Assembly: GCF_940670685.1 (NCBI RefSeq)
Contig: NZ_OW711693.1
Location: 1,736,001 to 1,800,000, forward strand
Reading direction: 5' to 3'
Source of the DNA: Anaeropeptidivorans aminofermentans
GTDB lineage: Bacteria > Bacillota > Clostridia > Lachnospirales > UBA5962
DNA: 64,000 bases
Shown here: piece after piece, positions 1-64,000 of the stretch
Numbering within the stretch: position 1 is the first letter of the stretch
Layout of the letters: each line of letters begins with the position of its first letter
Program-made: the position numbers and the translations under genes
Notes under the pieces: generated by a model
Told to the model about the DNA's origin: nothing
The model's input: only the letters and a program-made list of their open reading frames with translations
The model's database searches: none

Positions 1-1
1 G

Positions 2-67
2 CTTGAAGTGATTAACACAGGCCGTTTTGATTATTTTGAATTGGAAAAGCAGACAAAGGGGGAATAA
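2..67 (+). CDS. C-terminal end of an upstream gene, product unknown
   Basis: An open frame enters from the left edge and stops with TAA at 65-67. Its last residues read roughly EVINTGRFDYFELEK followed by QTKGE. The stop lies 4 bp before the ATG of the DJ-1 gene, and the Shine-Dalgarno of that gene (run of G at 59-62) lies inside this tail, a normal operon arrangement. The visible 21 residues are too few to assign a family. Confidence 0.45.
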   Translation, partial: LEVINTGRFDYFELEKQTKGE

Positions 68-71
68 TTGT

Positions 72-635
72 ATGGAAGAAAAGAAAGCTTATATTTTTCT
101 TGCAGATGGATTTGAGGAAATAGAGGCGCTTTCCGTTGTGGATATTCTAAGGAGAGGCGGCGTAAAGGTAACTACTATTTCCCTTAACACATCGGATATG
201 GTAAAAGGCGCCCACGATATCATCGTTAAAGCAGACGCTACCTTTAATCATCTTAAAGAAGATTCCGACGTGCATATGATCATTTTCCCGGGAGGACCTG
301 GGGTTGAAAATTTTCATGCCAATCCTTCTTTAATTAAGTTTACAAAAAAGTGCTATGCTGATAAAATATTGATCGGCGCAATTTGTGCGGCCCCTACCTT
401 TATTGCTTCATTGGGTATTCTTGACGGCTGCAAGGCAGTATGTTACCCGGGCATGGAGCATCTTATGAATAATGTTACTATAGGCGATGAAAACGTAGTA
501 GAATGCAGAAATATCATAACTTCTAAATGCCCTGCCACGGCGCCTTATTTTGCACTAAAGCTTCTTGAAAGACTTAGAGGAAAAGAAGTTTCCGACAAGG
601 TAAAAGACCAGATGCATTTTGAGCTTTTATCATAA
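72..635 (+). CDS. DJ-1/PfpI family protein (ThiJ-like)
   Basis: A 187-residue protein with the DJ-1/PfpI glutamine-amidotransferase-like fold, the usual length for bacterial DJ-1 proteins. The N-terminus has the acidic motif GFEEIEAL (Glu15/Glu16), which in the family holds the reactive cysteine. The nucleophile elbow is IGAICAAP with Cys105. Family members act as stress-linked deglycase/glyoxalase-like or chaperone-like proteins; the exact substrate cannot be read from sequence. I chose ATG 72 rather than an in-frame start near 27 because AAAGGGGG (56-62) lies at normal distance before it and the homologous N-terminus begins here. It probably shares an operon with the gene ending at 67. Confidence 0.9.
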   Translation: MEEKKAYIFLADGFEEIEALSVVDILRRGGVKVTTISLNTSDMVKGAHDIIVKADATFNHLKEDSDVHMIIFPGGPGVENFHANPSLIKFTKKCYADKILIGAICAAPTFIASLGILDGCKAVCYPGMEHLMNNVTIGDENVVECRNIITSKCPATAPYFALKLLERLRGKEVSDKVKDQMHFELLS

Positions 636-913
636 CATAAGCTTAACCATAAAATGATTTTATGAAAAATATCATACAATAATTTTAAAGAATATTGTAG
701 ATTTTAGTCATTTTGACGAGGTTTATTTACATTAAAATGCAAGATTTGAAAAGTTCATTTGGTACTTTGCAAATCTTTCTGCAGAATCTCACCAAAATTA
801 TATTTTAGCTGCAGGGCAAACGTATTTATGCGTTTATTCTGCCTTCAACGGACAAATTCTATAAAAAGCCCTTAAAACATATACTATAGAAAGATATGTC
901 TTAAGGTGATAAT

Positions 914-1177
914 ATGTCAGTTGTGCGTACTTGTGATATGAAACAAAAGGAAGTAATCAATGTCTGCGACGGAAGCCGTCTCGGATATATTTGCGATATG
1001 GAAATAGATACGAAAAGCGGCAAAGTTGTGTCCATTATAATTCCAGGACCGGGCCGTGTATTTTGCATGTTCGGAAGCGACAAGGAATATAAAATAAAAT
1101 GGAGTGACATTTTACAGATAGGAGAAGACCTTATTCTTGTAGACGTCGACCCTAAGGAAGCCCTTGTGGACTGCTGA
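914..1177 (+). CDS. YlmC/YmxH family sporulation protein (PRC-barrel)
   Basis: An 87-residue protein made of one small beta-barrel domain of the PRC type. The pattern is ... DGSRLGYICDMEID followed by GKVVSIIIPGPG and a closing IGEDLILVDV, matching the YlmC/YmxH family of spore formers. In that family the proteins are expressed around sporulation, and their biochemical role is unsettled. The start follows AAGGTGATAAT (903-913), a good ribosome site. The gene stands alone between the DJ-1 gene and nrdR. Its presence is one of the signs that the host forms spores. Confidence 0.8.
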   Translation: MSVVRTCDMKQKEVINVCDGSRLGYICDMEIDTKSGKVVSIIIPGPGRVFCMFGSDKEYKIKWSDILQIGEDLILVDVDPKEALVDC

Positions 1178-1242
1178 TGCAGATTATAACTATACTTATT
1201 TAAAACGATTTACTGCATAAAAACTTACAGGCAGGTGATAAA

Positions 1243-1704
1243 ATGAAATGTCCCTTTTGCGGCTCTATAGACTCGAAGGTTGTGGACTCCAGAGCCATGG
1301 AAGACGGCAAGGCCATAAGAAGAAGAAGGCAGTGTGAAAGCTGCGGCGAGAGGTTTACGACCTATGAAAGAATTGATATTATCCCTGTTGCTGTCATCAA
1401 AAGAAACGGAGAAAGAGAATCCTTTGATAGAAGTAAGCTTTTAAACGGTATCATAAAATCCTGCAATAAACGCCCAATTTCCATGGAGGAAATGGAAAAG
1501 ATAGCCGATTATGTAGAGGGCTCCGTTCTTAATTCTTTAAATAAGGAGATCGAGAGCAACAAAATCGGCGAAATGGTGATGGACAAGCTTAAAGAGGTGG
1601 ACGAGGTTGCATATGTCCGCTTTGCTTCTGTATATAAGAAATTTAAGGATATTGATACCTTTATGGAGGAGCTTTCAAAGCTCTTAAGAGAAAAAAATAA
1701 TTAA
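1243..1704 (+). CDS. nrdR: Transcriptional repressor NrdR
   Basis: A 153-residue protein of standard NrdR length. The N-terminal zinc ribbon is visible as CPFC (Cys3, Cys6) and CESC (Cys31, Cys34), with the basic stretch IRRRRQ between them. Residues ~49-139 form the ATP-cone domain starting [15 protein letters not shown]. NrdR senses ATP/dATP and represses ribonucleotide reductase genes by binding NrdR boxes. No nrd gene is in the window. Start ATG follows GGCAGGTGATAAA. The stop codon (1702-1704) lies within the left terminus of an inverted-repeat element, so any native terminator has been displaced or replaced by that element. Confidence 0.97.
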
Positions 1705-2117
1705 TTTAACGTGAATTCGACGAAGCCTTCCCCCTTGGTTTACCAAGGGAAAGCCCAGAGGACTTTTCACGTTATGAATATGTAATTAACAAACTTGAAA
1801 GGAAGTTTGTGATTATAAGAAAACGTTCACCTGAAAATGCTTTTACAGTTTTACTGTAAGCATTTTCAGGTTTCCTAAGTATAAATTCGCAGTGTTTTTC
1901 TGGAAATTTATACGAATGTAGTAAATTTAAAGTTAGTTTAAAGTTAGAGAGTAACAAAACCGTATATTCGTGAGGATTCAAAAATGTACTGTTTCCGAAG
2001 GAAATTCGTGTTTTTGAATCCGTAGTGAATAGGTTTTTGTTACTTCTTTATAAGAAATTTACTATAGTATCATAAATTTGATGGAATTTTCATTCTGTCG
2101 AACTCACATTAATTTAA
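1701..2117. mobile_element. MITE-like inverted-repeat element, family A, copy 1 (interrupted)
   Basis: The ends are imperfect inverted repeats of about 21 bp: the left begins TTAATTTAACGTGAATTCGA and the right end, reverse-complemented, reads TTAAATTAATGTGAGTTCGA. No coding capacity is seen. A second copy at 59745-59909 aligns over its whole length except for two extra blocks here. One block is about 1778-1878 and contains a hairpin (arms 1830-1848 and 1854-1870). The other is 1919-2064, a family B element. Without the two blocks this copy would be about 168 bp, against 165 bp for copy 2. It fills the whole nrdR-pyrB gap and ends just before the pyrB ribosome site. Confidence 0.75.
1919..2064 (+). 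mobile_element. MITE-like element, family B, subfamily I (nested in family A)
   Basis: Begins TAGTAAATTT and ends AAATTTACTA, flanked by TG on the left and TA on the right. The core holds CCGTATATTC and the block CGTTTCCGAAGGAAAT shape shared with 27561-27695, 35840-36075 and, in reverse, 19248-19378. It has no open reading frame of note. The uninterrupted target is visible at 59858-59859 in the second copy of the host element. Confidence 0.8.
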
Positions 2118-2130
2118 AAGGTGGTTTTTT

Positions 2131-3039
2131 ATGAAGCATTTAGTAGACATTAAGCAGCTTAGTAAAGAGGAAATAAAAGAGCTTATTTCCGTTTCCCAAA
2201 GCATAATAAAAAAACCTGAAAATTATTATGAAAAATGCAAGCATAAAAAACTTGCTACATTGTTTTACGAGCCAAGTACGAGAACGAGATTAAGCTTTGA
2301 AGCGGCAATGCTTGAGCTTGGCGGCTCCATTATAGGATTTTCTACGGCAGATTCAAGCTCGGCGACAAAAGGGGAGTCTGTTGCAGATACCATACGGATG
2401 GTCAGTGGCTATGCAGACATCTGTGCTATTCGCCATCCTAAAGAAGGATCGGCTCTTGTTGCATCCCAATTCTCAAAAATTCCTGTTATCAATGCGGGAG
2501 ACGGCGGTCACCAGCACCCGACTCAAACCCTTACGGATCTTTTTACTATTCATACTTATAAAAATTCTCTTGAAAACTTAACCGTCGGTCTTTGCGGAGA
2601 CCTTAAATTTGGAAGAACGGTCCATTCTCTGATTGAGTCCATGTGCGGCTATAAAAATAACCGTTTTATCCTTGTTTCTCCGGAGGAGCTTAAAATTCCA
2701 GATTATTTAAGAGAAATTCTCGTAAAAAACAATGTAGATTTTATTGAAACCACCGATTTTGAAAAAAGTATTTCGCAAATGGATATTATATATATGACAA
2801 GAGTGCAGAGAGAAAGATTCTTTAACGAAGAAGACTATATACGCCTTAAAGACAGATATATCCTCGATAAAGAAAAGCTTAGTTTAGCAAAAAAAGACTT
2901 ATCCATACTGCACCCCTTGCCAAGGGTAAATGAAATATCTGTAGATGTGGATAATGATGCAAGAGCACTGTATTTTGAGCAGGCAAGGCTCGGAAAATAT
3001 ATCAGAATGGCTCTCATAATGAAGCTTTTGGAGGTATAA
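2131..3039 (+). CDS. pyrB: Aspartate carbamoyltransferase catalytic subunit
   Basis: A 302-residue PyrB that condenses carbamoyl phosphate with L-aspartate in the second step of pyrimidine synthesis. The carbamoyl-phosphate loop STRTR is at residues 49-53, the mobile catalytic loop SSATKGES at about 77-84, and the conserved HPTQ at 129-132. ATG follows AAAAGGTGG. The regulatory subunit gene begins 2 bp after its stop, so the product should be the allosteric class B holoenzyme. No pyr attenuator or PyrR-binding leader is recognisable, because an inverted-repeat element occupies the upstream gap. That may have replaced the native control region. Confidence 0.97.
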
Positions 3040-3041
3040 AT

Positions 3042-3461
3042 ATGATAAGCGTAGACTCAATTTCAAAAGGACTTGTAATAGACCATATAAAAGCAGGCAA
3101 AAGCATGGATATATACCGCTATCTTAACCTTGAAGAGCTTGACTGTGCTGTTGCCATCATTAGAAATGTAAAAAGCACTAAATACGGCAAAAAGGATATT
3201 ATTAAAATCGAAGGAATCATCGATATTAATTTTGATGTTCTCGGGTACATAGACCCTAATATAACAGTAAATACAATAGAAAATGAAAGCATTTCAAAAA
3301 AGGTGTCATTAAAGCTTCCCGAAAAAATCACCAACGTTATAAAATGTAAAAATCCCAGATGCATCACCTCCACAGAGCCTTCTATCGATCAAGTTTTTTA
3401 CCTTTCCAATGAAGAGCAAAAAATATACAGATGTATGTACTGCCAGGCGGAAGATGACTAA
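3042..3461 (+). CDS. pyrI: Aspartate carbamoyltransferase regulatory subunit
   Basis: A 139-residue PyrI, the allosteric nucleotide-binding chain of the ATCase complex. The N-terminal allosteric domain begins with the typical ISKGLVIDHI. The C-terminal zinc domain carries Cys102, Cys107, Cys131 and Cys134 in the pattern C-x4-C ... C-x2-C, which docks on PyrB. It follows pyrB with a 2-bp gap and is translationally linked to it. The stop lies 10 bp before a family B inverted-repeat element, and the operon's terminator hairpin lies beyond that element at 3624-3657. Confidence 0.96.
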   Translation: MISVDSISKGLVIDHIKAGKSMDIYRYLNLEELDCAVAIIRNVKSTKYGKKDIIKIEGIIDINFDVLGYIDPNITVNTIENESISKKVSLKLPEKITNVIKCKNPRCITSTEPSIDQVFYLSNEEQKIYRCMYCQAEDD

Positions 3462-3470
3462 AATCATTTA

Positions 3471-3597
3471 TAGTAAAATAGTTTAATTACAGTAATAAAA
3501 ATGATATATTTTGAATGGCTTAATATAAGCGTTTCTATTATATTAAGCCGTTTATGAAAAATAGGTTTTTGTTCCTACCTTAAAAGCTATTTTACTG
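3471..3597 (-). mobile_element. MITE-like element, family B, subfamily II (reverse copy)
   Basis: Flanked by TA on both sides. The ends are TAGTAAAATAG and CTATTTTACTG, diverged from the TAGTAAATTT consensus. The core, read on the minus strand, matches the subfamily II core of 5905-6030 and 52076-52200, with a hairpin formed by GGCTTAA-type arms. It has no coding capacity and lies between pyrI and its terminator. Confidence 0.65.
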
Positions 3598-3623
3598 TAT
3601 TAATATTAAAGTGAATATAACTT

Positions 3624-3657
3624 AAAGATAGGAAGCAGGCACCTGCTTCCTATCTTT
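3624..3657 (+). terminator. Hairpin terminator of pyrBI
   Basis: Perfect 16-bp arms (3624-3639 and 3642-3657) with a 2-base spacer, followed by TTTCTTAT. It is the first strong hairpin after pyrI. Between it and the next gene (3658-3882) I see only AT-rich DNA without a gene. Confidence 0.7.
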
Positions 3658-3882
3658 CTTATAGGGAAAGGTATAAACTTAGAGAATAGGCCTGATGCAG
3701 TTTGAATATGCCTGATAATTTAGAAAGTGACAGTTTGAACTGGGAAATGCCCTATGCTTATTAAACTTGAAACAGTTTTTATTTTTAAGTTTAATCTATT
3801 ATAAATTTCGTTTATTAAGGTTCTCAAACCCTATTATTTTTGAAAAACTTTATAAGCCAGCCTATAACAGGAGGTAGACTCT

Positions 3883-4335
3883 ATGATAATATTAAAAGAA
3901 ATTACAAGAGATAATTTTGACGAGGTTATAAATCTTTCGGTTTCAGACCAACAAAAAAACTATATTGCCAGCAATATGTATTCTTTGGCTCAGGCAAAAG
4001 CGCAGCCGGAATGTGTTCCGCTGGCTATTTATAATGACAGTAATTTAGTAGGCTTTTTGATGTACTGCATGGATTTTGACGATAAAGAATATTGGATATA
4101 CCGCGTAATGATCGATAAAAAGCATCAAAAGATGGGCTATGGCCGTAAAGCTATGGAATGCCTATTGGAAACATTAATGAAAGATACAGCCCATGATAAA
4201 GTTTATATAAGCTTTGAACCGGAAAATTTAGTAGCAAAGAAATTATATGATGAACTTGGATTTGTTGCCGACGGCAGAATTGTTGAGGGTGAAATTGTGT
4301 ACTGTTTACAGTACAGAAATGCAAATATAGAATAA
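3883..4335 (+). CDS. GNAT N-acetyltransferase (polyamine acetyltransferase BltD/PaiA-like)
   Basis: A 150-residue single-domain GNAT acetyltransferase using acetyl-CoA. Motif A reads VMIDKKHQKMGYGRKA (residues ~83-98) with the Q-x-x-G-x-G pyrophosphate loop, and the C-terminal strand/helix has FEPENLVAKKLYDELGF, typical of the family. The pattern RVMIDKKHQ...GYG and the C-terminal GEIVYCLQY resemble spermine/spermidine acetyltransferases of the BltD group; the substrate is inference. ATG follows AGGAGG (3871-3876). It starts a run of three short genes that look unrelated to the pyrimidine operon. Confidence 0.8.
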   Translation: MIILKEITRDNFDEVINLSVSDQQKNYIASNMYSLAQAKAQPECVPLAIYNDSNLVGFLMYCMDFDDKEYWIYRVMIDKKHQKMGYGRKAMECLLETLMKDTAHDKVYISFEPENLVAKKLYDELGFVADGRIVEGEIVYCLQYRNANIE

Positions 4336-4446
4336 AAATTTGAAAGGCATCTCAATAAGATTGCATCGATACGTATTATAAAGACTTTAAAATTGGGTGA
4401 GAGCTGATAGATAAGAAAGATAGTATTATCTTTGTAACAGCAAAAA

Positions 4447-5070
4447 TTGAAACAAAATTATATAGTCCAACAGAGTAATCCATTGGAATTTATCGAACCC
4501 CATAATTTATTGAAAGGGGAGTTTCACATAAAACAGATACCCAATAGTATTTCTTTTATCCGAATATTACTTTCCATTGCTTTAATATTTCTGTTTCGTC
4601 ACACAGGTTTATTCATAGCAGGATATTTTCTCTGCGGTATTAGTGACATTGCAGACGGATATTTAGCCCGCCGTTATAAATGGGAGACAAGATTTGGCGA
4701 GCAGCTGGATAGCTTAAGCGATACCACCTTCTACGGTGCCGTTTTATATCTGTTAGTAAATTACACCGACCTGATTAAGATACAATGGGCAATCATCGGG
4801 ATAGCTGTTGTTATGATTTTAAGAGTAATCAATATTATAATTACAAAAGTAAAATTTAAAACATGGGGAATGATGCATACTTGGGGGAACAAGGCTGCCG
4901 GCATTCTTTTATATTTATATATACTGTTTGCTCTTATCTGCAATAGGATTTTATTGATTCCCGGATTTATATTCTGTTTTATCGCTTTTGCCTCCGCTTT
5001 GGAAGAAATGATTATTCTTTTGACATCTAATCATTATAATGCGAATGAAAAGAGCCTTTTTATAAAATAA
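4447..5070 (+). CDS. CDP-alcohol phosphatidyltransferase family protein
   Basis: A membrane enzyme carrying the full family signature D-G-x2-A-R-x8-G-x3-D-x3-D, visible as DGYLARR ... FGEQLDSLSD. Several hydrophobic segments follow. Such enzymes transfer a phosphatidyl group from CDP-diacylglycerol to an alcohol (glycerol-3-phosphate, inositol, serine); the alcohol cannot be told here. The start is uncertain. The longest frame opens at TTG 4447 without a ribosome site. The usual family N-terminus (IPNSISFIRI) begins just after an ATA codon at 4528 that has AAAGGGGAG at ideal distance. Either ATA is the start, or an ancestral ATG was lost and TTG 4447/4510 is used. Confidence 0.8.
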   Translation: MKQNYIVQQSNPLEFIEPHNLLKGEFHIKQIPNSISFIRILLSIALIFLFRHTGLFIAGYFLCGISDIADGYLARRYKWETRFGEQLDSLSDTTFYGAVLYLLVNYTDLIKIQWAIIGIAVVMILRVINIIITKVKFKTWGMMHTWGNKAAGILLYLYILFALICNRILLIPGFIFCFIAFASALEEMIILLTSNHYNANEKSLFIK

Positions 5071-5251
5071 AACAATGAATGTAATTTGTATTGAGATAGA
5101 AAAACTGCTTTATTGTGCAGTATGGTGCCCCTTTTGTTTTCGTAAATAATATTTGTGTTACAGTGTTTAAAAAGTTAAGGAGTATAAGACCCGAAAGCGT
5201 GGTATGTTTCTTATTAAAAATGAAAGCCTGTATGCTGAAAGGAGGTATTTG

Positions 5252-5758
5252 GTGATTCATTTTTCTTATCTTCACAAATACGAATTTAAGAAATATTCAA
5301 AGAAGCTTTTTGCTATACTTACCGATAATATGGCTCAAATTGCTCCAACCGGCGATACAAAAGAGGATGCTTATAAAACATGGTATAAGGCCGTCAAGGA
5401 AGGTTTACAAAAGACGGAACGGCAGATTATTCTTATAACTGCAAACGGTATTGAGAATATTATTGGTTTTTTTCAATATTACACGAATAAGGATACATTT
5501 ATGATGGAAGAGATACAAATCATTGCCAATTACCAAGGTACAAATAATATTTTTAGAAGCTTATATCAATTTGTTCTTTCCAATCTCCACCCCAATATAA
5601 TTTTTGTTGAAGCATATGCTAATAAGCATAATCATAAATCAAATGGAATACTTACTAAAATGGGATTATCAATTATTGGTACAAATAAAGACGATAGTTG
5701 CTTTCATTATAGAGGAAATTATCACGATTTATTGAATTGGTATCATCATATGAAATAA
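5252..5758 (+). CDS. GNAT-like acetyltransferase, putative
   Basis: A 168-residue protein beginning at GTG 5252, chosen because AAAGGAGG (5239-5246) stands 5 bp before it; the frame stays open upstream to 5204 but lacks a ribosome site there. The C-terminal half has the strand-helix-strand pattern of GNAT enzymes: IIFVEAYANKHNHKSNGILTKMGL, in which the substrate-binding helix and the GL turn are typical. The glycine-rich acetyl-CoA loop is weak (ANYQGTNNIF). The substrate is unknown. It shares the direction of the two preceding genes but is separated by 181 bp from them. Confidence 0.6.
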   Translation: MIHFSYLHKYEFKKYSKKLFAILTDNMAQIAPTGDTKEDAYKTWYKAVKEGLQKTERQIILITANGIENIIGFFQYYTNKDTFMMEEIQIIANYQGTNNIFRSLYQFVLSNLHPNIIFVEAYANKHNHKSNGILTKMGLSIIGTNKDDSCFHYRGNYHDLLNWYHHMK

Positions 5759-5904
5759 GCACTTTATCCGTATTGCGTTTATATTTCAGATGACAAGATT
5801 AACGCTGCTGCGTCTATGGGTTTGAATAAGAATCATTGACATTAACAAAGTATAATTTATAAGTGGGGACTGTTGCAAAATCCAGCGTCTATTATTTCAA
5901 TATA

Positions 5905-6030
5905 TAGTAAATTTCACACAAGAGTGTAATAAAAATCCGTTTTTCGTAAACGGCTTAAACATATAAAACCCCTATGTTTAAGCCATTCAAAACATACGAT
6001 TTTTATTACTGTTTAATTTGAAATTTACTA
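5905..6030 (+). mobile_element. MITE-like element, family B, subfamily II
   Basis: Starts TAGTAAATTT, ends AAATTTACTA, with TA on both sides (5903-5904 and 6031-6032). Internal hairpin arms GGCTTAAACATA and TATGTTTAAGCC surround a short loop. Nearly identical to 52076-52200 (125 bp). No coding capacity. The rest of 5759-6152 holds no gene; TGTTGCAAAA at about 5871 is a possible worn transposon end but too short to assign. Confidence 0.85.
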
Positions 6031-6152
6031 TAATCGAAATAATAGGGAAATACGCAGTATTCCGAAATTAATACCTAGAAGTAATCATTTAAAGCGAATT
6101 TCTCATAAAGAAGGAGTGAAAACCGATTTATTAAAGAATAAAATTTAGAATG

Positions 6153-6194
6153 AAAAGAGGATGTTGCAAAGTTCATTTTGCAACACCCTCTTTT
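6153..6194. terminator. Strong hairpin with A/T flanks
   Basis: Arms 6153-6170 and 6177-6194 pair over 18 bp with one mismatch (loop GTTCAT) and carry A- and T-runs at both ends, so it could terminate transcription in either direction. No intact gene precedes it directly. The left end of IS200 copy 1 begins within its T-rich tail. Confidence 0.55.
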
Positions 6195-6196
6195 AT

Positions 6197-6953
6197 ATTA
6201 TGGGTCGTGACCCAGTTGAGCACGCAAAGCGTGCGAAATAATAACCACCCGCTATGCGGGTGCGCGGTGTTTGTTATACAAAAAAATCACCTTTCCGTTA
6301 TAATAAGGTTGTTCAAGCCAGATTATAACGAAAGGAAAGGTGATTTTCATGGCCAACAAGGCAAATAGTTTAGCCCACACCAAGTGGATGTGTAAGTACC
6401 ACATAGTGTTCACTCCTAAGTATAGGAGAAAAATTATTTATAATCAATACAAAGAAAGTGTCAGAGATATTTTAAAACAACTTTGCAGATACAAAGGAGT
6501 AGAGATTATCGAAGGGCATCTCATGCGCGACCATGTACACATGCTGGTCAGCATACCACCGAAGCTGAGTGTTTCTCAGTTTATGGGATATTTAAAAGGG
6601 AAAAGTGCACTCATAATTTTTGACCAGCACGCAAACTTAAAGTATAAGTTCGGGAATAGACACTTTTGGGCAGAAGGTTATTACGTGAGCACAGTAGGAC
6701 TGAATGAGGCAACCATAAAGAAATACATTCAGGAACAAGAAAACTATGATATAGCGATGGATAAACTGAGTGTGAAAGAGTATGAGGACCCCTTCAAGGG
6801 GTAGCCAGTATTACGGACACCCTTTTAGGGGTGGCGACGAGTCAAGGGCAATAAAGGCTTGAACGAAAGTGAAAGCCAGCGTCTTTAGGCGCTGGCCGGT
6901 AACAGCCCCTTATAGGGGCGAGCAAACCACCCGTTTGACGGGTGGTCATGATT
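6197..6953 (+). mobile_element. IS200-type insertion sequence (IS200/IS605 family), copy 1
   Basis: The element contains only tnpA, as in the IS200 group. The left subterminal hairpins (ACCACCCGCTATGCGGGTG and GCACGCAAAGCGTGC shapes at 6220-6265) and the right hairpin (ACCACCCG...CGGGTGGT at 6926-6945) fit the imperfect palindromes that single-strand transposases recognise. Another hairpin CCAGCGTC/GGCGCTGG lies at 6877-6895. Exact tips are uncertain because these elements have no inverted repeats and make no target duplication. Confidence 0.75.
6349..6804 (+). CDS. tnpA: IS200/IS605 family transposase TnpA (Y1 HUH)
   Basis: A 151-residue Y1 transposase. The HUH motif is DHVHML with His62 and His64, and the catalytic tyrosine is Tyr126 in IKKYIQEQ, at the spacing usual for the family. 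It cuts and joins single-stranded DNA at the element's hairpin ends. ATG 6349 is preferred over GTG 6340 because AAAGG lies just before it and copy 3 starts at the matching codon. The gene is intact and full length, so it may be active. It is closely similar to the copy at 13520-13975 and more distant from 12908-13387. Confidence 0.95.
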   Translation: MANKANSLAHTKWMCKYHIVFTPKYRRKIIYNQYKESVRDILKQLCRYKGVEIIEGHLMRDHVHMLVSIPPKLSVSQFMGYLKGKSALIIFDQHANLKYKFGNRHFWAEGYYVSTVGLNEATIKKYIQEQENYDIAMDKLSVKEYEDPFKG

Positions 6954-7020
6954 AATGCTTCTTTAAAGCAGGCAAGAATAATATTTAAATCTTTATTGTC
7001 ATGCAGGCTTTCAAGCGATA

Positions 7021-7917
7021 TTACCTGTCGTCACAGCCGCAGCCGCAGTCGCAGTCGCCGTTATTATTGTTGTTTCTTCCTGAAGGAATATTGGAGCTTA
7101 TTCCTGCGAAGAATTCCGGTTTCTGGGGAGGTGCAAATATGTCCATGGGGAAGTCGAGGTTATCAAAGTAGGAGCATGGGTCTAAAGGCATAACTTCTGC
7201 ACATTCATCCGGAATTGTGAAGCCTGTTGATTGAACAGCGAGGTCAACGATTCTGAATAATTTTACTATGGTAAAAAGTCCGAGGGTTACTTCTACTGCA
7301 ACGGGAATTCCGGTCATTAAGCCGTTACCCGGAGGATTGCAGTCATAGATAAGAGAAGCTGTAAGACCTATAACTTTTCCTTCAGCAAGAACGAATGGGT
7401 CGCCTTCAAATGAGCCGTTGCTGTTGATTAAATCTGTCACAAGGAAAAGGTCGCAGCCTTCAGAACCAAATAAGGAAACCTTGCTGTTGTAGATGCTTGT
7501 TGCTTCTACACAAAGAATAACGTCTCCATTTGCATTTCTGAAAATAAGTTTATAGCATATAATATAGCGAAGATCGATATCCCAATATCCTTTTCTGAAG
7601 CAGTTTTCAGATTTTCCTACGATTATGATTCTTACTATTTCAGGGCATTCTAATGATACGGAAGCTGCCTGAACAGGGGGTACTATAACTTCTCCTTCGT
7701 TTATTAATCGACCGTCTATGGTCACGGGGCATGCGGCTCTAGCTGGACCTATAACTGAATAGTCAAGACAATCTTGGCTTCTGCAGCTGTCATATATTTT
7801 AAAGGCGATGATGTCTTCTTCCTTTAAAGCTGGCGGCTGAGGCTGAGGGCATGGGCGTGATGTTCCCATAGTCTGATTCTGAGAGTTTGAAAAATCATTA
7901 AGTTCAAATGCTGCCAT
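7021..7917 (-). CDS. Cysteine-rich protein of unknown function, possible spore-surface protein
   Basis: A 298-residue protein I cannot place in a named family. It has a short proline-rich segment (CPQPQPPAL, residues ~23-31) followed by EEDIIAFKIYDSCR. The middle consists of beta-rich hydrophobic strands with scattered cysteines, and the tail has an asparagine run then GDCDCGCGCDD. There is no signal peptide or membrane segment. Single-gene, ribosome site AGGAGGAATATAT before ATG. Cysteine-rich tails of this kind occur in clostridial coat/exosporium proteins, hence the cautious suggestion. The gene ends about 70 bp from the right tip of IS200 copy 1. Confidence 0.65.
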   Translation of the reverse strand: MAAFELNDFSNSQNQTMGTSRPCPQPQPPALKEEDIIAFKIYDSCRSQDCLDYSVIGPARAACPVTIDGRLINEGEVIVPPVQAASVSLECPEIVRIIIVGKSENCFRKGYWDIDLRYIICYKLIFRNANGDVILCVEATSIYNSKVSLFGSEGCDLFLVTDLINSNGSFEGDPFVLAEGKVIGLTASLIYDCNPPGNGLMTGIPVAVEVTLGLFTIVKLFRIVDLAVQSTGFTIPDECAEVMPLDPCSYFDNLDFPMDIFAPPQKPEFFAGISSNIPSGRNNNNNGDCDCGCGCDDR

Positions 7918-8282
7918 ATATATTCCTCCTAAAAATATACTGCGTAAATTTTTATTAAAGCAAATCTTTTACGAAAACTCTTGCTATATTATAACAACTT
8001 GGTTACGGCTGATTCCTTGTGTTTACCGCATTCTTGACTTGCTATAATATATATTATGTACAAGAATACTTTTGGTGATTGTTACCGGTAAAATTTTGAA
8101 TTTTTTTAGAAAAGCCTTTAGAAATCTTATATCAGAGTCTGAGTAATTCATCGGCTTTAGTAAATGGAGGCCATATTTTATAACGATTCACTACTTATAT
8201 GAATATGTAGCATTTGATATAACAATTACTTAAAACAAAAAATTTAAGCTTGTTTTTATAAATATATGAGATATAATAAAAT
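7918..8282. other. AT-rich gap with a promoter-like inverted repeat
   Basis: No gene is seen. The notable structure is an inverted repeat ATTCTTG (8030-8036) and CAAGAAT (8061-8067) around TATAAT-like boxes at 8043-8057, which could be an operator or promoter of the cysteine-rich gene. This is weak evidence. Confidence 0.3.
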
Positions 8283-8715
8283 ATTGTTCTGCATAATTGC
8301 ATTAAAAGTAATATTTTAAGAAAAGGATGCTTTAGGGCAAATTTTATACAAAGCATAATATTTACCCCTATAAACATTTGTTTAATGAATCCTCTTTAGG
8401 ATTTAATTTTAAGAAAAAAAACATGATTGTTCCGTATAACAGGATTAAAAGAAATGTTTTAAGAAAAGAATAATTGCAAAAGAGAGTTTAATTTAAAATT
8501 AACATTTCTGTAGAGATTTGCAGAGTAATTTGCATCTCTATGATTATTTTAAATAAGAAATAAAAATATAATTGTTCTGGAAAGTTGTAGTAAAATCAAT
8601 GTTTTAAGGCTGGAATGATGATAAAGTTAACTTTATCATCATTCCAATATTTCCATAAACATTTATGAAACAAACTTACATCTCCAAGCTTTATTGAAAA
8701 GGAAAAATATAATAG
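8283..8715 (+). repeat. Three degenerate direct repeats of ~144 bp upstream of ssrA
   Basis: Units begin at 8283, 8426 and 8571 with ATTGTTCY, then a TTAAAA box and an AATRTTTTAAG box at matching offsets. A hairpin-forming block and AACATTT (offsets 90, 75 and 87) follow. Each unit has a different hairpin sequence: in unit 2 arms around 8512-8539, in unit 3 the perfect palindrome at 8611-8646. No convincing reading frame runs through them. Confidence 0.55.
8611..8646. repeat. Perfect 36-bp palindrome
   Basis: Two 18-base halves (8611-8628 and 8629-8646) are exact reverse complements with no spacer. It lies in the third ssrA-upstream repeat. It could be a terminator-like hairpin, although no T-run follows, or a protein-binding palindrome. 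Confidence 0.8.
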
Positions 8716-8745
8716 TTGAAAAAGCATTGAGGTTTAGTGTATAAT
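8716..8745 (+). promoter_or_regulatory. Promoter of ssrA (sigma-A type)
   Basis: TTGAAA at 8716-8721 and TATAAT at 8740-8745 with an 18-bp spacer. It ends 25 bp before the mature 5' end of tmRNA, as expected for a precursor trimmed by RNase P. Confidence 0.7.
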
Positions 8746-8769
8746 AATGCTCTAAGATTATCGTTATAC

Positions 8770-9115
8770 GGGGATGTACTGGTTTCGACGGGGATTTTGA
8801 AAGCAAGAATAGCCATCCGCAGAGGCAGCTGCGTAAAAATGCCAACCTTTAAAAATTAATCGACAACGATAATTTAGTTTTAGCCGCCGCGTAAGGTGGC
8901 TCGTCAGCCTTAGGTCTCCTGTTGCTTAAGGGTCTGGCGCCGACAGACAGGGAACTTTTTTATGTAAGCTTTGCCATAAAAAAAGAAACCATGAAGCTAC
9001 CGGATTGCGGATTTGTTAGTTTTGGCCGCATGAAGGGAAACCTATAAACTAACTGTGATGGGAGAAGTTTTTGCCGACAGGTTTTCGGACAGGGGTTCGA
9101 TTCCCCTCATCTCCA
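8770..9115 (+). ncRNA. ssrA: Transfer-messenger RNA (tmRNA)
   Basis: The 5' end GGGGATGTACTGGTTTCGAC and the 3' end GGTTCGATTCCCCTCATCTCC are the tRNA-like ends of tmRNA. GGGGATG pairs with CATCTCC to form the acceptor stem, and the TTCGATTCC T-loop is intact. CCA is not encoded (A at 9115, then TTT). The tag frame ends with the codons for DNLVLAAA at 8868-8891 and TAA at 8892-8894. Read back, the tag is likely IDNDNLVLAAA, starting at 8859; the resume codon is inferred. tmRNA frees ribosomes stalled on broken mRNAs together with SmpB, which is not in the window. Confidence 0.97.
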
Positions 9116-9167
9116 TTTGTTTTATCCGCGTCCATAAGGATAGATAAGTTTTATTGATGACAATTGG

Positions 9168-9240
9168 ATAAATTTATTAAATAGCCATCAAGATAAGTCC
9201 TGAATAAGGGCTTTTTTTGATGGCTATTTAATAAATTTAT
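9168..9240 (+). terminator. Long inverted repeat with internal hairpin, likely ssrA terminator
   Basis: Perfect 23-bp arms (9168-9190 and 9218-9240) enclose a smaller hairpin AAGTCCT/AGGGCTT followed by a T-run (9211-9217). The inner hairpin plus T-run is a good rho-independent terminator. The long outer arms are more than a terminator needs, and the structure may be a short transposon-like element. Confidence 0.6.
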
Positions 9241-9378
9241 TTGCACTCTTAATTATTAGATGAACTATTAAAAACCAAATCAACTAATTGGTATGTAATT
9301 AAAAAAAGCTTAATATTGAATCTGCATATAGTATAATAACATTAATGATTTACTATATACTGCATATTGGAAGGGGGT

Positions 9379-9459
9379 ATGGCTATAGAAAAAATTATGT
9401 GTGAAAAAGACAATGTGCAATTTTATAATGATAAAGCTAATATTAATACCTTAGCATAA
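9379..9459 (+). CDS. Possible 26-aa peptide or truncated gene start
   Basis: ATG 9379 follows the strong ribosome site GGAAGGGGGT and reads 26 codons to TAA, beginning MAIEKIMCEKDNVQF. It stands just before a stretch of broken coding DNA (9529-9938). I think it more likely to be the N-terminus of a decayed gene than a real peptide. Confidence 0.25.
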   Translation: MAIEKIMCEKDNVQFYNDKANINTLA

Positions 9460-9528
9460 GGAACTATATTATTTATGTTTGAGTATTGTAATAAATAAAA
9501 ATGGCTATGATTCATAAGGAGGAGAGAC

Positions 9529-9938
9529 AGTGTATTCTGTATTCTGCCTTCAATAAATACGTTTTTAATTGTAAAGGAAATATGTGAGCATTTCGGTTTT
9601 AAAGGAATTGATTCAACAGGAATACCGGCTACATTTACTGATTACTATAGTAATACACACAATATATATGGGAGCGTGTTGGGTAGGTAAAAGTCAATTA
9701 GTGTAAATGTTCGTGCTATGCAACTGAATGGCGGCAGTTGGGAAATCGTTCTTAATTTAGTGTAGAATAACAGTTGTTCGAGAACGGTGTAGTTATATTG
9801 AAGTTTGGCAGGCATGAAATAAATATCAATGGGGATAATCTTATATTTGATAATGGTGCTTGTTTTCAGATTATTACCCGAGAAGCTGGAAATGGATGGA
9901 ATTTATCTTTTTCCATAATATCAAAAATATGTTTAAAA
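9529..9938 (+). pseudogene. Decayed coding remnants, function unknown
   Basis: Several protein-like pieces lie in different frames. Bases 9529-9690 read through ...IVKEICEHFGFKGIDSTG to a stop. A short in-frame piece near 9693-9768 reads SISVNVRAMQLNGGSWEIVL. From about 9780 the frame reads ILKFGRHEININGDNLIFDN. Each has normal residue composition but is broken by stops or shifts. A ribosome site (AAGGAGGAGAG, 9517-9527) precedes a 7-bp tandem duplication (TGTATTC twice) that may mark one lesion. I do not recognise the family. The remaining parts of 9241-9528 hold nothing else clear. Confidence 0.4.
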
Positions 9939-9972
9939 GCAGAAAATGGAATGATTTCATTCCATTTTCTGC
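9939..9972 (-). terminator. Terminator of the catalase gene
   Basis: Perfect 16-bp arms (9939-9954 and 9957-9972) with a 2-base spacer. On the minus strand it is followed by TTTTAAAC, and it starts 26 bp after the catalase stop. Confidence 0.8.
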
Positions 9973-9997
9973 GGAAAATATTGATACTGAAGAATTT

Positions 9998-11503
9998 CTA
10001 CCTACCTGCAGTACCGGCATACAAAAGCATTTGATTTTTGACCATCTTTGCAAGTGCAGGCGAAACTTGCTCTAAATGCCACAAGACTGTGTGCTGTGTA
10101 TCAGATTGGGCGTCAACAAGTCCTGATGCAATGTTATTTGCAAGGTTCTTTTTTTCTGCGACAGAAAAAGATTCATACTTTTGCGTTGCTTGTGTAAAAT
10201 CGTCAGGATTCGGGATTTCAGAACGCATAATTTCACCGGCCACATATCTGCCGTTGCCGCTGGATACCATACATGCAGGGGACCAGTTTAGCTGTTTATT
10301 AGCGGGGATATTGCGAAAATCAGGACCCAGTCTGTGACGTTGTGCATCTGAATAAATAAAGGTACGTCCCTGCAGCACCTTATCATCTGAAAATTCAAGA
10401 CCGGGTAGTAAATTCGCCGGATTAAAGGCCAATTTTTCTACCTGCTCGGCATAATTTTCCGGATTGCGATTTAAAACCATCCTCCCGACGGGTAAAAGAG
10501 GATATTGTGCTTCATCCCATACCTTAGTATCATCCAAGGGATCAAAAGGAAGCTGCTCTGCATCTTCGGGTTTCATCAGCTGTACACGCAGCTCGTATTC
10601 CACAGCCTTTCCTTTAGCTATACTGTCAAACAGGTCACGCCCGGCGATATCAGGATCTCGGCATGCCAGCCATTGAGCCTCTTGTTGATTAATGTATTCT
10701 ACCCCTGCCAGGGGGAACCAGTGGTATTTCACATAGTGGCGAATACCCTGTGCATTTTGCCATACATAGGTACTTACGCTATACCCTTTGATATGGCGAA
10801 GACTTTTTACCGTTCCCATATCTGAGAAAAACCATATGAGCATATTTGTTGCCTCAGGATACTCGGCGAACAAACTCCAAAGCCTCTCTGGGTCTGAAAG
10901 ATTATTCACTGGTGAAGGCGAAAGATGGCTGATTATATCCGGTACGCGAATGGCATCCCGCACAAAAAAGACAGGAAGATGATTACAAAGCAAATCAAAA
11001 ATTCCTTCGTTGGTATAGAATCTGGTGCTGAATCCCCGTACATTTCTGGAAGTGTCTGGCGTCCCCTGATTACTTGCAGCAAGAGAGAAGCGCACTGCTA
11101 CTGGTACCTGTCGATCAGGCGTTTGCAAAAATTCCGCTTTGGTATATTCTTTCATTGAATGTGTGAGGTAAAAATATCCGAAAGCACCATATCCTTTTGT
11201 ATGGATACGTCTTGGTAGCGTGGTGGAGAATACGAAGGTTTCTAAGGTTTCATGCAGTTCAGTATCTTGTATAAGTACAGGACCTCGTACCCCCACAGTC
11301 TGGGAATGAGATTTATCTGAATCCTTTGTTTTTGAGAGTGTTACTTTTGAGTCGGTGGATAGGGAAGTCATCGCTTTACTGTTCTTATAAGCATCTGAAA
11401 AAGGTGCTAGAGGCTGATTGCGATTCATCTGTTCATTTAGCCTGCCTGCCATACCTCGGGTATTTTCTTTTTCTGCTTGAACCCGTCTGTTATTGTTTTG
11501 CAT
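9998..11503 (-). CDS. kat: Heme catalase
   Basis: A 501-residue monofunctional heme catalase that breaks hydrogen peroxide into water and oxygen. The distal histidine is His101 in RRIHTKGYGAFG, and the proximal heme tyrosine is Tyr384 in FIYSDAQRHRLGP. The stretch RMVLNRNPENY (341-351) is also diagnostic. The position of the distal asparagine, normally GNNTPVFF, reads CNHLPVFF with His175, unusual among the catalases I know best. The N-terminus carries about 45 polar residues before the core, with no signal peptide. The start follows GGGGGGATTTAA. It is a single gene with its own terminator at 9939-9972. The exact clade (KatA, KatX or other) is undecided. Confidence 0.93.
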   Translation of the reverse strand: MQNNNRRVQAEKENTRGMAGRLNEQMNRNQPLAPFSDAYKNSKAMTSLSTDSKVTLSKTKDSDKSHSQTVGVRGPVLIQDTELHETLETFVFSTTLPRRIHTKGYGAFGYFYLTHSMKEYTKAEFLQTPDRQVPVAVRFSLAASNQGTPDTSRNVRGFSTRFYTNEGIFDLLCNHLPVFFVRDAIRVPDIISHLSPSPVNNLSDPERLWSLFAEYPEATNMLIWFFSDMGTVKSLRHIKGYSVSTYVWQNAQGIRHYVKYHWFPLAGVEYINQQEAQWLACRDPDIAGRDLFDSIAKGKAVEYELRVQLMKPEDAEQLPFDPLDDTKVWDEAQYPLLPVGRMVLNRNPENYAEQVEKLAFNPANLLPGLEFSDDKVLQGRTFIYSDAQRHRLGPDFRNIPANKQLNWSPACMVSSGNGRYVAGEIMRSEIPNPDDFTQATQKYESFSVAEKKNLANNIASGLVDAQSDTQHTVLWHLEQVSPALAKMVKNQMLLYAGTAGR

Positions 11504-11750
11504 TTAAATCCCCCCAATCGTGTCAGAATCACGCGATAATATAATACCAGTGTATTCATCATATATAAAATAGTACCATTGTATCCATGGGTTTTGATTA
11601 TCCATAAACCAGCATAAGCGAAATATTAGTATAGAGATTCTTTCACTATTGTATATCAATTTGATTGAAGGAGGGGAGTGCTGGAATATGAATTTAGATA
11701 GTAATTTTTGCAGAAAAAATAAGAAGGGCAAAGATAATTGATTCTTAAAA

Positions 11751-11778
11751 ATAAAACAGACGGGGTTTATGCCCCGTC
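11751..11778 (-). terminator. Terminator of the 44-aa gene
   Basis: Arms GACGGGG (11759-11765) and CCCCGTC (11772-11778). On the minus strand a T-rich run follows (complement of AAAATAAAACA). Confidence 0.75.
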
Positions 11779-11782
11779 CTGC

Positions 11783-11917
11783 TTACTGTTTTAAATTTTT
11801 AGATTTAGATTTTAATTCAGAGTTGCGGCCTTCATTAGCAAATGAATCGTTTGCGAGCTGAGATTCTAATTTTTCTATTTCTTTATCTTTATTATCAGGC
11901 TTATTGTTTTTAGGCAT
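11783..11917 (-). CDS. Small charged protein (44 aa), unknown function
   Basis: ATG at 11917 follows AAGGAGGAACATAA, a near-perfect ribosome site, and the frame of 44 codons ends 4 bp before a strong terminator. The protein begins MPKNNKPDNKDKEIEKLESQ and is rich in Lys, Asn, Glu and Ser, without hydrophobic segments; the middle could form a short helix. Composition resembles small spore or stress proteins, but I see no alpha/beta SASP motif. It lies between the catalase and the heat-shock gene, pointing towards the catalase. The start, stop and terminator arrangement make it a credible gene. Confidence 0.6.
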   Translation of the reverse strand: MPKNNKPDNKDKEIEKLESQLANDSFANEGRNSELKSKSKNLKQ

Positions 11918-12204
11918 TTATGTTCCTCCTTATGATTTTAATCTTAGTATATACATAAAAGCAGGCATTATACTTAACTCGCAAAGGACAGCAGAAAAGA
12001 AAACACAAATAAAGAGAACTAGAGATGACTGCAAGAAAATGCCGGCAGTAAAATTTACATTAAGAAAGCAAATATAGGGCAAGGCATTAAAACCTCTTTA
12101 AGATTTGTAGTGGACATGCCTGGAGATAGCCTTTTAACTGTTTTTTATTTGTAGAAGAAGAAAAACAGCTTATTTAATTTTTTGTAAAAAAACTGTGAAC
12201 TCTA

Positions 12205-12233
12205 TTTACAGTGCGAAAATTATATGGTATAAA
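12205..12233 (+). promoter_or_regulatory. Sigma-A promoter of hsp20
   Basis: TTTACA at 12205-12210 and TATAAA at 12228-12233 separated by exactly 17 bp, just before the CIRCE element. Confidence 0.75.
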
Positions 12234-12240
12234 ATAATTA

Positions 12241-12267
12241 TCAGCACTCATTATTAGTGAGTGCTAA
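12241..12267 (+). promoter_or_regulatory. CIRCE operator (HrcA binding site)
   Basis: TCAGCACTC, nine bases, then GAGTGCTAA: the classical inverted repeat with a 9-bp spacer bound by the heat-shock repressor HrcA. Only one base of the left arm differs from TTAGCACTC. It sits at the transcription start of hsp20. Confidence 0.92.
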
Positions 12268-12293
12268 AAAATATAATTAAAGGAGTTGTTATT

Positions 12294-12737
12294 ATGGCAG
12301 GACTTATTCCATTCAACAAAAGAAGAAATGCGCTTAGCGCAGGCTTTGATGATTTCTATAATGCCCTTGACGACTTTTTTAGTGATAATTGGTTTTCAAA
12401 CAGAAGTCTTATGAGGGATACTTTTAAAATTGATGTCAAGGAAACAGAGCAGGATTACATTATAGAAGCAGAAGTGCCGGGTGCAAGAAAAGAACAAATT
12501 GATTTAAGTCTTAACGAAGGATATTTGACGATATCTATTAAGAAAGAGGAAATCAACAACGAGGAAAACCAAAACTATATTCATAGAGAAAGACGTTTAA
12601 GCTCTATGAGCAGAAGCATCCGCTTAGCGGATGCAAAGCCAGACGGTGTTAAAGCTAAACTGGAAAACGGCTTATTGATGATTAAGGTTGAAAAAGAAGC
12701 AAAACCTAATAACGCTTATAAGATTGACATAGAATAA
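12294..12737 (+). CDS. Hsp20/alpha-crystallin small heat-shock protein
   Basis: A 147-residue small heat-shock chaperone that holds unfolding proteins for refolding by DnaK or GroEL systems. The alpha-crystallin domain covers about residues 40-145, with VPGARKEQIDLSL and the conserved LENGLLMIKV near the end. ATG 12294 follows AAAGGAG; the apparent earlier GTG at 12261 lies inside the operator and is not a start. A promoter and CIRCE element stand immediately upstream, so HrcA repression is expected. CIRCE more often controls groESL and hrcA-dnaK than a stand-alone hsp20. A terminator follows at 12747. Confidence 0.95.
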   Translation: MAGLIPFNKRRNALSAGFDDFYNALDDFFSDNWFSNRSLMRDTFKIDVKETEQDYIIEAEVPGARKEQIDLSLNEGYLTISIKKEEINNEENQNYIHRERRLSSMSRSIRLADAKPDGVKAKLENGLLMIKVEKEAKPNNAYKIDIE

Positions 12738-12746
12738 TAAAATTAA

Positions 12747-12774
12747 AACCGATGCCATGGAGCATCGGTTTTTA
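12747..12774 (+). terminator. Terminator of hsp20
   Basis: Arms AACCGATGC (12747-12755) and GCATCGGTT (12762-12770) followed by TTTT. Confidence 0.85.
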
Positions 12775-12792
12775 ATTGTATCTCATACAATA

Positions 12793-13370
12793 AACCACCT
12801 GCTATGCAGGTGGAGGGAAAATGCTTTAGCTTCAAGAAAAATACCCCCTGTGATAAAATAAAGTGGGTTTGCCAACCACAATTATTAGATCATAGGAGGT
12901 GTGTCCGATGGACAAAAATAGTTTATCACATACAACCTGGGAATGTAAATATCATCTGGTATTTGCTCCAAAGTATCGAAGACAAATAATTTATGGAAGA
13001 TTAAAGGCGGATATAGGAAAGATACTTAGAGAATTATGTGAAAGAAAAGGTATAGAAATAATAGAAGCAGAATGTTGTAGTGACCATATACACATGTTAG
13101 TCAGAATACCACCTAAATATAGTGTATCAGAGATAATGGGATATTTGAAAGGAAAGAGTTCTTTAATAATATTCGATAGACATGCAAATTTAAAATATAA
13201 ATATGGGAATAGACATTTCTGGTGTAGAGGATATTATGTTGATACAGTAGGTAAAAATGCGAAAAAAATAGAAGAATACATTAGAAATCAAATACAAGAA
13301 GATAAAGTAGCAGATCAAATTTCATTGTTAGAATATATTGACCCGTTTACGGGGGAGCCAGTGAAAGGAA
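12793..13370 (+). mobile_element. IS200-type insertion sequence, copy 2 (right end lost)
   Basis: The left subterminal hairpin is ACCACCTGC/GCAGGTGG at 12794-12811. The transposase gene runs into the right end of copy 3 (from about 13368), which lies in opposite orientation, so the native right end appears truncated or overwritten. Confidence 0.6.
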
Positions 13371-13387
13371 ATCATGACCACCCTTAA
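12908..13387 (+). CDS. tnpA: IS200/IS605 family transposase TnpA, altered C-terminus
   Basis: A 159-residue Y1 HUH transposase with DHIHML and the tyrosine in IEEYIRNQ, so the catalytic parts are intact. It is clearly more diverged from copies 1 and 3 than they are from each other. Start ATG 12908 follows AGGAGGT. The usual end DPF(K/R)G-stop is read through here as DPFTGEPVKGNHDHP. The last codons come from the right terminus of the neighbouring inverted element, showing that copy 3 arrived later or that the ends recombined. It may still code for active enzyme but has probably lost its own right end. Confidence 0.88.
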   Translation: MDKNSLSHTTWECKYHLVFAPKYRRQIIYGRLKADIGKILRELCERKGIEIIEAECCSDHIHMLVRIPPKYSVSEIMGYLKGKSSLIIFDRHANLKYKYGNRHFWCRGYYVDTVGKNAKKIEEYIRNQIQEDKVADQISLLEYIDPFTGEPVKGNHDHP

Positions 13388-14125
13388 AAGGGTGGTTTGA
13401 GCTAGGCCTGTAAGGCCTTGTTACCGGCCAGCATCTCAAGATGCTGGCTTTCACTTAAGTTCAAGCCCCTATGCCCTTGCCTCTTTTGCTTAGCCCTTAA
13501 GGGCTATTTGTATTACCAGCTAACCCCTAAAGGGGTCTTCATATTCTTTGACACTCAGCTTATCTAGAGCAATGTCATGTTGCTCTTGTTCTCTGATGTA
13601 TTTCTGGATGGTAGCTTCGTTCAGTCCTACCGTACTGACATAATAGCCAACTGACCAAAAATGCCGATTCCCAAACTTGTACTTCAAATTTGCATGTCGA
13701 TCGAAAATCATCAGGGCACTTTTCCCTTTTAGATATCCCATAAAACTTGAAATGCTGATCTTTGGTGGAATGCTCACTAACATATGCACATGATCTGGCA
13801 TCAGGTGACCTTCGATCAGTTCTACGCCTTTGTAGCCGCATAACTCTCGAAGAATTTTCCCAATCGACTCTCGATATTGATTGAAGATGATTTTACGTCT
13901 ATACTTTGGAGTGAACACAATGTGATATTTGCACATCCACTTTGTGTGGGACAAACTATTATGTTGGTTTGCCATTGAAACACCTTTCCTTTCTGCATAG
14001 TGGCTTGAACACTCACTATTCTATTGGAAAGGTGTTTCTTGTGGTAGAACCTTTTGGTCCTCTACCCGCATAGCGGGTAGTTTTTTGTTTCGCACGCTAT
14101 GCGAGCTCAACTGGCTTAAGCCATA
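13368..14125 (-). mobile_element. IS200-type insertion sequence, copy 3
   Basis: Reads on the minus strand. The left subterminal hairpins lie at 14065-14105 (CTACCCGC/GCGGGTAG and CGCACGC/GCGAG). The right-end hairpins are at 13374-13395 (ACCACCC/GGGTGGT) and 13428-13450. The right end matches copy 1 in order and spacing. It abuts copy 2 tail to tail. Tips are approximate. Confidence 0.7.
13520..13975 (-). CDS. tnpA: IS200/IS605 family transposase TnpA (Y1 HUH)
   Basis: A 151-residue intact transposase, closely similar to the copy at 6349-6804 and starting with the same MANQHNSLSHTKWMCKYH-type N-terminus. The HUH motif DHVHML (His62, His64) and the tyrosine in IQKYIREQ (Tyr126) are present. 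The ribosome site is GAAAGGTGTTTCA before the ATG. No tnpB accompanies it. Two near-identical intact copies within 8 kb suggest recent activity of this element in the genome. Confidence 0.95.
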   Translation of the reverse strand: MANQHNSLSHTKWMCKYHIVFTPKYRRKIIFNQYRESIGKILRELCGYKGVELIEGHLMPDHVHMLVSIPPKISISSFMGYLKGKSALMIFDRHANLKYKFGNRHFWSVGYYVSTVGLNEATIQKYIREQEQHDIALDKLSVKEYEDPFRG

Positions 14126-14560
14126 AAATAAAAAATAAACCGCTTTAGCGGTTATTGGGAAGTAAATGCGGTTGGCAAACCGCTTCGATGCGTCCTCAGA
14201 CGCATGCCAGTAAGAGCCCCTTATAGGGCAGAGCAAACTACCGGCTAAGCCGGTAGTTATGATTTGTCTCTTTAGAGCAAAAAAACACTGGTTTTGTTAG
14301 TGGAATAAAACGCTTCTAGCGCAAAGCGAATGATAAATAAATTATTAAATCAAAGCTTTAATTTAAGAGAACTTACCGCTTTAGCAGTTGTAGGGCAAGT
14401 AATGAGACTGCAAAATATTCAATGTGCCTTGAGAGGCCGCCAGTAATAAGTCCTTCTAGGGGCTAGTCAAAACCATGCATTTAACGGGTGGGTTTAAGCC
14501 AGTTGAGAATGCAGAGCATTCGAAACATAAAACAACTCGCTATGAGGGTGGGGAATTTGC
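14126..14560. repeat. Array of decayed IS200 ends
   Basis: At 14190-14265 the sequence repeats the right end of copy 1 (GCCAGTAAGAGCCCCTTATA, then a CTACCGGC/GCCGGTAG hairpin). At 14450-14500 a more worn right end appears (GCCAGTAATAAGTCC ... ACGGGTGGG). This runs directly into a left-end copy at 14505-14555 (AGCCAGTTGAGAATGC ... CGCTATGAGGGTGG). There is no transposase between these ends, so they are solo ends or gutted elements. CCGCTTTAGCGG occurs at about 14139, with a related form near 14380. Confidence 0.6.
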
Positions 14561-14683
14561 CAGAAAATACGCATTGTCTTTTAAGTATACTATTACCAGC
14601 GGCTATTATATATAAGCTGTTCGCATGCGGTATTAAAACTAAAGGGTGAAGGCGCTGGGATTAATGCTTAGAGAACTATGTGC

Positions 14684-14842
14684 TTATATTATTAATTTTA
14701 GATAAAAATATTTATCTTCTTCCAATATGATTTTTCTTGCCTTTGGAATATTCTTTAGGGTCGGAAGCTCTTTTAAAAGCTGTGATTTTGTATTTACTGT
14801 TACCTGATAAAACGTGGATATTGTATTTGCAAAAAAATTATC
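14684..14842 (-). pseudogene. C-terminal fragment of a lost gene
   Basis: An open frame of about 50 codons without a start reads ...STFYQVTVNTKSQLLKELP and ends DKYFYLKLII then TAA. The composition is protein-like and there is no upstream part: a stop lies just before it at 14843-14845. The family is not recognised. It lies between the IS200 remnants and the corrinoid operon, so the rest was probably removed by element activity. Confidence 0.35.
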
Positions 14843-14869
14843 TTATAAAATTTAAACAAACATTAATCC

Positions 14870-15205
14870 CTAATGGGTGCCTTGTATGATTTTTACTCCG
14901 GATTTTTCAAGGCGTTCACTTATTTTCTTTATGACCTCGCATTCCTTGCCCTTGGGAAAGGTACAAACCCCTTTATGAACAGCGTCAAGATTCATGCTGA
15001 TGATTCTGTCTAGCTTTTTATTAAAAGTTTCATCGTTTTCATAATCACAATCGCATCCGTTGCAGTGGAAAAATGCACAGAGCTCTACATCTTCATTTTT
15101 ATATATTTCAAAAGTTTTATCTCTGTTGTTAAAAGCTCTAAAGCAGCCGCCGCTGCTGCAAACAGCTGTGGAATTTAAGCATGTGAGCATCGCTATTCTT
15201 TTCAT
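14870..15205 (-). CDS. CGGC-domain protein, putative metal-binding
   Basis: A 111-residue protein with the CGGC-domain signature near the N-terminus (SSGGCFRAFNNRDKTF, residues ~17-32). Further cysteines occur in LCAFFHCNGCDCDYEND and KGVCTFPKGKEC, giving nine or ten cysteines in all. The domain is thought to bind metal or a cofactor; no reaction is established. It begins 19 bp after the ATPase gene of a riboswitch-controlled corrinoid transporter, so it is very likely co-transcribed as the last gene of that operon. That placement suggests a role in cobalt or corrinoid handling, which is inference. Confidence 0.75.
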   Translation of the reverse strand: MKRIAMLTCLNSTAVCSSGGCFRAFNNRDKTFEIYKNEDVELCAFFHCNGCDCDYENDETFNKKLDRIISMNLDAVHKGVCTFPKGKECEVIKKISERLEKSGVKIIQGTH

Positions 15206-15224
15206 TATGTTTCCCCCTTACAGT

Positions 15225-15995
15225 TTAAGCCATAGATGGGCTAAATAAAATATGAATAACGCCTGTTTCGTTATCTTCGATAATTTTCGTATCCACTTCG
15301 TAAATTTCTTTTAACAGGCTGGTGGTAAGTATTTTTTTTGGTGCTCCATGAGCCATAATGGAGCCGTTTTTAATTACGTATAATTCATCGCAGTACATTG
15401 CCGCTATATTTAAGTCGTGTAAAGCGGCAACAACAGTAATATCTAATTTTTTTACAATATTCAGTATTTGAAGCTGATATTTAATATCCAAATGGTTTGT
15501 CGGTTCATCGAGGATCAAGCATTCCGTCTGCTGGGCAAGGGCACGGGCTAAAATAATCCGCTGCTGCTCCCCGCCTGATAAAGTAGAAAAGGATCTTGAA
15601 GCAAAGTCTTCCATTTCAACTTTTTTCAAGGCTTCGTATACGATTTTATAATCCTCGGCAGCATCCCGTTCCATTTGTTTTTTATGGGGCGCTCTGCCCA
15701 TCAGCACAACGTCTTGCACAGAAAAGTCAAAATTATAATAATTGTGCTGAGAAACTACAGCCATTTTTCTTGCGGATTCCTTAACGGTAAATTTATTTAG
15801 TTCCGTATCGTTAAGATAAATAATACCCCCGGAAGGTTTTAAAATCCTGTAAATACATTTAAGAAAGGTGGATTTTCCGCTGCCGTTAGGGCCGATGATG
15901 CCGATGAATTTCTTTTCTTTAATATCTATCGTAACAGATTTTACAATTTCTTTTCCCCCGAGGATTGCAGAAGTTTCAACGCATTTAATTTTCAT
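15225..15995 (-). CDS. btuD: Corrinoid ABC transporter ATP-binding protein (BtuD/FecE type)
   Basis: A 256-residue ABC ATPase that powers import. Walker A is GPNGSGKST (residues ~35-43), the signature LSGGEQQR, Walker B LILDEPTNHLD, followed by the switch histidine in AALHDLN. The sequence groups with iron-siderophore/cobalamin ATPases. Its start codon overlaps the permease stop at 15995, so translation is coupled. The specificity for corrinoids is deduced from the cobalamin riboswitch at the head of the operon. Confidence 0.92.
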   Translation of the reverse strand: MKIKCVETSAILGGKEIVKSVTIDIKEKKFIGIIGPNGSGKSTFLKCIYRILKPSGGIIYLNDTELNKFTVKESARKMAVVSQHNYYNFDFSVQDVVLMGRAPHKKQMERDAAEDYKIVYEALKKVEMEDFASRSFSTLSGGEQQRIILARALAQQTECLILDEPTNHLDIKYQLQILNIVKKLDITVVAALHDLNIAAMYCDELYVIKNGSIMAHGAPKKILTTSLLKEIYEVDTKIIEDNETGVIHILFSPSMA

Positions 15996-17107
15996 CAGCT
16001 TCCGCCTCCAAAGCCGTAGGATTTTTTAACAAGCAGATAAATAAAGCAGGGGGCCCCAATCATTGAAATTAAAATACCAATGGGAAGCTCTGTGTTCGGT
16101 ATTAATATTCTTGAAAAGACATCTGCCCAAATCAAAAGGATTGCCCCTGTAAGCGCTGATATGGGTATAATTTTTTTATGGTCGGTCCCGAAAAAGATTC
16201 TTACGATATGGGGTATAATCAAGCCTACAAAGCCAATCATTCCGGCAGAATATACGATAAAACCAATCATAATAGAGGTTATTAATAGGTAAAATATACG
16301 GTATTTATGTAAATCCGTTCCCAGAGTGATGGAGACCTCATCTCCAAGAAGCATCATATTTAAATTTCTATATTGAGTAATAAAGAATATTATCCCCATT
16401 AGAATCACACTAAAGACTACTGCATTGGAATACCATTTAGCCCCTGCCAAGCTTCCCATAAGCCAAAATGTTATGGTTTGCATGCCTTCTTTATCATTGG
16501 CAAAATAGACGATGAAGCTGGAAAAGGAAGAGCAGACAGAGCTTATGGCCGTACCTGCCAATAAAAGCTTAACAGAATTCGCTCTTGAGCCGATATTGGC
16601 TATGGTTACAACAAGGATAGAGGCAAAAAATGCACCGACAGAAGCCGTTACTCCTATAAAATTAACCCCGAAAAATGCCCCTATGCCAAGCATAATAGCC
16701 ATAGTTGCTCCTAAAGAAGCTCCTGAGGATATGCCGAGAATATAGGGGTCTGCCAAAGGATTTTTCACGATTGCCTGCATAACAATTCCGCATACGGAAA
16801 GACCTCCCCCTACCGCTACAGCCAAAAATAGGCGGGGAAGCCTTATAAGCCAAACGACATCGTGTACAGGACCTTTGGCATATGCCGAGAGACTTTCAAA
16901 ATGAAAAAGTTTATATAAAATAACACTGTACACGTCTTGTACTGATATTTTAACAGAGCCGAAAGTTACTGCAAATAAAATAGAAATGATAACTCCTGCT
17001 GTCAGCAGGAAAGTAACAGCCACATAGAATGGCGTTACTTTCTTTCCCTGCATCAGCATAATAATATCTTCCGTATTTTTAAAATTGCTTTTTTCTTTTT
17101 TATTCAT
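15995..17107 (-). CDS. btuC: Corrinoid ABC transporter permease (BtuC/FecCD type)
   Basis: A FecCD-family permease of about 370 residues with roughly ten membrane segments, as in BtuC. Diagnostic stretches are DVVWLIRLPRLFLAVAVGG and the coupling-helix region GFVGLIIPHIVRIFFGTDHK. I chose ATG 17107 (MNKKEK), overlapping the end of the binding-protein gene by 8 bp; the frame is open to 17134 but the upstream codons lie inside that gene. It works with the ATPase at 15225 and the lipoprotein at 17100. Confidence 0.92.
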   Translation of the reverse strand: MNKKEKSNFKNTEDIIMLMQGKKVTPFYVAVTFLLTAGVIISILFAVTFGSVKISVQDVYSVILYKLFHFESLSAYAKGPVHDVVWLIRLPRLFLAVAVGGGLSVCGIVMQAIVKNPLADPYILGISSGASLGATMAIMLGIGAFFGVNFIGVTASVGAFFASILVVTIANIGSRANSVKLLLAGTAISSVCSSFSSFIVYFANDKEGMQTITFWLMGSLAGAKWYSNAVVFSVILMGIIFFITQYRNLNMMLLGDEVSITLGTDLHKYRIFYLLITSIMIGFIVYSAGMIGFVGLIIPHIVRIFFGTDHKKIIPISALTGAILLIWADVFSRILIPNTELPIGILISMIGAPCFIYLLVKKSYGFGGGS

Positions 17108-18155
17108 ATAATTCAGGGTATATTCCTTTTGCAAACTTTGTTATGCCGTCGATGGTTCTTACGCCGCTGCAATACATTTCGCCTAACTGTATGGTATGTA
17201 CTTCCTTATTTATAACGGCATTAATGCTTGCGAGGGCAGGGTCTTCCAATACAAGGTTGGCGCTGTAAGTAGACATATCCTCATTTTCTCTATCCATATA
17301 AACTACGAATATGACATCGGGATTAATATTAATAATGTCCTCCGTTCCAACAGTACCGCCTTCTACAGTAATCAGGTCTGCACCAAGCTGTTTTACCATA
17401 TCGCCGCCGAGAGAATTGTCACCGTATACTCTTGTATCAGATAAAAACTCTATAATCATTACTGTACGTTTAGTTTCAGCCTTAGAAGCATGTTCAACGA
17501 CCTTACTTACTTCATCTTTTATTTCGTTTACGATAGCTTCCGCTTTATCTGTTACATCAAAAATTTCACCAAGGTCTAAAATATCTTTATATTCATTCTC
17601 CAAGGTTCTTTCAGGAACGGCACCGCTGTTAAGAGAAATATAGGTATTGATGCCGTTATCATGCCAATAGTCAACTTCACCAAGGCGTTTTTCACCGAAA
17701 AAAGAATACCAGCTTAATATAAAATCAGGCTGCATCATCGTTACGGTTTCTCTGTCGGGAGCAAATTCAGTAAGATAGTTAACCTTTGAAAAGGCTTCTT
17801 CATACTCGGGTTTTACGGCATGGTCTAAGCCTGAGCAGGCAAGAATCCTATCTTCAAGACCTAATGCAAGCAAAGTTTCAATGGAGTTTTGATATACTGC
17901 CAATACTTTTTCAGGCGCCTTTTCAAAGGTCTGGGTAATTTCTTCTTTCGCGTAGTTATAGTTTGTTATGGTTACAGGGTAGTGGCTTTCCTTTTGCGTA
18001 TTGTCGCTTTTTTCAGTGTTTGCAGGTGCAGCTTCCGGTGAAGGGCTTTCACTTGGCGTTACAACTGCATTTTCCTTCGGTGATTCAGATGATTTGCATC
18101 CTGCCATTCCAAAAGCCATCATGGCAGAAAGGATTAATAAAATACATTTTTTCAT
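17100..18155 (-). CDS. btuF: Corrinoid ABC transporter substrate-binding lipoprotein
   Basis: A 351-residue lipoprotein with signal peptide and lipobox (MAFGMAGC; Cys20), then a Ser/Pro/Glu-rich linker (residues ~23-60). A class III periplasmic-binding-protein fold follows (EKVLAVYQNSIETLLALGLE, and later LGADLITVEGG). It captures substrate outside the membrane and delivers it to the permease. It is the first gene after the cobalamin riboswitch and its terminator, so corrinoid is the probable ligand, although the fold itself also serves siderophores. Start ATG follows AGGAGGATTTAATC. Confidence 0.92.
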   Translation of the reverse strand: MKKCILLILSAMMAFGMAGCKSSESPKENAVVTPSESPSPEAAPANTEKSDNTQKESHYPVTITNYNYAKEEITQTFEKAPEKVLAVYQNSIETLLALGLEDRILACSGLDHAVKPEYEEAFSKVNYLTEFAPDRETVTMMQPDFILSWYSFFGEKRLGEVDYWHDNGINTYISLNSGAVPERTLENEYKDILDLGEIFDVTDKAEAIVNEIKDEVSKVVEHASKAETKRTVMIIEFLSDTRVYGDNSLGGDMVKQLGADLITVEGGTVGTEDIININPDVIFVVYMDRENEDMSTYSANLVLEDPALASINAVINKEVHTIQLGEMYCSGVRTIDGITKFAKGIYPELYE

Positions 18156-18185
18156 GATTAAATCCTCCTAATAGTATAAAAGCAT

Positions 18186-18216
18186 AAAAAAACCGCCTTT
18201 CATAAGAAAGGGCGGT
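18186..18216 (-). terminator. Regulatory terminator of the cobalamin riboswitch
   Basis: On the minus strand the arms ACCGCCC-TTTC and GAAA-GGCGGT are followed by TTTTTT. It lies between the riboswitch and the binding-protein gene and so can work as the expression platform by premature termination. Confidence 0.8.
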
Positions 18217-18287
18217 AAAAGCATGGTAATACAAAGATTTGTAAAAATCTAAAAGAAGTTTTCTATCCTCCCTCCGAGAATTAACCT

Positions 18288-18450
18288 TGAGCAAAAAGGC
18301 AGGTTTCCTGACTCATAATCTTCCTCGTCTTTTGTCTTCCCGGACAGAATGCCCAGTGACTTTTTAAAAGACTCGTCATATCCTACAGTAGCGGGGGCTG
18401 TTGTGCTTTTCACATTCCCTATTATCCGGCAAAAAGCCGGCACCTCATTG
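18288..18450 (-). promoter_or_regulatory. Cobalamin (AdoCbl) riboswitch
   Basis: Read on the minus strand the hallmarks come in the right order: GAGGTGCCGGC (18437-18447), AATAGGGAA, CAGCCCCCGCTACTGTA, CACTGGG, CCGGGAAGA, and the closing GAGTCAGGAAACCTGCC. These are the conserved core and B12-box elements of the cobalamin riboswitch. Binding of coenzyme B12 is expected to favour the terminator at 18186-18216 and shut off the transporter operon. Confidence 0.93.
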
Positions 18451-18471
18451 CTGAATATTCAATTTGCTTAA

Positions 18472-18500
18472 AGGCTATCACAATTATTTCTTTGTGTCAA
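18472..18500 (-). promoter_or_regulatory. Promoter of the corrinoid operon
   Basis: On the minus strand TTGACA (complement of 18495-18500) is followed after 17 bp by TAGCCT preceded by TGTGA. The -35 box is exact and the -10 box is weak. It lies just before the riboswitch. Confidence 0.5.
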
Positions 18501-18655
18501 TATTTGTTTTTTTATGTATGATGTCTATATCGCATTGTAAAGATTGTACCCGAAAAAATATAATATTTTGTTCAGGTCTGGCCTAAAAAAGATTAATTTT
18601 TAGGGAATATTCTTATTCCAAGGCTTGAGAAAAATATTTTATGTATCATTCAATA

Positions 18656-19135
18656 TTAATTATTTTGATAATACATTTTATAAAATTCACCGATGCCTAA
18701 AGACGTTTTTTTGTTGAATTTTTCTGTTATAACATACCCTGATTTTTTATAGCAGTTAACAGCTCTTTCATTCCATGTTCTTACTTCAAGGCAAATATTC
18801 TTATGAGGAAAATTATAAATCAGCCAATCTGTAAATTTCTTTATAACGGTTTTTCCGATGCCTATTGATAAATATTCAGGGTTTACACCGATGCCTACTG
18901 TAATCTCATGATTTTTTTCAACGAATCTGCATAGTGCCAATAAGGAAGAGCTTTCTGAAATAAAGGCTTTATATTCCTTATTGCGTTTTTCTTCTGTAGT
19001 TAAGGAAAAATTCATTTTAATCATTTCGTCCCATGGCGGCATATTATATATGCTGTATTCATCTGGGTATCTCCAGCCGCTGAACTCTTTTGCATACTCT
19101 TCATTTGCGGGAACCATTGTAATATCTATGCCCAT
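18656..19135 (-). CDS. GNAT family N-acetyltransferase
   Basis: A 159-residue GNAT enzyme. Motif A is VGIGVNPEYLSIGIGKTVIK (~95-114), in which the Q/R-x-x-G-x-G loop reads LSIGIGK. The motif B helix follows as NERAVNCYKKSGY. It transfers an acetyl group from acetyl-CoA to an unknown acceptor. It is a single gene reading towards the riboswitch region, with 150 bp of AT-rich DNA on its 3' side. The N-terminal part (SGWRYPDEYSIYNMPPW) resembles the type seen in uncharacterised clostridial acetyltransferases. Confidence 0.8.
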   Translation of the reverse strand: MGIDITMVPANEEYAKEFSGWRYPDEYSIYNMPPWDEMIKMNFSLTTEEKRNKEYKAFISESSSLLALCRFVEKNHEITVGIGVNPEYLSIGIGKTVIKKFTDWLIYNFPHKNICLEVRTWNERAVNCYKKSGYVITEKFNKKTSLGIGEFYKMYYQNN

Positions 19136-19247
19136 ATCCTGCCTCTTATAAATATGTACTTGTATTATTGTAAAACATCGATAAAAATAATGTACTCAAA
19201 CGCTTATAACTATGATTGCACAAAGAAAAACAGCTGTCAATTAAATA

Positions 19248-19378
19248 TAGTAAATTTCTTATAGAAGTAAAAAATTGGTTCACTATAGACTCAAAAATAC
19301 GGATTTCCTTCGGAAACAGTACATTTATTGGCTTAAGTGAATATACGGTTTTGTCACTGTTTAATTTGAAATTTATGA
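19248..19378 (-). mobile_element. MITE-like element, family B, subfamily I (reverse copy)
   Basis: Begins TAGTAAATTT and ends AAATTTATGA, with TA on both sides. The core TTTCCTTCGGAAA and AATATACGGTTTTG are the reverse complement of the core at 1919-2064. The remainder of 19136-19669 has no gene; a small hairpin with a T-run (19452-19476) lies between. Confidence 0.8.
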
Positions 19379-19625
19379 TAAGCCATGATTACTTAAATTA
19401 GTGCGGCTGGTGTTTTTATTATAGCCATATAAAATTCTAAACTATAATCCCAAAACCTGTCCGAAAGGTTTTTTTATCATAATTAGTTTATAAATTTTTC
19501 ATTTTGCTAAAACTAGCAAATCTGCATCCGATAACTGTAGTAATTTGTGTAATAATCTTTCTATATTGACTATTTTAAAGTATTATCTGGTATTTTATTA
19601 TGGCTGCATGAAAATTTTAACTTAT

Positions 19626-19658
19626 AAAAATAAAAAGGAGCTTTGTTAAAAGCCCCTT
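19626..19658 (-). terminator. Terminator of the YHYH-domain gene
   Basis: On the minus strand AAGGGGCTTT, TAAC, AAAGCTCCTT is followed by TTTTATTTTT. It lies 12 bp after the stop of the gene at 19670. Confidence 0.85.
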
Positions 19659-19669
19659 AGATAGAAATT

Positions 19670-20521
19670 TTATTCATTTTTATTTATAGCAACTGTTCTT
19701 AAATCTTCATTCCACTGGGTCGTATATCCCAATTTTTCAACAACAGGGCGTACAGGAAGCAATATTCTGCCTTCAATATTAACAGGGGGCTGCTCTGAAA
19801 GGCCGACAAGTATATTATTAACATAAACCTTTATTGTATCGCTTTTTATGGCTGTTTTATTTAGAAATATATTTTTTTCAGTTATATATACAGTCTGAGT
19901 GCTCTCTTCCCATGTAACATTGCAATTCATTTTTTCCACAATATTTCTAATGGGAACCATAACCCTGCCGTTTATAACAGTTGGGGGCTGGTCAAACTCT
20001 ATGGTTTCCCCATCTACGGTTACAATTATAGGTTTTAGCTTTTGTTCAGGGGCAGAAAGGGTGGATACCGTATGGGTTTCGGAATATTCACTGTAGCCGT
20101 CTACACTGTGAGCCCTTACGGCATATTCGTAAGAGGTATTGGAATTTAATCCAGTATAAATTACAGATGTTTCAGATGTACTTATTATTTGACCGTTTAA
20201 GCTGGCTTCATAGATATCTGCATTAGCTACAGGCTCCCAAGTGATGGTAATGCTTGCGGGGGTTACTGAAGCTTTTACAGATGTTGGCTTGGAAGTCGTT
20301 ATTTTTGTAATTGCAGGAGTAGTATTTTCATAAGGGCATACGCCGTTAGGGTGCAAGTGGGCACTATAACCATGGTGATAATGGTAAGAACCTAATCCGC
20401 TTGCATTTTTATTGTCTTTATGCCCGCCGCTGGCGTCTGTTCTTCCGGGGTGGGCGTAACCTGTAGTGGAAATTAAAGCAATGCATAACAGTGATGTCAG
20501 GAAGGTTAAAACTTTCTTCAT
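19670..20521 (-). CDS. Secreted YHYH / fibronectin III / copper-amine-oxidase-N domain protein
   Basis: A 283-residue exported protein. Residues 1-23 form a signal peptide ending before HPGRTDASGGH. A YHYH domain follows (HPGRT ... GSYHYHHGYSAHLHPNG, residues ~24-62), rich in histidine and probably metal-binding. Then comes one fibronectin type III domain (~78-155; SITITWEPVANADIY ... SYEYAVRAHS). The C-terminal ~115 residues are a copper-amine-oxidase N-terminal-like repeat pair (INGRVMVPIRNIVEKM and IEGRILLPVRPVVEKL), common in clostridial wall proteins. Its role is unknown; a surface or wall location is likely. Start ATG follows AAGGAGGATACAAT; single gene with its own terminator. Confidence 0.85.
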   Translation of the reverse strand: MKKVLTFLTSLLCIALISTTGYAHPGRTDASGGHKDNKNASGLGSYHYHHGYSAHLHPNGVCPYENTTPAITKITTSKPTSVKASVTPASITITWEPVANADIYEASLNGQIISTSETSVIYTGLNSNTSYEYAVRAHSVDGYSEYSETHTVSTLSAPEQKLKPIIVTVDGETIEFDQPPTVINGRVMVPIRNIVEKMNCNVTWEESTQTVYITEKNIFLNKTAIKSDTIKVYVNNILVGLSEQPPVNIEGRILLPVRPVVEKLGYTTQWNEDLRTVAINKNE

Positions 20522-20739
20522 ATTGTATCCTCCTTCTATATACTATTTGTTGTAATTATAAGACAAGACAAAGCTGATTTCAACAATTAGTAATTAAATA
20601 TATTTAACAAATAGTTAAAAGAGAAGAGGATATCAGTATGAGTAAAACCGCAGTTGAGTTAATAGGTACTTATTATTGCTGTTTTTTATGAAAAAGAGAC
20701 TTAAAGAATAAGGAATATTATTTCCTAAAAGGGTTTCAA

Positions 20740-21984
20740 TTAGTTCACCGGCCATGCAATAGGGTGGACTGTATGTTCGTCCTTGGGGTTTATATTTGAA
20801 AGACCGGTATCTGTTAATGTGATGCATCTTTGTATACTGTGGTGGCCGAAGCGCTGCCTTATAGCATCTATGGTTTCTTCCAGTTGCTCTCTTTTTCGTA
20901 TTTTATTTATTTCAGGGTCAAGGCTAAGCTGATAAGAGCCTGAAGGCAAAAGATTGTGCGCCCGGACACCTAATGCTCTTACAGGCTTTCCGGTTTTATG
21001 GTTTTTTAAATAAAGCGCCAAAGCAGTATTAAATAATTCACGGGTTTCGGCGCAAGGGACAATGAGCTTTGCCTGTCTTTCATAGGATTTAAGCTCATTG
21101 TCTTTTACCCATAATTGTACTGTTGCGCACATAAGATTATTTTCTCTTAAACGCTCCGTAACGCTTTCGGCCATTTTATATAAAATTATTTTAATATCGT
21201 TTATGGTCATTAAATCCCTGGGGGCTGTGATGGAATTTCCGATGCTTTTAATATCTGCATGGTTTTCTATATCCCGTACGGGGGAAGCATCTAAGCCGTT
21301 TGCATAGCCCCATAAATAATATCCCCATTTGCCCAGAAGGGTTTCAAGGTGCTTAAAGTCTGTACGTGCTAAATCTCCTATGGTTTTTATGCCGTAACGA
21401 TTTAATTTTTGCTTTGTAACTTTGCCGACAAAAAGCAAATCCTCCACAGGGAGGGGCCAGACCTTTGATTTATAGTTTTTCTTTGTAATTAAGGTAACTG
21501 CATCAGGTTTTTTCATATCCGAGCCTAATTTTGCAAAAACCTTGTTAAAACTTACTCCTATGGAGCACGTAATCCCCAGCTCAGATTTAATTCGCTTGCG
21601 TATGGTTTCTGCGACTGCTTCACCGTTTCCGAAAAGATGCTCCGTACCGGTGACATCGAGCCAGCATTCATCAAAGCCAAAGCTTTCTACTAGATTAGTG
21701 TAATTATTATAAATTTTTGATGCCATTTTTGAAAAATGAATGTATTTTTTGAAATCGGGAGGAACTACTATTAAATGGGGGCATTTCTGCCTTGCCTGCC
21801 AAAGAGTTTCCCCGGTTTTTACATTATATTTTTTTGCTATTTGATTTTTAGCAAGGATTATCCCCGTCCGTTTTTCTTCGCTTCCGCCTACAGCTACAGG
21901 CTTATCACTAATAGAAGGGTTGCACATGCATTCGACGCTGGCATAAAAGGAATTCATATCGCAGTGTAATATAGTACGTTCCAT
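20740..21984 (-). CDS. dinB: DNA polymerase IV (DinB, Y family)
   Basis: A translesion DNA polymerase of about 414 residues. The catalytic N-terminus ILHCDMNSFYASVE holds the first metal aspartate, and FGFDECWLDVTG carries the Asp-Glu pair. The helix-hairpin-helix thumb is at about 170-200 (LLFVGKVTKQKLNRYGIKTI), with the little-finger domain after 235. I chose ATG 21984 because TTAGGTGATGCTT stands before it; two codons upstream (GTG, ATG) are also open. Length and motifs are normal. No LexA/DinR box is evident upstream in the DNA I examined. Single gene. Confidence 0.95.
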   Translation of the reverse strand: MERTILHCDMNSFYASVECMCNPSISDKPVAVGGSEEKRTGIILAKNQIAKKYNVKTGETLWQARQKCPHLIVVPPDFKKYIHFSKMASKIYNNYTNLVESFGFDECWLDVTGTEHLFGNGEAVAETIRKRIKSELGITCSIGVSFNKVFAKLGSDMKKPDAVTLITKKNYKSKVWPLPVEDLLFVGKVTKQKLNRYGIKTIGDLARTDFKHLETLLGKWGYYLWGYANGLDASPVRDIENHADIKSIGNSITAPRDLMTINDIKIILYKMAESVTERLRENNLMCATVQLWVKDNELKSYERQAKLIVPCAETRELFNTALALYLKNHKTGKPVRALGVRAHNLLPSGSYQLSLDPEINKIRKREQLEETIDAIRQRFGHHSIQRCITLTDTGLSNINPKDEHTVHPIAWPVN

Positions 21985-22286
21985 AAGCATCACCTAAACG
22001 AATTATTGTTCGCCTTCATTATACTATCAGGCAAAATAAAAATCAAACATATTTTCTATGAAAGTATTTTTGACCATGCAACTTATTGTTGTAAATAGGA
22101 GATATATCTAAAACTTATAAATATCCATAAATAATAGAAAATTTGTTTTTAAGGGGACGCTCTTTATAAGTCGATTTTTACAGCAGCTTTAAGTTTATTG
22201 ATATTAAATATATATCATGTAAAAGTTAATTATGATAAAATTAAAAAACATGATTATTATAAGAATTAAAGAATAGGGGCGTAGCA
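21985..22286. other. Gap without a gene between divergent dinB and the flavoprotein gene
   Basis: 302 bp of AT-rich DNA between two divergent genes, so it should hold two promoters. I see no convincing operator, hairpin or RNA. Confidence 0.4.
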
Positions 22287-22982
22287 ATGAAGATAACGGT
22301 AATAACCGGAACAGAGGTTAGGGGCTGCACTTACCATATAAAAGAAGCTTTTACGGAGGAATTACGTAAGGGCAATGAAATAACAGAATTTTATTTGCCT
22401 AAGGATTTGCCGTATTTTTGCTGCGGATGCAAAAATTGTTTTTTTAAAAGCGAGCTGTTATGCCCTCACGCAAAATATGTAGAGCCTATTTGGCAGTCCA
22501 TGCTTGCATCTGATTTAATTGTATTTGCTTCGCCTGTATATGCCCTTAGAACGACGGCTCAAATGAAATCCCTTCTTGACCATTTATGTGTTCACTGGAT
22601 GGTTCACAGGCCTGATGAGAGAATGTTTCATAAAAAGGCCGTAATTCTTACAAATGCAATAGGAATATTAAACAAAGGCGCTCAAAAGGACATATCTACA
22701 AGCTTAACATGGCTTGGAATCTCTCATATAAGGAAATTAGGCATAGGTCTTCTTGAAGGGGTTATATGGAATGAGCTTTCCGGTAAACGCAGGCAGGATA
22801 TTACAGATAAAGTAAAGGCATTTGCAAAGCAATATAAAAATGCAGGCCATGGAAATAAAGGCTTGAAGGTCAAATTTCTCTTTATGATTACTAAAATGAT
22901 GCACGAAGCCATAGCGAAGAAGGAAAAAGAGCTTTCTGCTGATAATAAGTATTGGCTGGATAAAGGCTGGATAAAGATTTAA
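22287..22982 (+). CDS. NAD(P)H-dependent FMN oxidoreductase, flavodoxin-like
   Basis: A 231-residue flavodoxin-fold protein. The N-terminus KITVITGTEVRGCTYHI is the phosphate-binding loop region for FMN, and ASDLIVFASPVYALRTTAQM (~77-96) is the second conserved FMN loop. A cysteine group FCCGCKNCFFKSELLCP (~46-62) follows the pattern of iron-sulfur flavoproteins, although the usual spacing of the 4Fe-4S type (C-x2-C-x2-C-x4/5-C) is only approximately matched. Such proteins move electrons between NAD(P)H and unknown partners. The C-terminal ~60 residues are basic and helical. Single gene. Confidence 0.75.
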   Translation: MKITVITGTEVRGCTYHIKEAFTEELRKGNEITEFYLPKDLPYFCCGCKNCFFKSELLCPHAKYVEPIWQSMLASDLIVFASPVYALRTTAQMKSLLDHLCVHWMVHRPDERMFHKKAVILTNAIGILNKGAQKDISTSLTWLGISHIRKLGIGLLEGVIWNELSGKRRQDITDKVKAFAKQYKNAGHGNKGLKVKFLFMITKMMHEAIAKKEKELSADNKYWLDKGWIKI

Positions 22983-23234
22983 TTCTTACTAAAGATAATA
23001 ATTCTAGCATATGGATACTGTAATTTTACAAAATTTTTAGATATATGTATCGTAAAATAAGAATATTTGCTATAATATGGATAATTATGTTTTTAGAGCA
23101 TAGAGAATAAAATATATAATAGTTTTCGTCTATAGAATTTAAATGAAACAGTATTATCAATTTGCTTTTCTCTTATTTATTCCCTCTAAGAGGTGTAGAA
23201 GCAGATTGACTATATATCAGCAGGGGGTGTTGAA

Positions 23235-23651
23235 ATGCTTTGGAAAGAAAAGTACAAGTTAGGAGTAAAACTCATTGATGAACAGCATGAGGAATTATTC
23301 AGAAGGGTAGAGGATTTTGTAAGCATATTACGGTCCGGCAAATCCCAGGAAGAAAAAGAAGAGAAAATAATACAGACCCTTGAATTTATGAAGGATTATG
23401 TAATCATTCATTTCCGTGATGAAGAGATTTATCAGAAAGAGATAGGCTATCCCGAACATGAAGTACATGCTCAAAAGCATCGTGACATGGTTCAGTATGT
23501 TGCAGAGGTTGAAGCAAAGTATAGGGCGGAAGGCTATAACGAACAGCTTTTACAGCAGTTTGGCGGAAGGCTATTGGCGTGGCTTATTAATCATGTAGCC
23601 GCTGAAGATGTTAAAATTGCCGACTTTGCAAGGGAAAAGGAAGTGATATAA
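23235..23651 (+). CDS. Bacteriohemerythrin
   Basis: A 138-residue four-helix hemerythrin with every diiron ligand present: His18 (IDEQH), His59 and Glu63 (HFRDEE), His78 and His82 (HAQKH), His120 and Asp125 (HVAAED). Such proteins bind oxygen reversibly and, in anaerobes, serve in oxygen sensing, delivery or protection. The ribosome site is AGGGGGTGTTGAA. The stop overlaps the ATG of cheX (TAATG), so the two are translationally coupled, which links oxygen binding to chemotaxis control in this organism by context. Confidence 0.95.
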   Translation: MLWKEKYKLGVKLIDEQHEELFRRVEDFVSILRSGKSQEEKEEKIIQTLEFMKDYVIIHFRDEEIYQKEIGYPEHEVHAQKHRDMVQYVAEVEAKYRAEGYNEQLLQQFGGRLLAWLINHVAAEDVKIADFAREKEVI

Positions 23652-24136
23652 TGGACAATAAAATATATATGCCCTTTTTTGAAGCCACAAAAGATGTTTT
23701 AAAGCTGATGCTTGATATTGAAGCAGAGTCTAAAGCAGGGGAGAATCAAGATAATATTTTTGACTCTGAAAATAAGCTTAATATCTCCATCGGATTAACA
23801 GGAGATATTAAAGGAGAAATCCTTTATAAATTTCCCAAGGAGACCACCCTTGAAATGGCTAAAATTATGAGCGGTATGGAATTTAATGAAGTTGATGATT
23901 TCGTAACCTCCGCCGTAGGAGAAATAGCAAACATTATAAGCGGAAAAGCGCTGATTGCCCTTTCTGAAAAAGCGATTCAATGCGATATCTTATCTCCTAA
24001 AGTAATTATGGATGCAAAGTATAACGATACATATTCAGAAAGCCATTTTTCTAAGGTGTGTACTGATATAGGAGAAATAGAGATAGACATTTATTCTGAT
24101 TTGAGTAAATGCAATAATGAAGAAGCCGTTTCATAA
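23651..24136 (+). CDS. cheX: Chemotaxis phosphatase CheX
   Basis: A 161-residue CheX/CheC-family protein. The phosphatase helix is visible as FVTSAVGEIANIISGKAL, with the conserved Glu and Asn of the E-x2-N motif that removes phosphate from CheY-P. The N-terminus IYMPFFEATKDVLKLML is the typical CheX opening, and LTGDIKGEILYKFPKE the central strand pair. It is coupled to the bacteriohemerythrin gene by a 1-bp overlap and followed by a terminator. No other chemotaxis gene is in the window. Confidence 0.88.
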   Translation: MDNKIYMPFFEATKDVLKLMLDIEAESKAGENQDNIFDSENKLNISIGLTGDIKGEILYKFPKETTLEMAKIMSGMEFNEVDDFVTSAVGEIANIISGKALIALSEKAIQCDILSPKVIMDAKYNDTYSESHFSKVCTDIGEIEIDIYSDLSKCNNEEAVS

Positions 24137-24198
24137 AATTTAGATTGCTTTGCAATTTAAACCAACACTTTCTAAGTTTACGCTTTTTTATGAATAAT

Positions 24199-24228
24199 AA
24201 AAGCTCAAGGCCATGACTTTGAGCTTTT
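24199..24228 (+). terminator. Terminator after cheX
   Basis: Arms AAAAGCTCAAG (24199-24209) and CTTTGAGCTTTT (24217-24228) followed by T. Confidence 0.8.
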
Positions 24229-24287
24229 TGGCTAGTAAGCCCATAAATATAGTTGCTTCTGTAAGGAAGGATATTTGTTATAATTTG

Positions 24288-24316
24288 TTGACATAAATAG
24301 GAGTTTATGATATTAT
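24288..24316 (+). promoter_or_regulatory. Sigma-A promoter of rplU-prp-rpmA
   Basis: TTGACA at 24288-24293, 17-bp spacer, TATTAT at 24311-24316. Confidence 0.85.
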
Positions 24317-24339
24317 CATTTGGTATGTGATTGATTTGC

Positions 24340-24415
24340 GTTACATTCAAAACCGCACGAAAAGGCTTTAAACTCTTTTCAGAGTGCCAGTTTCGGCGAG
24401 TTCTAATTTTAAAAG
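24340..24415 (+). ncRNA. Possible L21 leader (ribosomal protein autoregulatory RNA)
   Basis: The 5' leader of rplU folds into at least two hairpins: CTCTTTTCAGAG near 24371-24382, and GCCAGTTTCGGC just after, with partner bases in CCGCACGAAAAGGC. An L21 leader is expected at this position in Firmicutes, and the placement fits; I could not match the consensus base by base. Confidence 0.35.
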
Positions 24416-24426
24416 GAGGTGTGCAA

Positions 24427-24738
24427 ATGTACGCAATTATTAAGACTGGTGGAAAACAGTACAAGGTGAGCGAAGGCGACGTTATAGATGTTGAGAAGCT
24501 TGGCCTTGAAGCAGGTGCGGAATATACATTTGATGAGGTTTTAGCCGTATCTAAAGATGGAGAGCTTAGTGTAGGTGCTCCTTGTGTTTCCGGCGCTACA
24601 GTTAGTGCAAAGGTTGTAGAAGAAGGAAAACACAAAAAGGTTATCGTTTACAAATATAAGGCTAAAAAAGGTTTCCATAAGAAAAAAGGACACAGACAGC
24701 CTTTTACAAAGCTTGAAATTCAGAAAATCAACGCTTAA
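24427..24738 (+). CDS. rplU: 50S ribosomal protein L21
   Basis: A 103-residue L21 of the large ribosomal subunit. It begins [20 protein letters not shown] and ends with the basic tail [19 protein letters not shown], both typical. ATG 24427 follows AAAGGAGGTGTGCAA; the frame is open further upstream but this is the conserved start. Its stop overlaps the ATG of prp by one base, giving a tightly coupled rplU-prp-rpmA operon driven by the promoter at 24288-24316. Confidence 0.98.
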
Positions 24739-25055
24739 TGATTAAGGTAAAAATATTTAAAAATAAAGCCGGTTCTATATTCGCTTTTGAGATCATAGAT
24801 CATGGGAAAGATATAGTTTGTTCGGCGGTTACGGCTTTAAGTTTTAATGCCGTAAATTCTATAGAGCTTTTTACAGACGCTAAGTTTAAATACGATTTGG
24901 AAGAAGATGGCGGATATTTATTTTTCGAATTGGAAGAACCTAAGAATATCCCCCGCGATGCAGAGCTTCTTTTAAATAGCTTGGCGCTTGGATTAAAAAG
25001 CATTGAGGAAGAGTACAAAGGAAGTATTTCCATATCAATAGAGGAGGTGTGCTGA
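24738..25055 (+). CDS. prp: Ribosomal-processing cysteine protease Prp
   Basis: A 105-residue YsxB/Prp protease, which removes the N-terminal extension of ribosomal protein L27. The catalytic cysteine is Cys28 in KDIVCSAVTAL and the histidine is His22 in IIDHG. In the family these are usually about 12 residues apart with a glycine-rich loop between; here only six separate them, so the active-site loop appears shortened. It lies between rplU and rpmA as usual in Firmicutes, and its stop codon lies directly before the rpmA start. Confidence 0.92.
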   Translation: MIKVKIFKNKAGSIFAFEIIDHGKDIVCSAVTALSFNAVNSIELFTDAKFKYDLEEDGGYLFFELEEPKNIPRDAELLLNSLALGLKSIEEEYKGSISISIEEVC

Positions 25056-25340
25056 ATGTTAAAATTAAACCTTCAATTTTTTGCTCATAAAAAAGGTGTT
25101 GGCTCCACAAGAAACGGTCGTGATTCCGAATCCAAGAGACTTGGTGCGAAACGTGCCGATGGTCAGATGGTTCTTGCAGGAAATATTCTCTATACCCAGA
25201 GAGGTACGAAAATTCATCCCGGCGTAAATGTGGGAAGAGGTTCTAACGACACGTTATTTGCCCTTGTAAACGGCAAAGTTAGATATGAAAGAAAAGGCAG
25301 AGATAAAAAGCAGGTTTCAGTTTATCCTGTTGAGGCATAA
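25056..25340 (+). CDS. rpmA: 50S ribosomal protein L27
   Basis: A 94-residue L27 with the Firmicutes N-terminal leader [16 protein letters not shown]. Prp cuts after LNLQFF to expose AHKKG, the end that reaches the peptidyl-transferase centre. The rest ([20 protein letters not shown] ... [13 protein letters not shown]) is standard. Start ATG 25056 follows GAGGAGGTGTGCTGA, whose ribosome site lies inside the end of prp. A 13-bp perfect hairpin follows at 25368-25396. Confidence 0.98.
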
Positions 25341-25367
25341 TTGCTTTTATATTGATTTTAACAAGGC

Positions 25368-25396
25368 GGAGCTTTCAAATTTTATTTGAAAGCTCC
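25368..25396 (+). terminator. Terminator of the rplU operon
   Basis: Perfect 13-bp arms (25368-25380 and 25384-25396) with loop TTT. The T-run behind it is weak (TATTTATAAT). Confidence 0.6.
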
Positions 25397-25469
25397 TATT
25401 TATAATAACGCAGTTTATAGGATTTAATTCTTTATAAAAAGGATATAATTACTTTATAGCTTTTATGCG

Positions 25470-25503
25470 TAGAGTAAATTTAAAGTTGAACAGGCATAAA
25501 ACC
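25470..25503 (+). mobile_element. Relic of a family B MITE end
   Basis: AGAGTAAATTTAAAGTTGAA followed by CAGGCATAAAACC aligns with the left end of subfamily I elements. No matching right end is found before obgE, so it is a truncated relic. Confidence 0.45.
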
Positions 25504-25578
25504 ATATCGATAATGCAGATAAACATTTTATCGATAAGAAAGCGTTCACTTTAAAATGATTCATGAGCTTACTTATAG

Positions 25579-26898
<1,320 letters not shown>

Positions 26899-26910
26899 TT
26901 AGGAGGATTT

Positions 26911-27222
26911 ATGCTTACAACAAAACAAAGAGCATATTTAAAAAGCCTTGCCCATAATCTCGACTGTGCCTTCCAGATAGGCAAAAACGGTGTTACCCCT
27001 GAGCTTACTCAGGCTGTTGATGATTATATAAAGGCCAATGAATTAATTAAAATAAATGTTTTAAACAGCTGTGAAACAGATATTAAAGATGTTGCGGAGA
27101 TGCTTGGGGGCCGTACTCATTCCGAAGTCGTGCAGATTATAGGCAAAAAGCTTGTTTTATACAGCCCTTCAAAGACAAAGCCCGTTATAGAGCTTCCTAA
27201 AGCTAAAAATAAGAATGCTTAA
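26911..27222 (+). CDS. yhbY: RNA-binding protein YhbY (CRM domain)
   Basis: A 103-residue protein made of a CRM domain, which associates with pre-50S particles. It starts MLTTKQRAYLKSLAHNL and contains QIGKNGVTPELTQAV (~22-36), where GKNG is the GxxG-type RNA-contact loop, followed by AEMLGGRTHSEVVQIIGKKL. Ribosome site TAGGAGGATTT. It is co-transcribed with obgE, another ribosome-assembly factor. Confidence 0.93.
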   Translation: MLTTKQRAYLKSLAHNLDCAFQIGKNGVTPELTQAVDDYIKANELIKINVLNSCETDIKDVAEMLGGRTHSEVVQIIGKKLVLYSPSKTKPVIELPKAKNKNA

Positions 27223-27560
27223 TTTATACTGAGCGAACTTAAAAATATTACAAGCACAAGCCTATAAATAGTTTTTGGGTTTGTTAACGGTATAGTCAAG
27301 TTGCTTTATGGCTTTGTAGATATTTGCTTTAAAGGGTATTCAATCAGAGAAAAGCAATAAGAATTTTTGCTCTCAAAATACTATAAGATTAAAATGACGT
27401 TTACGGCATTTTGCTTCAGTTAGGTTTTTTGTTCCGTTTTGCTGCTATTTCATACTTATTCGTGGATATTCATGCTTTAAGCGAAGTTTCATAATTGAAA
27501 TTTCGCTTTTTATTCATACAAAAAGGTACTTTACTTAGAGAACAAGGCAGATATGGTTTA
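27223..27560. other. AT-rich gap, no gene seen
   Basis: Between yhbY and a family B element I see no gene, strong hairpin or RNA motif. The DNA on the far side (27698-27995), before zapA, is likewise without a convincing gene. Confidence 0.4.
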
Positions 27561-27695
27561 TAGTAAATTTAAAGTTAAATAGTAGCAAAACCGTATATTC
27601 ACGTAGGCTTAAAAAAGTACCGTTTCCGAAGGAAATCCGTGTTTTTGAGCCTGCAGGGAATAGGCTTTTGCTACTTCTTCATAATAAATTTACTA
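27561..27695 (+). mobile_element. MITE-like element, family B, subfamily I
   Basis: Begins TAGTAAATTT, ends AAATTTACTA, TA on both sides (27559-27560, 27696-27697). The core CCGTATATTCACG, CGTTTCCGAAGGAAATCCG and the hairpin around GGCTTAAAA/TTTTTGAGCC match the copies at 1919 and 35840. Confidence 0.88.
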
Positions 27696-27995
27696 TAAAG
27701 ATGCCTTATGAATTTAGAAAGCTCCGATTTGGATTGGGCCGCAATTCAAATTTATTGTTAAAAATATTAATAATTATTGATTTTTTAATTAAGAATAGCC
27801 GCAAATATTTGATTAAGCCTTATATTATGATATACTGCAATAGAGACTATGTGAAGAAAGCATAGGCCATATTGATTTAACTTTAAAAATCTTTGTTTTA
27901 AAGTTAAATCCTGTATTTCATATGTTTTTATTAAAATAACTTGTGTATTTTCAAGTTAATTTAATATATTTGATAGATTTTATTAGGAGGGGCAT

Positions 27996-28433
27996 ATGTC
28001 GCAGATAAATTGTGTACAGGTTGTAATAGACGGTGAAGTGTTTGAATTATCGAGCCCTGAAAGCCCGGAGCATATACAGAATGTGGCAAGATATATAGAC
28101 AGAAAAATCAAGGAGATCTATTCTTTTAAAAGTGAGGCGGCAATAAACGCAAGACTTCGGACTTTATTTATTTCTCTTAACATAGCCGATGACCTTTTTA
28201 AGGAAAAAAGGGAGAAGAGCGACCTTTATGAAACCATAGCAAGGCTTGAAACCGATTTGGACGGATATAAAAATGAAATCGCTTCCCTTATGGAAGAAAG
28301 AGAAGCGCTGAAGCTCAGAATAGAAGAGCTTGAAAAAGAAGTTATTGAAGCGGAAAATAATCTGAATGAATATATAGAGGTTTTTGAGCTTAACGAAGGC
28401 ATAAAAAACAATAAGATAAAAAGACTCAATTAA
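27996..28433 (+). CDS. zapA: Cell division protein ZapA
   Basis: A 145-residue ZapA that bundles FtsZ filaments at mid-cell. The globular N-terminus (CVQVVIDGEVFELSSPESPE then YIDRKIKEI) is typical. From about residue 70 to the end the chain is a long charged coiled coil (MEEREALKLRIEELEKEVIE). It is somewhat longer than the ~85-110 residues usual in Bacillus, through extension of the coil. Ribosome site TAGGAGGGGC. The stop at 28431-28433 lies four bases before a worn family B element. Confidence 0.9.
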   Translation: MSQINCVQVVIDGEVFELSSPESPEHIQNVARYIDRKIKEIYSFKSEAAINARLRTLFISLNIADDLFKEKREKSDLYETIARLETDLDGYKNEIASLMEEREALKLRIEELEKEVIEAENNLNEYIEVFELNEGIKNNKIKRLN

Positions 28434-28436
28434 TTA

Positions 28437-28550
28437 TATTAAAATAAATTAATTACAGGGATAAAAACTGTGTATTTTGAATTGCTTAAATATAGTATTT
28501 TATGTGTTTAAGCCATTTATGAAAATAGATTTTTATTAGACTAAGAGCGC
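28437..28550 (-). mobile_element. Worn MITE-like element, family B, subfamily II
   Basis: TA-flanked start TATTAAAATAAATTAATTAC aligns with 3471-3597, and the hairpin core TTGCTTAAATATA...TGTTTAAGCC is kept. The right terminus is lost. Downstream, 16-bp inverted arms (28565-28580, 28611-28626) form a separate hairpin. Confidence 0.5.
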
Positions 28551-28709
28551 TTTAAAAGCCTTGTGTCAATTTACTTTTACTTTGTTTTACGCTGTATTTA
28601 TACAGTCGGAATAAAAGTAAGTTGACCATACCGCCTTAAAGCTGCTTTGCTTTATTATGTTTTGATATAGATACGGTTACATACTTTAATAAATAACAGG
28701 GGTGGAGTT

Positions 28710-31091
28710 TTGATTAATATACCTGAACTATTATGTCCTGCCGGCAATAAAGAAAGTTTTTACGCCGCCATAAATAACGGCGCAGATGCGGTATACCTTG
28801 GGGGAAAGCTGTTTAATGCGAGACAGACGGCAGACAATTTTACAGATACGGATTTCGAGGAAATATTGGATTATGCCCATGTAAGAGGCTCTAAAATAGC
28901 TCTTACATTAAATACCCTTTATAAAAATTCGGAGCTGAAAGACGTTTTTGCTTTTGCCTGTAAAATGTATCATATGGGGGTAGACAGCTTTATCGTACAG
29001 GATATGGGAACGGCTATGAAGCTGAAAGAGTATTTTCCTGATATAAAGCTTAGCGCAAGCACTCAAATGAGCGTTCACAGCCTTGACGGAATAAAATACT
29101 TTGAGAAATTAGGTTTTCAAAGAGTAGTTCTTTCAAGAGAGCTTTCTTTGAAGGAAATAGAACATATAAAAAGCAATACCAATATAGAAATAGAAACCTT
29201 TATCCACGGTGCATTATGCGTATGCTATTCCGGCCAATGTCTTATGTCAAGCCTTATCGGAGGCAGAAGCGGCAATAGGGGCAGATGCGCTCAGCCCTGC
29301 CGTATGGTTTATTCCCTTATGAAAGACGGGGATAAAATCGACGAAGGGTATTTGCTTAGCCCGAGAGATATGATGACTTTGCCTATTTTAGAGGATTTAG
29401 CCAAAGCAGGCATCAATTCCCTTAAAATAGAAGGAAGAATGAAAAGCCCTGAATACGTGGCATTAGTGACGAGAGCCTACAGAGAAGCCCTTGACAGGAT
29501 AAAATCAGGGGAAGGTTCTTTAGATGAAAATGCCGTAAAAGACGTAGCTCAAATTTTTAACCGGGGCGGAAGCTCTACAACGGGATATTATTATAATTAT
29601 GCAGGAAGCACCATGATGAGTAAACTTACCCCAAAAAGCACCGGCCTTTATATAGGGACGGTGATTAATTACCGTGACGACAGAACAGGAAAATGCGCCA
29701 TAAAGCTTGAAGACAGCGTAATTGCCGGAGACGGCATCGAAATATGGACTGCTTCTGAAAATCACGCAGGGGCCTATATTAATAAAGCAGGAGAGGCCGG
29801 AGAAATTATAGAGGTTCTTGTAAAGGGCGATATTAAAAGAGGGGACAAGGTTTATAAATCCTATGGAAAAGCAGTAAACGACAAGGGTAAAAATCTCATA
29901 ACTCAATCAAAAAAACAGCTTGAAATAGAAGCTGAGGTTTCCGTAAAAATAAATGAACCTGTGGAGCTTTTGCTTCGTCATAAGAATATTACGGTAAGAA
30001 AACAGGGAGAACTTTGCACTGAGGCCTTAAATAAGCCCTTAGATGAAGAAAGAATTATCGCTAAGCTTTCAAAAACAGGAAACACCCCCTATGCTCTTAA
30101 ATTTAAAAAAGTAAATATTGACGGTAATATCTTTGTGAATTTAAGCTCTTTAAATAATTTAAGAAGAGAAGCCATTGAAGAATTTCAAGCGCTTCATTTA
30201 AACTCCTTTAAGAAAGAAGCGGGAGATATCGGCTTTAGTATAAAGTTTAATCCTTCTTATTCGGGCCTTAAAAGGCTTACGGCAAAGGTAGAAAATGAAA
30301 ATCAGCTTAAAGCAGCTGTTTTATCAGGTGTATATAGAGTATATTGTCCTATTTGCGAGAAAGAAAAAATTCAGGAGCTATCGGATTTTTGCATAAAAAA
30401 TAATTGCGAGTTTTACCTGTATCCTCCGAGAATAAGCAGAAACGACTTAAACGAAAGCTTTAAAAGCTTTGTGAAGGCGATAGAGAACTCTTCCATAGAC
30501 GGCTATCTGGTATCGACTTTCGGAGAGCTTCATATTATAAGGGAAATAAGCAAAAAGAAAATAATCCTTGACCATAGCTTTAATATTTTTAACAGTCTTT
30601 CACAGGGGTTTTATAAATCTCAATCAGACGCAATGACTTTAAGCATGGAGCTTAATGTGAAGGATATGCAAAACATTGACGGAGAAAATACGGAAATTGT
30701 CATCTACGGAAGCCAGGTGATGATGGCAACCCATCAATGCCCTGTGGGCCTTTATGCAGGCCAGAAGGAAAAGGGGAAATTCTGTTCCCTTAAGGGAAGC
30801 TCGGGCAGATACTTCATATCCGACAGAAAAGGCGAGAAATTTGAAGTTTTAAGAGACTGCGATAATTGTATCGCGTATATTCTCAATAGCCATAAGCTTT
30901 CCGTAATCAACAGAATGACGGAAATATTAGATACGAATTTTGAATTTTTAAGGCTTTCTTTCTTAAATGAAAGTGAAAAAGAAGTAAGAGAAATTGTCCT
31001 CAAATATAAAAACGCAATGGAAAATGGAGAAAATGACGACTTAGAAGAAGAAAATTTAACCTACGGCCATTTTTTCAGAGGCGTGGAATAA
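28710..31091 (+). CDS. Peptidase U32 family protein with C-terminal DUF3656-type region
   Basis: A 793-residue U32 protein. The N-terminal U32 domain (residues ~1-300) starts with PELLCPAGNKESFYAAINNG and contains the cysteine set GALCVCYSGQC and NRGRCAQPC, which in the RlhA/UbiU/UbiV group binds an iron-sulfur cluster. The remaining ~480 residues match the long C-terminal extension seen in the RlhA/YhbU-type clostridial proteins. Members modify 23S rRNA or other substrates in the absence of oxygen; proteolysis itself is doubtful. The start is TTG 28710, supported by GGGGTGGAG. It precedes the SEDS/PBP pair by 10 bp and probably shares their operon. Confidence 0.88.
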   Translation: MINIPELLCPAGNKESFYAAINNGADAVYLGGKLFNARQTADNFTDTDFEEILDYAHVRGSKIALTLNTLYKNSELKDVFAFACKMYHMGVDSFIVQDMGTAMKLKEYFPDIKLSASTQMSVHSLDGIKYFEKLGFQRVVLSRELSLKEIEHIKSNTNIEIETFIHGALCVCYSGQCLMSSLIGGRSGNRGRCAQPCRMVYSLMKDGDKIDEGYLLSPRDMMTLPILEDLAKAGINSLKIEGRMKSPEYVALVTRAYREALDRIKSGEGSLDENAVKDVAQIFNRGGSSTTGYYYNYAGSTMMSKLTPKSTGLYIGTVINYRDDRTGKCAIKLEDSVIAGDGIEIWTASENHAGAYINKAGEAGEIIEVLVKGDIKRGDKVYKSYGKAVNDKGKNLITQSKKQLEIEAEVSVKINEPVELLLRHKNITVRKQGELCTEALNKPLDEERIIAKLSKTGNTPYALKFKKVNIDGNIFVNLSSLNNLRREAIEEFQALHLNSFKKEAGDIGFSIKFNPSYSGLKRLTAKVENENQLKAAVLSGVYRVYCPICEKEKIQELSDFCIKNNCEFYLYPPRISRNDLNESFKSFVKAIENSSIDGYLVSTFGELHIIREISKKKIILDHSFNIFNSLSQGFYKSQSDAMTLSMELNVKDMQNIDGENTEIVIYGSQVMMATHQCPVGLYAGQKEKGKFCSLKGSSGRYFISDRKGEKFEVLRDCDNCIAYILNSHKLSVINRMTEILDTNFEFLRLSFLNESEKEVREIVLKYKNAMENGENDDLEEENLTYGHFFRGVE

Positions 31092-31101
31092 GCGGTGATT
31101 T

Positions 31102-32469
31102 ATGTTTGATTTAGTCATAGTGCTCACAAGATATTTATTTGTGTTTTATATCGTTTTCTTTTTATGGCAAGGGGTAAGGTATATCGCTGCCGAAAGAAAA
31201 ATATGGAAGCTTAATAAAAATATGGCTGTTTCAAACCAACGGGTAACGATTGTGTTTTTTCACATTACCGCATTTCTTATTCTTGCATATATCCCCGATA
31301 CATTTTCATTTAATCCTATGGTTTTGGTTATAGGGGTGGGGGCATTAATCCTATTTTTTGCCGCCCAAATAGGCATAGATAAATTTTATAAAGGCAGCTG
31401 CCCTTTAATATGGAACGGCATGATATTTCTTATGGATACGGGGCTTATTATGCTTACCCGCCTTGGAAGGCTTCCCAAAATAGGGGAAGGCCTTTCTCAG
31501 AAGCAGCTTATATGGTATTTTGTAGGCTTCTGCGCTATTTTCGCAATGCCTTTATTTTTAAAAATAGTTCCTAAATTTGAAAAACTTGAATATATTTATC
31601 TTTTTTCGGGCTTAGCTCTTTTACTGACCCCCTTTCTCATAGGAAAGGAGGAATTCGGCGCCTTTAATTGGATAAAAATAGGCTCTATGAATTTGCAGCC
31701 GTCGGAAATCGTCAAATTTCTTTTTGTGTTTTATCTTGCGTCAGTTTTTAGGAAGAAACTAAGCTTTAAGCAGATTATATTTCCAAGTGCCATGGCGGCC
31801 CTTTATGTTCTCATATTGGTTCTGCAGAAGGATTTAGGGGGAGCCCTTATATTTTTTATGACCTATGTTGTAATGATGTATGTTTCTACGGGAAGCGAGA
31901 TTCTCTTTGCCTCTGCCATGGGTTCGGCTACCATAGCGTCTATTTTTGCCTATAAGCTTTTTGCCCATGTAAGAGTAAGAGTTGCCATATGGCAGGACCC
32001 GTGGAAGGATGTTTACAATACAGGAACCCAAATCGTTCAGGCTCTTTTTGCCATAGGCACATGGGGTCTTCTCGGCAGCGGCCTTACAAGAGGATTCCCA
32101 GGATATGTGCCTGTTGTGGCGAGGGATTCCATATTTGCCGCTATTTGCGAGGAGATGGGCTCTATCTTCGGTATGGGTATTATAGGCATATACATTATGA
32201 TTTTCTACAGAGGTGCGCATATAGCCCTCCGATGCAAAAGAAGATATTACAGCGTCCTTGCCGTAGGATTTACGGCGATGATGGCCTTTCAGACCTTTTT
32301 AATTCTGGGAGGCACAATTAAGCTGATTCCGCTTACAGGAGTTACCCTTCCTTTCATAAGCTACGGCGGAAGCTCTATTCTTGTAAGCGCCATGATGATT
32401 GGTATTTTACAGTGGGTGTTCATGTATTATAAAGACTCGGGTGAAGCCGAGGCAGAAGATGTAGGGTGA
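31102..32469 (+). CDS. SEDS glycan polymerase (FtsW/RodA/SpoVE family)
   Basis: A 455-residue membrane protein of about twelve segments. Family hallmarks are NWIKIGSMNLQPSEIVKFLF (~188-207), the loop with YNTGTQIVQALFAIG, and the C-terminal LTGVTLPFISYGGSS. SEDS proteins polymerise lipid II into glycan strands. Together with the transpeptidase encoded 4 bp downstream it makes a complete wall-synthesis pair. Whether it serves elongation, division or spore cortex cannot be told, because FtsW, RodA and SpoVE are alike; the pairing with a short PBP resembles the RodA-PbpA type. Confidence 0.92.
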   Translation: MFDLVIVLTRYLFVFYIVFFLWQGVRYIAAERKIWKLNKNMAVSNQRVTIVFFHITAFLILAYIPDTFSFNPMVLVIGVGALILFFAAQIGIDKFYKGSCPLIWNGMIFLMDTGLIMLTRLGRLPKIGEGLSQKQLIWYFVGFCAIFAMPLFLKIVPKFEKLEYIYLFSGLALLLTPFLIGKEEFGAFNWIKIGSMNLQPSEIVKFLFVFYLASVFRKKLSFKQIIFPSAMAALYVLILVLQKDLGGALIFFMTYVVMMYVSTGSEILFASAMGSATIASIFAYKLFAHVRVRVAIWQDPWKDVYNTGTQIVQALFAIGTWGLLGSGLTRGFPGYVPVVARDSIFAAICEEMGSIFGMGIIGIYIMIFYRGAHIALRCKRRYYSVLAVGFTAMMAFQTFLILGGTIKLIPLTGVTLPFISYGGSSILVSAMMIGILQWVFMYYKDSGEAEAEDVG

Positions 32470-32473
32470 TTTT

Positions 32474-33868
32474 ATGTATGATATGAAAAAAAATATAAGG
32501 CGTGTATTCTGGCTTTATTTCTTCATGTTTTTGATGATTATCCTCTATCTTGGAAGGTTTATTTTAACCAGCAGAGACACCATAAACAGTACCTATAATC
32601 CAAGGCTTAATATGACTGATACAAAAATAAAAAGAGGAAATATTTATGACGCCAACGGCAATATCATCGCCGAGAGTATATTAGAAAAAGGAGTCTATAA
32701 GAGAAATTACCCGGAAGGAAGCCTTTTTGCTCATACGGCTGGTTTTATAGGGGATACCAAAGGCGGAGCAGAAGCGAAATTTAACTTTAATCTCCAGAAT
32801 CTTGATTTTGAAGTTGCTCAAAGAATTATAAACCTTGTAAACGATACGCCTTTAGAAGGGGACAGCATTTACTTAACCCTTGATACAGACCTTCAGAAGC
32901 TTGTGAAAAACGCTCTGGGAGAGACCAAAGGCGGTGTTGTAGTCATGGAGCCGAAAACAGGAAAGATCCTTTCTATGGTTTCCTATCCTGATTATAACCC
33001 CAACACAATTTATGAAAATTGGGATAAGCTCATAGGAGATAATGACAACAGCCCTTTAATCAATAGAACTGCTCAAGGGCTTTATCCTCCGGGCAGCATA
33101 TTTAAAATCATAACCGCATCGGCCGCCATGGACAGTATTCCTGATATAAATGATTTTCACTATGAATGCAAAGGCTCTGCAACCTTCGGAGAAAGCACCA
33201 TCAGATGTTATGATTCTATAGCCCACGGAACCGTAGACCTTGCGCAGGCTCTTAAAGTAAGCTGCAATACGTTCTTCTCTCAGATTTCTACGGAAATGGG
33301 CCCTTTGATTTTAAGGCAATATGCTGAAAAAGCGGAATTTAATAAACGCTATTCTTTTGAGCTTGAGCATGTGTCTTCAAAATTTTCCTTAGATGAACAA
33401 TCGGGAGAAGGGGAGCTGATACAAACCGCTATAGGGCAGGGGAAGACTTTGGTTACTCCTTTGCATATGGCTATGCTTATATCTTCTGTTGCCAATGAAG
33501 GAAAGATGATGGAGCCTTATATATGCCAGAGCATAGAGTCAAAATGGGGCAGAGAAAAGCAGAGGACACTGCCTAAAATCCGCACTCAGGTTTTTGAAAG
33601 AGAAAAGGCTCTTGAGCTTACGGAGATGCTAACGGCGGTTGTTGACAGCGGAACAGGCAAAGGGGCTCGAATAGAAGGCTTAAAAATAGCCGGCAAAACA
33701 GGAACAGCCGAAGTTTCAACAGGTGAAGCCCATGGCTGGTTTATCGCTTTTGCTCCAGCAGAGGACCCGAAAATAGCCGTTGCAGTAGTTACAGAGAATA
33801 CCGGCGGCACTAAAAAAGCTCTTTCCATAGCAAAGAGTATTTTTGAATATACCCTTAAAAATCAATAA
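32474..33868 (+). CDS. Penicillin-binding protein, class B transpeptidase (PbpA-like)
   Basis: A 464-residue monofunctional transpeptidase with one N-terminal membrane anchor (~14-31). The active-site motifs are GSIFK (S-x-x-K, Ser ~211), SCN (S-x-N, ~262), and KTGTAE (~398). The N-terminal dimerisation part is short compared with classical class B PBPs, as in PbpA proteins linked to SEDS partners. It cross-links glycan made by the SEDS protein just upstream (gap 4 bp). A 48-bp perfect hairpin terminates the unit. Confidence 0.93.
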   Translation: MYDMKKNIRRVFWLYFFMFLMIILYLGRFILTSRDTINSTYNPRLNMTDTKIKRGNIYDANGNIIAESILEKGVYKRNYPEGSLFAHTAGFIGDTKGGAEAKFNFNLQNLDFEVAQRIINLVNDTPLEGDSIYLTLDTDLQKLVKNALGETKGGVVVMEPKTGKILSMVSYPDYNPNTIYENWDKLIGDNDNSPLINRTAQGLYPPGSIFKIITASAAMDSIPDINDFHYECKGSATFGESTIRCYDSIAHGTVDLAQALKVSCNTFFSQISTEMGPLILRQYAEKAEFNKRYSFELEHVSSKFSLDEQSGEGELIQTAIGQGKTLVTPLHMAMLISSVANEGKMMEPYICQSIESKWGREKQRTLPKIRTQVFEREKALELTEMLTAVVDSGTGKGARIEGLKIAGKTGTAEVSTGEAHGWFIAFAPAEDPKIAVAVVTENTGGTKKALSIAKSIFEYTLKNQ

Positions 33869-33890
33869 AAGATTTTTGTTTCTATAATAA

Positions 33891-33938
33891 TACATTTAAA
33901 AGGATGCCGTAATAAATTACGGCATCCTTTTAAATGTA
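33891..33938. terminator. Strong bidirectional terminator
   Basis: Perfect 22-bp arms (33891-33912 and 33917-33938), loop TAAA, T- and A-runs inside the arms. Between it and the next gene end (33939-34206) there is no gene. A fragment near 34091 (TATAAATTTAAATGAAGCAG) resembles a worn family B end. Confidence 0.85.
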
Positions 33939-34206
33939 TTAAAGTTATAGGAAAACTTAGGGAAGTGCTCTTTTAAAAAATGATTTATAAGCTGGCCTTT
34001 CTGTAGTAAAACAAGTAAATAAAGGCCGCAAAAGACTTATATGGTTTACTTTTGTTTAATTCTGTCATTTTTCAAGTTTGCTCAGTATAAATTTAAATGA
34101 AGCAGTAAGTAATTTTTATTGCAGGGGTGCGTTCATCGCCCTTTAGCTTTAAAAACATGTTTTCTATAAAAATAAAGTTTTATAATCAAATTCAGATAGA
34201 AACTGT

Positions 34207-34998
34207 TTAAAATTTATTGGCTATAAATTTCTTTTCTATTAAAACTACCAATTGGTACATTATGCCTGCCAATGCGCAGAGTATAAGAATTGAAAGCATA
34301 ACCCAATCCATTTTGAAAATTTGGCTTCCATAGACAATTAAGTATCCCAGGCCTTCTTTTGCCACAAGAAATTCGCCTACCATTACGCCTACGAAGCTAA
34401 GGCCTACATTTATTTTTAATGCGCTCATGATAATAGGGATACTTGCAGGCAGTATAACCTTTTGTAACACGTGCTTTTTCGTTCCGCCAAAGGCATAGAT
34501 TAATTTAATTTTATCCTTGTCAACTTCAAGAAAGCCTGTGAGGACGGAAAGAATTGTTACGATGATTGATGTCATTACAGCTGTTACGATTACGGAATTT
34601 ATATTATTGCCTATCCAGACGATGATGATAGGGGCCAGAGCCGTTTTAGGAAGGCTGTTTAAAACAACCAGATAAGGGTTAAAAACCTTCTCTGCAAATT
34701 TATTCCACCACAGGGCAATGCTTATAAGAGTTCCCAAAACAGTGCTTACAGTAAAGCCTATGATGGTTTCTAAAAGGGTAATTCCTATATGAGTAAATAA
34801 TGTACCTGCCGTCAGCATTTCTGCAAGGGTTTTTGCCATTCTGCTTGGCTGGCTGAATATGAAAGGGTCGATTATTTTTGCTCTTGCACTCAATTCCCAT
34901 AGGATAAAAAGAGCAATAAGTATAATTGCCTGGGTAATTTTTATCAAAAAGCGATTAGCCTTAATTTTTTTTATATATTCGGCGTGCTCTCTAGACAT
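34207..34998 (-). CDS. ABC transporter permease (NitT/TauT/SsuC type)
   Basis: A 263-residue permease with six membrane segments. The coupling motif region reads LIYAFGGTKKHVLQKVILPASIP (~165-187), the EAA loop of the nitrate/taurine/sulfonate group. Substrates in this group include sulfonates, nitrate and thiamine precursors. It overlaps the ATPase gene by 8 bp, so the two are coupled. No substrate-binding protein gene is beside them, which leaves the substrate open. Confidence 0.9.
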   Translation of the reverse strand: MSREHAEYIKKIKANRFLIKITQAIILIALFILWELSARAKIIDPFIFSQPSRMAKTLAEMLTAGTLFTHIGITLLETIIGFTVSTVLGTLISIALWWNKFAEKVFNPYLVVLNSLPKTALAPIIIVWIGNNINSVIVTAVMTSIIVTILSVLTGFLEVDKDKIKLIYAFGGTKKHVLQKVILPASIPIIMSALKINVGLSFVGVMVGEFLVAKEGLGYLIVYGSQIFKMDWVMLSILILCALAGIMYQLVVLIEKKFIANKF

Positions 34999-35761
34999 TC
35001 AGGTCAAGCTCCTTCCATATAGTATTGAAATAATGCCTGAATTCAGGCTCTTCTCTTGCTTTCATAGGAGATTTTACTTTGGAAGCAAATTCTATATCGT
35101 GTACGGCAGATATAACTGCCGGTCTTTTAGACAGAACAATGACTTTGTCCGATATGCTTACAGCCTCGGAAATATCATGAGTAACCAATATAGCCGTTTT
35201 ATTTTCTTTTCTTATGATTGTTCCGATTTCATCGCATACGTAGAGTCTTGTCTGATAATCAAGGGCTGAAAAAGGCTCGTCTAAAATAAGAACCTCCGGT
35301 TCAAGAACAAGGGTTCTGATAAGTGCCGCCCTCTGCCGCATTCCGCCGGAAAGCTGAGAAGGTTTTTTATCTTTAAAGTCATATAAACCGTATTTTTCCA
35401 GAAGGCTTTCTGCGAAGCTTAAGGCTTCGCTTGTAAGCTTATTTTGTATTTCAAGGCCTAATATGACATTTTGCCATATGGTGCGCCATTCAAATAAATG
35501 ATCCTTTTGCAGCATATATCCGATGGTAGTTTCTGATTGAGACAGGGGCTTTCCGTTTATGAGGACCTCGCCCTTTGATGGCTTTAATAAATTTGCTATA
35601 ATTGACAAAAGAGTGGATTTTCCGCATCCGCTGGGGCCGACTATGCTTATGAAGTCTCCCCTGTGAACTGAAAAGCTGATGTCCTTCAGGGCTTTTGTTT
35701 CGCCGTCGGGATCATGGTAGTTCAAGCTGATGTTTTTAACCTCTACAACGGGGTAATCCAT
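34991..35761 (-). CDS. ABC transporter ATP-binding protein (SsuB/TauB type)
   Basis: A 256-residue ATPase starting at ATG 35761, which follows AAAGGAGGCAAAAAC; the longer open frame up to 35866 runs into the neighbouring MITE and is not used. Walker A is GPSGCGKST, the signature LSGGMRQRA, Walker B LILDEPFSALD, then the switch His in VTHDISEA. It serves the permease at 34207. The upstream promoter must lie within or next to the family B element that begins at 35840. Confidence 0.92.
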   Translation of the reverse strand: MDYPVVEVKNISLNYHDPDGETKALKDISFSVHRGDFISIVGPSGCGKSTLLSIIANLLKPSKGEVLINGKPLSQSETTIGYMLQKDHLFEWRTIWQNVILGLEIQNKLTSEALSFAESLLEKYGLYDFKDKKPSQLSGGMRQRAALIRTLVLEPEVLILDEPFSALDYQTRLYVCDEIGTIIRKENKTAILVTHDISEAVSISDKVIVLSKRPAVISAVHDIEFASKVKSPMKAREEPEFRHYFNTIWKELDLNV

Positions 35762-35839
35762 GTTTTTGCCTCCTTTACTTGTTGTTTGGCTGCAAACGAA
35801 AGATATATATTCATTTTTAAAAGAAGGTATCAAACTCAT

Positions 35840-36075
35840 AGTAAATTTAAAGTGAAACCGTAACAAAACCGTATATTCACGAGGATTTAAAAATATACCG
35901 TTTCCGAAGGAAATCCGTATTTTTATACTACGCGAATTTGGAAAAGGATACAGGCGTAAGCCTGCAAATTTTTTTAAGTGAGGGATTTCTTATCGTTATC
36001 AAACTTGTTTTTTATTTGGTAACGATGAATCCCTAGTGAATCGGTTTTTGTTCCTTCTTTATAAGAAATTTACTA
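35840..36075 (+). mobile_element. MITE-like element, family B, subfamily I, with ~110-bp internal insert
   Basis: Ends TAGTAAATTT and AAATTTACTA, flanks CA and TA. Both halves align with 1919-2064 and 27561-27695. Between about 35928 and 36036 lies extra DNA with its own hairpins: CAGGC/GCCTG near 35953, and a larger one with GGGATT and AATCCC at its base (about 35982-36034). The remaining gap up to 36355 is AT-rich without a gene. Confidence 0.8.
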
Positions 36076-36355
36076 TATTTTAAGTTTATCTACTATTTCT
36101 TCGAATGCATTACATTATACTATATTAATTTTTAAAAAAAGTGTGAAGGCATGTAACAAATAATTATAGGTTTGGCCCATAAATATGAGATAATTATAAA
36201 CTTATAAAAATTCATCAGTCTTTTTTTATAAGTTCACGTAAATATTTATATAAAACCAAATAGAGTTACAAAAAAATATTCCTATATTTAAATATTATAA
36301 ATTTAAATTATATTTGGTTAAAACAGTAGAAAATTATATAGGCGGGAGGCTTAAT

Positions 36356-36862
36356 ATGAATTGTAATATACATCCAAACAAACTGGCTTCAGGTACGTGC
36401 AGCGTGTGCCATCAGCCTTTTTGCGAAGAATGCCTTGTGAATGTAGACGGTAATTATTACTGCAAAGAGCATGTTGCTGAATTATTAAAGAATAAGGGTA
36501 AATATACAGGGGAAGCAGGATATAACAATCCCCAAAATGGGTATAATCCCAATGCTCATGCCAATACCAGCGGAAGCTATCATTATCAAGATCAGCAAGG
36601 CACGGGGTATGGTCCCAATAACACCATAAATAATAATTTTTACGGTGCCCCTAATTTCTATCCTTATAAAAATAAGGTGATAGCCCTTCTTTTAGCTATA
36701 TTTTTAGGCTTTGGCGGAATCCATCGTTTTTATGTAGGAAAAATAGGAACAGGGCTTTTATGGCTCTTTACAGGAGGATTTTTCGGAATAGGCTGGTTTA
36801 TAGACATAGTCCTTATTGCTTTAGGGGCTTTCAGAGACAAATACGGTTACCCTCTTATTTAA
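36356..36862 (+). CDS. B-box zinc finger and TM2 domain membrane protein
   Basis: A 168-residue protein. The N-terminus holds a B-box-like zinc finger (CNIHPNKLASGTCSVC ... FCEECLV ... YYCKEH, residues ~3-42). An Asn/Gly/Tyr-rich linker spans ~45-100. The C-terminal TM2 domain has two helices (VIALLLAIFLGFGGIHRFYV, then GTGLLWLFTGGFFGIGWFID) joined by a short turn with the family's G-x-H-R-F-Y motif. TM2 proteins are membrane proteins without a settled bacterial role. ATG 36356 follows GGCGGGAGGC; an earlier open start lacks a site. Confidence 0.88.
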   Translation: MNCNIHPNKLASGTCSVCHQPFCEECLVNVDGNYYCKEHVAELLKNKGKYTGEAGYNNPQNGYNPNAHANTSGSYHYQDQQGTGYGPNNTINNNFYGAPNFYPYKNKVIALLLAIFLGFGGIHRFYVGKIGTGLLWLFTGGFFGIGWFIDIVLIALGAFRDKYGYPLI

Positions 36863-36962
36863 AGAATCAGAGAATAAGTTTTAAACATACCCTTCGGCTA
36901 TCTATTTTAAAAGAAGGTTCTCCTTATTCATATGTTTATACAAATGCATATGCTTAATCCGC

Positions 36963-36996
36963 AAAATCCGCAAATCTATTTTGATTTGCGGATTTT
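36963..36996. terminator. Bidirectional terminator between convergent genes
   Basis: Perfect 14-bp arms (36963-36976 and 36983-36996), A-rich and T-rich flanks. It separates the TM2 gene from the glycosyltransferase gene ending at 37000. Confidence 0.85.
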
Positions 36997-36999
36997 GTA

Positions 37000-38121
37000 T
37001 TATAATTTCTTGCTCTCTATAACTTTTTCTATGGCGGTTATATTGTTTTTTAATCTCTCTATATCCGGTGCGATTTCATAAGCTTTTTTTGCGTGTTCAA
37101 GGGAGATGTCTACAAGACCTATGTTAAATGCCGCAATAGCACATAAATCATGGGGAGTATGGTCCCAAGAATACCCCATGTTTACGTATACATTGGATTT
37201 TTCGGTGATTTTAAGCGCCTCTTGTAAAAGGAAATAAGCAGCAGGCCAGTCTCTATAATCGTTACACATAGTTGCAAATTCTACATAAGGGTCCCGAAGA
37301 TGAGGGGCTTCCCCTATGGCCTTATAATACCAGCGATAGGCATTTGCTTTGTCATTTAAACTATGATAGGATTTGGCTATCCATCTCATGGCGGCACATC
37401 TTTCTTCACGCCAGGTGGCAGAGGGCATATTAAGAAAATATATTAATGTATCAATTGCGTTTTGCCAATGTCCTTTATACATATATTCTCTTCCGAGATA
37501 ATAACGCATTCTTTCGCTATCTGGGTCTTCCTCGACAGCCATTTCAAGAAGCGGCAGGTAAGAACCTCTTGATTTTTCCGCATCGGGATAGTGGCTTAAT
37601 ACCATGCCTTCTATGAATATCTTTTCAAGAGGAAGGGGACCGTCATAAGATACATATTCATGAACAGGGCATTTCCAGCTAAAGTCTTTGCGTTCATGGA
37701 CCTTGAAATAAACAAACTGCACATCAGGGCTTCCATCAGGCTTAAGGCTCCAATTATAAAGATACCTTCCGCATTTTGCTGTGGGGCCTTTGATAGAGGA
37801 TTGATGATTCAGCCACGCTTCTTCAAGGTTCTTTCTCCAGCCGGCATTAAATAATTCATCTAAATCCGTGCATATGCAAATATCTGTATCTTCTGGAACA
37901 TGATCTAAGGATATATTTCTGGCTTTATCAAATCTCCATGGCTTAACTTCATTCACATGTACGACTGCGCCTCTTGCTCTAAGCTTTTCTACAGTGTCGT
38001 CGGTTGAACCTGTGTCTGTTACGACAACAAGATCGGCTTCACCCATGGAATCCATCCACTCGTCAACAAATTTAGCTTCATTTTTACATATGGCATAAAC
38101 GCATATCTTGAGGCTATTCAT
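37000..38121 (-). CDS. Glycosyltransferase family 2 with TPR-like C-terminus (SunS-like), copy 2
   Basis: A 373-residue protein. The N-terminal GT-A domain (1-~140) opens with ICVYAICKNEAKFVDEWMDS and TDTGSTDDTVEKL, and carries the metal-binding acidic motif DLDE. The C-terminal ~200 residues are helical repeats resembling TPRs (WRYYLGREYMYKGHWQNAI-like units). This architecture is that of the SunS-type glycosyltransferases, which modify peptides or proteins. Located 4 bp after its paralogue and clearly a tandem duplicate, with very similar N-termini and more variable repeats. Confidence 0.85.
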   Translation of the reverse strand: MNSLKICVYAICKNEAKFVDEWMDSMGEADLVVVTDTGSTDDTVEKLRARGAVVHVNEVKPWRFDKARNISLDHVPEDTDICICTDLDELFNAGWRKNLEEAWLNHQSSIKGPTAKCGRYLYNWSLKPDGSPDVQFVYFKVHERKDFSWKCPVHEYVSYDGPLPLEKIFIEGMVLSHYPDAEKSRGSYLPLLEMAVEEDPDSERMRYYLGREYMYKGHWQNAIDTLIYFLNMPSATWREERCAAMRWIAKSYHSLNDKANAYRWYYKAIGEAPHLRDPYVEFATMCNDYRDWPAAYFLLQEALKITEKSNVYVNMGYSWDHTPHDLCAIAAFNIGLVDISLEHAKKAYEIAPDIERLKNNITAIEKVIESKKL

Positions 38122-38125
38122 AGGC

Positions 38126-39238
38126 TCAATCCTTTCTATTCAATTCTTTTAATTTACTTTCTATGATTGCTAAATTACTCTTAAGCCGCTCATCGTCTTT
38201 ACTGAATTCCAATGCGCTAAGGGCATATTCCTTTGCTTCTTCATATAGACCAAGCCTGTAGGCACTTATTGCGCCGTAGTCATATAATAAATACCCCCAG
38301 CTTTCCGGCTCCATAAGATAACTTCCTGTGCCTTTTTTTATGGATAGGGCACTTTTTACCATGGCATAAACCAAGGGCCAGTTATTTTCCTTATATCCCA
38401 GATTTATCATTGCAGTATAAGGCTCGCGTACATGAGGGCATTCACCGATTGCCTTATAAAGCCATGCTTTAGCTTCATCTGAATTGCCTTTGGCTTCATA
38501 GCAATTAGCTATATATCGCATGGAAGCGCTTTTTTCTTCCGACCATTTTGCTGAAGGAAGGTTTATATGGCGTCTTAATGTATTAATAGCCATATCATAC
38601 ATTTTATTATACATATACTCTCTGCCCAGCCAGAACATGGACCTGTCATCTTCGGGATTTTCTGCAACGGAAAGCTCAAGAAGCGGAAGATACTGGCTTC
38701 TGGGCTTTGTAAGGTCCTGATGATGGTTCAGAACAAGGCCGGGTATCCAAATGCTTTTTTCTTCATCATCTCCTGAGTATACCAAAATTTCATGAACAGG
38801 CTTAACCCATTTAAAGCCGTGTCTTCTGTGTATTTTTTCCATCATATATTGTTTTTTAGGTGTTCCGTCCGGATTAAAGCTCCATGTAAAAAGATATTGT
38901 GCCCTTGTATATTCAGGCTGCCAGAAAGCTTCAAGCTTTTCTCTCCAACCGGGGTCAAAAATTTCGTCTAAATCGTTTGCCACGCAGATATCGGCGTCTT
39001 CAGGTACATGATTTAAAGAAATATTACGGGCCTTATCAAATCTCCATGGGGATATTTTTTCTTCATAAACAACAGCACCGCGTTCACGGAGTTTTTTTAC
39101 TGTGTTGTCGGTTGAACCTGTATCGGTCACGATAACCATGTCTGCTTCGCTTACAGAATCCATCCAGCGGTCTACGAACTTTTCTTCATTTTTACAGATG
39201 GCGTAAACGCAAATCTTGTAAGGTTTCAAATTTTCCAT
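38126..39238 (-). CDS. Glycosyltransferase family 2 with TPR-like C-terminus (SunS-like), copy 1
   Basis: A 370-residue protein, the upstream member of the tandem pair. It begins KPYKICVYAICKNEEKFVDR and has TDTGSTDNTVKKL and DLDEIF, the GT-A nucleotide-sugar and metal sites. The C-terminal half contains about four helical repeat units (FWLGREYMYNKMYDMAINTL). The acceptor is unknown; no small substrate peptide gene is seen beside it. Start follows AAAGGAGAT. Protein or cell-surface glycosylation is likely from family knowledge, and the duplication suggests two acceptors or two sugars. Confidence 0.85.
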   Translation of the reverse strand: MENLKPYKICVYAICKNEEKFVDRWMDSVSEADMVIVTDTGSTDNTVKKLRERGAVVYEEKISPWRFDKARNISLNHVPEDADICVANDLDEIFDPGWREKLEAFWQPEYTRAQYLFTWSFNPDGTPKKQYMMEKIHRRHGFKWVKPVHEILVYSGDDEEKSIWIPGLVLNHHQDLTKPRSQYLPLLELSVAENPEDDRSMFWLGREYMYNKMYDMAINTLRRHINLPSAKWSEEKSASMRYIANCYEAKGNSDEAKAWLYKAIGECPHVREPYTAMINLGYKENNWPLVYAMVKSALSIKKGTGSYLMEPESWGYLLYDYGAISAYRLGLYEEAKEYALSALEFSKDDERLKSNLAIIESKLKELNRKD

Positions 39239-39458
39239 ATCTCCTTTCGGGAAAATATCATTTTCTATATAGGTTTATGTCTGCCTATTGCAGTATATGC
39301 CCTGCAAAAAACCATGTTCCTTGTAATTTTTAATATAAAACCAGAAGGCTTTGCATTGATTAAAATTAAAAGCCGCCTGCTGTTTTGTTAATAAAGTTAT
39401 AAAACTTAAATATATAGAATAGAATGTAAAGTAAATATTTGGAAAGGTTGTTTTCTTT

Positions 39459-40742
39459 ATGGAAATTTATGTTGTACAATCTGGAGACACATTGCCAGGA
39501 ATTGCCAATAGATTTGGCGTATCGGTATCAATTATTGCAGAAAACAACGGCCTTAGCAATGGATCAGGGCTTGCGGTAGGCCAGGCTCTTATTATCCTTT
39601 ATCCTACGACGGTTTACACTGTGAGGATTGGAGATACCCTTACAGGAATTGCACAAATGTATGGAACAACAATTATGAATTTATATCAAAATAATCCCCA
39701 TTTAGCTTCACAGGCATTTTTAATGCCCGGCCAGTTAATCGTTATATCTTATGAAGGCGAAAAAAGAGGGGACATAAGTATAAACGGATATGCTTATCCC
39801 CATATAAACAGAACAGTATTAAGAAGAACATTGCCTTTTTTAACGATTCTTACTATTTTTGGATATGGCTTCAGAGAAGATGGAAGCCTTATAACCACGC
39901 CGGATAATGAATTAATCAACTTGGCCTATCAGTTTAATGTTGCTCCTTTTATGCTTTTATCGTCTATCGATGAAAGCGGGCATTTCAGCGGAGACAGGGC
40001 AAGTCTTTTGTTTAACGATTTGAATTTGCAGAATAGAGTAATAGATAATATTATAGATACTATGCATAGCAAGGGTTATCTAGGCCTTGATGTTGATTTT
40101 GAATTCGTCTACCCTGAAGACGGAGAGGAATTTTTAAGATTTGTTCAAAATATTACAAATAGGCTTAATGCAGAAGGCTTTACCGTAAACGTAGATTTAG
40201 CCCCTAAAACATCTGCAGACCAGCCGGGCTTGCTATATGAGGCACATAATTACAGAGCCTTAGGAGAAGCGGCAAATACTGTGCTTCTAATGACCTATGA
40301 ATGGGGCTATACTTACAGTGAGCCCATGGCTGTTGCGCCGTTAAATCAGGTGAGAAGGGTAGTGGAATATGCCCTTACGGAAATACCGGCAGATAAGATA
40401 TTTTTAGGCATTCCCAATTATGGATATGTATGGCCATTGCCTTATGAAAGCGGCGTAACTACAGCGACTGCCATAGGAAATGAGTATGCCGTACAATTAG
40501 CCGTAAGATACGGCGCCCAAATACAATTTGATGAAGTGGCTCAATCGCCTTATTTTGAATATACAATTCCCAGCGGAAGACGAAATATTGCATGGTTTGA
40601 GGACGTGAGAAGCATCAATGGAAAGCTTGATCTAATATCTGAGAAAAACTTAAGGGGAGCCGGATATTGGAATGTTATGAGATCCTTTGCACAAAACTGG
40701 GCGCTTGTAAACAATCTATACAATATCCGAAAAATAGTATAG
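39459..40742 (+). CDS. LysM-domain GH18 spore peptidoglycan hydrolase (SleL/YaaH-like)
   Basis: A 427-residue protein with two LysM domains (residues ~2-46 and ~51-96) that bind peptidoglycan, then a GH18 catalytic domain. The catalytic motif is LGLDVDFEF with Asp211, Asp213 and Glu215. In the SleL/YaaH group these enzymes are N-acetylglucosaminidases of cortex degradation during germination, made in the mother cell without a signal peptide, as here. The stop codon TAG (40740-40742) is formed by the first bases of a worn family B MITE end, so the natural C-terminus may have been changed slightly. Confidence 0.92.
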   Translation: MEIYVVQSGDTLPGIANRFGVSVSIIAENNGLSNGSGLAVGQALIILYPTTVYTVRIGDTLTGIAQMYGTTIMNLYQNNPHLASQAFLMPGQLIVISYEGEKRGDISINGYAYPHINRTVLRRTLPFLTILTIFGYGFREDGSLITTPDNELINLAYQFNVAPFMLLSSIDESGHFSGDRASLLFNDLNLQNRVIDNIIDTMHSKGYLGLDVDFEFVYPEDGEEFLRFVQNITNRLNAEGFTVNVDLAPKTSADQPGLLYEAHNYRALGEAANTVLLMTYEWGYTYSEPMAVAPLNQVRRVVEYALTEIPADKIFLGIPNYGYVWPLPYESGVTTATAIGNEYAVQLAVRYGAQIQFDEVAQSPYFEYTIPSGRRNIAWFEDVRSINGKLDLISEKNLRGAGYWNVMRSFAQNWALVNNLYNIRKIV

Positions 40743-40775
40743 TAAGTTTAAAGTAAAACAGGAAGAAACCTGTAA
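40740..40775 (+). mobile_element. Relic of a family B MITE end
   Basis: TA (40738-40739) then TAGTAAGTTTAAAGTAAAAC aligns with the left end of subfamily I. No right end is found before the terminator at 40813. Confidence 0.5.
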
Positions 40776-40812
40776 ACATTAACCCATAATCTGTATAGAA
40801 AGATAAAAGATT

Positions 40813-40849
40813 AAAAGCCCTGAAGAGCTATAAGCTCTTCAGGGCTTTT
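40813..40849. terminator. Bidirectional terminator between GH18 and NPD-family genes
   Basis: Perfect 17-bp arms (40813-40829 and 40833-40849) with A-run on the left and T-run on the right; loop ATA. Confidence 0.9.
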
Positions 40850-40863
40850 GTTGTATATTAAGT

Positions 40864-41913
40864 CTACTGGGTCAAATCCCTAATAAGTTTTTTAACCGTG
40901 GTTATTTCGTTTATTTTATAAGTATCCGCCCCGCAGAAAACAAGGCCGTTTTGAATATCGCCTTTTACAGAGTTTATAAGGGCCTTTGAGATACAATAAG
41001 GCGTAATCCGGTAGTCGCAGCTTTTAATACAGCCGTAGCATTTTTTAATATCTTCTCTTTTTTCCATGACGCTTCTTATAAAGTCTGTAATAATGGCTCT
41101 GCCGGGCATTCCCACAGGGCTTTTTATTATGGCTATGTCTTCTTTCTTTGCTTTTACATAGGCATTCTTAAAATTTTCATGGGCGTCGCATTCTTCTGTG
41201 GCAACAAATCTTGAACCAATTTGAACACCGCTTAAGCCTAAAGAAAGCATGTGGCTGATATCTTCTTTTAAAAAGACGCCTCCGCCAAAAACCACGGGGA
41301 TTTTTTTATTGAATTTATCTTCATATTCCGAGACTAATTCCAATATGGATTCAATTTCATTATCCATGCTGTTGCAGGCTTCGGCTTCTTCTTTTGTAAA
41401 ACCTAAATGGCCTCCGGCTTTAGGCCCTTCTATAACCACTAAATCAGCAGTTTTCTTATACCGCTTTTCCCATGTTTTTAAAAGGACCTTTGCAGCCTTT
41501 AAAGAAGAGATAATAGGGGCTATTTTTGATATGGAGCCTTCCACAAGCTCCGGAAGATTTATGGGAAGCCCTGCCCCCGAAATGATTAAATCTACTTTGT
41601 TTTCTGCGGCGCACTTTACATATTCCTCATATTTTTGCGTGGCACACATAATATTTACGCCGATAATGCCTTCTTTAGCTTTTTCCTTAGCTGAATTAAT
41701 ATGCTTGCCGAGAGCATTTAAGTTAGCTCGAAGGGCATTGCTTTCAAAACCGTCTGTATTATATCCGACTTGAGCGGCGGAAATAACACCGACGCCGCCT
41801 TCAGACGCTACTGAACCGGCAAGGCCCGAAAGGCTTACCCCAACACCCATGCCGCCTTGAATAATAGGCACAGATGCCGTAAGCTCTCCTATTTTAAAGG
41901 GATTAAACGCCAT
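40864..41913 (-). CDS. NPD-family flavoprotein (nitronate monooxygenase / FabK-like)
   Basis: A 349-residue FMN TIM-barrel protein starting MAFNPFKIGELTAS at ATG 41913. Family motifs are PIIQGGMGVGVSLSGLAGSV (~16-35), EGPKAGGHLGF (FMN/substrate loop) and VFGGGVFLKEDI, GVQIGSRFV. It is related to FabK, encoded 2 kb away at 43933. The C-terminus has a cysteine group KKCYGCIKSCDYRITPYC (~293-310), absent from FabK and perhaps a metal site. A FabT-like box at 41938-41950 lies just upstream, so it may belong to the fatty-acid regulon; nitronate oxidation is the alternative. A TTG at 41949 is also open but lies in that box. Confidence 0.85.
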   Translation of the reverse strand: MAFNPFKIGELTASVPIIQGGMGVGVSLSGLAGSVASEGGVGVISAAQVGYNTDGFESNALRANLNALGKHINSAKEKAKEGIIGVNIMCATQKYEEYVKCAAENKVDLIISGAGLPINLPELVEGSISKIAPIISSLKAAKVLLKTWEKRYKKTADLVVIEGPKAGGHLGFTKEEAEACNSMDNEIESILELVSEYEDKFNKKIPVVFGGGVFLKEDISHMLSLGLSGVQIGSRFVATEECDAHENFKNAYVKAKKEDIAIIKSPVGMPGRAIITDFIRSVMEKREDIKKCYGCIKSCDYRITPYCISKALINSVKGDIQNGLVFCGADTYKINEITTVKKLIRDLTQ

Positions 41914-41937
41914 ATATATCACAACCTTTATATTTAT

Positions 41938-41950
41938 TTTGATACTCAAA
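41938..41950. promoter_or_regulatory. FabT-like box 1 (NPD-family gene side)
   Basis: TTTGATACTCAAA, a near-palindrome matching the FabT box core TTTGAnTATCAAA on the minus strand (TTTGAGTATCAAA). It stands 25 bp before the start of the flavoprotein gene. Confidence 0.65.
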
Positions 41951-42040
41951 GTATATTTTAAATATATTGTATTAATGCAAAAAAGTCAATATATAAGATA
42001 TTATAAAGAAAAGTATTTAAACTTCTATGTGAAAAATATA

Positions 42041-42069
42041 TTGACATAAAAAGAAAAGGATAATATAAT
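42041..42069 (+). promoter_or_regulatory. Sigma-A promoter of the fab operon
   Basis: Exact TTGACA (42041-42046), 17-bp spacer, exact TATAAT (42064-42069). Confidence 0.92.
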
Positions 42070-42097
42070 TTGATTATCAAAATATTTGACTATCAAA
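42069..42097. promoter_or_regulatory. Two tandem FabT boxes
   Basis: TTTGATTATCAAA (42069-42081) and TTTGACTATCAAA (42085-42097), centres 16 bp apart. The first touches the -10 box. Both match the streptococcal FabT consensus core TTTGATTATCAAA, so the MarR protein encoded directly downstream probably represses its own operon here. Confidence 0.88.
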
Positions 42098-42119
42098 TAG
42101 AATGGCGATGGAGGCACTT

Positions 42120-42590
42120 ATGAAAGAAACTTTATCTGCTATAAATAAACTTATGGTTGAGGTATTTAACGATATACTGGCGATTGAGGAAGACGCCCTC
42201 AAAAACGGTAAATTCAGCGATGTTTCTATTACAGAAGTCCATACCATAGAGGCCATAGGCATGTATACCAAGCAAACTGCAAGCGAGGTTGCAAAAAAGC
42301 TTAACATCACTGCCGGAACCCTTACGGTTGCCATAAATAACCTTGTTAAAAAAGGATATGTAATAAGAATAAGAAGCGAGGACGACAGAAGAGTCGTAAA
42401 GCTTGGCTTAACCAGCAAGGGAAGGGTCCTTTTCCGCGTTCATGAGCAGTTCCATAAGGACATGGTAAGAGAGGCGGTAACAGGCTTAAGCGAAGAAGAA
42501 GAGCGGATTCTCCTTTCTGCACTTTCAAACCTTCACAGCTTTTTATTCAGAACTTATATTGAAAAAAACGATCAGGGAGAGATATCATGA
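42120..42590 (+). CDS. fabT: Fatty-acid synthesis repressor FabT (MarR family)
   Basis: A 156-residue MarR-family winged-helix regulator. The DNA-binding region reads TASEVAKKLNITAGTLTVAINNL and the wing GYVIRIRSEDDRRVVKLGLTSKG. ATG 42120 is chosen for GGAGG five bases before it; ATG 42102 is an in-frame alternative without a site. FabT in Firmicutes senses long-chain acyl-ACP and represses fab genes. Two boxes lie in its own promoter and one before the divergent flavoprotein gene. The stop overlaps the fabH start (ATGA). Confidence 0.92.
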   Translation: MKETLSAINKLMVEVFNDILAIEEDALKNGKFSDVSITEVHTIEAIGMYTKQTASEVAKKLNITAGTLTVAINNLVKKGYVIRIRSEDDRRVVKLGLTSKGRVLFRVHEQFHKDMVREAVTGLSEEEERILLSALSNLHSFLFRTYIEKNDQGEIS

Positions 42591-43564
42591 AAAATTGCAG
42601 GATAGTCTGCGCTCATAAATACATTCCCGAAAGAAAAATAGATAATGACGAAATGAGCCGTATGGTAGATACCAGCGATGAATGGATTGTATCCCGTACC
42701 GGTATCAAAGAACGCCATATATCAACGGGGGAAAATACCTCCTATATGGCGGGAGAGGTACTAAAGGGCCTTATTGAGAAAAGCGGCATATCCCCCCTTG
42801 ATATTGACCTTTTAATTGTCGCAACCATAAGCCCCGATTATCTTACTCCTTCAACGGCCTGCCTTGTTCAGCATATAGCGGGGGCAAAAAATGCCTTTGC
42901 ATTTGATGTTAATGCCGCCTGTTCAGGCTTTGTTTATGCTCTAAGCACCGCAGAAAAGTTTATTTCATCGGGAAAATATAAAACGGCAGCCGTAATCGGC
43001 GCTGATATCCTTTCTAAGATGATTGATTTTACTGATAGGTCTACCTGTGTTCTTTTCGGAGATGGAGCAGGAGGGGTTCTCCTTCAGGCCTGTGAAGAAA
43101 ATCATTATTTATCCGAGGATATGAATTCCTGCGGCGATAAGGCAATGGCCTTATACGGAGGCCATATGCCGGTAGATACGGTATTTTCTAAAGAGCAGCC
43201 AAATATGGGAAAATACATAAAAATGAACGGCAGAGAAATATTCGATTTTACATTAAAAGAAGTGCCTGAAAGCATTAAAAGAGCCCTTTCTAAGGCAGGC
43301 CTTGATTTAAAGGATATAGATTACATCGTTCCCCATCAGGCAAATGCAAGAATCGTAAATTACATGGCAAAAAAACTTAGTATTGACGTATCCCGATTTT
43401 TTATCAATATAGATCAATATGGAAACACCACGGCAGCTTCCATTCCCATAGCCTTAAGCGATATGCTGGAGGAAGGAAAGGTTGAAATCGGAAGCGGTAA
43501 AAAGCTTGCTCTTGTAGGCTTTGGCGGAGGACTGACTTGGGGTACTGTTATTATAAAAATATAA
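42587..43564 (+). CDS. fabH: Beta-ketoacyl-ACP synthase III
   Basis: A 325-residue KAS III that starts fatty-acid synthesis by condensing acetyl- or branched acyl-CoA with malonyl-ACP. The active-site cysteine is Cys112 in NAACSGFVYAL, the histidine lies in VPHQANARI, and the asparagine in QYGNTTAASIP. Length and ends are normal. It overlaps fabT by 4 bp and is followed by acpP after 23 bp. Confidence 0.97.
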   Translation: MKNCRIVCAHKYIPERKIDNDEMSRMVDTSDEWIVSRTGIKERHISTGENTSYMAGEVLKGLIEKSGISPLDIDLLIVATISPDYLTPSTACLVQHIAGAKNAFAFDVNAACSGFVYALSTAEKFISSGKYKTAAVIGADILSKMIDFTDRSTCVLFGDGAGGVLLQACEENHYLSEDMNSCGDKAMALYGGHMPVDTVFSKEQPNMGKYIKMNGREIFDFTLKEVPESIKRALSKAGLDLKDIDYIVPHQANARIVNYMAKKLSIDVSRFFINIDQYGNTTAASIPIALSDMLEEGKVEIGSGKKLALVGFGGGLTWGTVIIKI

Positions 43565-43587
43565 TTATTATTTAGGAGGAAAATAAG

Positions 43588-43812
43588 ATGATATTAGAAA
43601 AAATTAAAGAAATTATAGCTGAGCAATTAGGTAAGGACCCATCTGAAATTACCATGGAAACAAATATTCAAAGCGACCTCGAAGCAGATTCCCTTGATCT
43701 TTTTCAGATTATAAACGATATTGAAGATGAATTTGACGTAAAAATTGAAGACGCCGAAGATGTAGTAACCGTTGCAGACGTTGTTAAGCTGATAGAAGAG
43801 CAGAAGAAATAA
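43588..43812 (+). CDS. acpP: Acyl carrier protein
   Basis: A 74-residue acidic ACP. The phosphopantetheine serine is Ser35 in EADSLDLFQ. ACP carries the growing acyl chain through all steps encoded in this operon. DSLDLFQII differs slightly from the common DSLDTVEL, within normal range for clostridia. Strong ribosome site TTAGGAGGAAAATAAG. A 120-bp gap with no obvious terminator follows before fabK. Confidence 0.96.
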   Translation: MILEKIKEIIAEQLGKDPSEITMETNIQSDLEADSLDLFQIINDIEDEFDVKIEDAEDVVTVADVVKLIEEQKK

Positions 43813-43932
43813 ATTAATTTAGAAAGCGTTTTAAGCAAGAGCCTTATGGGATTTTTCGGTTTTATCTGTGAATACGATTTACGGTGAATTTCCCGGGCTT
43901 TTCTTTCCGCTTTTTAATTTTAGAGGTGTAGT

Positions 43933-44883
43933 ATGGATTTTGAGATTTGCAGGTTACTTAATATAGAATATCCTATTTTTCAAGGCGCCATGGCATGGGT
44001 TGCGGAAAGCTCTCTTGCAGGGGCCGTAAGCCGAGCCGGAGGCTTAGGCATAATCGCTGGGGGGAATGCCCCTGCGGAAGTTATAAGAAAAGAGATTCAT
44101 AAGCTTAGAGAAACCACCGATAAGCCCTTTGCAGTAAATATAATGCTTCTTTCGCCTTTTGCAGATGAAATGGCTCAAATGGTTTGTGAAGAAAAGGTTC
44201 CCATCGTTACTACAGGGGCAGGGAACCCCGGAAAATATATGGAAAGCTTTAAAGCAAGCGGCATCAAGGTAATCCCTGTAGTGCCTTCCGTAGCCATAGC
44301 AAAGAAAATGGAGAAACTGGGGGCCGATGCCCTCGTTGCCGAAGGCATGGAAGCAGGGGGCCATATTGGGAAGCTTACAACAATGGTTTTAGTTCCTCAG
44401 GTGGTTGATGCTGTTCAAATTCCCGTGATAGCAGCCGGAGGCATTGCAGACGGCAGGGGAATGGCGGCGGCATTTATGCTTGGCGCAAAAGGCGCTCAGG
44501 TTGGAACGAGATTTCTTGTGGCAAAGGAATGCATCGTTCATGATAATTATAAAAAAGCAGTTTTAAAGGCAAACGATATTTCAACTACCGTAACAAGCCA
44601 GATTACAGGTCATCCTGTAAGAGTGCTTCGGAATAAGCTTTCAAAATTATACGATACGGCTGAAAGAGAAGAGCTTCGCAAAGAAGAACCGGACATAGAA
44701 AGAATAGAAAAGCTCGGGGTCGGCTCCTTAAGAAAAGCCGTAATTGACGGAGACGCAGAGTACGGCTCTCTTATGAGCGGCCAGATTGCCGGCCTTGTAA
44801 ATAAAGAAGAAACGGCCAAAGAAATTCTTGAAAGCTTAATGGAAGGTTTTTTAAACCTTACCGCTAAGGAGAGAAGCCTATGA
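43933..44883 (+). CDS. fabK: Enoyl-ACP reductase II (FMN-dependent)
   Basis: A 316-residue FabK, the flavin enoyl-ACP reductase of many Firmicutes in place of FabI. Motifs are [20 protein letters not shown] (~13-32), [16 protein letters not shown] and [21 protein letters not shown]. It catalyses the last reduction of each elongation cycle with NADH and FMN. It overlaps fabD by 4 bp. No FabI or FabL homologue is in the cluster, so elongation here depends on this enzyme, and perhaps on the related protein at 40864. Confidence 0.95.
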
Positions 44884-45815
44884 AAATAGCTTTTATGTTC
44901 AGCGGTCAAGGAGCCCAGCAGGAAGGCATGGGAAAAGACCTTTATGATACTTATCCTTTGTTTAAAGAAATTTTTGACCATGGCGACAGTTTATTGGATT
45001 TTTCTTTAAAGGACATATGCTTTAAAGGCGGGGAAGCTCTGAATCAAACAGAGTATGCTCAGCCGGCTCTCCTTGCCGTAAGCGCCGCCATTATAGCGCT
45101 TTTAAAAGAAGAAAATATAGAGGCTTCCATGGCAGCAGGACTTAGCCTTGGAGAATATTCAGCTCTTTTTTATTCAGGAGCATTCAGCTTTGAAGATTCC
45201 TTAAGGCTTGTAAGAAAAAGAGGGCTTCTCATGGCAAACGCCTGTAAAGCTGGCTTTGGCTCTATGAGTGCTATTTTGAATCTTTCACCGGAGCTTACAC
45301 AAAGGGCCTGCGAAGAAGCTTCAACAGCAGATGAAAAGGTTTATCCGGCAAATTTCAACGCACCGGGGCAGATTGTGATTTCAGGAGAAGTAAACGCTCT
45401 TGAAAGGGCAGAAAAGCTCTGTTTAGCATATGGCGCAGGAAAAGCCGTAAGGCTTAATGTAAGCGGTCCCTTTCATACGCCTTATTTAAAAGAGGCTTCT
45501 GAAAAGCTTTCAGAAGAGCTTGAAAGCATCAACATCAACACGCCTTCTGTGCCTGTCATTACGAATTTCAGCGCAAAAGAAATGGAAGATATTAAACAAA
45601 CCCTCCCTTTGCAGATGGTAAGCCCCGTAAAATGGGAAGAAAGCGTTCGTTATATGCTTTCACAGGAAGTTGATACCTTTATCGAAATAGGCGCAGGGAA
45701 AACCCTCTGTTCCTTTGTAAAGAAAATAAGCAAAGATGTAAATATATACAATGTAGATAGTGCCCAGTCTTTTGAAAAGACCATTCAGAAAATAAAGGAA
45801 GGTAAAAATGCCTAA
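44880..45815 (+). CDS. fabD: Malonyl-CoA:ACP transacylase
   Basis: A 311-residue FabD that loads malonate onto ACP. It begins [20 protein letters not shown]. The nucleophile serine is Ser89 in [11 protein letters not shown] (Leu replaces the His of the textbook GHSLGE, a known variant), and the catalytic histidine lies in [10 protein letters not shown]. It overlaps fabK by 4 bp and fabG by 8 bp, so translation is coupled through this part of the operon. Confidence 0.96.
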
Positions 45816-46533
45816 AACAGTAATTGTAACGGGAGCTTCGAAGGGAATAGGCAAAGCCATTGCCCTTGAATTTGCCCAAAAAGGCTATAATATCGTCGTT
45901 AATTACAGAGGCGGCCTGCCTGTGGAGCTGTTAGAGGAAATGAATCAATTGGGCGGCTCTGCCATAGGAATAAAGGCCGACGTTTCAAAATTTGACGAAG
46001 CAAAAAGCCTGATAGAGTCCGCAAAGGAAAAATTCGGTTCCGTAGATGTTCTTGTAAATAATGCGGGAATAACCTGTGACAATCTTATCTTGAGAATGAA
46101 GGAAGAAGAATTCGATAAAGTAATAGAAACGAACCTCAAAGGGGCGTTTAATATGATTCGCCATGCAAGCCCTGTTATGCTGAAGCAAAAAAGCGGCGCC
46201 ATCATTAATATTTCAAGCGTTGTAGGGCTAATCGGAAATATCGGGCAGGTGAATTATGCCGCAAGTAAGGCCGGACTTATCGGTATGACAAAGGCTACGG
46301 CAAGAGAGCTTGCCACAAGGGGGATTACCTGTAATGCCGTTGCCCCGGGCTTTATTGATACGGATATGACGAAGGTATTAAGCGATACCGTAAAAAATAA
46401 GATGCTTGAGAATATCCCTATGGGTCATTTCGGCAATATGAAAGATATAGCGGAAGCCGTATATTTCCTTTCAGAAAGCAGGTATATCACAGGCCAGGTA
46501 TTAAATATTGACGGCGGAATGGTAATGAATTAA
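45808..46533 (+). CDS. fabG: 3-oxoacyl-ACP reductase
   Basis: A 241-residue short-chain dehydrogenase. The nucleotide motif is TGASKGIGKAIA near the N-terminus, NNAG is in VLVNNAGITCDNL, and the catalytic Ser-Tyr-Lys set lies in NISSVVGLIG and VNYAASKAG. It reduces 3-ketoacyl-ACP with NADPH. Normal length and ending ITGQVLNIDGGMVMN. The 126 bp before fabF contains a piece (about 46534-46570) that resembles a worn family B MITE end. Confidence 0.96.
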   Translation: MPKTVIVTGASKGIGKAIALEFAQKGYNIVVNYRGGLPVELLEEMNQLGGSAIGIKADVSKFDEAKSLIESAKEKFGSVDVLVNNAGITCDNLILRMKEEEFDKVIETNLKGAFNMIRHASPVMLKQKSGAIINISSVVGLIGNIGQVNYAASKAGLIGMTKATARELATRGITCNAVAPGFIDTDMTKVLSDTVKNKMLENIPMGHFGNMKDIAEAVYFLSESRYITGQVLNIDGGMVMN

Positions 46534-46659
46534 GAATTTATACTTAAATTTATATGAAATAGTAGTATTGTCAATTTTTATTCCTCTGAAGCCGAATGCT
46601 TACAGTGGTATAAAGACAAATTGGCGATAGGATAGACCTTATTTGCTAAGGAGGCTTTT

Positions 46660-47904
46660 ATGAGTTTTAAAAGAGTAGTTGTAACAGGTATGGGCGTTCT
46701 TAGCCCCATAGGAAACAATCTTTCTGATTACTGGGAAAGCCTTAAAAAAGGAATCGTTGGAATAGATTTTATAAAAAGCTTCGATACCTCTGAATATAAG
46801 GCAAAGCTTGGTGCAGAGGTAAAGGATTTTGATAAAGAAAAGTATCTGGAAAGAAAAGAGACCAAGCGCATGGATCTTTTCAGCCAGTATGCAATATATG
46901 CCGCAGGAGAAGCTATCGCCCATTCAGGCCTTACGGAAGAAGCAATGAAAGAAAATCCCCGTATTGGCGTGATGTGCGGTTCAGGCATCGGCGGCCTTGC
47001 CACTATGGAAGAGCAAATTATAAGGCTCAATGAAAAAGGGCCTTCCAAGGTTGGGCCTTTATTTATTCCTATGGCCATAGCCAATATGGCCGCGGGAAAC
47101 ATCGCCACAAAATTTGGCATTACAGGCATATGCACTTCTTCTGTAACTGCCTGTGCAAGCTCCGCCAACTGTATTGGAGAAGCTTATCGGAATATAAAGC
47201 ACGGATATAGTGACATTATTCTTGCCGGCGGAAGCGAAGCGTCCATTACGGGCATCGGCATCGCAGGTTTTACGGCTCTTACAGCTCTTTCTCTTTCCGA
47301 AGACCCGAAAAGAGCGTCTATTCCCTTTGATGAAGAAAGAAACGGCTTCATTATGGGGGAAGGGGCAGGAATGCTTGTTCTTGAAGAATACGAGCATGCT
47401 GTAAAAAGAGGTGCAACCATATACGGCGAAGTTGTAGGCTACGGTTCAAACTGCGACGCCTACCATATGACTTCTCCGAGACCGGACGGTTCGGGAGCAG
47501 CTTTAGCAATGGAGTTTGCCGTAAGGGAAGCAGGTATTGCCAAAGAAGAAATAGGCTATATCAATGCCCACGGAACAAGTACACCGCCGAACGATTTGGC
47601 TGAAACCAATGCAATTAAACTTACCTTTGGTGACCATGCCTATCATATCCCTGTTACTTCTACAAAGTCCATGATGGGCCACTTGCTTGGAGCGGCGGGG
47701 GCAGTTGAAGCCATTGCCTGTATAGAAGCTTTGAGACATGGTTTTATACCGCCTACGGCAGGCCTTGAAAAGCCCGGCGAAGGCTGTGACTTAAACTATG
47801 TGCCTAAAAAAGGCATCGAGAAGGACATAAAATATGCAATTTCAAATTCGTTTGGCTTTGGAGGCCATAATGCGGTTATTTGCTTAAAGAAATGGGAGGA
47901 ATAG
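46660..47904 (+). CDS. fabF: Beta-ketoacyl-ACP synthase II
   Basis: A 414-residue KAS II that extends acyl-ACP by two carbons. The catalytic cysteine is Cys165 in SVTACASSANC. The two histidines lie in INAHGTSTPPND and KSMMGHLLGAAG. Ribosome site TAAGGAGGCTTTT. It is followed by accB after 2 bp. Confidence 0.97.
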   Translation: MSFKRVVVTGMGVLSPIGNNLSDYWESLKKGIVGIDFIKSFDTSEYKAKLGAEVKDFDKEKYLERKETKRMDLFSQYAIYAAGEAIAHSGLTEEAMKENPRIGVMCGSGIGGLATMEEQIIRLNEKGPSKVGPLFIPMAIANMAAGNIATKFGITGICTSSVTACASSANCIGEAYRNIKHGYSDIILAGGSEASITGIGIAGFTALTALSLSEDPKRASIPFDEERNGFIMGEGAGMLVLEEYEHAVKRGATIYGEVVGYGSNCDAYHMTSPRPDGSGAALAMEFAVREAGIAKEEIGYINAHGTSTPPNDLAETNAIKLTFGDHAYHIPVTSTKSMMGHLLGAAGAVEAIACIEALRHGFIPPTAGLEKPGEGCDLNYVPKKGIEKDIKYAISNSFGFGGHNAVICLKKWEE

Positions 47905-47906
47905 CC

Positions 47907-48359
47907 ATGGATTTCAATAATATAAAAGAGCTTATCAGCCTTATAGATAAATCCAGCCTTACAGAGCTTGATTTGAAATTTGAAAATACAGAAATAAGAT
48001 TAAGTAAGAATAAAAACAGCACAGGAAGCGTAAAAGAAGCTTCAAAGCCTGTAGTTTCCGTGCCTGAAATAAAAGAAGAAGGCCCTATCACTATTCTTCC
48101 CGTAGAGGAAAAGGAAGTAAAAGAAGGCTTTATTGTAAAATCTCCTCTTGTGGGAACCTTTTACGAAAGCCATTCCCCCGGGAAGCCGCCTTATGTTTCC
48201 GTAGGAAGCACGGTAAAAGAAGGGGATATTCTTTGCATTGTTGAAGCTATGAAAGTGATGAACGAAATCACTTCAGAGAAATCAGGCGAAATAGCAGAAA
48301 TATTCATCAAAGACGGCGAAATGGTAGAGTACGGCCAGCCGATTTTCAGGATTATATAG
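47907..48359 (+). CDS. accB: Biotin carboxyl carrier protein of acetyl-CoA carboxylase
   Basis: A 150-residue BCCP. The C-terminal biotinyl domain has the biotin lysine in VEAMKVMNEI. An acidic, flexible linker (about 45-75) joins it to the N-terminal part. ATG 47907 follows GGGAGGAATAGCC; an in-frame codon inside fabF is open but has no site. It carries CO2 between AccC and AccDA, whose genes follow in this operon. Confidence 0.96.
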   Translation: MDFNNIKELISLIDKSSLTELDLKFENTEIRLSKNKNSTGSVKEASKPVVSVPEIKEEGPITILPVEEKEVKEGFIVKSPLVGTFYESHSPGKPPYVSVGSTVKEGDILCIVEAMKVMNEITSEKSGEIAEIFIKDGEMVEYGQPIFRII

Positions 48360-48370
48360 GAGGTAGGATT

Positions 48371-48796
48371 ATGCCGATAGAAATTAAAGAAATTATGGAC
48401 GTTCTTCCTCATCGATACCCTTTTCTTCTTATTGACCGGATTTTGGAACTGGAGCCGGGAAAATCGGTTACGGCCAAAAAAAATCTTACAATGAACGAAG
48501 AATTCTTTCAGGGTCATTTCCCAGGGGAGCCGGTTATGCCGGGGGTTCTGATTATAGAAGCCTTAGCTCAGGCCGGAGCCTATGCCGTATTATCCATGGA
48601 AGAAAATAAAGGAAAAATTGCCTATTTAGGTGCGGTAGATAAGGCAAAATTCAGAAGCAAGGCCGTTCCGGGGGATGTACTTATGCTTGAAGTATCCATA
48701 ATAAAGCTTAAAAAATCCGCAGGAATAGGAAAGGGTACTGCTTATATCGATGGCAAAAAGGCCGCAGAGGCTGAGATTACCTTTATCATTGGCTGA
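48371..48796 (+). CDS. fabZ: 3-hydroxyacyl-ACP dehydratase
   Basis: A 141-residue hot-dog-fold dehydratase. It begins IKEIMDVLPHRYPFLLIDR, and the catalytic His lies in GHFPGEPVMPGVLIIEALAQ with the Glu further along the same helix. It makes trans-2-enoyl-ACP. Ribosome site TAGGAGGTAGGATT. It sits between accB and accC, a common order in clostridial fab operons. Confidence 0.97.
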   Translation: MPIEIKEIMDVLPHRYPFLLIDRILELEPGKSVTAKKNLTMNEEFFQGHFPGEPVMPGVLIIEALAQAGAYAVLSMEENKGKIAYLGAVDKAKFRSKAVPGDVLMLEVSIIKLKKSAGIGKGTAYIDGKKAAEAEITFIIG

Positions 48797-48809
48797 TTGG
48801 AGCAATCGA

Positions 48810-50162
48810 ATGTTCAATAAAATATTAATTGCAAACAGAGGCGAAATCGCCGTAAGAATCATAAGAGCCTGCCGTGAAATGGGCATATCTACCGTTGCGG
48901 TTTTTTCCGAAGCGGATAGAGATGCCCTTCATACCCAAATGGCAGATGAAGCTGTATGCATAGGCCCTGCAAAATCATCGGAAAGCTATCTCAATATGCA
49001 TAATATATTAAGCGCCGCCTGTAAGCTGAATGTTCAAGCCATACACCCAGGCTTTGGTTTTTTAGCGGAAAACAGCGTTTTTGCGTCTATGTGCGGCGAA
49101 TGCAATATAAAGTTCATTGGGCCGGAGCCCTCTGCAATCGACCTTTTAGGCAATAAGGCAAAGGCAAGAGAGCTGATGGCCGATGCTGGTATTCCTGTTA
49201 TACCGGGAAGCAAGGGGGCAATCAAAAGCCTTGATGAGGCTTACGCCTTTGCAGAGGAATCGAGCTATCCCGTTATGCTGAAAGCTTCTGCTGGCGGCGG
49301 CGGAAAAGGCATTCGGGTTGTTGAATCAAAAAGCAAAATGGAAAACGCCTACCTGTCAGCCAAAAATGAAGCTATGGCTAATTTTTCCGATGACGGTATT
49401 TATATAGAAAAAATGATTATTAACCCCCGCCATATAGAGGTTCAGCTTTTATGCGACGAACATGGCAATTATCTCTATCTTGGGGAAAGAGATTGTTCTT
49501 TGCAGAGAAGGAACCAAAAGCTTCTGGAAGAAGCGCCGGCTCTCGGCATTTCAGAAGAAACGAGAAAACAAATGGGAGAAGCCGCAATCCTTGGAGCAAA
49601 AGCTGCAGGTTATACCAATGCCGGTACCATAGAATTTCTCTACGATAAAGACGGCAAATTTTATTTTATGGAAATGAACACCCGTATTCAGGTGGAGCAT
49701 CCTATAACAGAAATGATTACAGGGATAGACATTGTGAAAGAGCAGATTCGCATAGCCGCAGGAGAAAAGCTTTCCATATCCCAAAAGGATATCGAAATCC
49801 GAGGCCATTCCATTGAATGCCGTATTAATGCAGAAAATCCCGAGAAGGGCTTTATCCCTTCTCCGGGAAAAATCTCCTATGTTCTTTTTCCTTCCGGCTG
49901 TTTAGGGCTCAGGGTAGACAGCGGTGTATACCCCGGCTGTGAAATACCGCCTTTTTATGATTCTATGATAGCGAAGGTTATTACCCACGGGACCACAAGG
50001 CAGGACGCCATTGAAAAAATGAAAAGGGCCTTGTCCGAATTTGTAATAAACGGCGTATATACGAATATAGAATTTCAGCTTGGTCTTCTTACAGATGAGA
50101 ATTTTATTGAAGGGAAATTTGATACAGGATTTATTGAAAGAAAATTATCGTCTGGAAATTAG
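48810..50162 (+). CDS. accC: Biotin carboxylase subunit of acetyl-CoA carboxylase
   Basis: A 450-residue ATP-grasp biotin carboxylase. It begins MFNKILIANRGEIAVRIIRA, with the glycine-rich ATP loop ASAGGGGKGIRVV and the conserved MNTRIQVEHPITEM. It carboxylates the biotin on AccB. ATG 48810 is chosen as the conserved start; the frame is open upstream into the end of fabZ. Length equals the usual ~450. Confidence 0.97.
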   Translation: MFNKILIANRGEIAVRIIRACREMGISTVAVFSEADRDALHTQMADEAVCIGPAKSSESYLNMHNILSAACKLNVQAIHPGFGFLAENSVFASMCGECNIKFIGPEPSAIDLLGNKAKARELMADAGIPVIPGSKGAIKSLDEAYAFAEESSYPVMLKASAGGGGKGIRVVESKSKMENAYLSAKNEAMANFSDDGIYIEKMIINPRHIEVQLLCDEHGNYLYLGERDCSLQRRNQKLLEEAPALGISEETRKQMGEAAILGAKAAGYTNAGTIEFLYDKDGKFYFMEMNTRIQVEHPITEMITGIDIVKEQIRIAAGEKLSISQKDIEIRGHSIECRINAENPEKGFIPSPGKISYVLFPSGCLGLRVDSGVYPGCEIPPFYDSMIAKVITHGTTRQDAIEKMKRALSEFVINGVYTNIEFQLGLLTDENFIEGKFDTGFIERKLSSGN

Positions 50163-50201
50163 GCAATAGTAAAGAAGTAAACAGGCGGGAGGCGTATCGG
50201 T

Positions 50202-51068
50202 TTGAATTTATTCAGAAAGAAAAAATATGTATCCATTGAAGTAAATAAAATAAGAGAGCAGGAACAAGGAACCAGGCCCTCCGTCCCTGACGGCCTTTGG
50301 ATCAAATGCCCAAGCTGTAATAAAAGCATATACTCCAAAGAAATCGGAAAACATAAAATCTGCCCGAAATGCGGCGGCTGTTTCAGACTTACTGCTTTTG
50401 AGAGAATAGGGCTTATTGCAGACGAAGGAAGCTTTTCAGAGATTAATCAGGATTTATCCGTGCATTCCTCCTCTTTTCCAGGTTACGAGGAAAAGATAAA
50501 TAAGCTTAAAAACGCCACGGGATTAAATGACGCGGTTGTAACAGGCACATGCGAAATAGAAGGCAATGCCGCTGTTTTAGGCGTGATGGATAGTACCTTC
50601 ATTATGGGCAGTATGGGGGCTGTCGTAGGGGAAAAGCTTGCAAGAGCCTTTGAATATGCCTTGGAAAAAAGGCTTCCTGTCATTATATTTACTGCTTCCG
50701 GCGGAGCCAGAATGCAGGAAGGTATCATTTCCCTTATGCAGATGGCAAAAATAAGCGCCGCCGCCAAACGCCACAGTGATGCAGGCTTATTGTATATTAC
50801 GGTTCTTACAGACCCGACCACAGGGGGCGTTACGGCAAGCTTTGCCATGCTTGGCGACATCATTCTCTCAGAACCAAAAGCCTTAATTGGCTTTGCCGGA
50901 AGAAGAGTTATTGAACAGACTATACGCCAGAAGCTTCCTGAGGATTTTCAAACGGCTGAATTTCTTATGGAACACGGCTTTATCGATAATATCGTAAAAA
51001 GGGAAGACATGAAGGATAAATTGAGCCAAATCCTTCGTATCCATTCTTTTAAGGGGGAGGCGGTATAA
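50202..51068 (+). CDS. accD: Acetyl-CoA carboxylase carboxyltransferase beta subunit
   Basis: A 288-residue AccD. The N-terminal zinc ribbon has CPSC and CPKC separated by 15 residues (about 35-57). The carboxyltransferase core shows [20 protein letters not shown] and [16 protein letters not shown]. The start is TTG 50202, with GGCGGGAGGC upstream; no ATG lies nearby in frame. It pairs with AccA, whose ATG overlaps the accD stop (TAATG), to form the transferase tetramer. Confidence 0.96.
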
Positions 51069-51871
51069 TGCATGACCCTATGGAAATTGTAAAAATAGCA
51101 AGAAATATTAAAAGGCCTTCCGCCCTTGATTATATAGACTATATATTTACGGATTTTTTTGAGCTGAAAGGCGACAGGCTTTATAGGGACGACAGCGCCA
51201 TTGTAGGAGGCATTGCCATGCTTTCGGGCATTCCGGTGACCGTTATAGGCATACAAAAGGGAAAAACTGTAGAGGAAAACGTACAAAGAAATTTCGGCTC
51301 TCCTCACCCGGAAGGTTACAGAAAGGCTCTGCGTCTTATGAAGCAGGCGGAAAAGTTCAAACGGCCTGTGATATGCTTCGTCAATACCTCCGGTGCCTTC
51401 TGCGGGATAGGTGCAGAGGAAAGAGGGCAGGGAGAAGCCATTGCCCGTAATTTATTTGAACTATCCAATTTAAAGACTCCTATGATATCCGTCATCACTG
51501 GAGAAGGGGGAAGCGGAGGCGCCCTTGCCCTTGCTGTGGCAGACGAGGTATGGATGCTTGAAAATTCCGTTTACTCTATTCTTTCTCCCGAAGGCTTTGC
51601 CGCTATCTTATGGAAAGATGCAAAAAGAGCTGAGGAAGCCGCTAAAATCATGGGGCTTACGTCAAAAGAGCTTTTCGATATGGGAATCATAGAAAAGATC
51701 ATTCCCGAAGCAGAAGGCGGTGCCCATAATGATATGGAAAAGACTGCCTCCATATTAAAAGAAGAATTGATAAAAAAGATAAACGAGCTTCTAAAAACAA
51801 ATACAGAAGAGCTTATTGAGAAACGATACCTTCGGTTCAGAAGGTTCGGAGAAGATACCTATACGAATTAA
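51068..51871 (+). CDS. accA: Acetyl-CoA carboxylase carboxyltransferase alpha subunit
   Basis: A 267-residue AccA, the last gene of the fatty-acid operon. Conserved parts are [40 protein letters not shown] and [20 protein letters not shown]. It is shorter at the N-terminus than the E. coli protein (319 aa) but within the Firmicutes range. Translation is coupled to accD through a 1-bp overlap. A hairpin terminator lies downstream. Confidence 0.96.
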
Positions 51872-51938
51872 AATCAAATTTTTTGATTTTAATTCGTAAT
51901 AATTTTATTTGCTATATTTATAAAAAATAAAATATTGA

Positions 51939-52002
51939 AGCAACTCTTTATGCCGTCAAGCTTTAAATTAAGCTTGATTTTGCATATAGAGTTGCTTTTT
52001 TC
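51939..52002 (+). terminator. Terminator of the fab/acc operon
   Basis: Outer arms 51939-51953 and 51982-51996 and an inner hairpin CAAGCTT/AAGCTTG (51957-51975), followed by TTTTTTCT. Confidence 0.8.
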
Positions 52003-52075
52003 TATTATTTATTTAATATATGGGTAAATTAATGAGGAAGAAGGAATAAAAGTCTATTTTGTTCAGGCTTAAATA

Positions 52076-52200
52076 TAGTAAATTTCACAGAAAGATGTAA
52101 TAAAAGTCTATTTTTCATAAACGGCTTAAACATATAAAATCCCTATGTTTAAGCCATTCAAAACATACAATTTTATTACTGTTTAAATTGAAATTTACTA
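52076..52200 (+). mobile_element. MITE-like element, family B, subfamily II
   Basis: TAGTAAATTT ... AAATTTACTA with TA on both sides (52074-52075 and 52201-52202). Nearly identical to 5905-6030, including the hairpin GGCTTAAACATA/TATGTTTAAGCC. It lies between the fab terminator and the Pho box of pstS. Confidence 0.88.
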
Positions 52201-52279
52201 TAGCCTGTGTGAACATGGGTTTTTTCTTTTTTGCTTTAAATTTATGATGCTTAAATAAAAGTAATTGACTGCATGAGAT

Positions 52280-52319
52280 TTTACATCGATTTTACATTAG
52301 CTGGCTTATTAAATTTACA
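52280..52319 (+). promoter_or_regulatory. Pho box of the pst-pho operon
   Basis: Three TTTACA repeats at 52280-52285, 52291-52296 and 52314-52319. The first two are 11 bp apart and the third lies 23 bp (about two turns) further, as in PhoP/PhoB binding sites of Firmicutes. The last repeat may double as the -35 region. Confidence 0.8.
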
Positions 52320-52373
52320 TAGCGCTGTTATTATATGCGTGTAAAGAAAAAAAGAATTGAAGGAGATAATATA

Positions 52374-53351
52374 ATGAATAAAAAATTTAAAATTTTAACA
52401 ATTGCAGTGGCAGCGGCAGCAATATTTACTGCATGCGGAAGCTCAGAGGGGAATAATCAGAATACCCCGCCGCCAAGCAGCGCTCCTGTATCCGAAGCGC
52501 CTAAATCAGAGGCTCCAGCTTCTGAAAAACCTTCGGAAGAGCAAAAAAGCTCTTTTGACACATCAAATGACATCGTTGTTATTTCAAGAGAAGACGGTTC
52601 AGGTACAAGAGGCGCTTTCATAGAGCTTACAGGAGTAGAAGGTAAAAATGACGCAGGCGAAAAAATAGATAATACCACAGAAGATGCAAGCATCAAAAAC
52701 AGTACAGCAGCAGTTATCACCACAGTATCAGGAAATGATTATGCAATAGGATATATTTCCTTAGGATCTCTTAACGACACTGTAAAAACGCTTAAAGTAG
52801 ACGAAGTAGAAGCAACAGCAGATAATATAAAAGCAGGAACATATAAAATAGCTCGTCCTTTTAACATTGCCACTAAAGAAGGCGTAAGCGAAGTTGCTCA
52901 GGATTTTATAGATTTTATACTTAGCAAAGAAGGACAGGATGTTGTAACTGAAAATAAATACATCGCTATTAACGAAAATGCGTTAGCATATGCAGGAACA
53001 AAGCCGGAAGGTAAAATTGTCGTTGCAGGTTCTTCTTCTATATCCCCAGTAATGGAGAAGCTGAAAGAAGCTTATGAAAAAGTAAACACAAACGCAGTAA
53101 TAGAAATTCAAACAAGTGACTCTTCAACAGGTATGACTGCAACGACAGATGGCCTTTGCGATATCGGTATGGCTTCAAGAGAGCTTAAAGACAGCGAACT
53201 TGAAAAAGGTCTTATCCCTCAGGTTATCGCTATGGACGGTATCGCCATTATAGTAAATAACAATAATACTACAGAAAACATAAGCGTAGATACCATTAAA
53301 AAAATATTTACAGGAGAAGCCGCTACATGGGAGGAAGCATTAGCGGAATAG
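52374..53351 (+). CDS. pstS: Phosphate-binding lipoprotein PstS, permuted domain order
   Basis: A 325-residue lipoprotein (lipobox IFTAC, Cys21) with a Ser/Pro/Glu-rich linker (~30-60). It binds phosphate outside the membrane for PstCA. The two halves stand in the reverse of the textbook order. The segment VVISREDGSGTRGAF, normally in the middle of PstS, is at 68-82. The segment VVAGSSSISPVMEKLKEAY, normally just after the signal peptide, is at 216-234, and the protein ends IFTGEAATWEEALAE, which normally precedes the REDGSGTR part. This looks like a circular permutation, not a frame problem. ATG 52374 follows AAGGAGATAATATA. Confidence 0.93.
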   Translation: MNKKFKILTIAVAAAAIFTACGSSEGNNQNTPPPSSAPVSEAPKSEAPASEKPSEEQKSSFDTSNDIVVISREDGSGTRGAFIELTGVEGKNDAGEKIDNTTEDASIKNSTAAVITTVSGNDYAIGYISLGSLNDTVKTLKVDEVEATADNIKAGTYKIARPFNIATKEGVSEVAQDFIDFILSKEGQDVVTENKYIAINENALAYAGTKPEGKIVVAGSSSISPVMEKLKEAYEKVNTNAVIEIQTSDSSTGMTATTDGLCDIGMASRELKDSELEKGLIPQVIAMDGIAIIVNNNNTTENISVDTIKKIFTGEAATWEEALAE

Positions 53352-53361
53352 GGAGAAGAGA

Positions 53362-54213
53362 ATGAGAAAACGTAAAGAAAAAATAATGCAGTATGTATTC
53401 TTTTCGGCAATGACAATATCGGTAATCGCAGTTTTCCTTATATGCTTTTTCTTATTCATAAACGGGGTTCCGGCCATAGGCGAAATAGGAGTTTTCGATT
53501 TCCTTCTGGGAACGAAGTGGAAGCCGGGCAACAATATTTACGGTATATTCCCCATGATTATAGGAAGCATATATATAACAGCAGGTGCTATCATAGTCGG
53601 CGTTCCCATAGGAATACTTACAGCAATATATCTTTCTTACTTCTGCCCGAAAAACATATATGGAATTTTTAAGCCAGCAATCGAATTGCTGGCTGCAATT
53701 CCTTCTGTTGTTTATGGGTTTTTCGGTATGGTTGTGCTTGTTCCCTTCATCAGGGAAACCTTAGGGGGAAGCGGAGAAAGCATTTTAACAGCATCTATTT
53801 TACTTGGCATCATGATACTTCCCACCATTATTTCTGTAAGCGAATCGGCCCTTAGGGCTGTTCCAAAGAGCTACTATGAAGGAAGCCTTGCCCTTGCGGC
53901 AAGTCATGAAAAAAGTGTATTTTTTGCAGTTCTTCCGGCGGCTAAATCAGGAATCATGGCAGGGGTTATACTGGGAATAGGAAGAGCCATCGGAGAGACT
54001 ATGGCGGTTATTATGGTTGCGGGAAATCAGGCAAGAATGCCTCAGGGAATATTAAAGGGCGTAAGAACCCTTACGGGTAATATCGTTCTTGAAATGGGTT
54101 ATGCCGCGGACCTTCACAGGGAAGCACTTATAGCTACGGCAGTAGTTTTATTCATATTTATTCTGATAATAAACTTATTATTTTCATTGATAAAAAGGAG
54201 GAGTCTTAGTTGA
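53362..54213 (+). CDS. pstC: Phosphate ABC transporter permease PstC
   Basis: A 283-residue permease with six membrane segments. Diagnostic stretches are ELLAAIPSVVYGFFGMVVLVP and the coupling loop ALAASHEKSVFFAVLPAAKSGI, then GRAIGETMAVIMVAGN. It partners PstA. Ribosome site GGGAGAAGAG. Its stop (TGA) overlaps the TTG start of pstA. Confidence 0.96.
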   Translation: MRKRKEKIMQYVFFSAMTISVIAVFLICFFLFINGVPAIGEIGVFDFLLGTKWKPGNNIYGIFPMIIGSIYITAGAIIVGVPIGILTAIYLSYFCPKNIYGIFKPAIELLAAIPSVVYGFFGMVVLVPFIRETLGGSGESILTASILLGIMILPTIISVSESALRAVPKSYYEGSLALAASHEKSVFFAVLPAAKSGIMAGVILGIGRAIGETMAVIMVAGNQARMPQGILKGVRTLTGNIVLEMGYAADLHREALIATAVVLFIFILIINLLFSLIKRRSLS

Positions 54214-55073
54214 AAGGTAGTTTTAAACAAAGATTGACTCAATATAAAGGCTCTCCCTTGTCCTTTATTTTATATTTGATGGTAAGCCTTTCGGCTTTAG
54301 CCACAATATCGGTTTTAATATTTATTCTAGGTTATATTATAATAAAAGGCATGCCTTATCTTAAGCCGGGGCTTTTTTCCCTTCACTATACATCAGAAAA
54401 CGTCTCCTTGGTGCCTGCCTTTATAAATACGGTAATAATGACTGTGCTTGCACTCTGTGTTTCAGGGCCTATCGGCATAAGCTCCGCCATATATCTTGTT
54501 GAGTATGCCAAAAAGGGGAATAAATTTGTAGAAATAGTAAGGATAACCTCCGAAACCCTTTCAGGCATCCCTTCAATCGTATACGGGCTTTTTGGTATGT
54601 TGTTTTTCGTTGGAGCATTAGGCTTTGGATACTCAATATTATCAGGGGCATTAACTCTTTCCATTATGATTCTTCCTTTGATTATGAGAACAACGGAAGA
54701 AGCCCTTAAAACAGTACCCGATTCTTACAGAGAAGGAAGCTTTGGCCTTGGCGCAGGAAAATTAAGAACGATTGTAAAAATTGTTCTTCCTACGGCCATG
54801 CCCGGCATATTATCGGGAATCATACTTTCAATAGGAAGAATAGCCGGCGAATCTGCGGCTTTGATATATACGGCAGGAACCGTTGCAAGCCTTCCGAAAA
54901 ATATTTTTTCCTCAGGGCGTACGCTATCGGTACATATGTATGCACTTTCAAGTGAAGGACTTTTTATGAACGAGGCCCATGCAACAGCAGTTGTTCTTGT
55001 GGTTCTTGTAGCAGCTATAAATTTCTTATCCTCTCTTATAGCTAAAAAATTCTCCAGTATGGAAAGGAATTAA
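54210..55073 (+). CDS. pstA: Phosphate ABC transporter permease PstA
   Basis: A 287-residue permease. TTG 54210 is the start, with AAAAGGAGGAG before it and a 4-bp overlap with pstC. It shows [20 protein letters not shown], the loop [22 protein letters not shown] and [15 protein letters not shown], matching PstA. Six membrane segments. Its end is 2 bp before pstB. Confidence 0.96.
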
Positions 55074-55075
55074 TA

Positions 55076-55825
55076 ATGGATAAAATTACGATTAAGGATT
55101 TAAATTTATATTATAGTGATTTTCATGCCTTAAAGGACGTAAACATGAATATAGGTGAAAAAGAAATAACTGCTTTTATCGGGCCTTCCGGCTGTGGAAA
55201 GTCCACTCTTTTACGTACTTTAAACAGAATGAATGACTTGGTTGAAGGCTGCAGAATAGATGGAGAAATAAAACTTGACGGGCAGGATATTTATGGCGAT
55301 ATAGATATTAATAAGCTTAGGAAAAAGGTGGGCATGGTTTTCCAAAAGCCAAATCCCTTTCCTATGAGCATTTATGATAATGTGGCTTACGGTCCCCGTA
55401 CCCATGGCATACATAATAAAGCACAGCTTAACGATATTGTAGAAGAAAGCCTTCGGAATACCGCCATATGGGACGAGGTAAAAGACAGGCTTAAAAAAAG
55501 CGCCTTAGGCCTTTCCGGAGGGCAGCAGCAAAGGCTCTGTATTGCAAGGGCTTTGGCAGTTCAGCCGGAGGTTATTTTAATGGACGAACCAACATCTGCC
55601 TTGGATCCTATTTCTACAATAAAAATTGAAGATCTTGTTACCGAATTAAAGAAAGATTATGCTATAATAATGGTAACGCATAACATGCAGCAGGCAGCCA
55701 GAGTATCGGATAAAACAGCGTTCTTTTTGCTGGGAGAAGTAATCGAGTTTGGAAACACCGAAGATATATTTTCTTCACCTAGAGATAAAAGGACAAACGA
55801 TTATATTACGGGGAGGTTCGGTTAA
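55076..55825 (+). CDS. pstB: Phosphate ABC transporter ATP-binding protein PstB
   Basis: A 249-residue ATPase. Walker A is GPSGCGKST (~34-42), the signature LSGGQQQRL, Walker [14 protein letters not shown], and the switch His in [27 protein letters not shown] is specific for PstB. Its stop overlaps the phoU start by one base. Confidence 0.97.
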
Positions 55826-56475
55826 TGAGAAGGAAATTCCAAGATCAGCTTGATGATCTTAACAAAGCCCTTATAGAAATGGGCAGCATGTGTGAAACAG
55901 CAATCAAAAATTCAATTAAAGCCCTTTTAGAAGGGGATTATGAATTTGCAAAAAAGATTACAGATTCAGACGGTGAAATAGATCAAAAAGAAAGAGAAAT
56001 AGAAAGCCAGTGCATGAAGCTTATCCTTTTACAGCAGCCTATGGCTTGGGATTTACGCCAAATTTCAGCCGCCCTTAAAATCATTACCGACCTTGAAAGA
56101 ATAGGCGATCAGGCTGCCGACATATCGGAAATAGTGACATTAGGCCATATTAAGCCTCTTAATGTATTTGGAAGCCTTTCAGATATGGCTCATGCCGCGG
56201 CAAAAATGGTCACAGACAGCATCGATGCCTTCGTAGGCCAGGATTTGGAGAAAGCCAGAGAGGTCATAGCTTATGATGATGTGGTTGATGATTACTTTGA
56301 TGAAGTAAGAGTAGAAATGATTGATATGATTGCAGAAAACAGAATTGAAAGCGAATATTTTGTAGACGTTATAATGATTGCCAAATATTTTGAAAGAATA
56401 GGGGACCATGCAACAAATGTTGCTGAATGGGTTGAATATTCTATAACAGGCCTTCATAAAGGGGAGAAAATATAG
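55825..56475 (+). CDS. phoU: Phosphate signalling protein PhoU
   Basis: A 216-residue PhoU with two three-helix bundles, each carrying the metal-binding E/D-x3-D pattern (ITDLERIGDQAADI ~86-103, and AKYFERIGDHATNVAEW ~185-205). PhoU reports the state of the Pst transporter to the PhoR kinase. Its last base is shared with the start of the regulator gene, giving a continuous pst-pho operon. Confidence 0.95.
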   Translation: MRRKFQDQLDDLNKALIEMGSMCETAIKNSIKALLEGDYEFAKKITDSDGEIDQKEREIESQCMKLILLQQPMAWDLRQISAALKIITDLERIGDQAADISEIVTLGHIKPLNVFGSLSDMAHAAAKMVTDSIDAFVGQDLEKAREVIAYDDVVDDYFDEVRVEMIDMIAENRIESEYFVDVIMIAKYFERIGDHATNVAEWVEYSITGLHKGEKI

Positions 56476-57146
56476 TGATATATTGCGTTGAAGATGATGG
56501 AAACATTCGGGACCTCATAGTATATACCTTAAATGCCACAGGGTTTCTGGCAAAGGGATTTTCCGAGCCTAAAAGCTTCTATGAAGCCCTTGAAGAAAAA
56601 CTTCCTGAGCTTGTTATCCTTGACATTATGCTTCCAGAGGAAGACGGGTTAAAAATCCTTGGGAAGCTTAAAGGTCATAGCAAAACTAAAAATATTCCCG
56701 TAATAATAATTACTGCCAAAACGGCGGAATACGATAAGGTAATAGGCCTTGACAGCGGAGCAGACGATTATATAACAAAGCCCATTGCCATGATGGAGTT
56801 TATTTCAAGGGTCAAGGCCGTCCTTAGGAGAGTAAATAAGGAATCCTCCGATAAAAATATATTGAAGATGAACGATATCGTTATCAATCTTGAAAAACAT
56901 GAAGTTACAGTTAACAATGAAGAAGTTTTGCTTACCTATAAAGAATTTGAGCTTTTAAGGTATCTTGTAGAAAATAAAGGAATCGTACTCACCAGAGACA
57001 GGCTTTTGGAAACCCTGTGGGGATATGATTTCGGCGGAGAGACAAGAACTGTAGATGTTCATATAAGGACATTAAGACAGAAGCTTGGGGAAAGCGGAAA
57101 CGCCATTAAAACAGTAAGGGGAATGGGATATAAAATTGAGGGCTAA
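56475..57146 (+). CDS. phoB: Phosphate response regulator (PhoB/PhoP, OmpR family)
   Basis: A 223-residue two-domain regulator. The receiver has Asp50 as phosphorylation site in LVILDIMLPEEDG, with the conserved T in IITAKTAE and Lys in TKPIA. The C-terminal winged helix contains LTYKEFELLRYLVENKGIVLTR and RTVDVHIRTLRQKLG. The GTG start at 56475 overlaps phoU. It presumably binds the TTTACA repeats at 52280-52319. It overlaps the kinase gene by 11 bp. Confidence 0.93.
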   Translation: MIYCVEDDGNIRDLIVYTLNATGFLAKGFSEPKSFYEALEEKLPELVILDIMLPEEDGLKILGKLKGHSKTKNIPVIIITAKTAEYDKVIGLDSGADDYITKPIAMMEFISRVKAVLRRVNKESSDKNILKMNDIVINLEKHEVTVNNEEVLLTYKEFELLRYLVENKGIVLTRDRLLETLWGYDFGGETRTVDVHIRTLRQKLGESGNAIKTVRGMGYKIEG

Positions 57147-58818
57147 ATTAAGTAATGAAATACTTTTAAATATGTGCATTCTCATTATATTTTCAACGAT
57201 ATTTGTAGCATACCTTACAGTCACTGTGCTCCATGACGATTTTTATGATGAGATGCGGAAAAGAACAGAAGCCCAGGCCATCTATATGGCAAATATGATA
57301 AATTATTCAGGGGAAGATTATATTTTCGAGGCCTTTGAGCCTACGGACGAAGGCCGGCTTACTTTAATAAAATCTGACGGAAGAGTTCTTTATGACAGCG
57401 AAAAAGATGCTGCCGATATGGAGAGCCATTTGGAACGGCCGGAGGTAAAAGAAGCCATAAAATACGGCTGGGGAGAGGAAGACCGTCTTTCTGAGACCAT
57501 GGACAGAAAGACTTTTTATTATGCCATCCGTCTTGATAACGGAGATATTATTCGTTTTTCCAACAGTACAGACAGTGTTTTTGCTATTATATATAAAAAT
57601 ATTCCTTATGTAATACTGATATGTATCATCATCGTAATGGTATCTATATTTGTAGCGAGGCTGCAGACAAGAAAAATTATAAAGCCCATTAACGGCATTA
57701 ATCTTGAAAGCCCCTTTTTAAGCAATGCTTACGAGGAATTAGAGCCTCTTCTTAGAAGAATGGAAAAACAGAATGCCCAGATCAGCGATCAGCTTAATGC
57801 ACTGCGGAAAAAGCAGGAGGAAATAGCTACTATTACAAAAAATATGAATGAAGGCCTTGTTTTTCTTGATATAAAGGGAAATGTGCTTTCCATAAACAAA
57901 AGTGCTGAAAATATACTTGGCGTAGGCGGAAGGGATTATCTTCAAAGGCATATCATCTCCATAAACAGAAGCCCTGTAATTCTTGAAGCTGTGAAAAAGG
58001 CTTCCGAAGGGGAAACTTTTGAAACCATATTCGATATACATGAAAAAAAATATCAGGTTTTTTCAAGCCCTGTAATAATAGATGCGCAAATAAGCGGCAC
58101 GGTTATGTTTATTCTCGACGTGACGGAAAAAGTCGAAGCAGAAAGGCTGAGAAGAGAGTTTTCTGCGAATGTTTCTCACGAGCTTAAAACCCCTCTTACA
58201 TCAATATCCGGCTATGCAGAAATTATGAAAAACGGCCTTGTAAAACCGGAAGATATGACAGGATTTTCTGAAAGGATATATAATGAAGCAAGCAGATTGG
58301 TAACCCTTATTGACGATATTATAAAGCTTTCCCGCCTTGACGAAAAGGAAAGCAGCCTTGTCTGGGAAAATATCGATATTTATGACCTTGCTGAAAAAGT
58401 GAAAGAAAGGCTCAACCATTATGCCCAGAGCAGAAATGTAGAGATTTCCATAAGCGGCGAAAGAATAAAGATGAATTGTATAGGGCGGATAATGGAAGAA
58501 ATAATTTACAATCTATGCGATAACGCCATTAAATATAATGTAGAAAACGGTAAAGTAAATATTGATATGCACATAGAGGGAGACAGCCCTGTTTTAATCG
58601 TATCTGATACGGGAATAGGTATAGACAAAAAATATCATTCAAGGGTATTTGAACGGTTTTACAGAGTAGATAAAAGCCATTCAAAGGAAACCGGCGGCAC
58701 AGGTCTTGGCCTTTCCATCGTTAAACACGGGGCCATTTGCCATAATGCAAAGCTTGATATTAAAAGCGAACCGGGGAAGGGGACATCGATATCCTTGATA
58801 TTTCCCAAAAGGCCATAG
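57136..58818 (+). CDS. phoR: Phosphate sensor histidine kinase PhoR
   Basis: A 560-residue membrane kinase. The first membrane helix is at ~10-29, an extracytoplasmic domain at ~30-150, and the second helix at ~153-176. A PAS-like domain follows (~230-340), then the HisKA motif FSANVSHELKTPLTSISGYA with the phosphorylated His at about 351. The ATPase has the N box (IIYNLCDNAIKYN), G1 (VSDTGIGID) and G2 (GGTGLGLSIVKH). The start is TTG 57136. Signalling depends on PhoU and the Pst transporter encoded upstream. Confidence 0.93.
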   Translation: MRAKLSNEILLNMCILIIFSTIFVAYLTVTVLHDDFYDEMRKRTEAQAIYMANMINYSGEDYIFEAFEPTDEGRLTLIKSDGRVLYDSEKDAADMESHLERPEVKEAIKYGWGEEDRLSETMDRKTFYYAIRLDNGDIIRFSNSTDSVFAIIYKNIPYVILICIIIVMVSIFVARLQTRKIIKPINGINLESPFLSNAYEELEPLLRRMEKQNAQISDQLNALRKKQEEIATITKNMNEGLVFLDIKGNVLSINKSAENILGVGGRDYLQRHIISINRSPVILEAVKKASEGETFETIFDIHEKKYQVFSSPVIIDAQISGTVMFILDVTEKVEAERLRREFSANVSHELKTPLTSISGYAEIMKNGLVKPEDMTGFSERIYNEASRLVTLIDDIIKLSRLDEKESSLVWENIDIYDLAEKVKERLNHYAQSRNVEISISGERIKMNCIGRIMEEIIYNLCDNAIKYNVENGKVNIDMHIEGDSPVLIVSDTGIGIDKKYHSRVFERFYRVDKSHSKETGGTGLGLSIVKHGAICHNAKLDIKSEPGKGTSISLIFPKRP

Positions 58819-58850
58819 ATATTATCCTTAATGATAAGAGGGCACTCACC

Positions 58851-58893
58851 ACTTAAAAATGTACATAAGAAAAACTTATGTGCAATTTTAAGT
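58851..58893 (+). terminator. Hairpin after phoR
   Basis: Nearly perfect 19-bp arms (58851-58869 and 58875-58893). The T-run behind it is short, so termination is only probable. A second hairpin (TGCCCCC/GGGGGCA) lies at 58923-58953. The rest of the 272-bp gap has no gene. Confidence 0.5.
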
Positions 58894-59029
58894 TCATTGC
58901 ATATATAATCAATTTGCCTGCTATGCCCCCCGTAAGCATTTAACTTTAGGGGGCATAAAATAAGGGAAAAGCAGATGAATATGCTGCTATTTCATATGAA
59001 TTTAAATATAATTTGCCACATATTATTTA

Positions 59030-59052
59030 GGGCTGCGGCAGTATCGCAGCCC
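59030..59052 (-). terminator. Hairpin after the CAP-domain gene
   Basis: GGGCTGCG (59030-59037) and CGCAGCCC (59045-59052), 38 bp beyond the stop of the gene at 59091; on the minus strand only TAAATAAT follows. Confidence 0.5.
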
Positions 59053-59090
59053 TTCTTGCTGACATTTTCTTTTATTTCAGCGATAAATAT

Positions 59091-59705
59091 TTAAGGGTGT
59101 ATAAACATTTGTACCCAATAGGGGGTTCCGCCGCTGTTAAAGTATCCGACACCGATTTCGCTAAATCCCCTGTTAAGTATATTGGCTCTGTGGCCCGCTG
59201 AGTTCATCCAGCTTGATACAACGCTTTCAGGAGTTCTTTGGCCCATGGCTATATTTTCGCCGGCAGTGGTAAAATGAATATTAAAAGAATTCATCATATC
59301 AAAGGGAGAACCATAGACTGGGGAATAATGGCTGAAATAATTATTATTATGCAAGTCCTCAGCTTTGTACCTTGCAACCCTTGAAAGCTGCCAATTTGGC
59401 GTAAGGGCAGGGAGGCCCCTTTGAGTTCTTTCTCTGTTTGTAAGCTCTATAACCTGTTCTTCCATAGAAAGGGCATTAGGGTCCCTCTGGGGTATTAAAA
59501 CCCTTTGATTAGGATATATCAGCGCGGGATTTTGAATCTGAGGATTTGCCGCAATTAATTCTGAAAGGCCTACGCTGTATTTCACTGATATTTTCCAAAG
59601 AGTGTCCCCAGGCTGTATTGTATAATAAACAGGGTTTGCACTTTCAAGAATATTGTATTTTTTTGTATCTGTTAATAGCGTTAGCATTAGTAAAACAGGA
59701 TCCAT
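59091..59705 (-). CDS. LysM and CAP-domain protein (SafA N-terminus / YkwD-like)
   Basis: A 204-residue protein. A LysM domain (residues ~27-71; YYTIQPGDTLWKISVKY and LIYPNQRVLIP) binds peptidoglycan. The CAP domain follows (~83-204), starting EEQVIELTNRERTQRGL with SHYSPVYGSPFDMM, AGENIAMGQ and WMNSAGHRANILN. There is no standard signal peptide, as in the mother-cell-made proteins SafA and YkwD-like spore factors. Catalysis is not established for such CAP proteins. Start follows TTGAGGAGGATATTTT. Probably a spore-layer protein. Confidence 0.88.
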   Translation of the reverse strand: MDPVLLMLTLLTDTKKYNILESANPVYYTIQPGDTLWKISVKYSVGLSELIAANPQIQNPALIYPNQRVLIPQRDPNALSMEEQVIELTNRERTQRGLPALTPNWQLSRVARYKAEDLHNNNYFSHYSPVYGSPFDMMNSFNIHFTTAGENIAMGQRTPESVVSSWMNSAGHRANILNRGFSEIGVGYFNSGGTPYWVQMFIHP

Positions 59706-59744
59706 AAAATATCCTCCTCAATTAAATTTAGCGGTAGATTAGTA

Positions 59745-59909
59745 TAATTTAACGTGAGTTGGCGAAATCGGACCCTTTGGTTTACCAAAGGAAAGTCCGA
59801 AGAACTTTTCACGTTATGAGTATAAATTTGCAGTTTTTTTCTGAAAATTTGTACGAATAGTGTCATAAGTTCGATGAGAATTTTATTCCATCGAACTTAT
59901 ATTAATTTA
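59745..59909. mobile_element. MITE-like inverted-repeat element, family A, copy 2 (uninterrupted)
   Basis: The left end TAATTTAACGTGAGTT and the right end (reverse complement TAAATTAATATAAGTT) match each other and the ends of 1701-2117. A hairpin CCCTTTGGTTTACCAAAGG stands near the left end. At 59858-59859 lies the TA that in copy 1 is occupied by a family B element. No coding capacity. Confidence 0.78.
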
Positions 59910-59930
59910 TTACTAAACGCTTTAATGCCG

Positions 59931-60455
59931 TTAAATCCATTCTATTTTGCCGCAGGCAATTTTTTCCGGAGAATCTACCTCACCTTCAAAGGGTAAAAAA
60001 TCTTCCGGCCTATGGATGATGATTACTCTGCCAACTACTTCATTAACTGTAAACCTGTCTGTAAGAAAAATAGAAAATGCCAATCCCGATGATTCTATAA
60101 GAACCGGAAGATCGCCGGCGTTGTAAGTAGCGCATCCATGGGGATTATAATGTGATCCGGCCCCTGCAAACGGGTCAAGGGCTATTTGATTGCAAGAATC
60201 TCCCGAATGGATATGGCAGGGGAACATTCCGGAAGAACACACGTTATTTCTGTGAGGCAGACCGAAAACCTCCATGTATACATAAACATTTCCTTCTAAT
60301 TCATAAAAATAGACAGTTCCTCTTACGTTAGGATAGGAACTTCCTCCTTCTAGTCTTGCTCTTGCAACGGGCCTGCTGTTAAATAGGTACCGTAAATGAT
60401 TGCCGCTGGGCATTTCAGCCGCTCTGATAAAGGGATTTTGCCATCGTCTTAACAT
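59931..60455 (-). CDS. Cu/Zn superoxide-dismutase-like protein
   Basis: A 174-residue protein with the SodC beta-barrel pattern. Metal ligands recognisable are His81 and His83 (CHIHSG), His102 (GSHYNP), His106, Asp115 (AGD) and His148 (IIIHRPEDF). The position of the third zinc histidine (normally RHAGD) is Asn112 in YNAGD. Cys88 and Cys168 could form the conserved disulfide. It lacks a signal peptide, which fits a spore-coat type SodC-like protein (compare YojM); enzyme activity is uncertain. ATG 60455 follows GGAGGAGGTCTAT. The frame upstream runs into a MITE-like element and is not used. Confidence 0.82.
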   Translation of the reverse strand: MLRRWQNPFIRAAEMPSGNHLRYLFNSRPVARARLEGGSSYPNVRGTVYFYELEGNVYVYMEVFGLPHRNNVCSSGMFPCHIHSGDSCNQIALDPFAGAGSHYNPHGCATYNAGDLPVLIESSGLAFSIFLTDRFTVNEVVGRVIIIHRPEDFLPFEGEVDSPEKIACGKIEWI

Positions 60456-60577
60456 ATAGACCTCCTCCAACATAAAACATAAGATAAAAAAATCATTTGT
60501 GAATCGACTCTTATTGATTTTAAGCAAAAGTGCAACTGTTTCTATAAATGCATAAAGCGAATTCACCATATCAGACA

Positions 60578-60667
60578 TAGTAAGATAATTTAATTACAAT
60601 AACAAAACCTGATTTAAACTGTTTATAAAAGATAGGCTTTTATTACTACTTTAAGGCTGTTTCACTA
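60578..60667 (-). mobile_element. Short MITE-like element, family B
   Basis: Ends TAGTAAGATAATTT and TTTCACTA, with TA after the right end and CA before the left. The inner TAATTACAATAACAAAACC and TTTTATTACT follow the subfamily II end consensus. At 90 bp it lacks most of the core. Confidence 0.55.
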
Positions 60668-60782
60668 TAGGTGAATTCAAATTCTTTAATATAAAAATAC
60701 AATACATTATATTTTAATTATATGAACGAGTTAAAATAAGGTTCAATAAACCAATTAAAACACCGGAATATTTTTCCTAAAG

Positions 60783-60842
60783 GGTTAAAAAAGAACCAAT
60801 TATGATATAGCCCTAAAATAAGACTATCTCATAATTGGTTCT
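60783..60842 (-). terminator. Terminator of the WYL regulator gene
   Basis: Arms 60792-60805 and 60829-60842 (extended by TATAG/CTAT). On the minus strand TTTTTT follows. It lies 27 bp after the stop at 60869. Confidence 0.85.
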
Positions 60843-60868
60843 GCAATTATATATATTTATTTAAAATA

Positions 60869-61795
60869 TTATGGAACCTCGTCTATTTTTAAATTGTACT
60901 TTTCTTGTATGCTTTTAAGTCTTTTTAAAAATTCTTTTAAAACCTCGGAATTTCCGACTACTTCCACATTATCTCCATAGGATAAAAGCATATTATAAAA
61001 CCATTCTTCCGAAGGAACTGCTTCCTTCACAAGGATACGGCCATCGTCTAAAAACTTTATATTATCGGGGCTGAAATTATCATAAACAGAATAAGCCAGC
61101 TCACCTTTAAAAATAAGCTCAGCCTCCACAAGTTTAGCAGGATTGTCCGGCCAAAAGAGCTTAAGCGGGGCAGGTTCATGAAACACTTCAAAAGGCTCTC
61201 TAAGCTTTTCTACATTAATCATTCTTGTGATTTTATATATTCTAAGGTCTTCCTTTTCTGCGCAATAGGCTTGAAGATACCATGAGCTGTATTTGAATAT
61301 CAATTTAACAGGTTCTACCTTCTTTTTGCTTTTTATTCCGCTGGAATTGAAATATTCAAAGGATACAAGCTTTTTTTCTATAAGAGCTTCTTTTAAAGTA
61401 TTAAATTTTTTATCCTGCTTGGAGGCATTGCCCCATGAAGAAAAATCTACCTCAATCCAATCATAATTATCTTTATTGAATATTGAGCTTATTTTTTTTA
61501 TTACAGCCTCAGAATTAGGGAAACCGGCAGCCTTAAGGCTTTGGAGGCCCATTAGTATGTTATTTTGCTCATCCTCCGACAACACGGCCTTATTAAATAT
61601 ATAATTAGGTAAAATAAAGATACCGCCCCCTGAGCCTTTTTCCGTGTATACGGGAATATTAGCTGAAGAAAGGGCGTCGATATCTCTATATATGGTCCTG
61701 GGTGAAACATTAAACCGATCTGCCAGTTCCTTGGCAGTAACTCTTTTTCTTTCTGTAAGAATAAAAATAATTTCAATTAGCCTGTTTGCTTTCAT
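60869..61795 (-). CDS. WYL-domain transcriptional regulator (YafY/DeoR-type HTH)
   Basis: A 308-residue regulator. The N-terminal winged helix begins KANRLIEIIFILTERKRVTA and has the recognition part FNVSPRTIYRDIDALSSANI. The WYL domain is at about 140-215, with the signature triad in YSSWYLQAYC, and the C-terminal WCX extension is at ~220-300. WYL regulators respond to ligands or nucleic acids, often single-stranded DNA; the target is unknown. No divergent partner gene lies next to it; the nearest gene upstream points the same way. Confidence 0.9.
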   Translation of the reverse strand: MKANRLIEIIFILTERKRVTAKELADRFNVSPRTIYRDIDALSSANIPVYTEKGSGGGIFILPNYIFNKAVLSEDEQNNILMGLQSLKAAGFPNSEAVIKKISSIFNKDNYDWIEVDFSSWGNASKQDKKFNTLKEALIEKKLVSFEYFNSSGIKSKKKVEPVKLIFKYSSWYLQAYCAEKEDLRIYKITRMINVEKLREPFEVFHEPAPLKLFWPDNPAKLVEAELIFKGELAYSVYDNFSPDNIKFLDDGRILVKEAVPSEEWFYNMLLSYGDNVEVVGNSEVLKEFLKRLKSIQEKYNLKIDEVP

Positions 61796-61957
61796 AAATC
61801 CTCCTGTTAAGCCTAGTCCGTTAAGCTTTTATGAAGAATTGGAAGCCACGCCTGTAACAAGGATATTATGGATAAGATATAATACTTAACAAGCTAAAAA
61901 ACCTTATTAAGTATTACTATACAGACGAAAACAATTATAAGCCGAAATCCGTTTTGC

Positions 61958-62536
61958 CTATGACTGTGAGGCCTCTGCTTTCCATTTTGTAAATTCGTCC
62001 ATAACTGCTTGATAGGTTTCGCCGCATATTGAAGGCAACTCTCCGCCCCATGCTTGTTCCGCTTTTTTGAAGCCTTTTTCAACGGCGTCTCTTAAAGCGT
62101 CGATGTTTGCCGGATCACCGCCAGATAAAGCCTTGGCAAAATCCATAATTCTTTCGGTGGTTTTTTTTACACCGAAATATCCATTTTCAGAAATCGCTTC
62201 TTTTGCTTCATTTATAGTCGTCTGATCTATTTCGTAATTGGAAATGATATATTCCCAGTCTTTTTTTGTTACCGGATTCAGAAGTTTGTTAACTGTATCG
62301 GCTTGCTTATTTATTAGTTTTTCTACGATGTCTCTTAAAGCCTTCGTTTTTGCAGCTGTTTCCTGCTTAAGCTTTGCAATCGTTTCCGAAGGGCCTATAT
62401 TGTTTTCAGAACCGGATTTCTCATATACTACCGCATCTTTTTCCAAAGATTTGTCTGTGTTTTTATTCGAGCTGGAATTTATTTTGGAAGAGGCAGGCGT
62501 ATATGTATTAATACTATTTATTGGATTAATATTCAT
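61958..62536 (-). CDS. Uncharacterised protein of motile Clostridia type, 192 aa
   Basis: A soluble, mostly helical protein that I cannot name. The first ~50 residues are low-complexity and Ser/Asn-rich (MNINPINSINTYTPASSKIN), which resembles the disordered N-termini of flagellar rod/hook-associated and related proteins. A helical middle follows (IAKLKQETAAKTKALRDIVE), then WEYIISNYEID and a C-terminal helical part with AKALSGGDPANIDALRDAVE. No signal peptide. Ribosome site AGAGGTGATTTT. A TCCGATAA box lies about 35 bp upstream and could be a sigma-D type -10, but the -35 spacing does not fit. Confidence 0.7.
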   Translation of the reverse strand: MNINPINSINTYTPASSKINSSSNKNTDKSLEKDAVVYEKSGSENNIGPSETIAKLKQETAAKTKALRDIVEKLINKQADTVNKLLNPVTKKDWEYIISNYEIDQTTINEAKEAISENGYFGVKKTTERIMDFAKALSGGDPANIDALRDAVEKGFKKAEQAWGGELPSICGETYQAVMDEFTKWKAEASQS

Positions 62537-62605
62537 AAAATCACCTCTTGTTACTATTATCGGATAGAAGTATTAAAAAAGTGAGCGTTTTAATATACGA
62601 ATTAT

Positions 62606-63034
62606 CTATTTAAATACAGCTTTTTTACTTATAATATAATTTAAAATAATAATCACAATTTGTGTTATAATTTTGCTAAAAAACGGCTCAACATGCATAA
62701 AATTTACGAGGGCTAAAATAAGTGCCATATCCACTCCGTAGGTAAAGAGTCTGCCAAGGCTGAATTTAAAAAGCTCTTCAAGGGTTTCTTTAAAGGATAT
62801 GCTTTTCGAATGAAAAACCCATATCTTATTTGTAAAGAAAGCAAAAAGTACAGCAAGTATGGTGGAAAGGGTATTTGCTATAAAAATACTTGTGTTTTGC
62901 CCAAGGCCGGAAAAAACCATAAGGAAAAGATTAAAGCTTCCAAGGCTTAAAAGGGTTGTCATGCCTCCGAATATAATATATCGAATTATTTCCATATCAA
63001 GAAGCTTTTTAATCAGGCTATATATTTTTTCCAT
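62606..63034 (-). CDS. GtrA family membrane protein
   Basis: A 142-residue GtrA protein with four membrane segments, beginning EIIRYIIFGGMTTLLSLGSFN and containing ANTLSTILAVLFAFFTNKIWVF, the family's conserved core. GtrA proteins are thought to move polyprenyl-linked sugars across the membrane. It overlaps the upstream glycosyltransferase gene by 17 bp, the classical GtrA-GtrB arrangement. Confidence 0.92.
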   Translation of the reverse strand: MEKIYSLIKKLLDMEIIRYIIFGGMTTLLSLGSFNLFLMVFSGLGQNTSIFIANTLSTILAVLFAFFTNKIWVFHSKSISFKETLEELFKFSLGRLFTYGVDMALILALVNFMHVEPFFSKIITQIVIIILNYIISKKAVFK

Positions 63035-63974
63035 CTGCGTTTTCGTCCTTATTCTGAATTATTTGAGAGATTAAATAAAGGGGCCTATCTCTTGCTTCAT
63101 CATAAATTCTGCCGATATATTCACCGAAAAAGCCCAATGATATCAAAATAGCCGCCTGAAGAAATATAACAAAGAAAAGCCCATAGTGAATAAAATCCGG
63201 AGAGCCATTTAATATATCCAATAGTATTATTACCGCTAAATATATGAAGCTTCCGCCTAAAGCCATTGCTCCTATAAAAGTTGCAAGTTTAAGAGGCGCC
63301 GATGAAAAGGATATAATGCCGTCTAGGGCAAGCTTAACCATTTTTTTAAGAGGATATTTGGTTTCCCCGGCAAAACGCTCGTGGCGGTCGTATAAAACTG
63401 CTGTCTGCTTATATCCTACCCATGATACAAGCCCTCTCATATAACGGTTTTTCTCTTTTATGCCCTTCATAGCCTCACAGACTTTTCTGTCTATAAGCCT
63501 GAAATCTCCCGTATCTACGGGGATGTCAACCTTTGTTATGGATTTAAGGATTCTATAATAGGTACTTGCCGTAAATTTCTTAAAGAAGGTTTCGCCGTCT
63601 CTTTTTTTACGCTTTCCATATACGACTTCATACCCTTCCTTCCATTTTTCTATCATCTCCAAGATAATTTCAGGAGGGTCTTGAAGGTCGGCGTCTATAA
63701 ACACAATGGCGTCGCCTGAAGCATTATCCATTCCTGCGGTTATAGCAATTTGATGACCGAAGTTTCTGGAAAAATCAATTACTTTCACATTAGGGTCTGA
63801 AATACTGATTTCAGAGAGAATTTTGAGGGTCTTATCCTTGCTGCCGTCATTTACGAAAATAAGCTCATAGCTTTCATTGGTTGAATCCATAACTTTTTTA
63901 AGCTCTTTATAAGAGGCAGTAATGACCTCTTCTTCGTTATATGCTGGAATAACGATTGAATAAACGACTTTCAT
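63018..63974 (-). CDS. Polyprenyl-phosphate glycosyltransferase (GtrB/DPM1-like, GT2)
   Basis: A 318-residue GT2 enzyme. The GT-A domain has SIVIPAYNEEEVITASYKEL, VNDGSKDKT and the metal motif DADLQDPPE. Two C-terminal membrane helices (~230-300) anchor it, as in GtrB. It attaches a sugar from a nucleotide sugar to undecaprenyl phosphate; GtrA, encoded just downstream, would then flip it for wall or teichoic-acid decoration. The start ATG 63974 follows GGAGATGGTTTA, and the gene is complete at the window edge. Confidence 0.93.
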   Translation of the reverse strand: MKVVYSIVIPAYNEEEVITASYKELKKVMDSTNESYELIFVNDGSKDKTLKILSEISISDPNVKVIDFSRNFGHQIAITAGMDNASGDAIVFIDADLQDPPEIILEMIEKWKEGYEVVYGKRKKRDGETFFKKFTASTYYRILKSITKVDIPVDTGDFRLIDRKVCEAMKGIKEKNRYMRGLVSWVGYKQTAVLYDRHERFAGETKYPLKKMVKLALDGIISFSSAPLKLATFIGAMALGGSFIYLAVIILLDILNGSPDFIHYGLFFVIFLQAAILISLGFFGEYIGRIYDEARDRPLYLISQIIQNKDENADGKNI

Positions 63975-64000
63975 TAAACCATCTCCATTTTATATAATAA

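Follow-up and report, generated by a model that had tools for sequence, protein, structure and literature searches.

The window analysed here is a stretch of 64,000 nt (positions 1736001-1800000) of a genome consisting of a single contig of 3,757,330 bp. Judged by its PyrB, whose closest named records belong to uncultured Clostridia assemblies and reach at most 71% identity, the genome is Clostridia-like. The gap between nrdR (1243-1704) and pyrB (2131-3039) is occupied by a composite repeat, A1, all parts of which are given on the forward strand. It is enclosed by two 7-bp target duplications TAATTTA, the left one (1702-1708) overlapping the nrdR stop codon and the right one located at 2110-2116. 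Between them, three pieces of a repeat that we call family A, delimited by alignment with 25 other copies, alternate with two further elements. The first piece (1709-1780) is the cloverleaf half of the repeat and stops at a TA. It is followed by element C (1781-1879), 99 bp with two hairpins, which has TA on both sides (1779-1780 and 1880-1881). The middle piece (1880-1918) ends with a TG (1917-1918) that is the altered left TA of the next element. This is element B (1919-2064), a long imperfect hairpin of 146 bp with the ends TAGTAAATTT..AAATTTACTA, preceded by ACGAATG. The last piece (2065-2109) opens with 2065-2066, the TA on the right of B. In G005, the closest relative for which the two genes could be seen together, nrdR and pyrB overlap, leaving no gap. 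As only these two genomes, among 92 pyrB loci, had nrdR in the fetched flank, the picture of a tight nrdR-pyrB junction depends on one relative. No promoter or terminator beyond chance expectation was seen in the region 1600-2200. Elsewhere in the window, Rfam models detected a tmRNA (8770-9118) and a cobalamin riboswitch (18281-18462).

An uninterrupted family A copy of 151 bp, A2 (59752-59902, forward strand), lies in the same window between the target duplications TAATTTA at 59745-59751 and 59903-59909 (both forward strand). At the position corresponding to B in A1, A2 reads ACGAATAGTGTCATAA, with the empty TA at 59858-59859. The whole A1 element (1709-2109) measures 401 bp; subtraction of C and of B, each with one TA (99 + 2 and 146 + 2 bp), leaves 152 bp, compared with the 151 bp of A2. 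Within the window, A1 and A2 match in three pieces with E values of 2e-15, 2e-10 and 2e-8, and from these values together with 36 matches to the family A model across the genome it follows that their likeness is not due to chance. The sequence-only reading had taken 1701-2117 and 59745-59909 for copies of one family, and had placed B precisely in a TA left unoccupied in A2; alignment of ends and interiors confirmed both points. Its two-element nest was correct as regards A and B, but the third, TA-flanked element C was overlooked, and the target duplication of family A itself is 7 bp long, not TA. The TA duplication belongs to B and is half intact in A1, where the left TA has become TG.

Family A has the ends ACGTGAGTTCGA..TCGAACTCACGT, written ACGTGAG..CTCACGT. 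At least 36 model matches were found in this genome, merging to at least 32 distinct places; these are lower bounds, as 65 of 1561 candidates were scored. Uninterrupted copies with two ends are 148-180 bp long, shortened ones aside. Neither A1 nor A2 contains a frame of 100 or more codons, so that no transposase gene is present. The duplicated 7-mer is often TAATTTA; TAAAATA, TAGCTTA and TAATATA occur as well. Within this genome, the duplication is perfect in 9 and imperfect in 12 of 21 copies, a set which excludes three (L040, L052 and L054) whose end was placed with 6-7 mismatches to the end motif. Shuffled right 7-mers were as good in a fraction of 5e-5 of 20,000 trials. Among 23 copies from four other genomes, the duplication is perfect in 8 and has no more than one mismatch in 14, and none of 20,000 shuffles was as low. 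Both end motifs were required for these 23, hence copies with worn ends (L214, L217) are absent from the set; rows outside 145-180 bp were dropped, the end motifs also fitting an internal 41-bp hairpin. One copy (G028:C213) was added by hand, and another (G063:C3) was kept even though its flanks differ from each other and it is probably spurious. Perfect pairs are present in this genome, G024, G028 and G041. No empty sites of A inside other repeats were found in the sequence searched. Several unusual forms were encountered. One locus (L054, G000:C1:1362386) is a cloverleaf-only copy with TAAATTA on either side, as read by eye, and another (L222, G028:C188:182-347) directly abuts the apparent start of a second A copy in tandem. 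Two loci of G063 (L265, L253) are short palindromes formed by the A right end and its mirror image, situated near gene ends, and might be terminators.

Our alignment comprised 26 A copies from this genome and left out the overlapping L039 and L041 and four model-only places. The site of B is included in 25 of them. It is uninterrupted in 23, holds B in A1 and holds a different B-type element in L056 (G000:C1:172739-172968). The latter is a 43-bp palindrome, TAGTAAAATAG..CTATTTTACTA, at the very TA used by B of A1, and both its TAs are intact. Since the A2 stretch (59745-59909) contains 14 TAs, use of the same TA twice by chance would not be very rare. Whether the block 1919-2064 belongs to most family A copies, a question on which the sequence-only reading had made its nesting depend, can thus be answered in the negative: among the 25 copies it occurs in A1 only.

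Family B, whose end sequence is TATAGTAAATTT, is represented in the window by further copies at 27559-27697 (forward strand) and 19247-19375 (reverse strand), as well as by a longer B-type copy at 35838-36077 (forward strand) with a middle unlike that of standard B. A sister family with B-like ends (..AGTAAAATAG), termed D, has a copy at 3469-3599 (reverse strand). In 400 kb, sampled as 20 evenly placed stretches with fragments merged, there were 40 B and 27 D copies, from which we estimate about 600 copies of both families together in this genome. In the stretches and the window, 46 of 50 B pieces and 31 of 32 D pieces are intergenic, against a background in which frames of at least 120 codons cover 73% of that sequence. 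Full-length B copies numbered 63 in 608 kb, and at least one related empty site, i.e. an alignment with E up to 0.001 that spans the junction of the flanks joined with one TA kept, was found for 13 of them. The junction is gap-free (within 5 bases) in nine of these 13. Among the 61 gap-free empty copies, 45 read TA at the junction and 16 do not. As for the remaining four cases, in two (A1 and g3222086) the end seems to have been misplaced by the model, and in the other two there are gaps of 1-3 bases. Some of the alignments are short and AT-rich, and the weaker ones are unreliable singly. A, C, a D-type element and several unnamed repeats all serve as hosts of B copies, which show no target preference beyond TA other than AT bias (29 copies). 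The sequence-only reading had proposed that B transposes with duplication of TA, and had called for more occupied and empty TA pairs across the genome; the L056 insert with its two intact TAs and the gap-free empty sites of nine B copies other than A1 provide them.

Judged by sequence features, B most resembles the MITEs of the IS630/Tc1-mariner group, and it seems to work like one, without being identified as one. It shares with TA-flanked bacterial MITEs, as described in PMC2229807, AT-richness, TA ends, hairpin formation and target duplication, and it differs from them in that no clear copy appeared in the 38 other genomes searched. An exact pattern of the B core, with N at variable places, matched nothing in genome_contigs or viral_contigs, where records of this genome or of near kin may be absent. 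The mover was probably an IS630-like enzyme; this genome yielded no match to PF13358 (IS630). One pair of B ends in the merged 608 kb, lying 1.6 kb apart around a 419-codon frame, was considered as an autonomous candidate and rejected as a transposon, since each of its ends belongs to a separate B match. Three loci (L102 18125-18462, L108 4508-4841 and L092 5758-6093) represent B forms of about 330-340 bp with a common extra middle. These long forms are possibly nearer to the parent of B.

Element C is carried by A1 and by one other aligned A copy (L002, G000:C1:547842-548056), in which it is placed as in A1 and from which the right end has been lost; it is absent from A2 and the rest of the 26. 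The presence of C at one site in two copies means either that an A copy went on multiplying with C already inside it, or that C was inserted before the two diverged. C was also observed outside A, inside D-type elements and at L008 (G000:C1:2857650-2857787), where a B copy lies within a hairpin of C. Because the junction of C in D is ambiguous, we claim no general TA rule for this element. With its two hairpins, C could be read as a palindrome-associated element of IS200/IS605 type, moved by single-strand transposases of the window, in which three frames (6340-6804, 12899-13387 and 13520-13975) look by eye like IS200-type TnpA genes. However, the surroundings of these genes are unlike C, and C in A1 has TA on both sides, whereas elements of that type make no target duplication; we consider this origin of C very unlikely. 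The hairpins found beside the TnpA-like frames are unrelated to A, B and C, and in the sequence inspected no TnpA-bearing element ended in the hairpins of C.

An altogether different reading of the locus is that B and C are original parts of family A, lost by deletion from most copies, so that no nesting took place. Some A copies are indeed deletion variants (L054, L040, L038). Nevertheless, B and C also occur outside A, and at nine other places the flanks of B have a counterpart in an empty copy of another repeat. Moreover, 23 of 25 copies would each have had to lose precisely the same 146 bp together with one TA, which is not credible, and this reading is left with next to no probability. 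We therefore retain the nest, in which the order of A first and B later, already proposed in the sequence-only reading, follows from B being nested in A. Divergence between copies gave no independent support for an order of ages. Selected best matches had given B a mean identity of 0.85 (19 copies), but an unselected B sample reached 0.73 (27 copies), close to the 0.75 of A (18 copies), and the argument was dropped; unselected D copies had 0.80 (16 copies). In the proposed course of events, a family A element would have inserted beside the nrdR stop codon, upstream of pyrB, having been copied by a transposase of the IS982 family, which duplicates 7 bp of AT-rich target. C would have entered an A copy, at one of its TAs, before that A lineage multiplied or while it did so, as suggested by the two copies which hold C at the identical place, and B, duplicating TA, would have entered another TA of A1 later. 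C is thus probably the earlier of the two in A1.

The assignment of A to an IS982-type mover started from its 7-bp duplication and its AC..GT ends. IS982 elements have ends that begin with AC, and the family duplicates 3-9 bp (ISfinder). An intact IS982-family element of 1,095 bp was detected in G295. Its ends are ACGTGAGTTCGATA and TGTCGAACTCACGT, the other end reads ACGTGAGTTCGACA inwards, and TATTATA flanks it on both sides. Its open product of 295 aa matches NF033520 (transpos_IS982) with E 2e-75 and PF13612 with E 2.9e-69. This element resembles A in the ends ACGTGAGTTCGA and in the 7-bp AT-rich duplication, and differs from it by the open transposase gene. G024, itself an A carrier, has an IS982-type gene disrupted by a frameshift; ACGTGAGTTCGACG lies about 100 bp ahead of its likely start, and only this left end was seen. 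G258 has a third strong IS982-type gene with similar ends and unlike flanking 7-mers (AATAATA, TAATTAA), and among these three genomes the duplication is recognisable in G295 only. PF13612 matched in 38 of 392 genomes, with strong IS982-type genes in just these three, and five of the 27 lower-scoring loci (L308-L312 of L308-L334) revealed no ACGTGAGTTCGA-like ends. In a set of 13 genomes including seven A carriers, the single match was that in G024. G295 and G258 are not among the seven genomes in which the 392-genome search found A. This genome has no match to PF13612, and with no parent transposase found, the claim that A is active at present is weakened, although a relic MITE would not need one. 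Given that another genome of the order holds an intact IS982 element whose ends are of this kind and whose 7-bp duplication is perfect, our best reading of A is an IS982-type MITE, on sequence grounds most likely a gene-less relative of IS982 insertion sequences, and an IS982 transposase probably acted in this genome once. The nest, both kinds of duplication and the empty sites of B can be read directly from the sequences compared. Taken as a whole, A1 is very probably a nest of three non-autonomous miniature transposons, in which an IS982-type MITE received C and afterwards B.

The interior of family A is highly structured. In 22 copies from three genomes it folds into a cloverleaf (stem ACGTGA:TCACGT, three hairpins) that precedes a further two hairpins; 88.1% of the cells are paired, and 23 of 44 pairs have changed on both sides. 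Compensated cells, which count sequences and not events under a pairing model written on one aligned copy, amount to 100, versus 37.5 in shuffles, and none of 500 shuffles reached as high. Pairing between the left and right termini shows no such excess. Eight copies of G028 have ACCTGA or ATCTGA in the left stem versus TCAGGT or TCAGAT, i.e. the cloverleaf stem has changed on both sides, and six of the eight keep the right end CTCACGT. Folding of a G028 copy, compared with shuffles, gave z -11.9 as DNA and z -9.7 as RNA, and the A1 block as single-stranded DNA also folds far better than its shuffles (z -9.55). B covaries as one long hairpin, in 10 of 47 pairs and 42 cells versus 15.1. Covariation of A and B may reflect either selection acting on RNA or DNA in single-stranded form, or copying from arm to arm.

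These observations allow for another view of family A, according to which it is primarily a structured RNA or single-stranded DNA element, a cloverleaf plus two hairpins on IS982-type ends, with an interior that is kept for its function. The excess of paired changes, its lack at the termini, the G028 stems and the strength of the G028 fold all speak for it. On the other hand, the eight G028 copies are close kin, so the independent changes are fewer, and correction of one arm by the other through template switching can yield paired changes without selection; copies resembling corrected palindromes do exist (L038, L040, L041 and copies of G063). Moreover, orientation relative to genes is not fixed, A1 running with its neighbours and A2 against them, and no Rfam family exceeded its gathering threshold for A. 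On balance, we think this view rather unlikely. The same low, though not negligible, probability applies to A being a structured element moved by IS982, kept by selection, spread between families of Clostridia and outlasting its transposase in most hosts. In such a case the structure may act as RNA, or as single-stranded DNA in transposition or in tolerance of the element. The IS982-type MITE thus remains our preferred reading of family A.

As for its distribution, matches to the covariance model of A numbered 36 in this genome, 18 in G028 and 4 in G024; the six genomes of the same family yielded none at E 0.001. The 30 relatives consulted did not comprise any member of the same genus. With a second model, at least 7 of the 392 genomes searched from the order proved to carry A; they include the present genome and belong to four families and six genera. 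These counts are lower bounds, up to seven candidates having been scored per genome under stricter filters. Searches of plasmids with a G028 copy, of phages with A2 and of viral_contigs with a pattern of the left half were negative. The portion of the open-access literature reached with general search terms contained no report of families A or B.

The closest known counterpart of A is an IS982-derived MITE reported in a Cardinium endosymbiont (PMC9769881). Both consist of short gene-less copies with IS982-family ends. However, the parent IS982 of the Cardinium element resides in the same genome, whereas that of A was not found in this genome but only in others of the order, and A, unlike its counterpart, has a covarying cloverleaf and occurs in several families. 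Pneumococcal repeats offer a further comparison: RUP, which uses TA sites, is thought to be moved by IS630-Spn1 (PMC2229807). The RUP, BOX and SPRITE repeats (PMC3049150; PMC2229807) have other sequences and other hosts, while in our case the layers are exactly separable and empty sites exist elsewhere. Nested MITEs are already known, and the A1 nest is unusually clear but basically ordinary. Less usual are the exact nesting of three elements, the occurrence of a structured MITE in four families, and the presence of the likely parent insertion sequence only in other genomes.

A single bacterial locus thus combines three gene-less elements and two target rules, 7 bp and TA, in layers that can be separated exactly and for which empty sites are found in the same genome. 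If the cloverleaf were under selection, family A would be an example of a conserved structure transported by a transposon from one bacterial family to another. Finally, an orphan repeat family could be tied to its likely parent insertion sequence by way of other genomes, a route that may be usable for other orphans.
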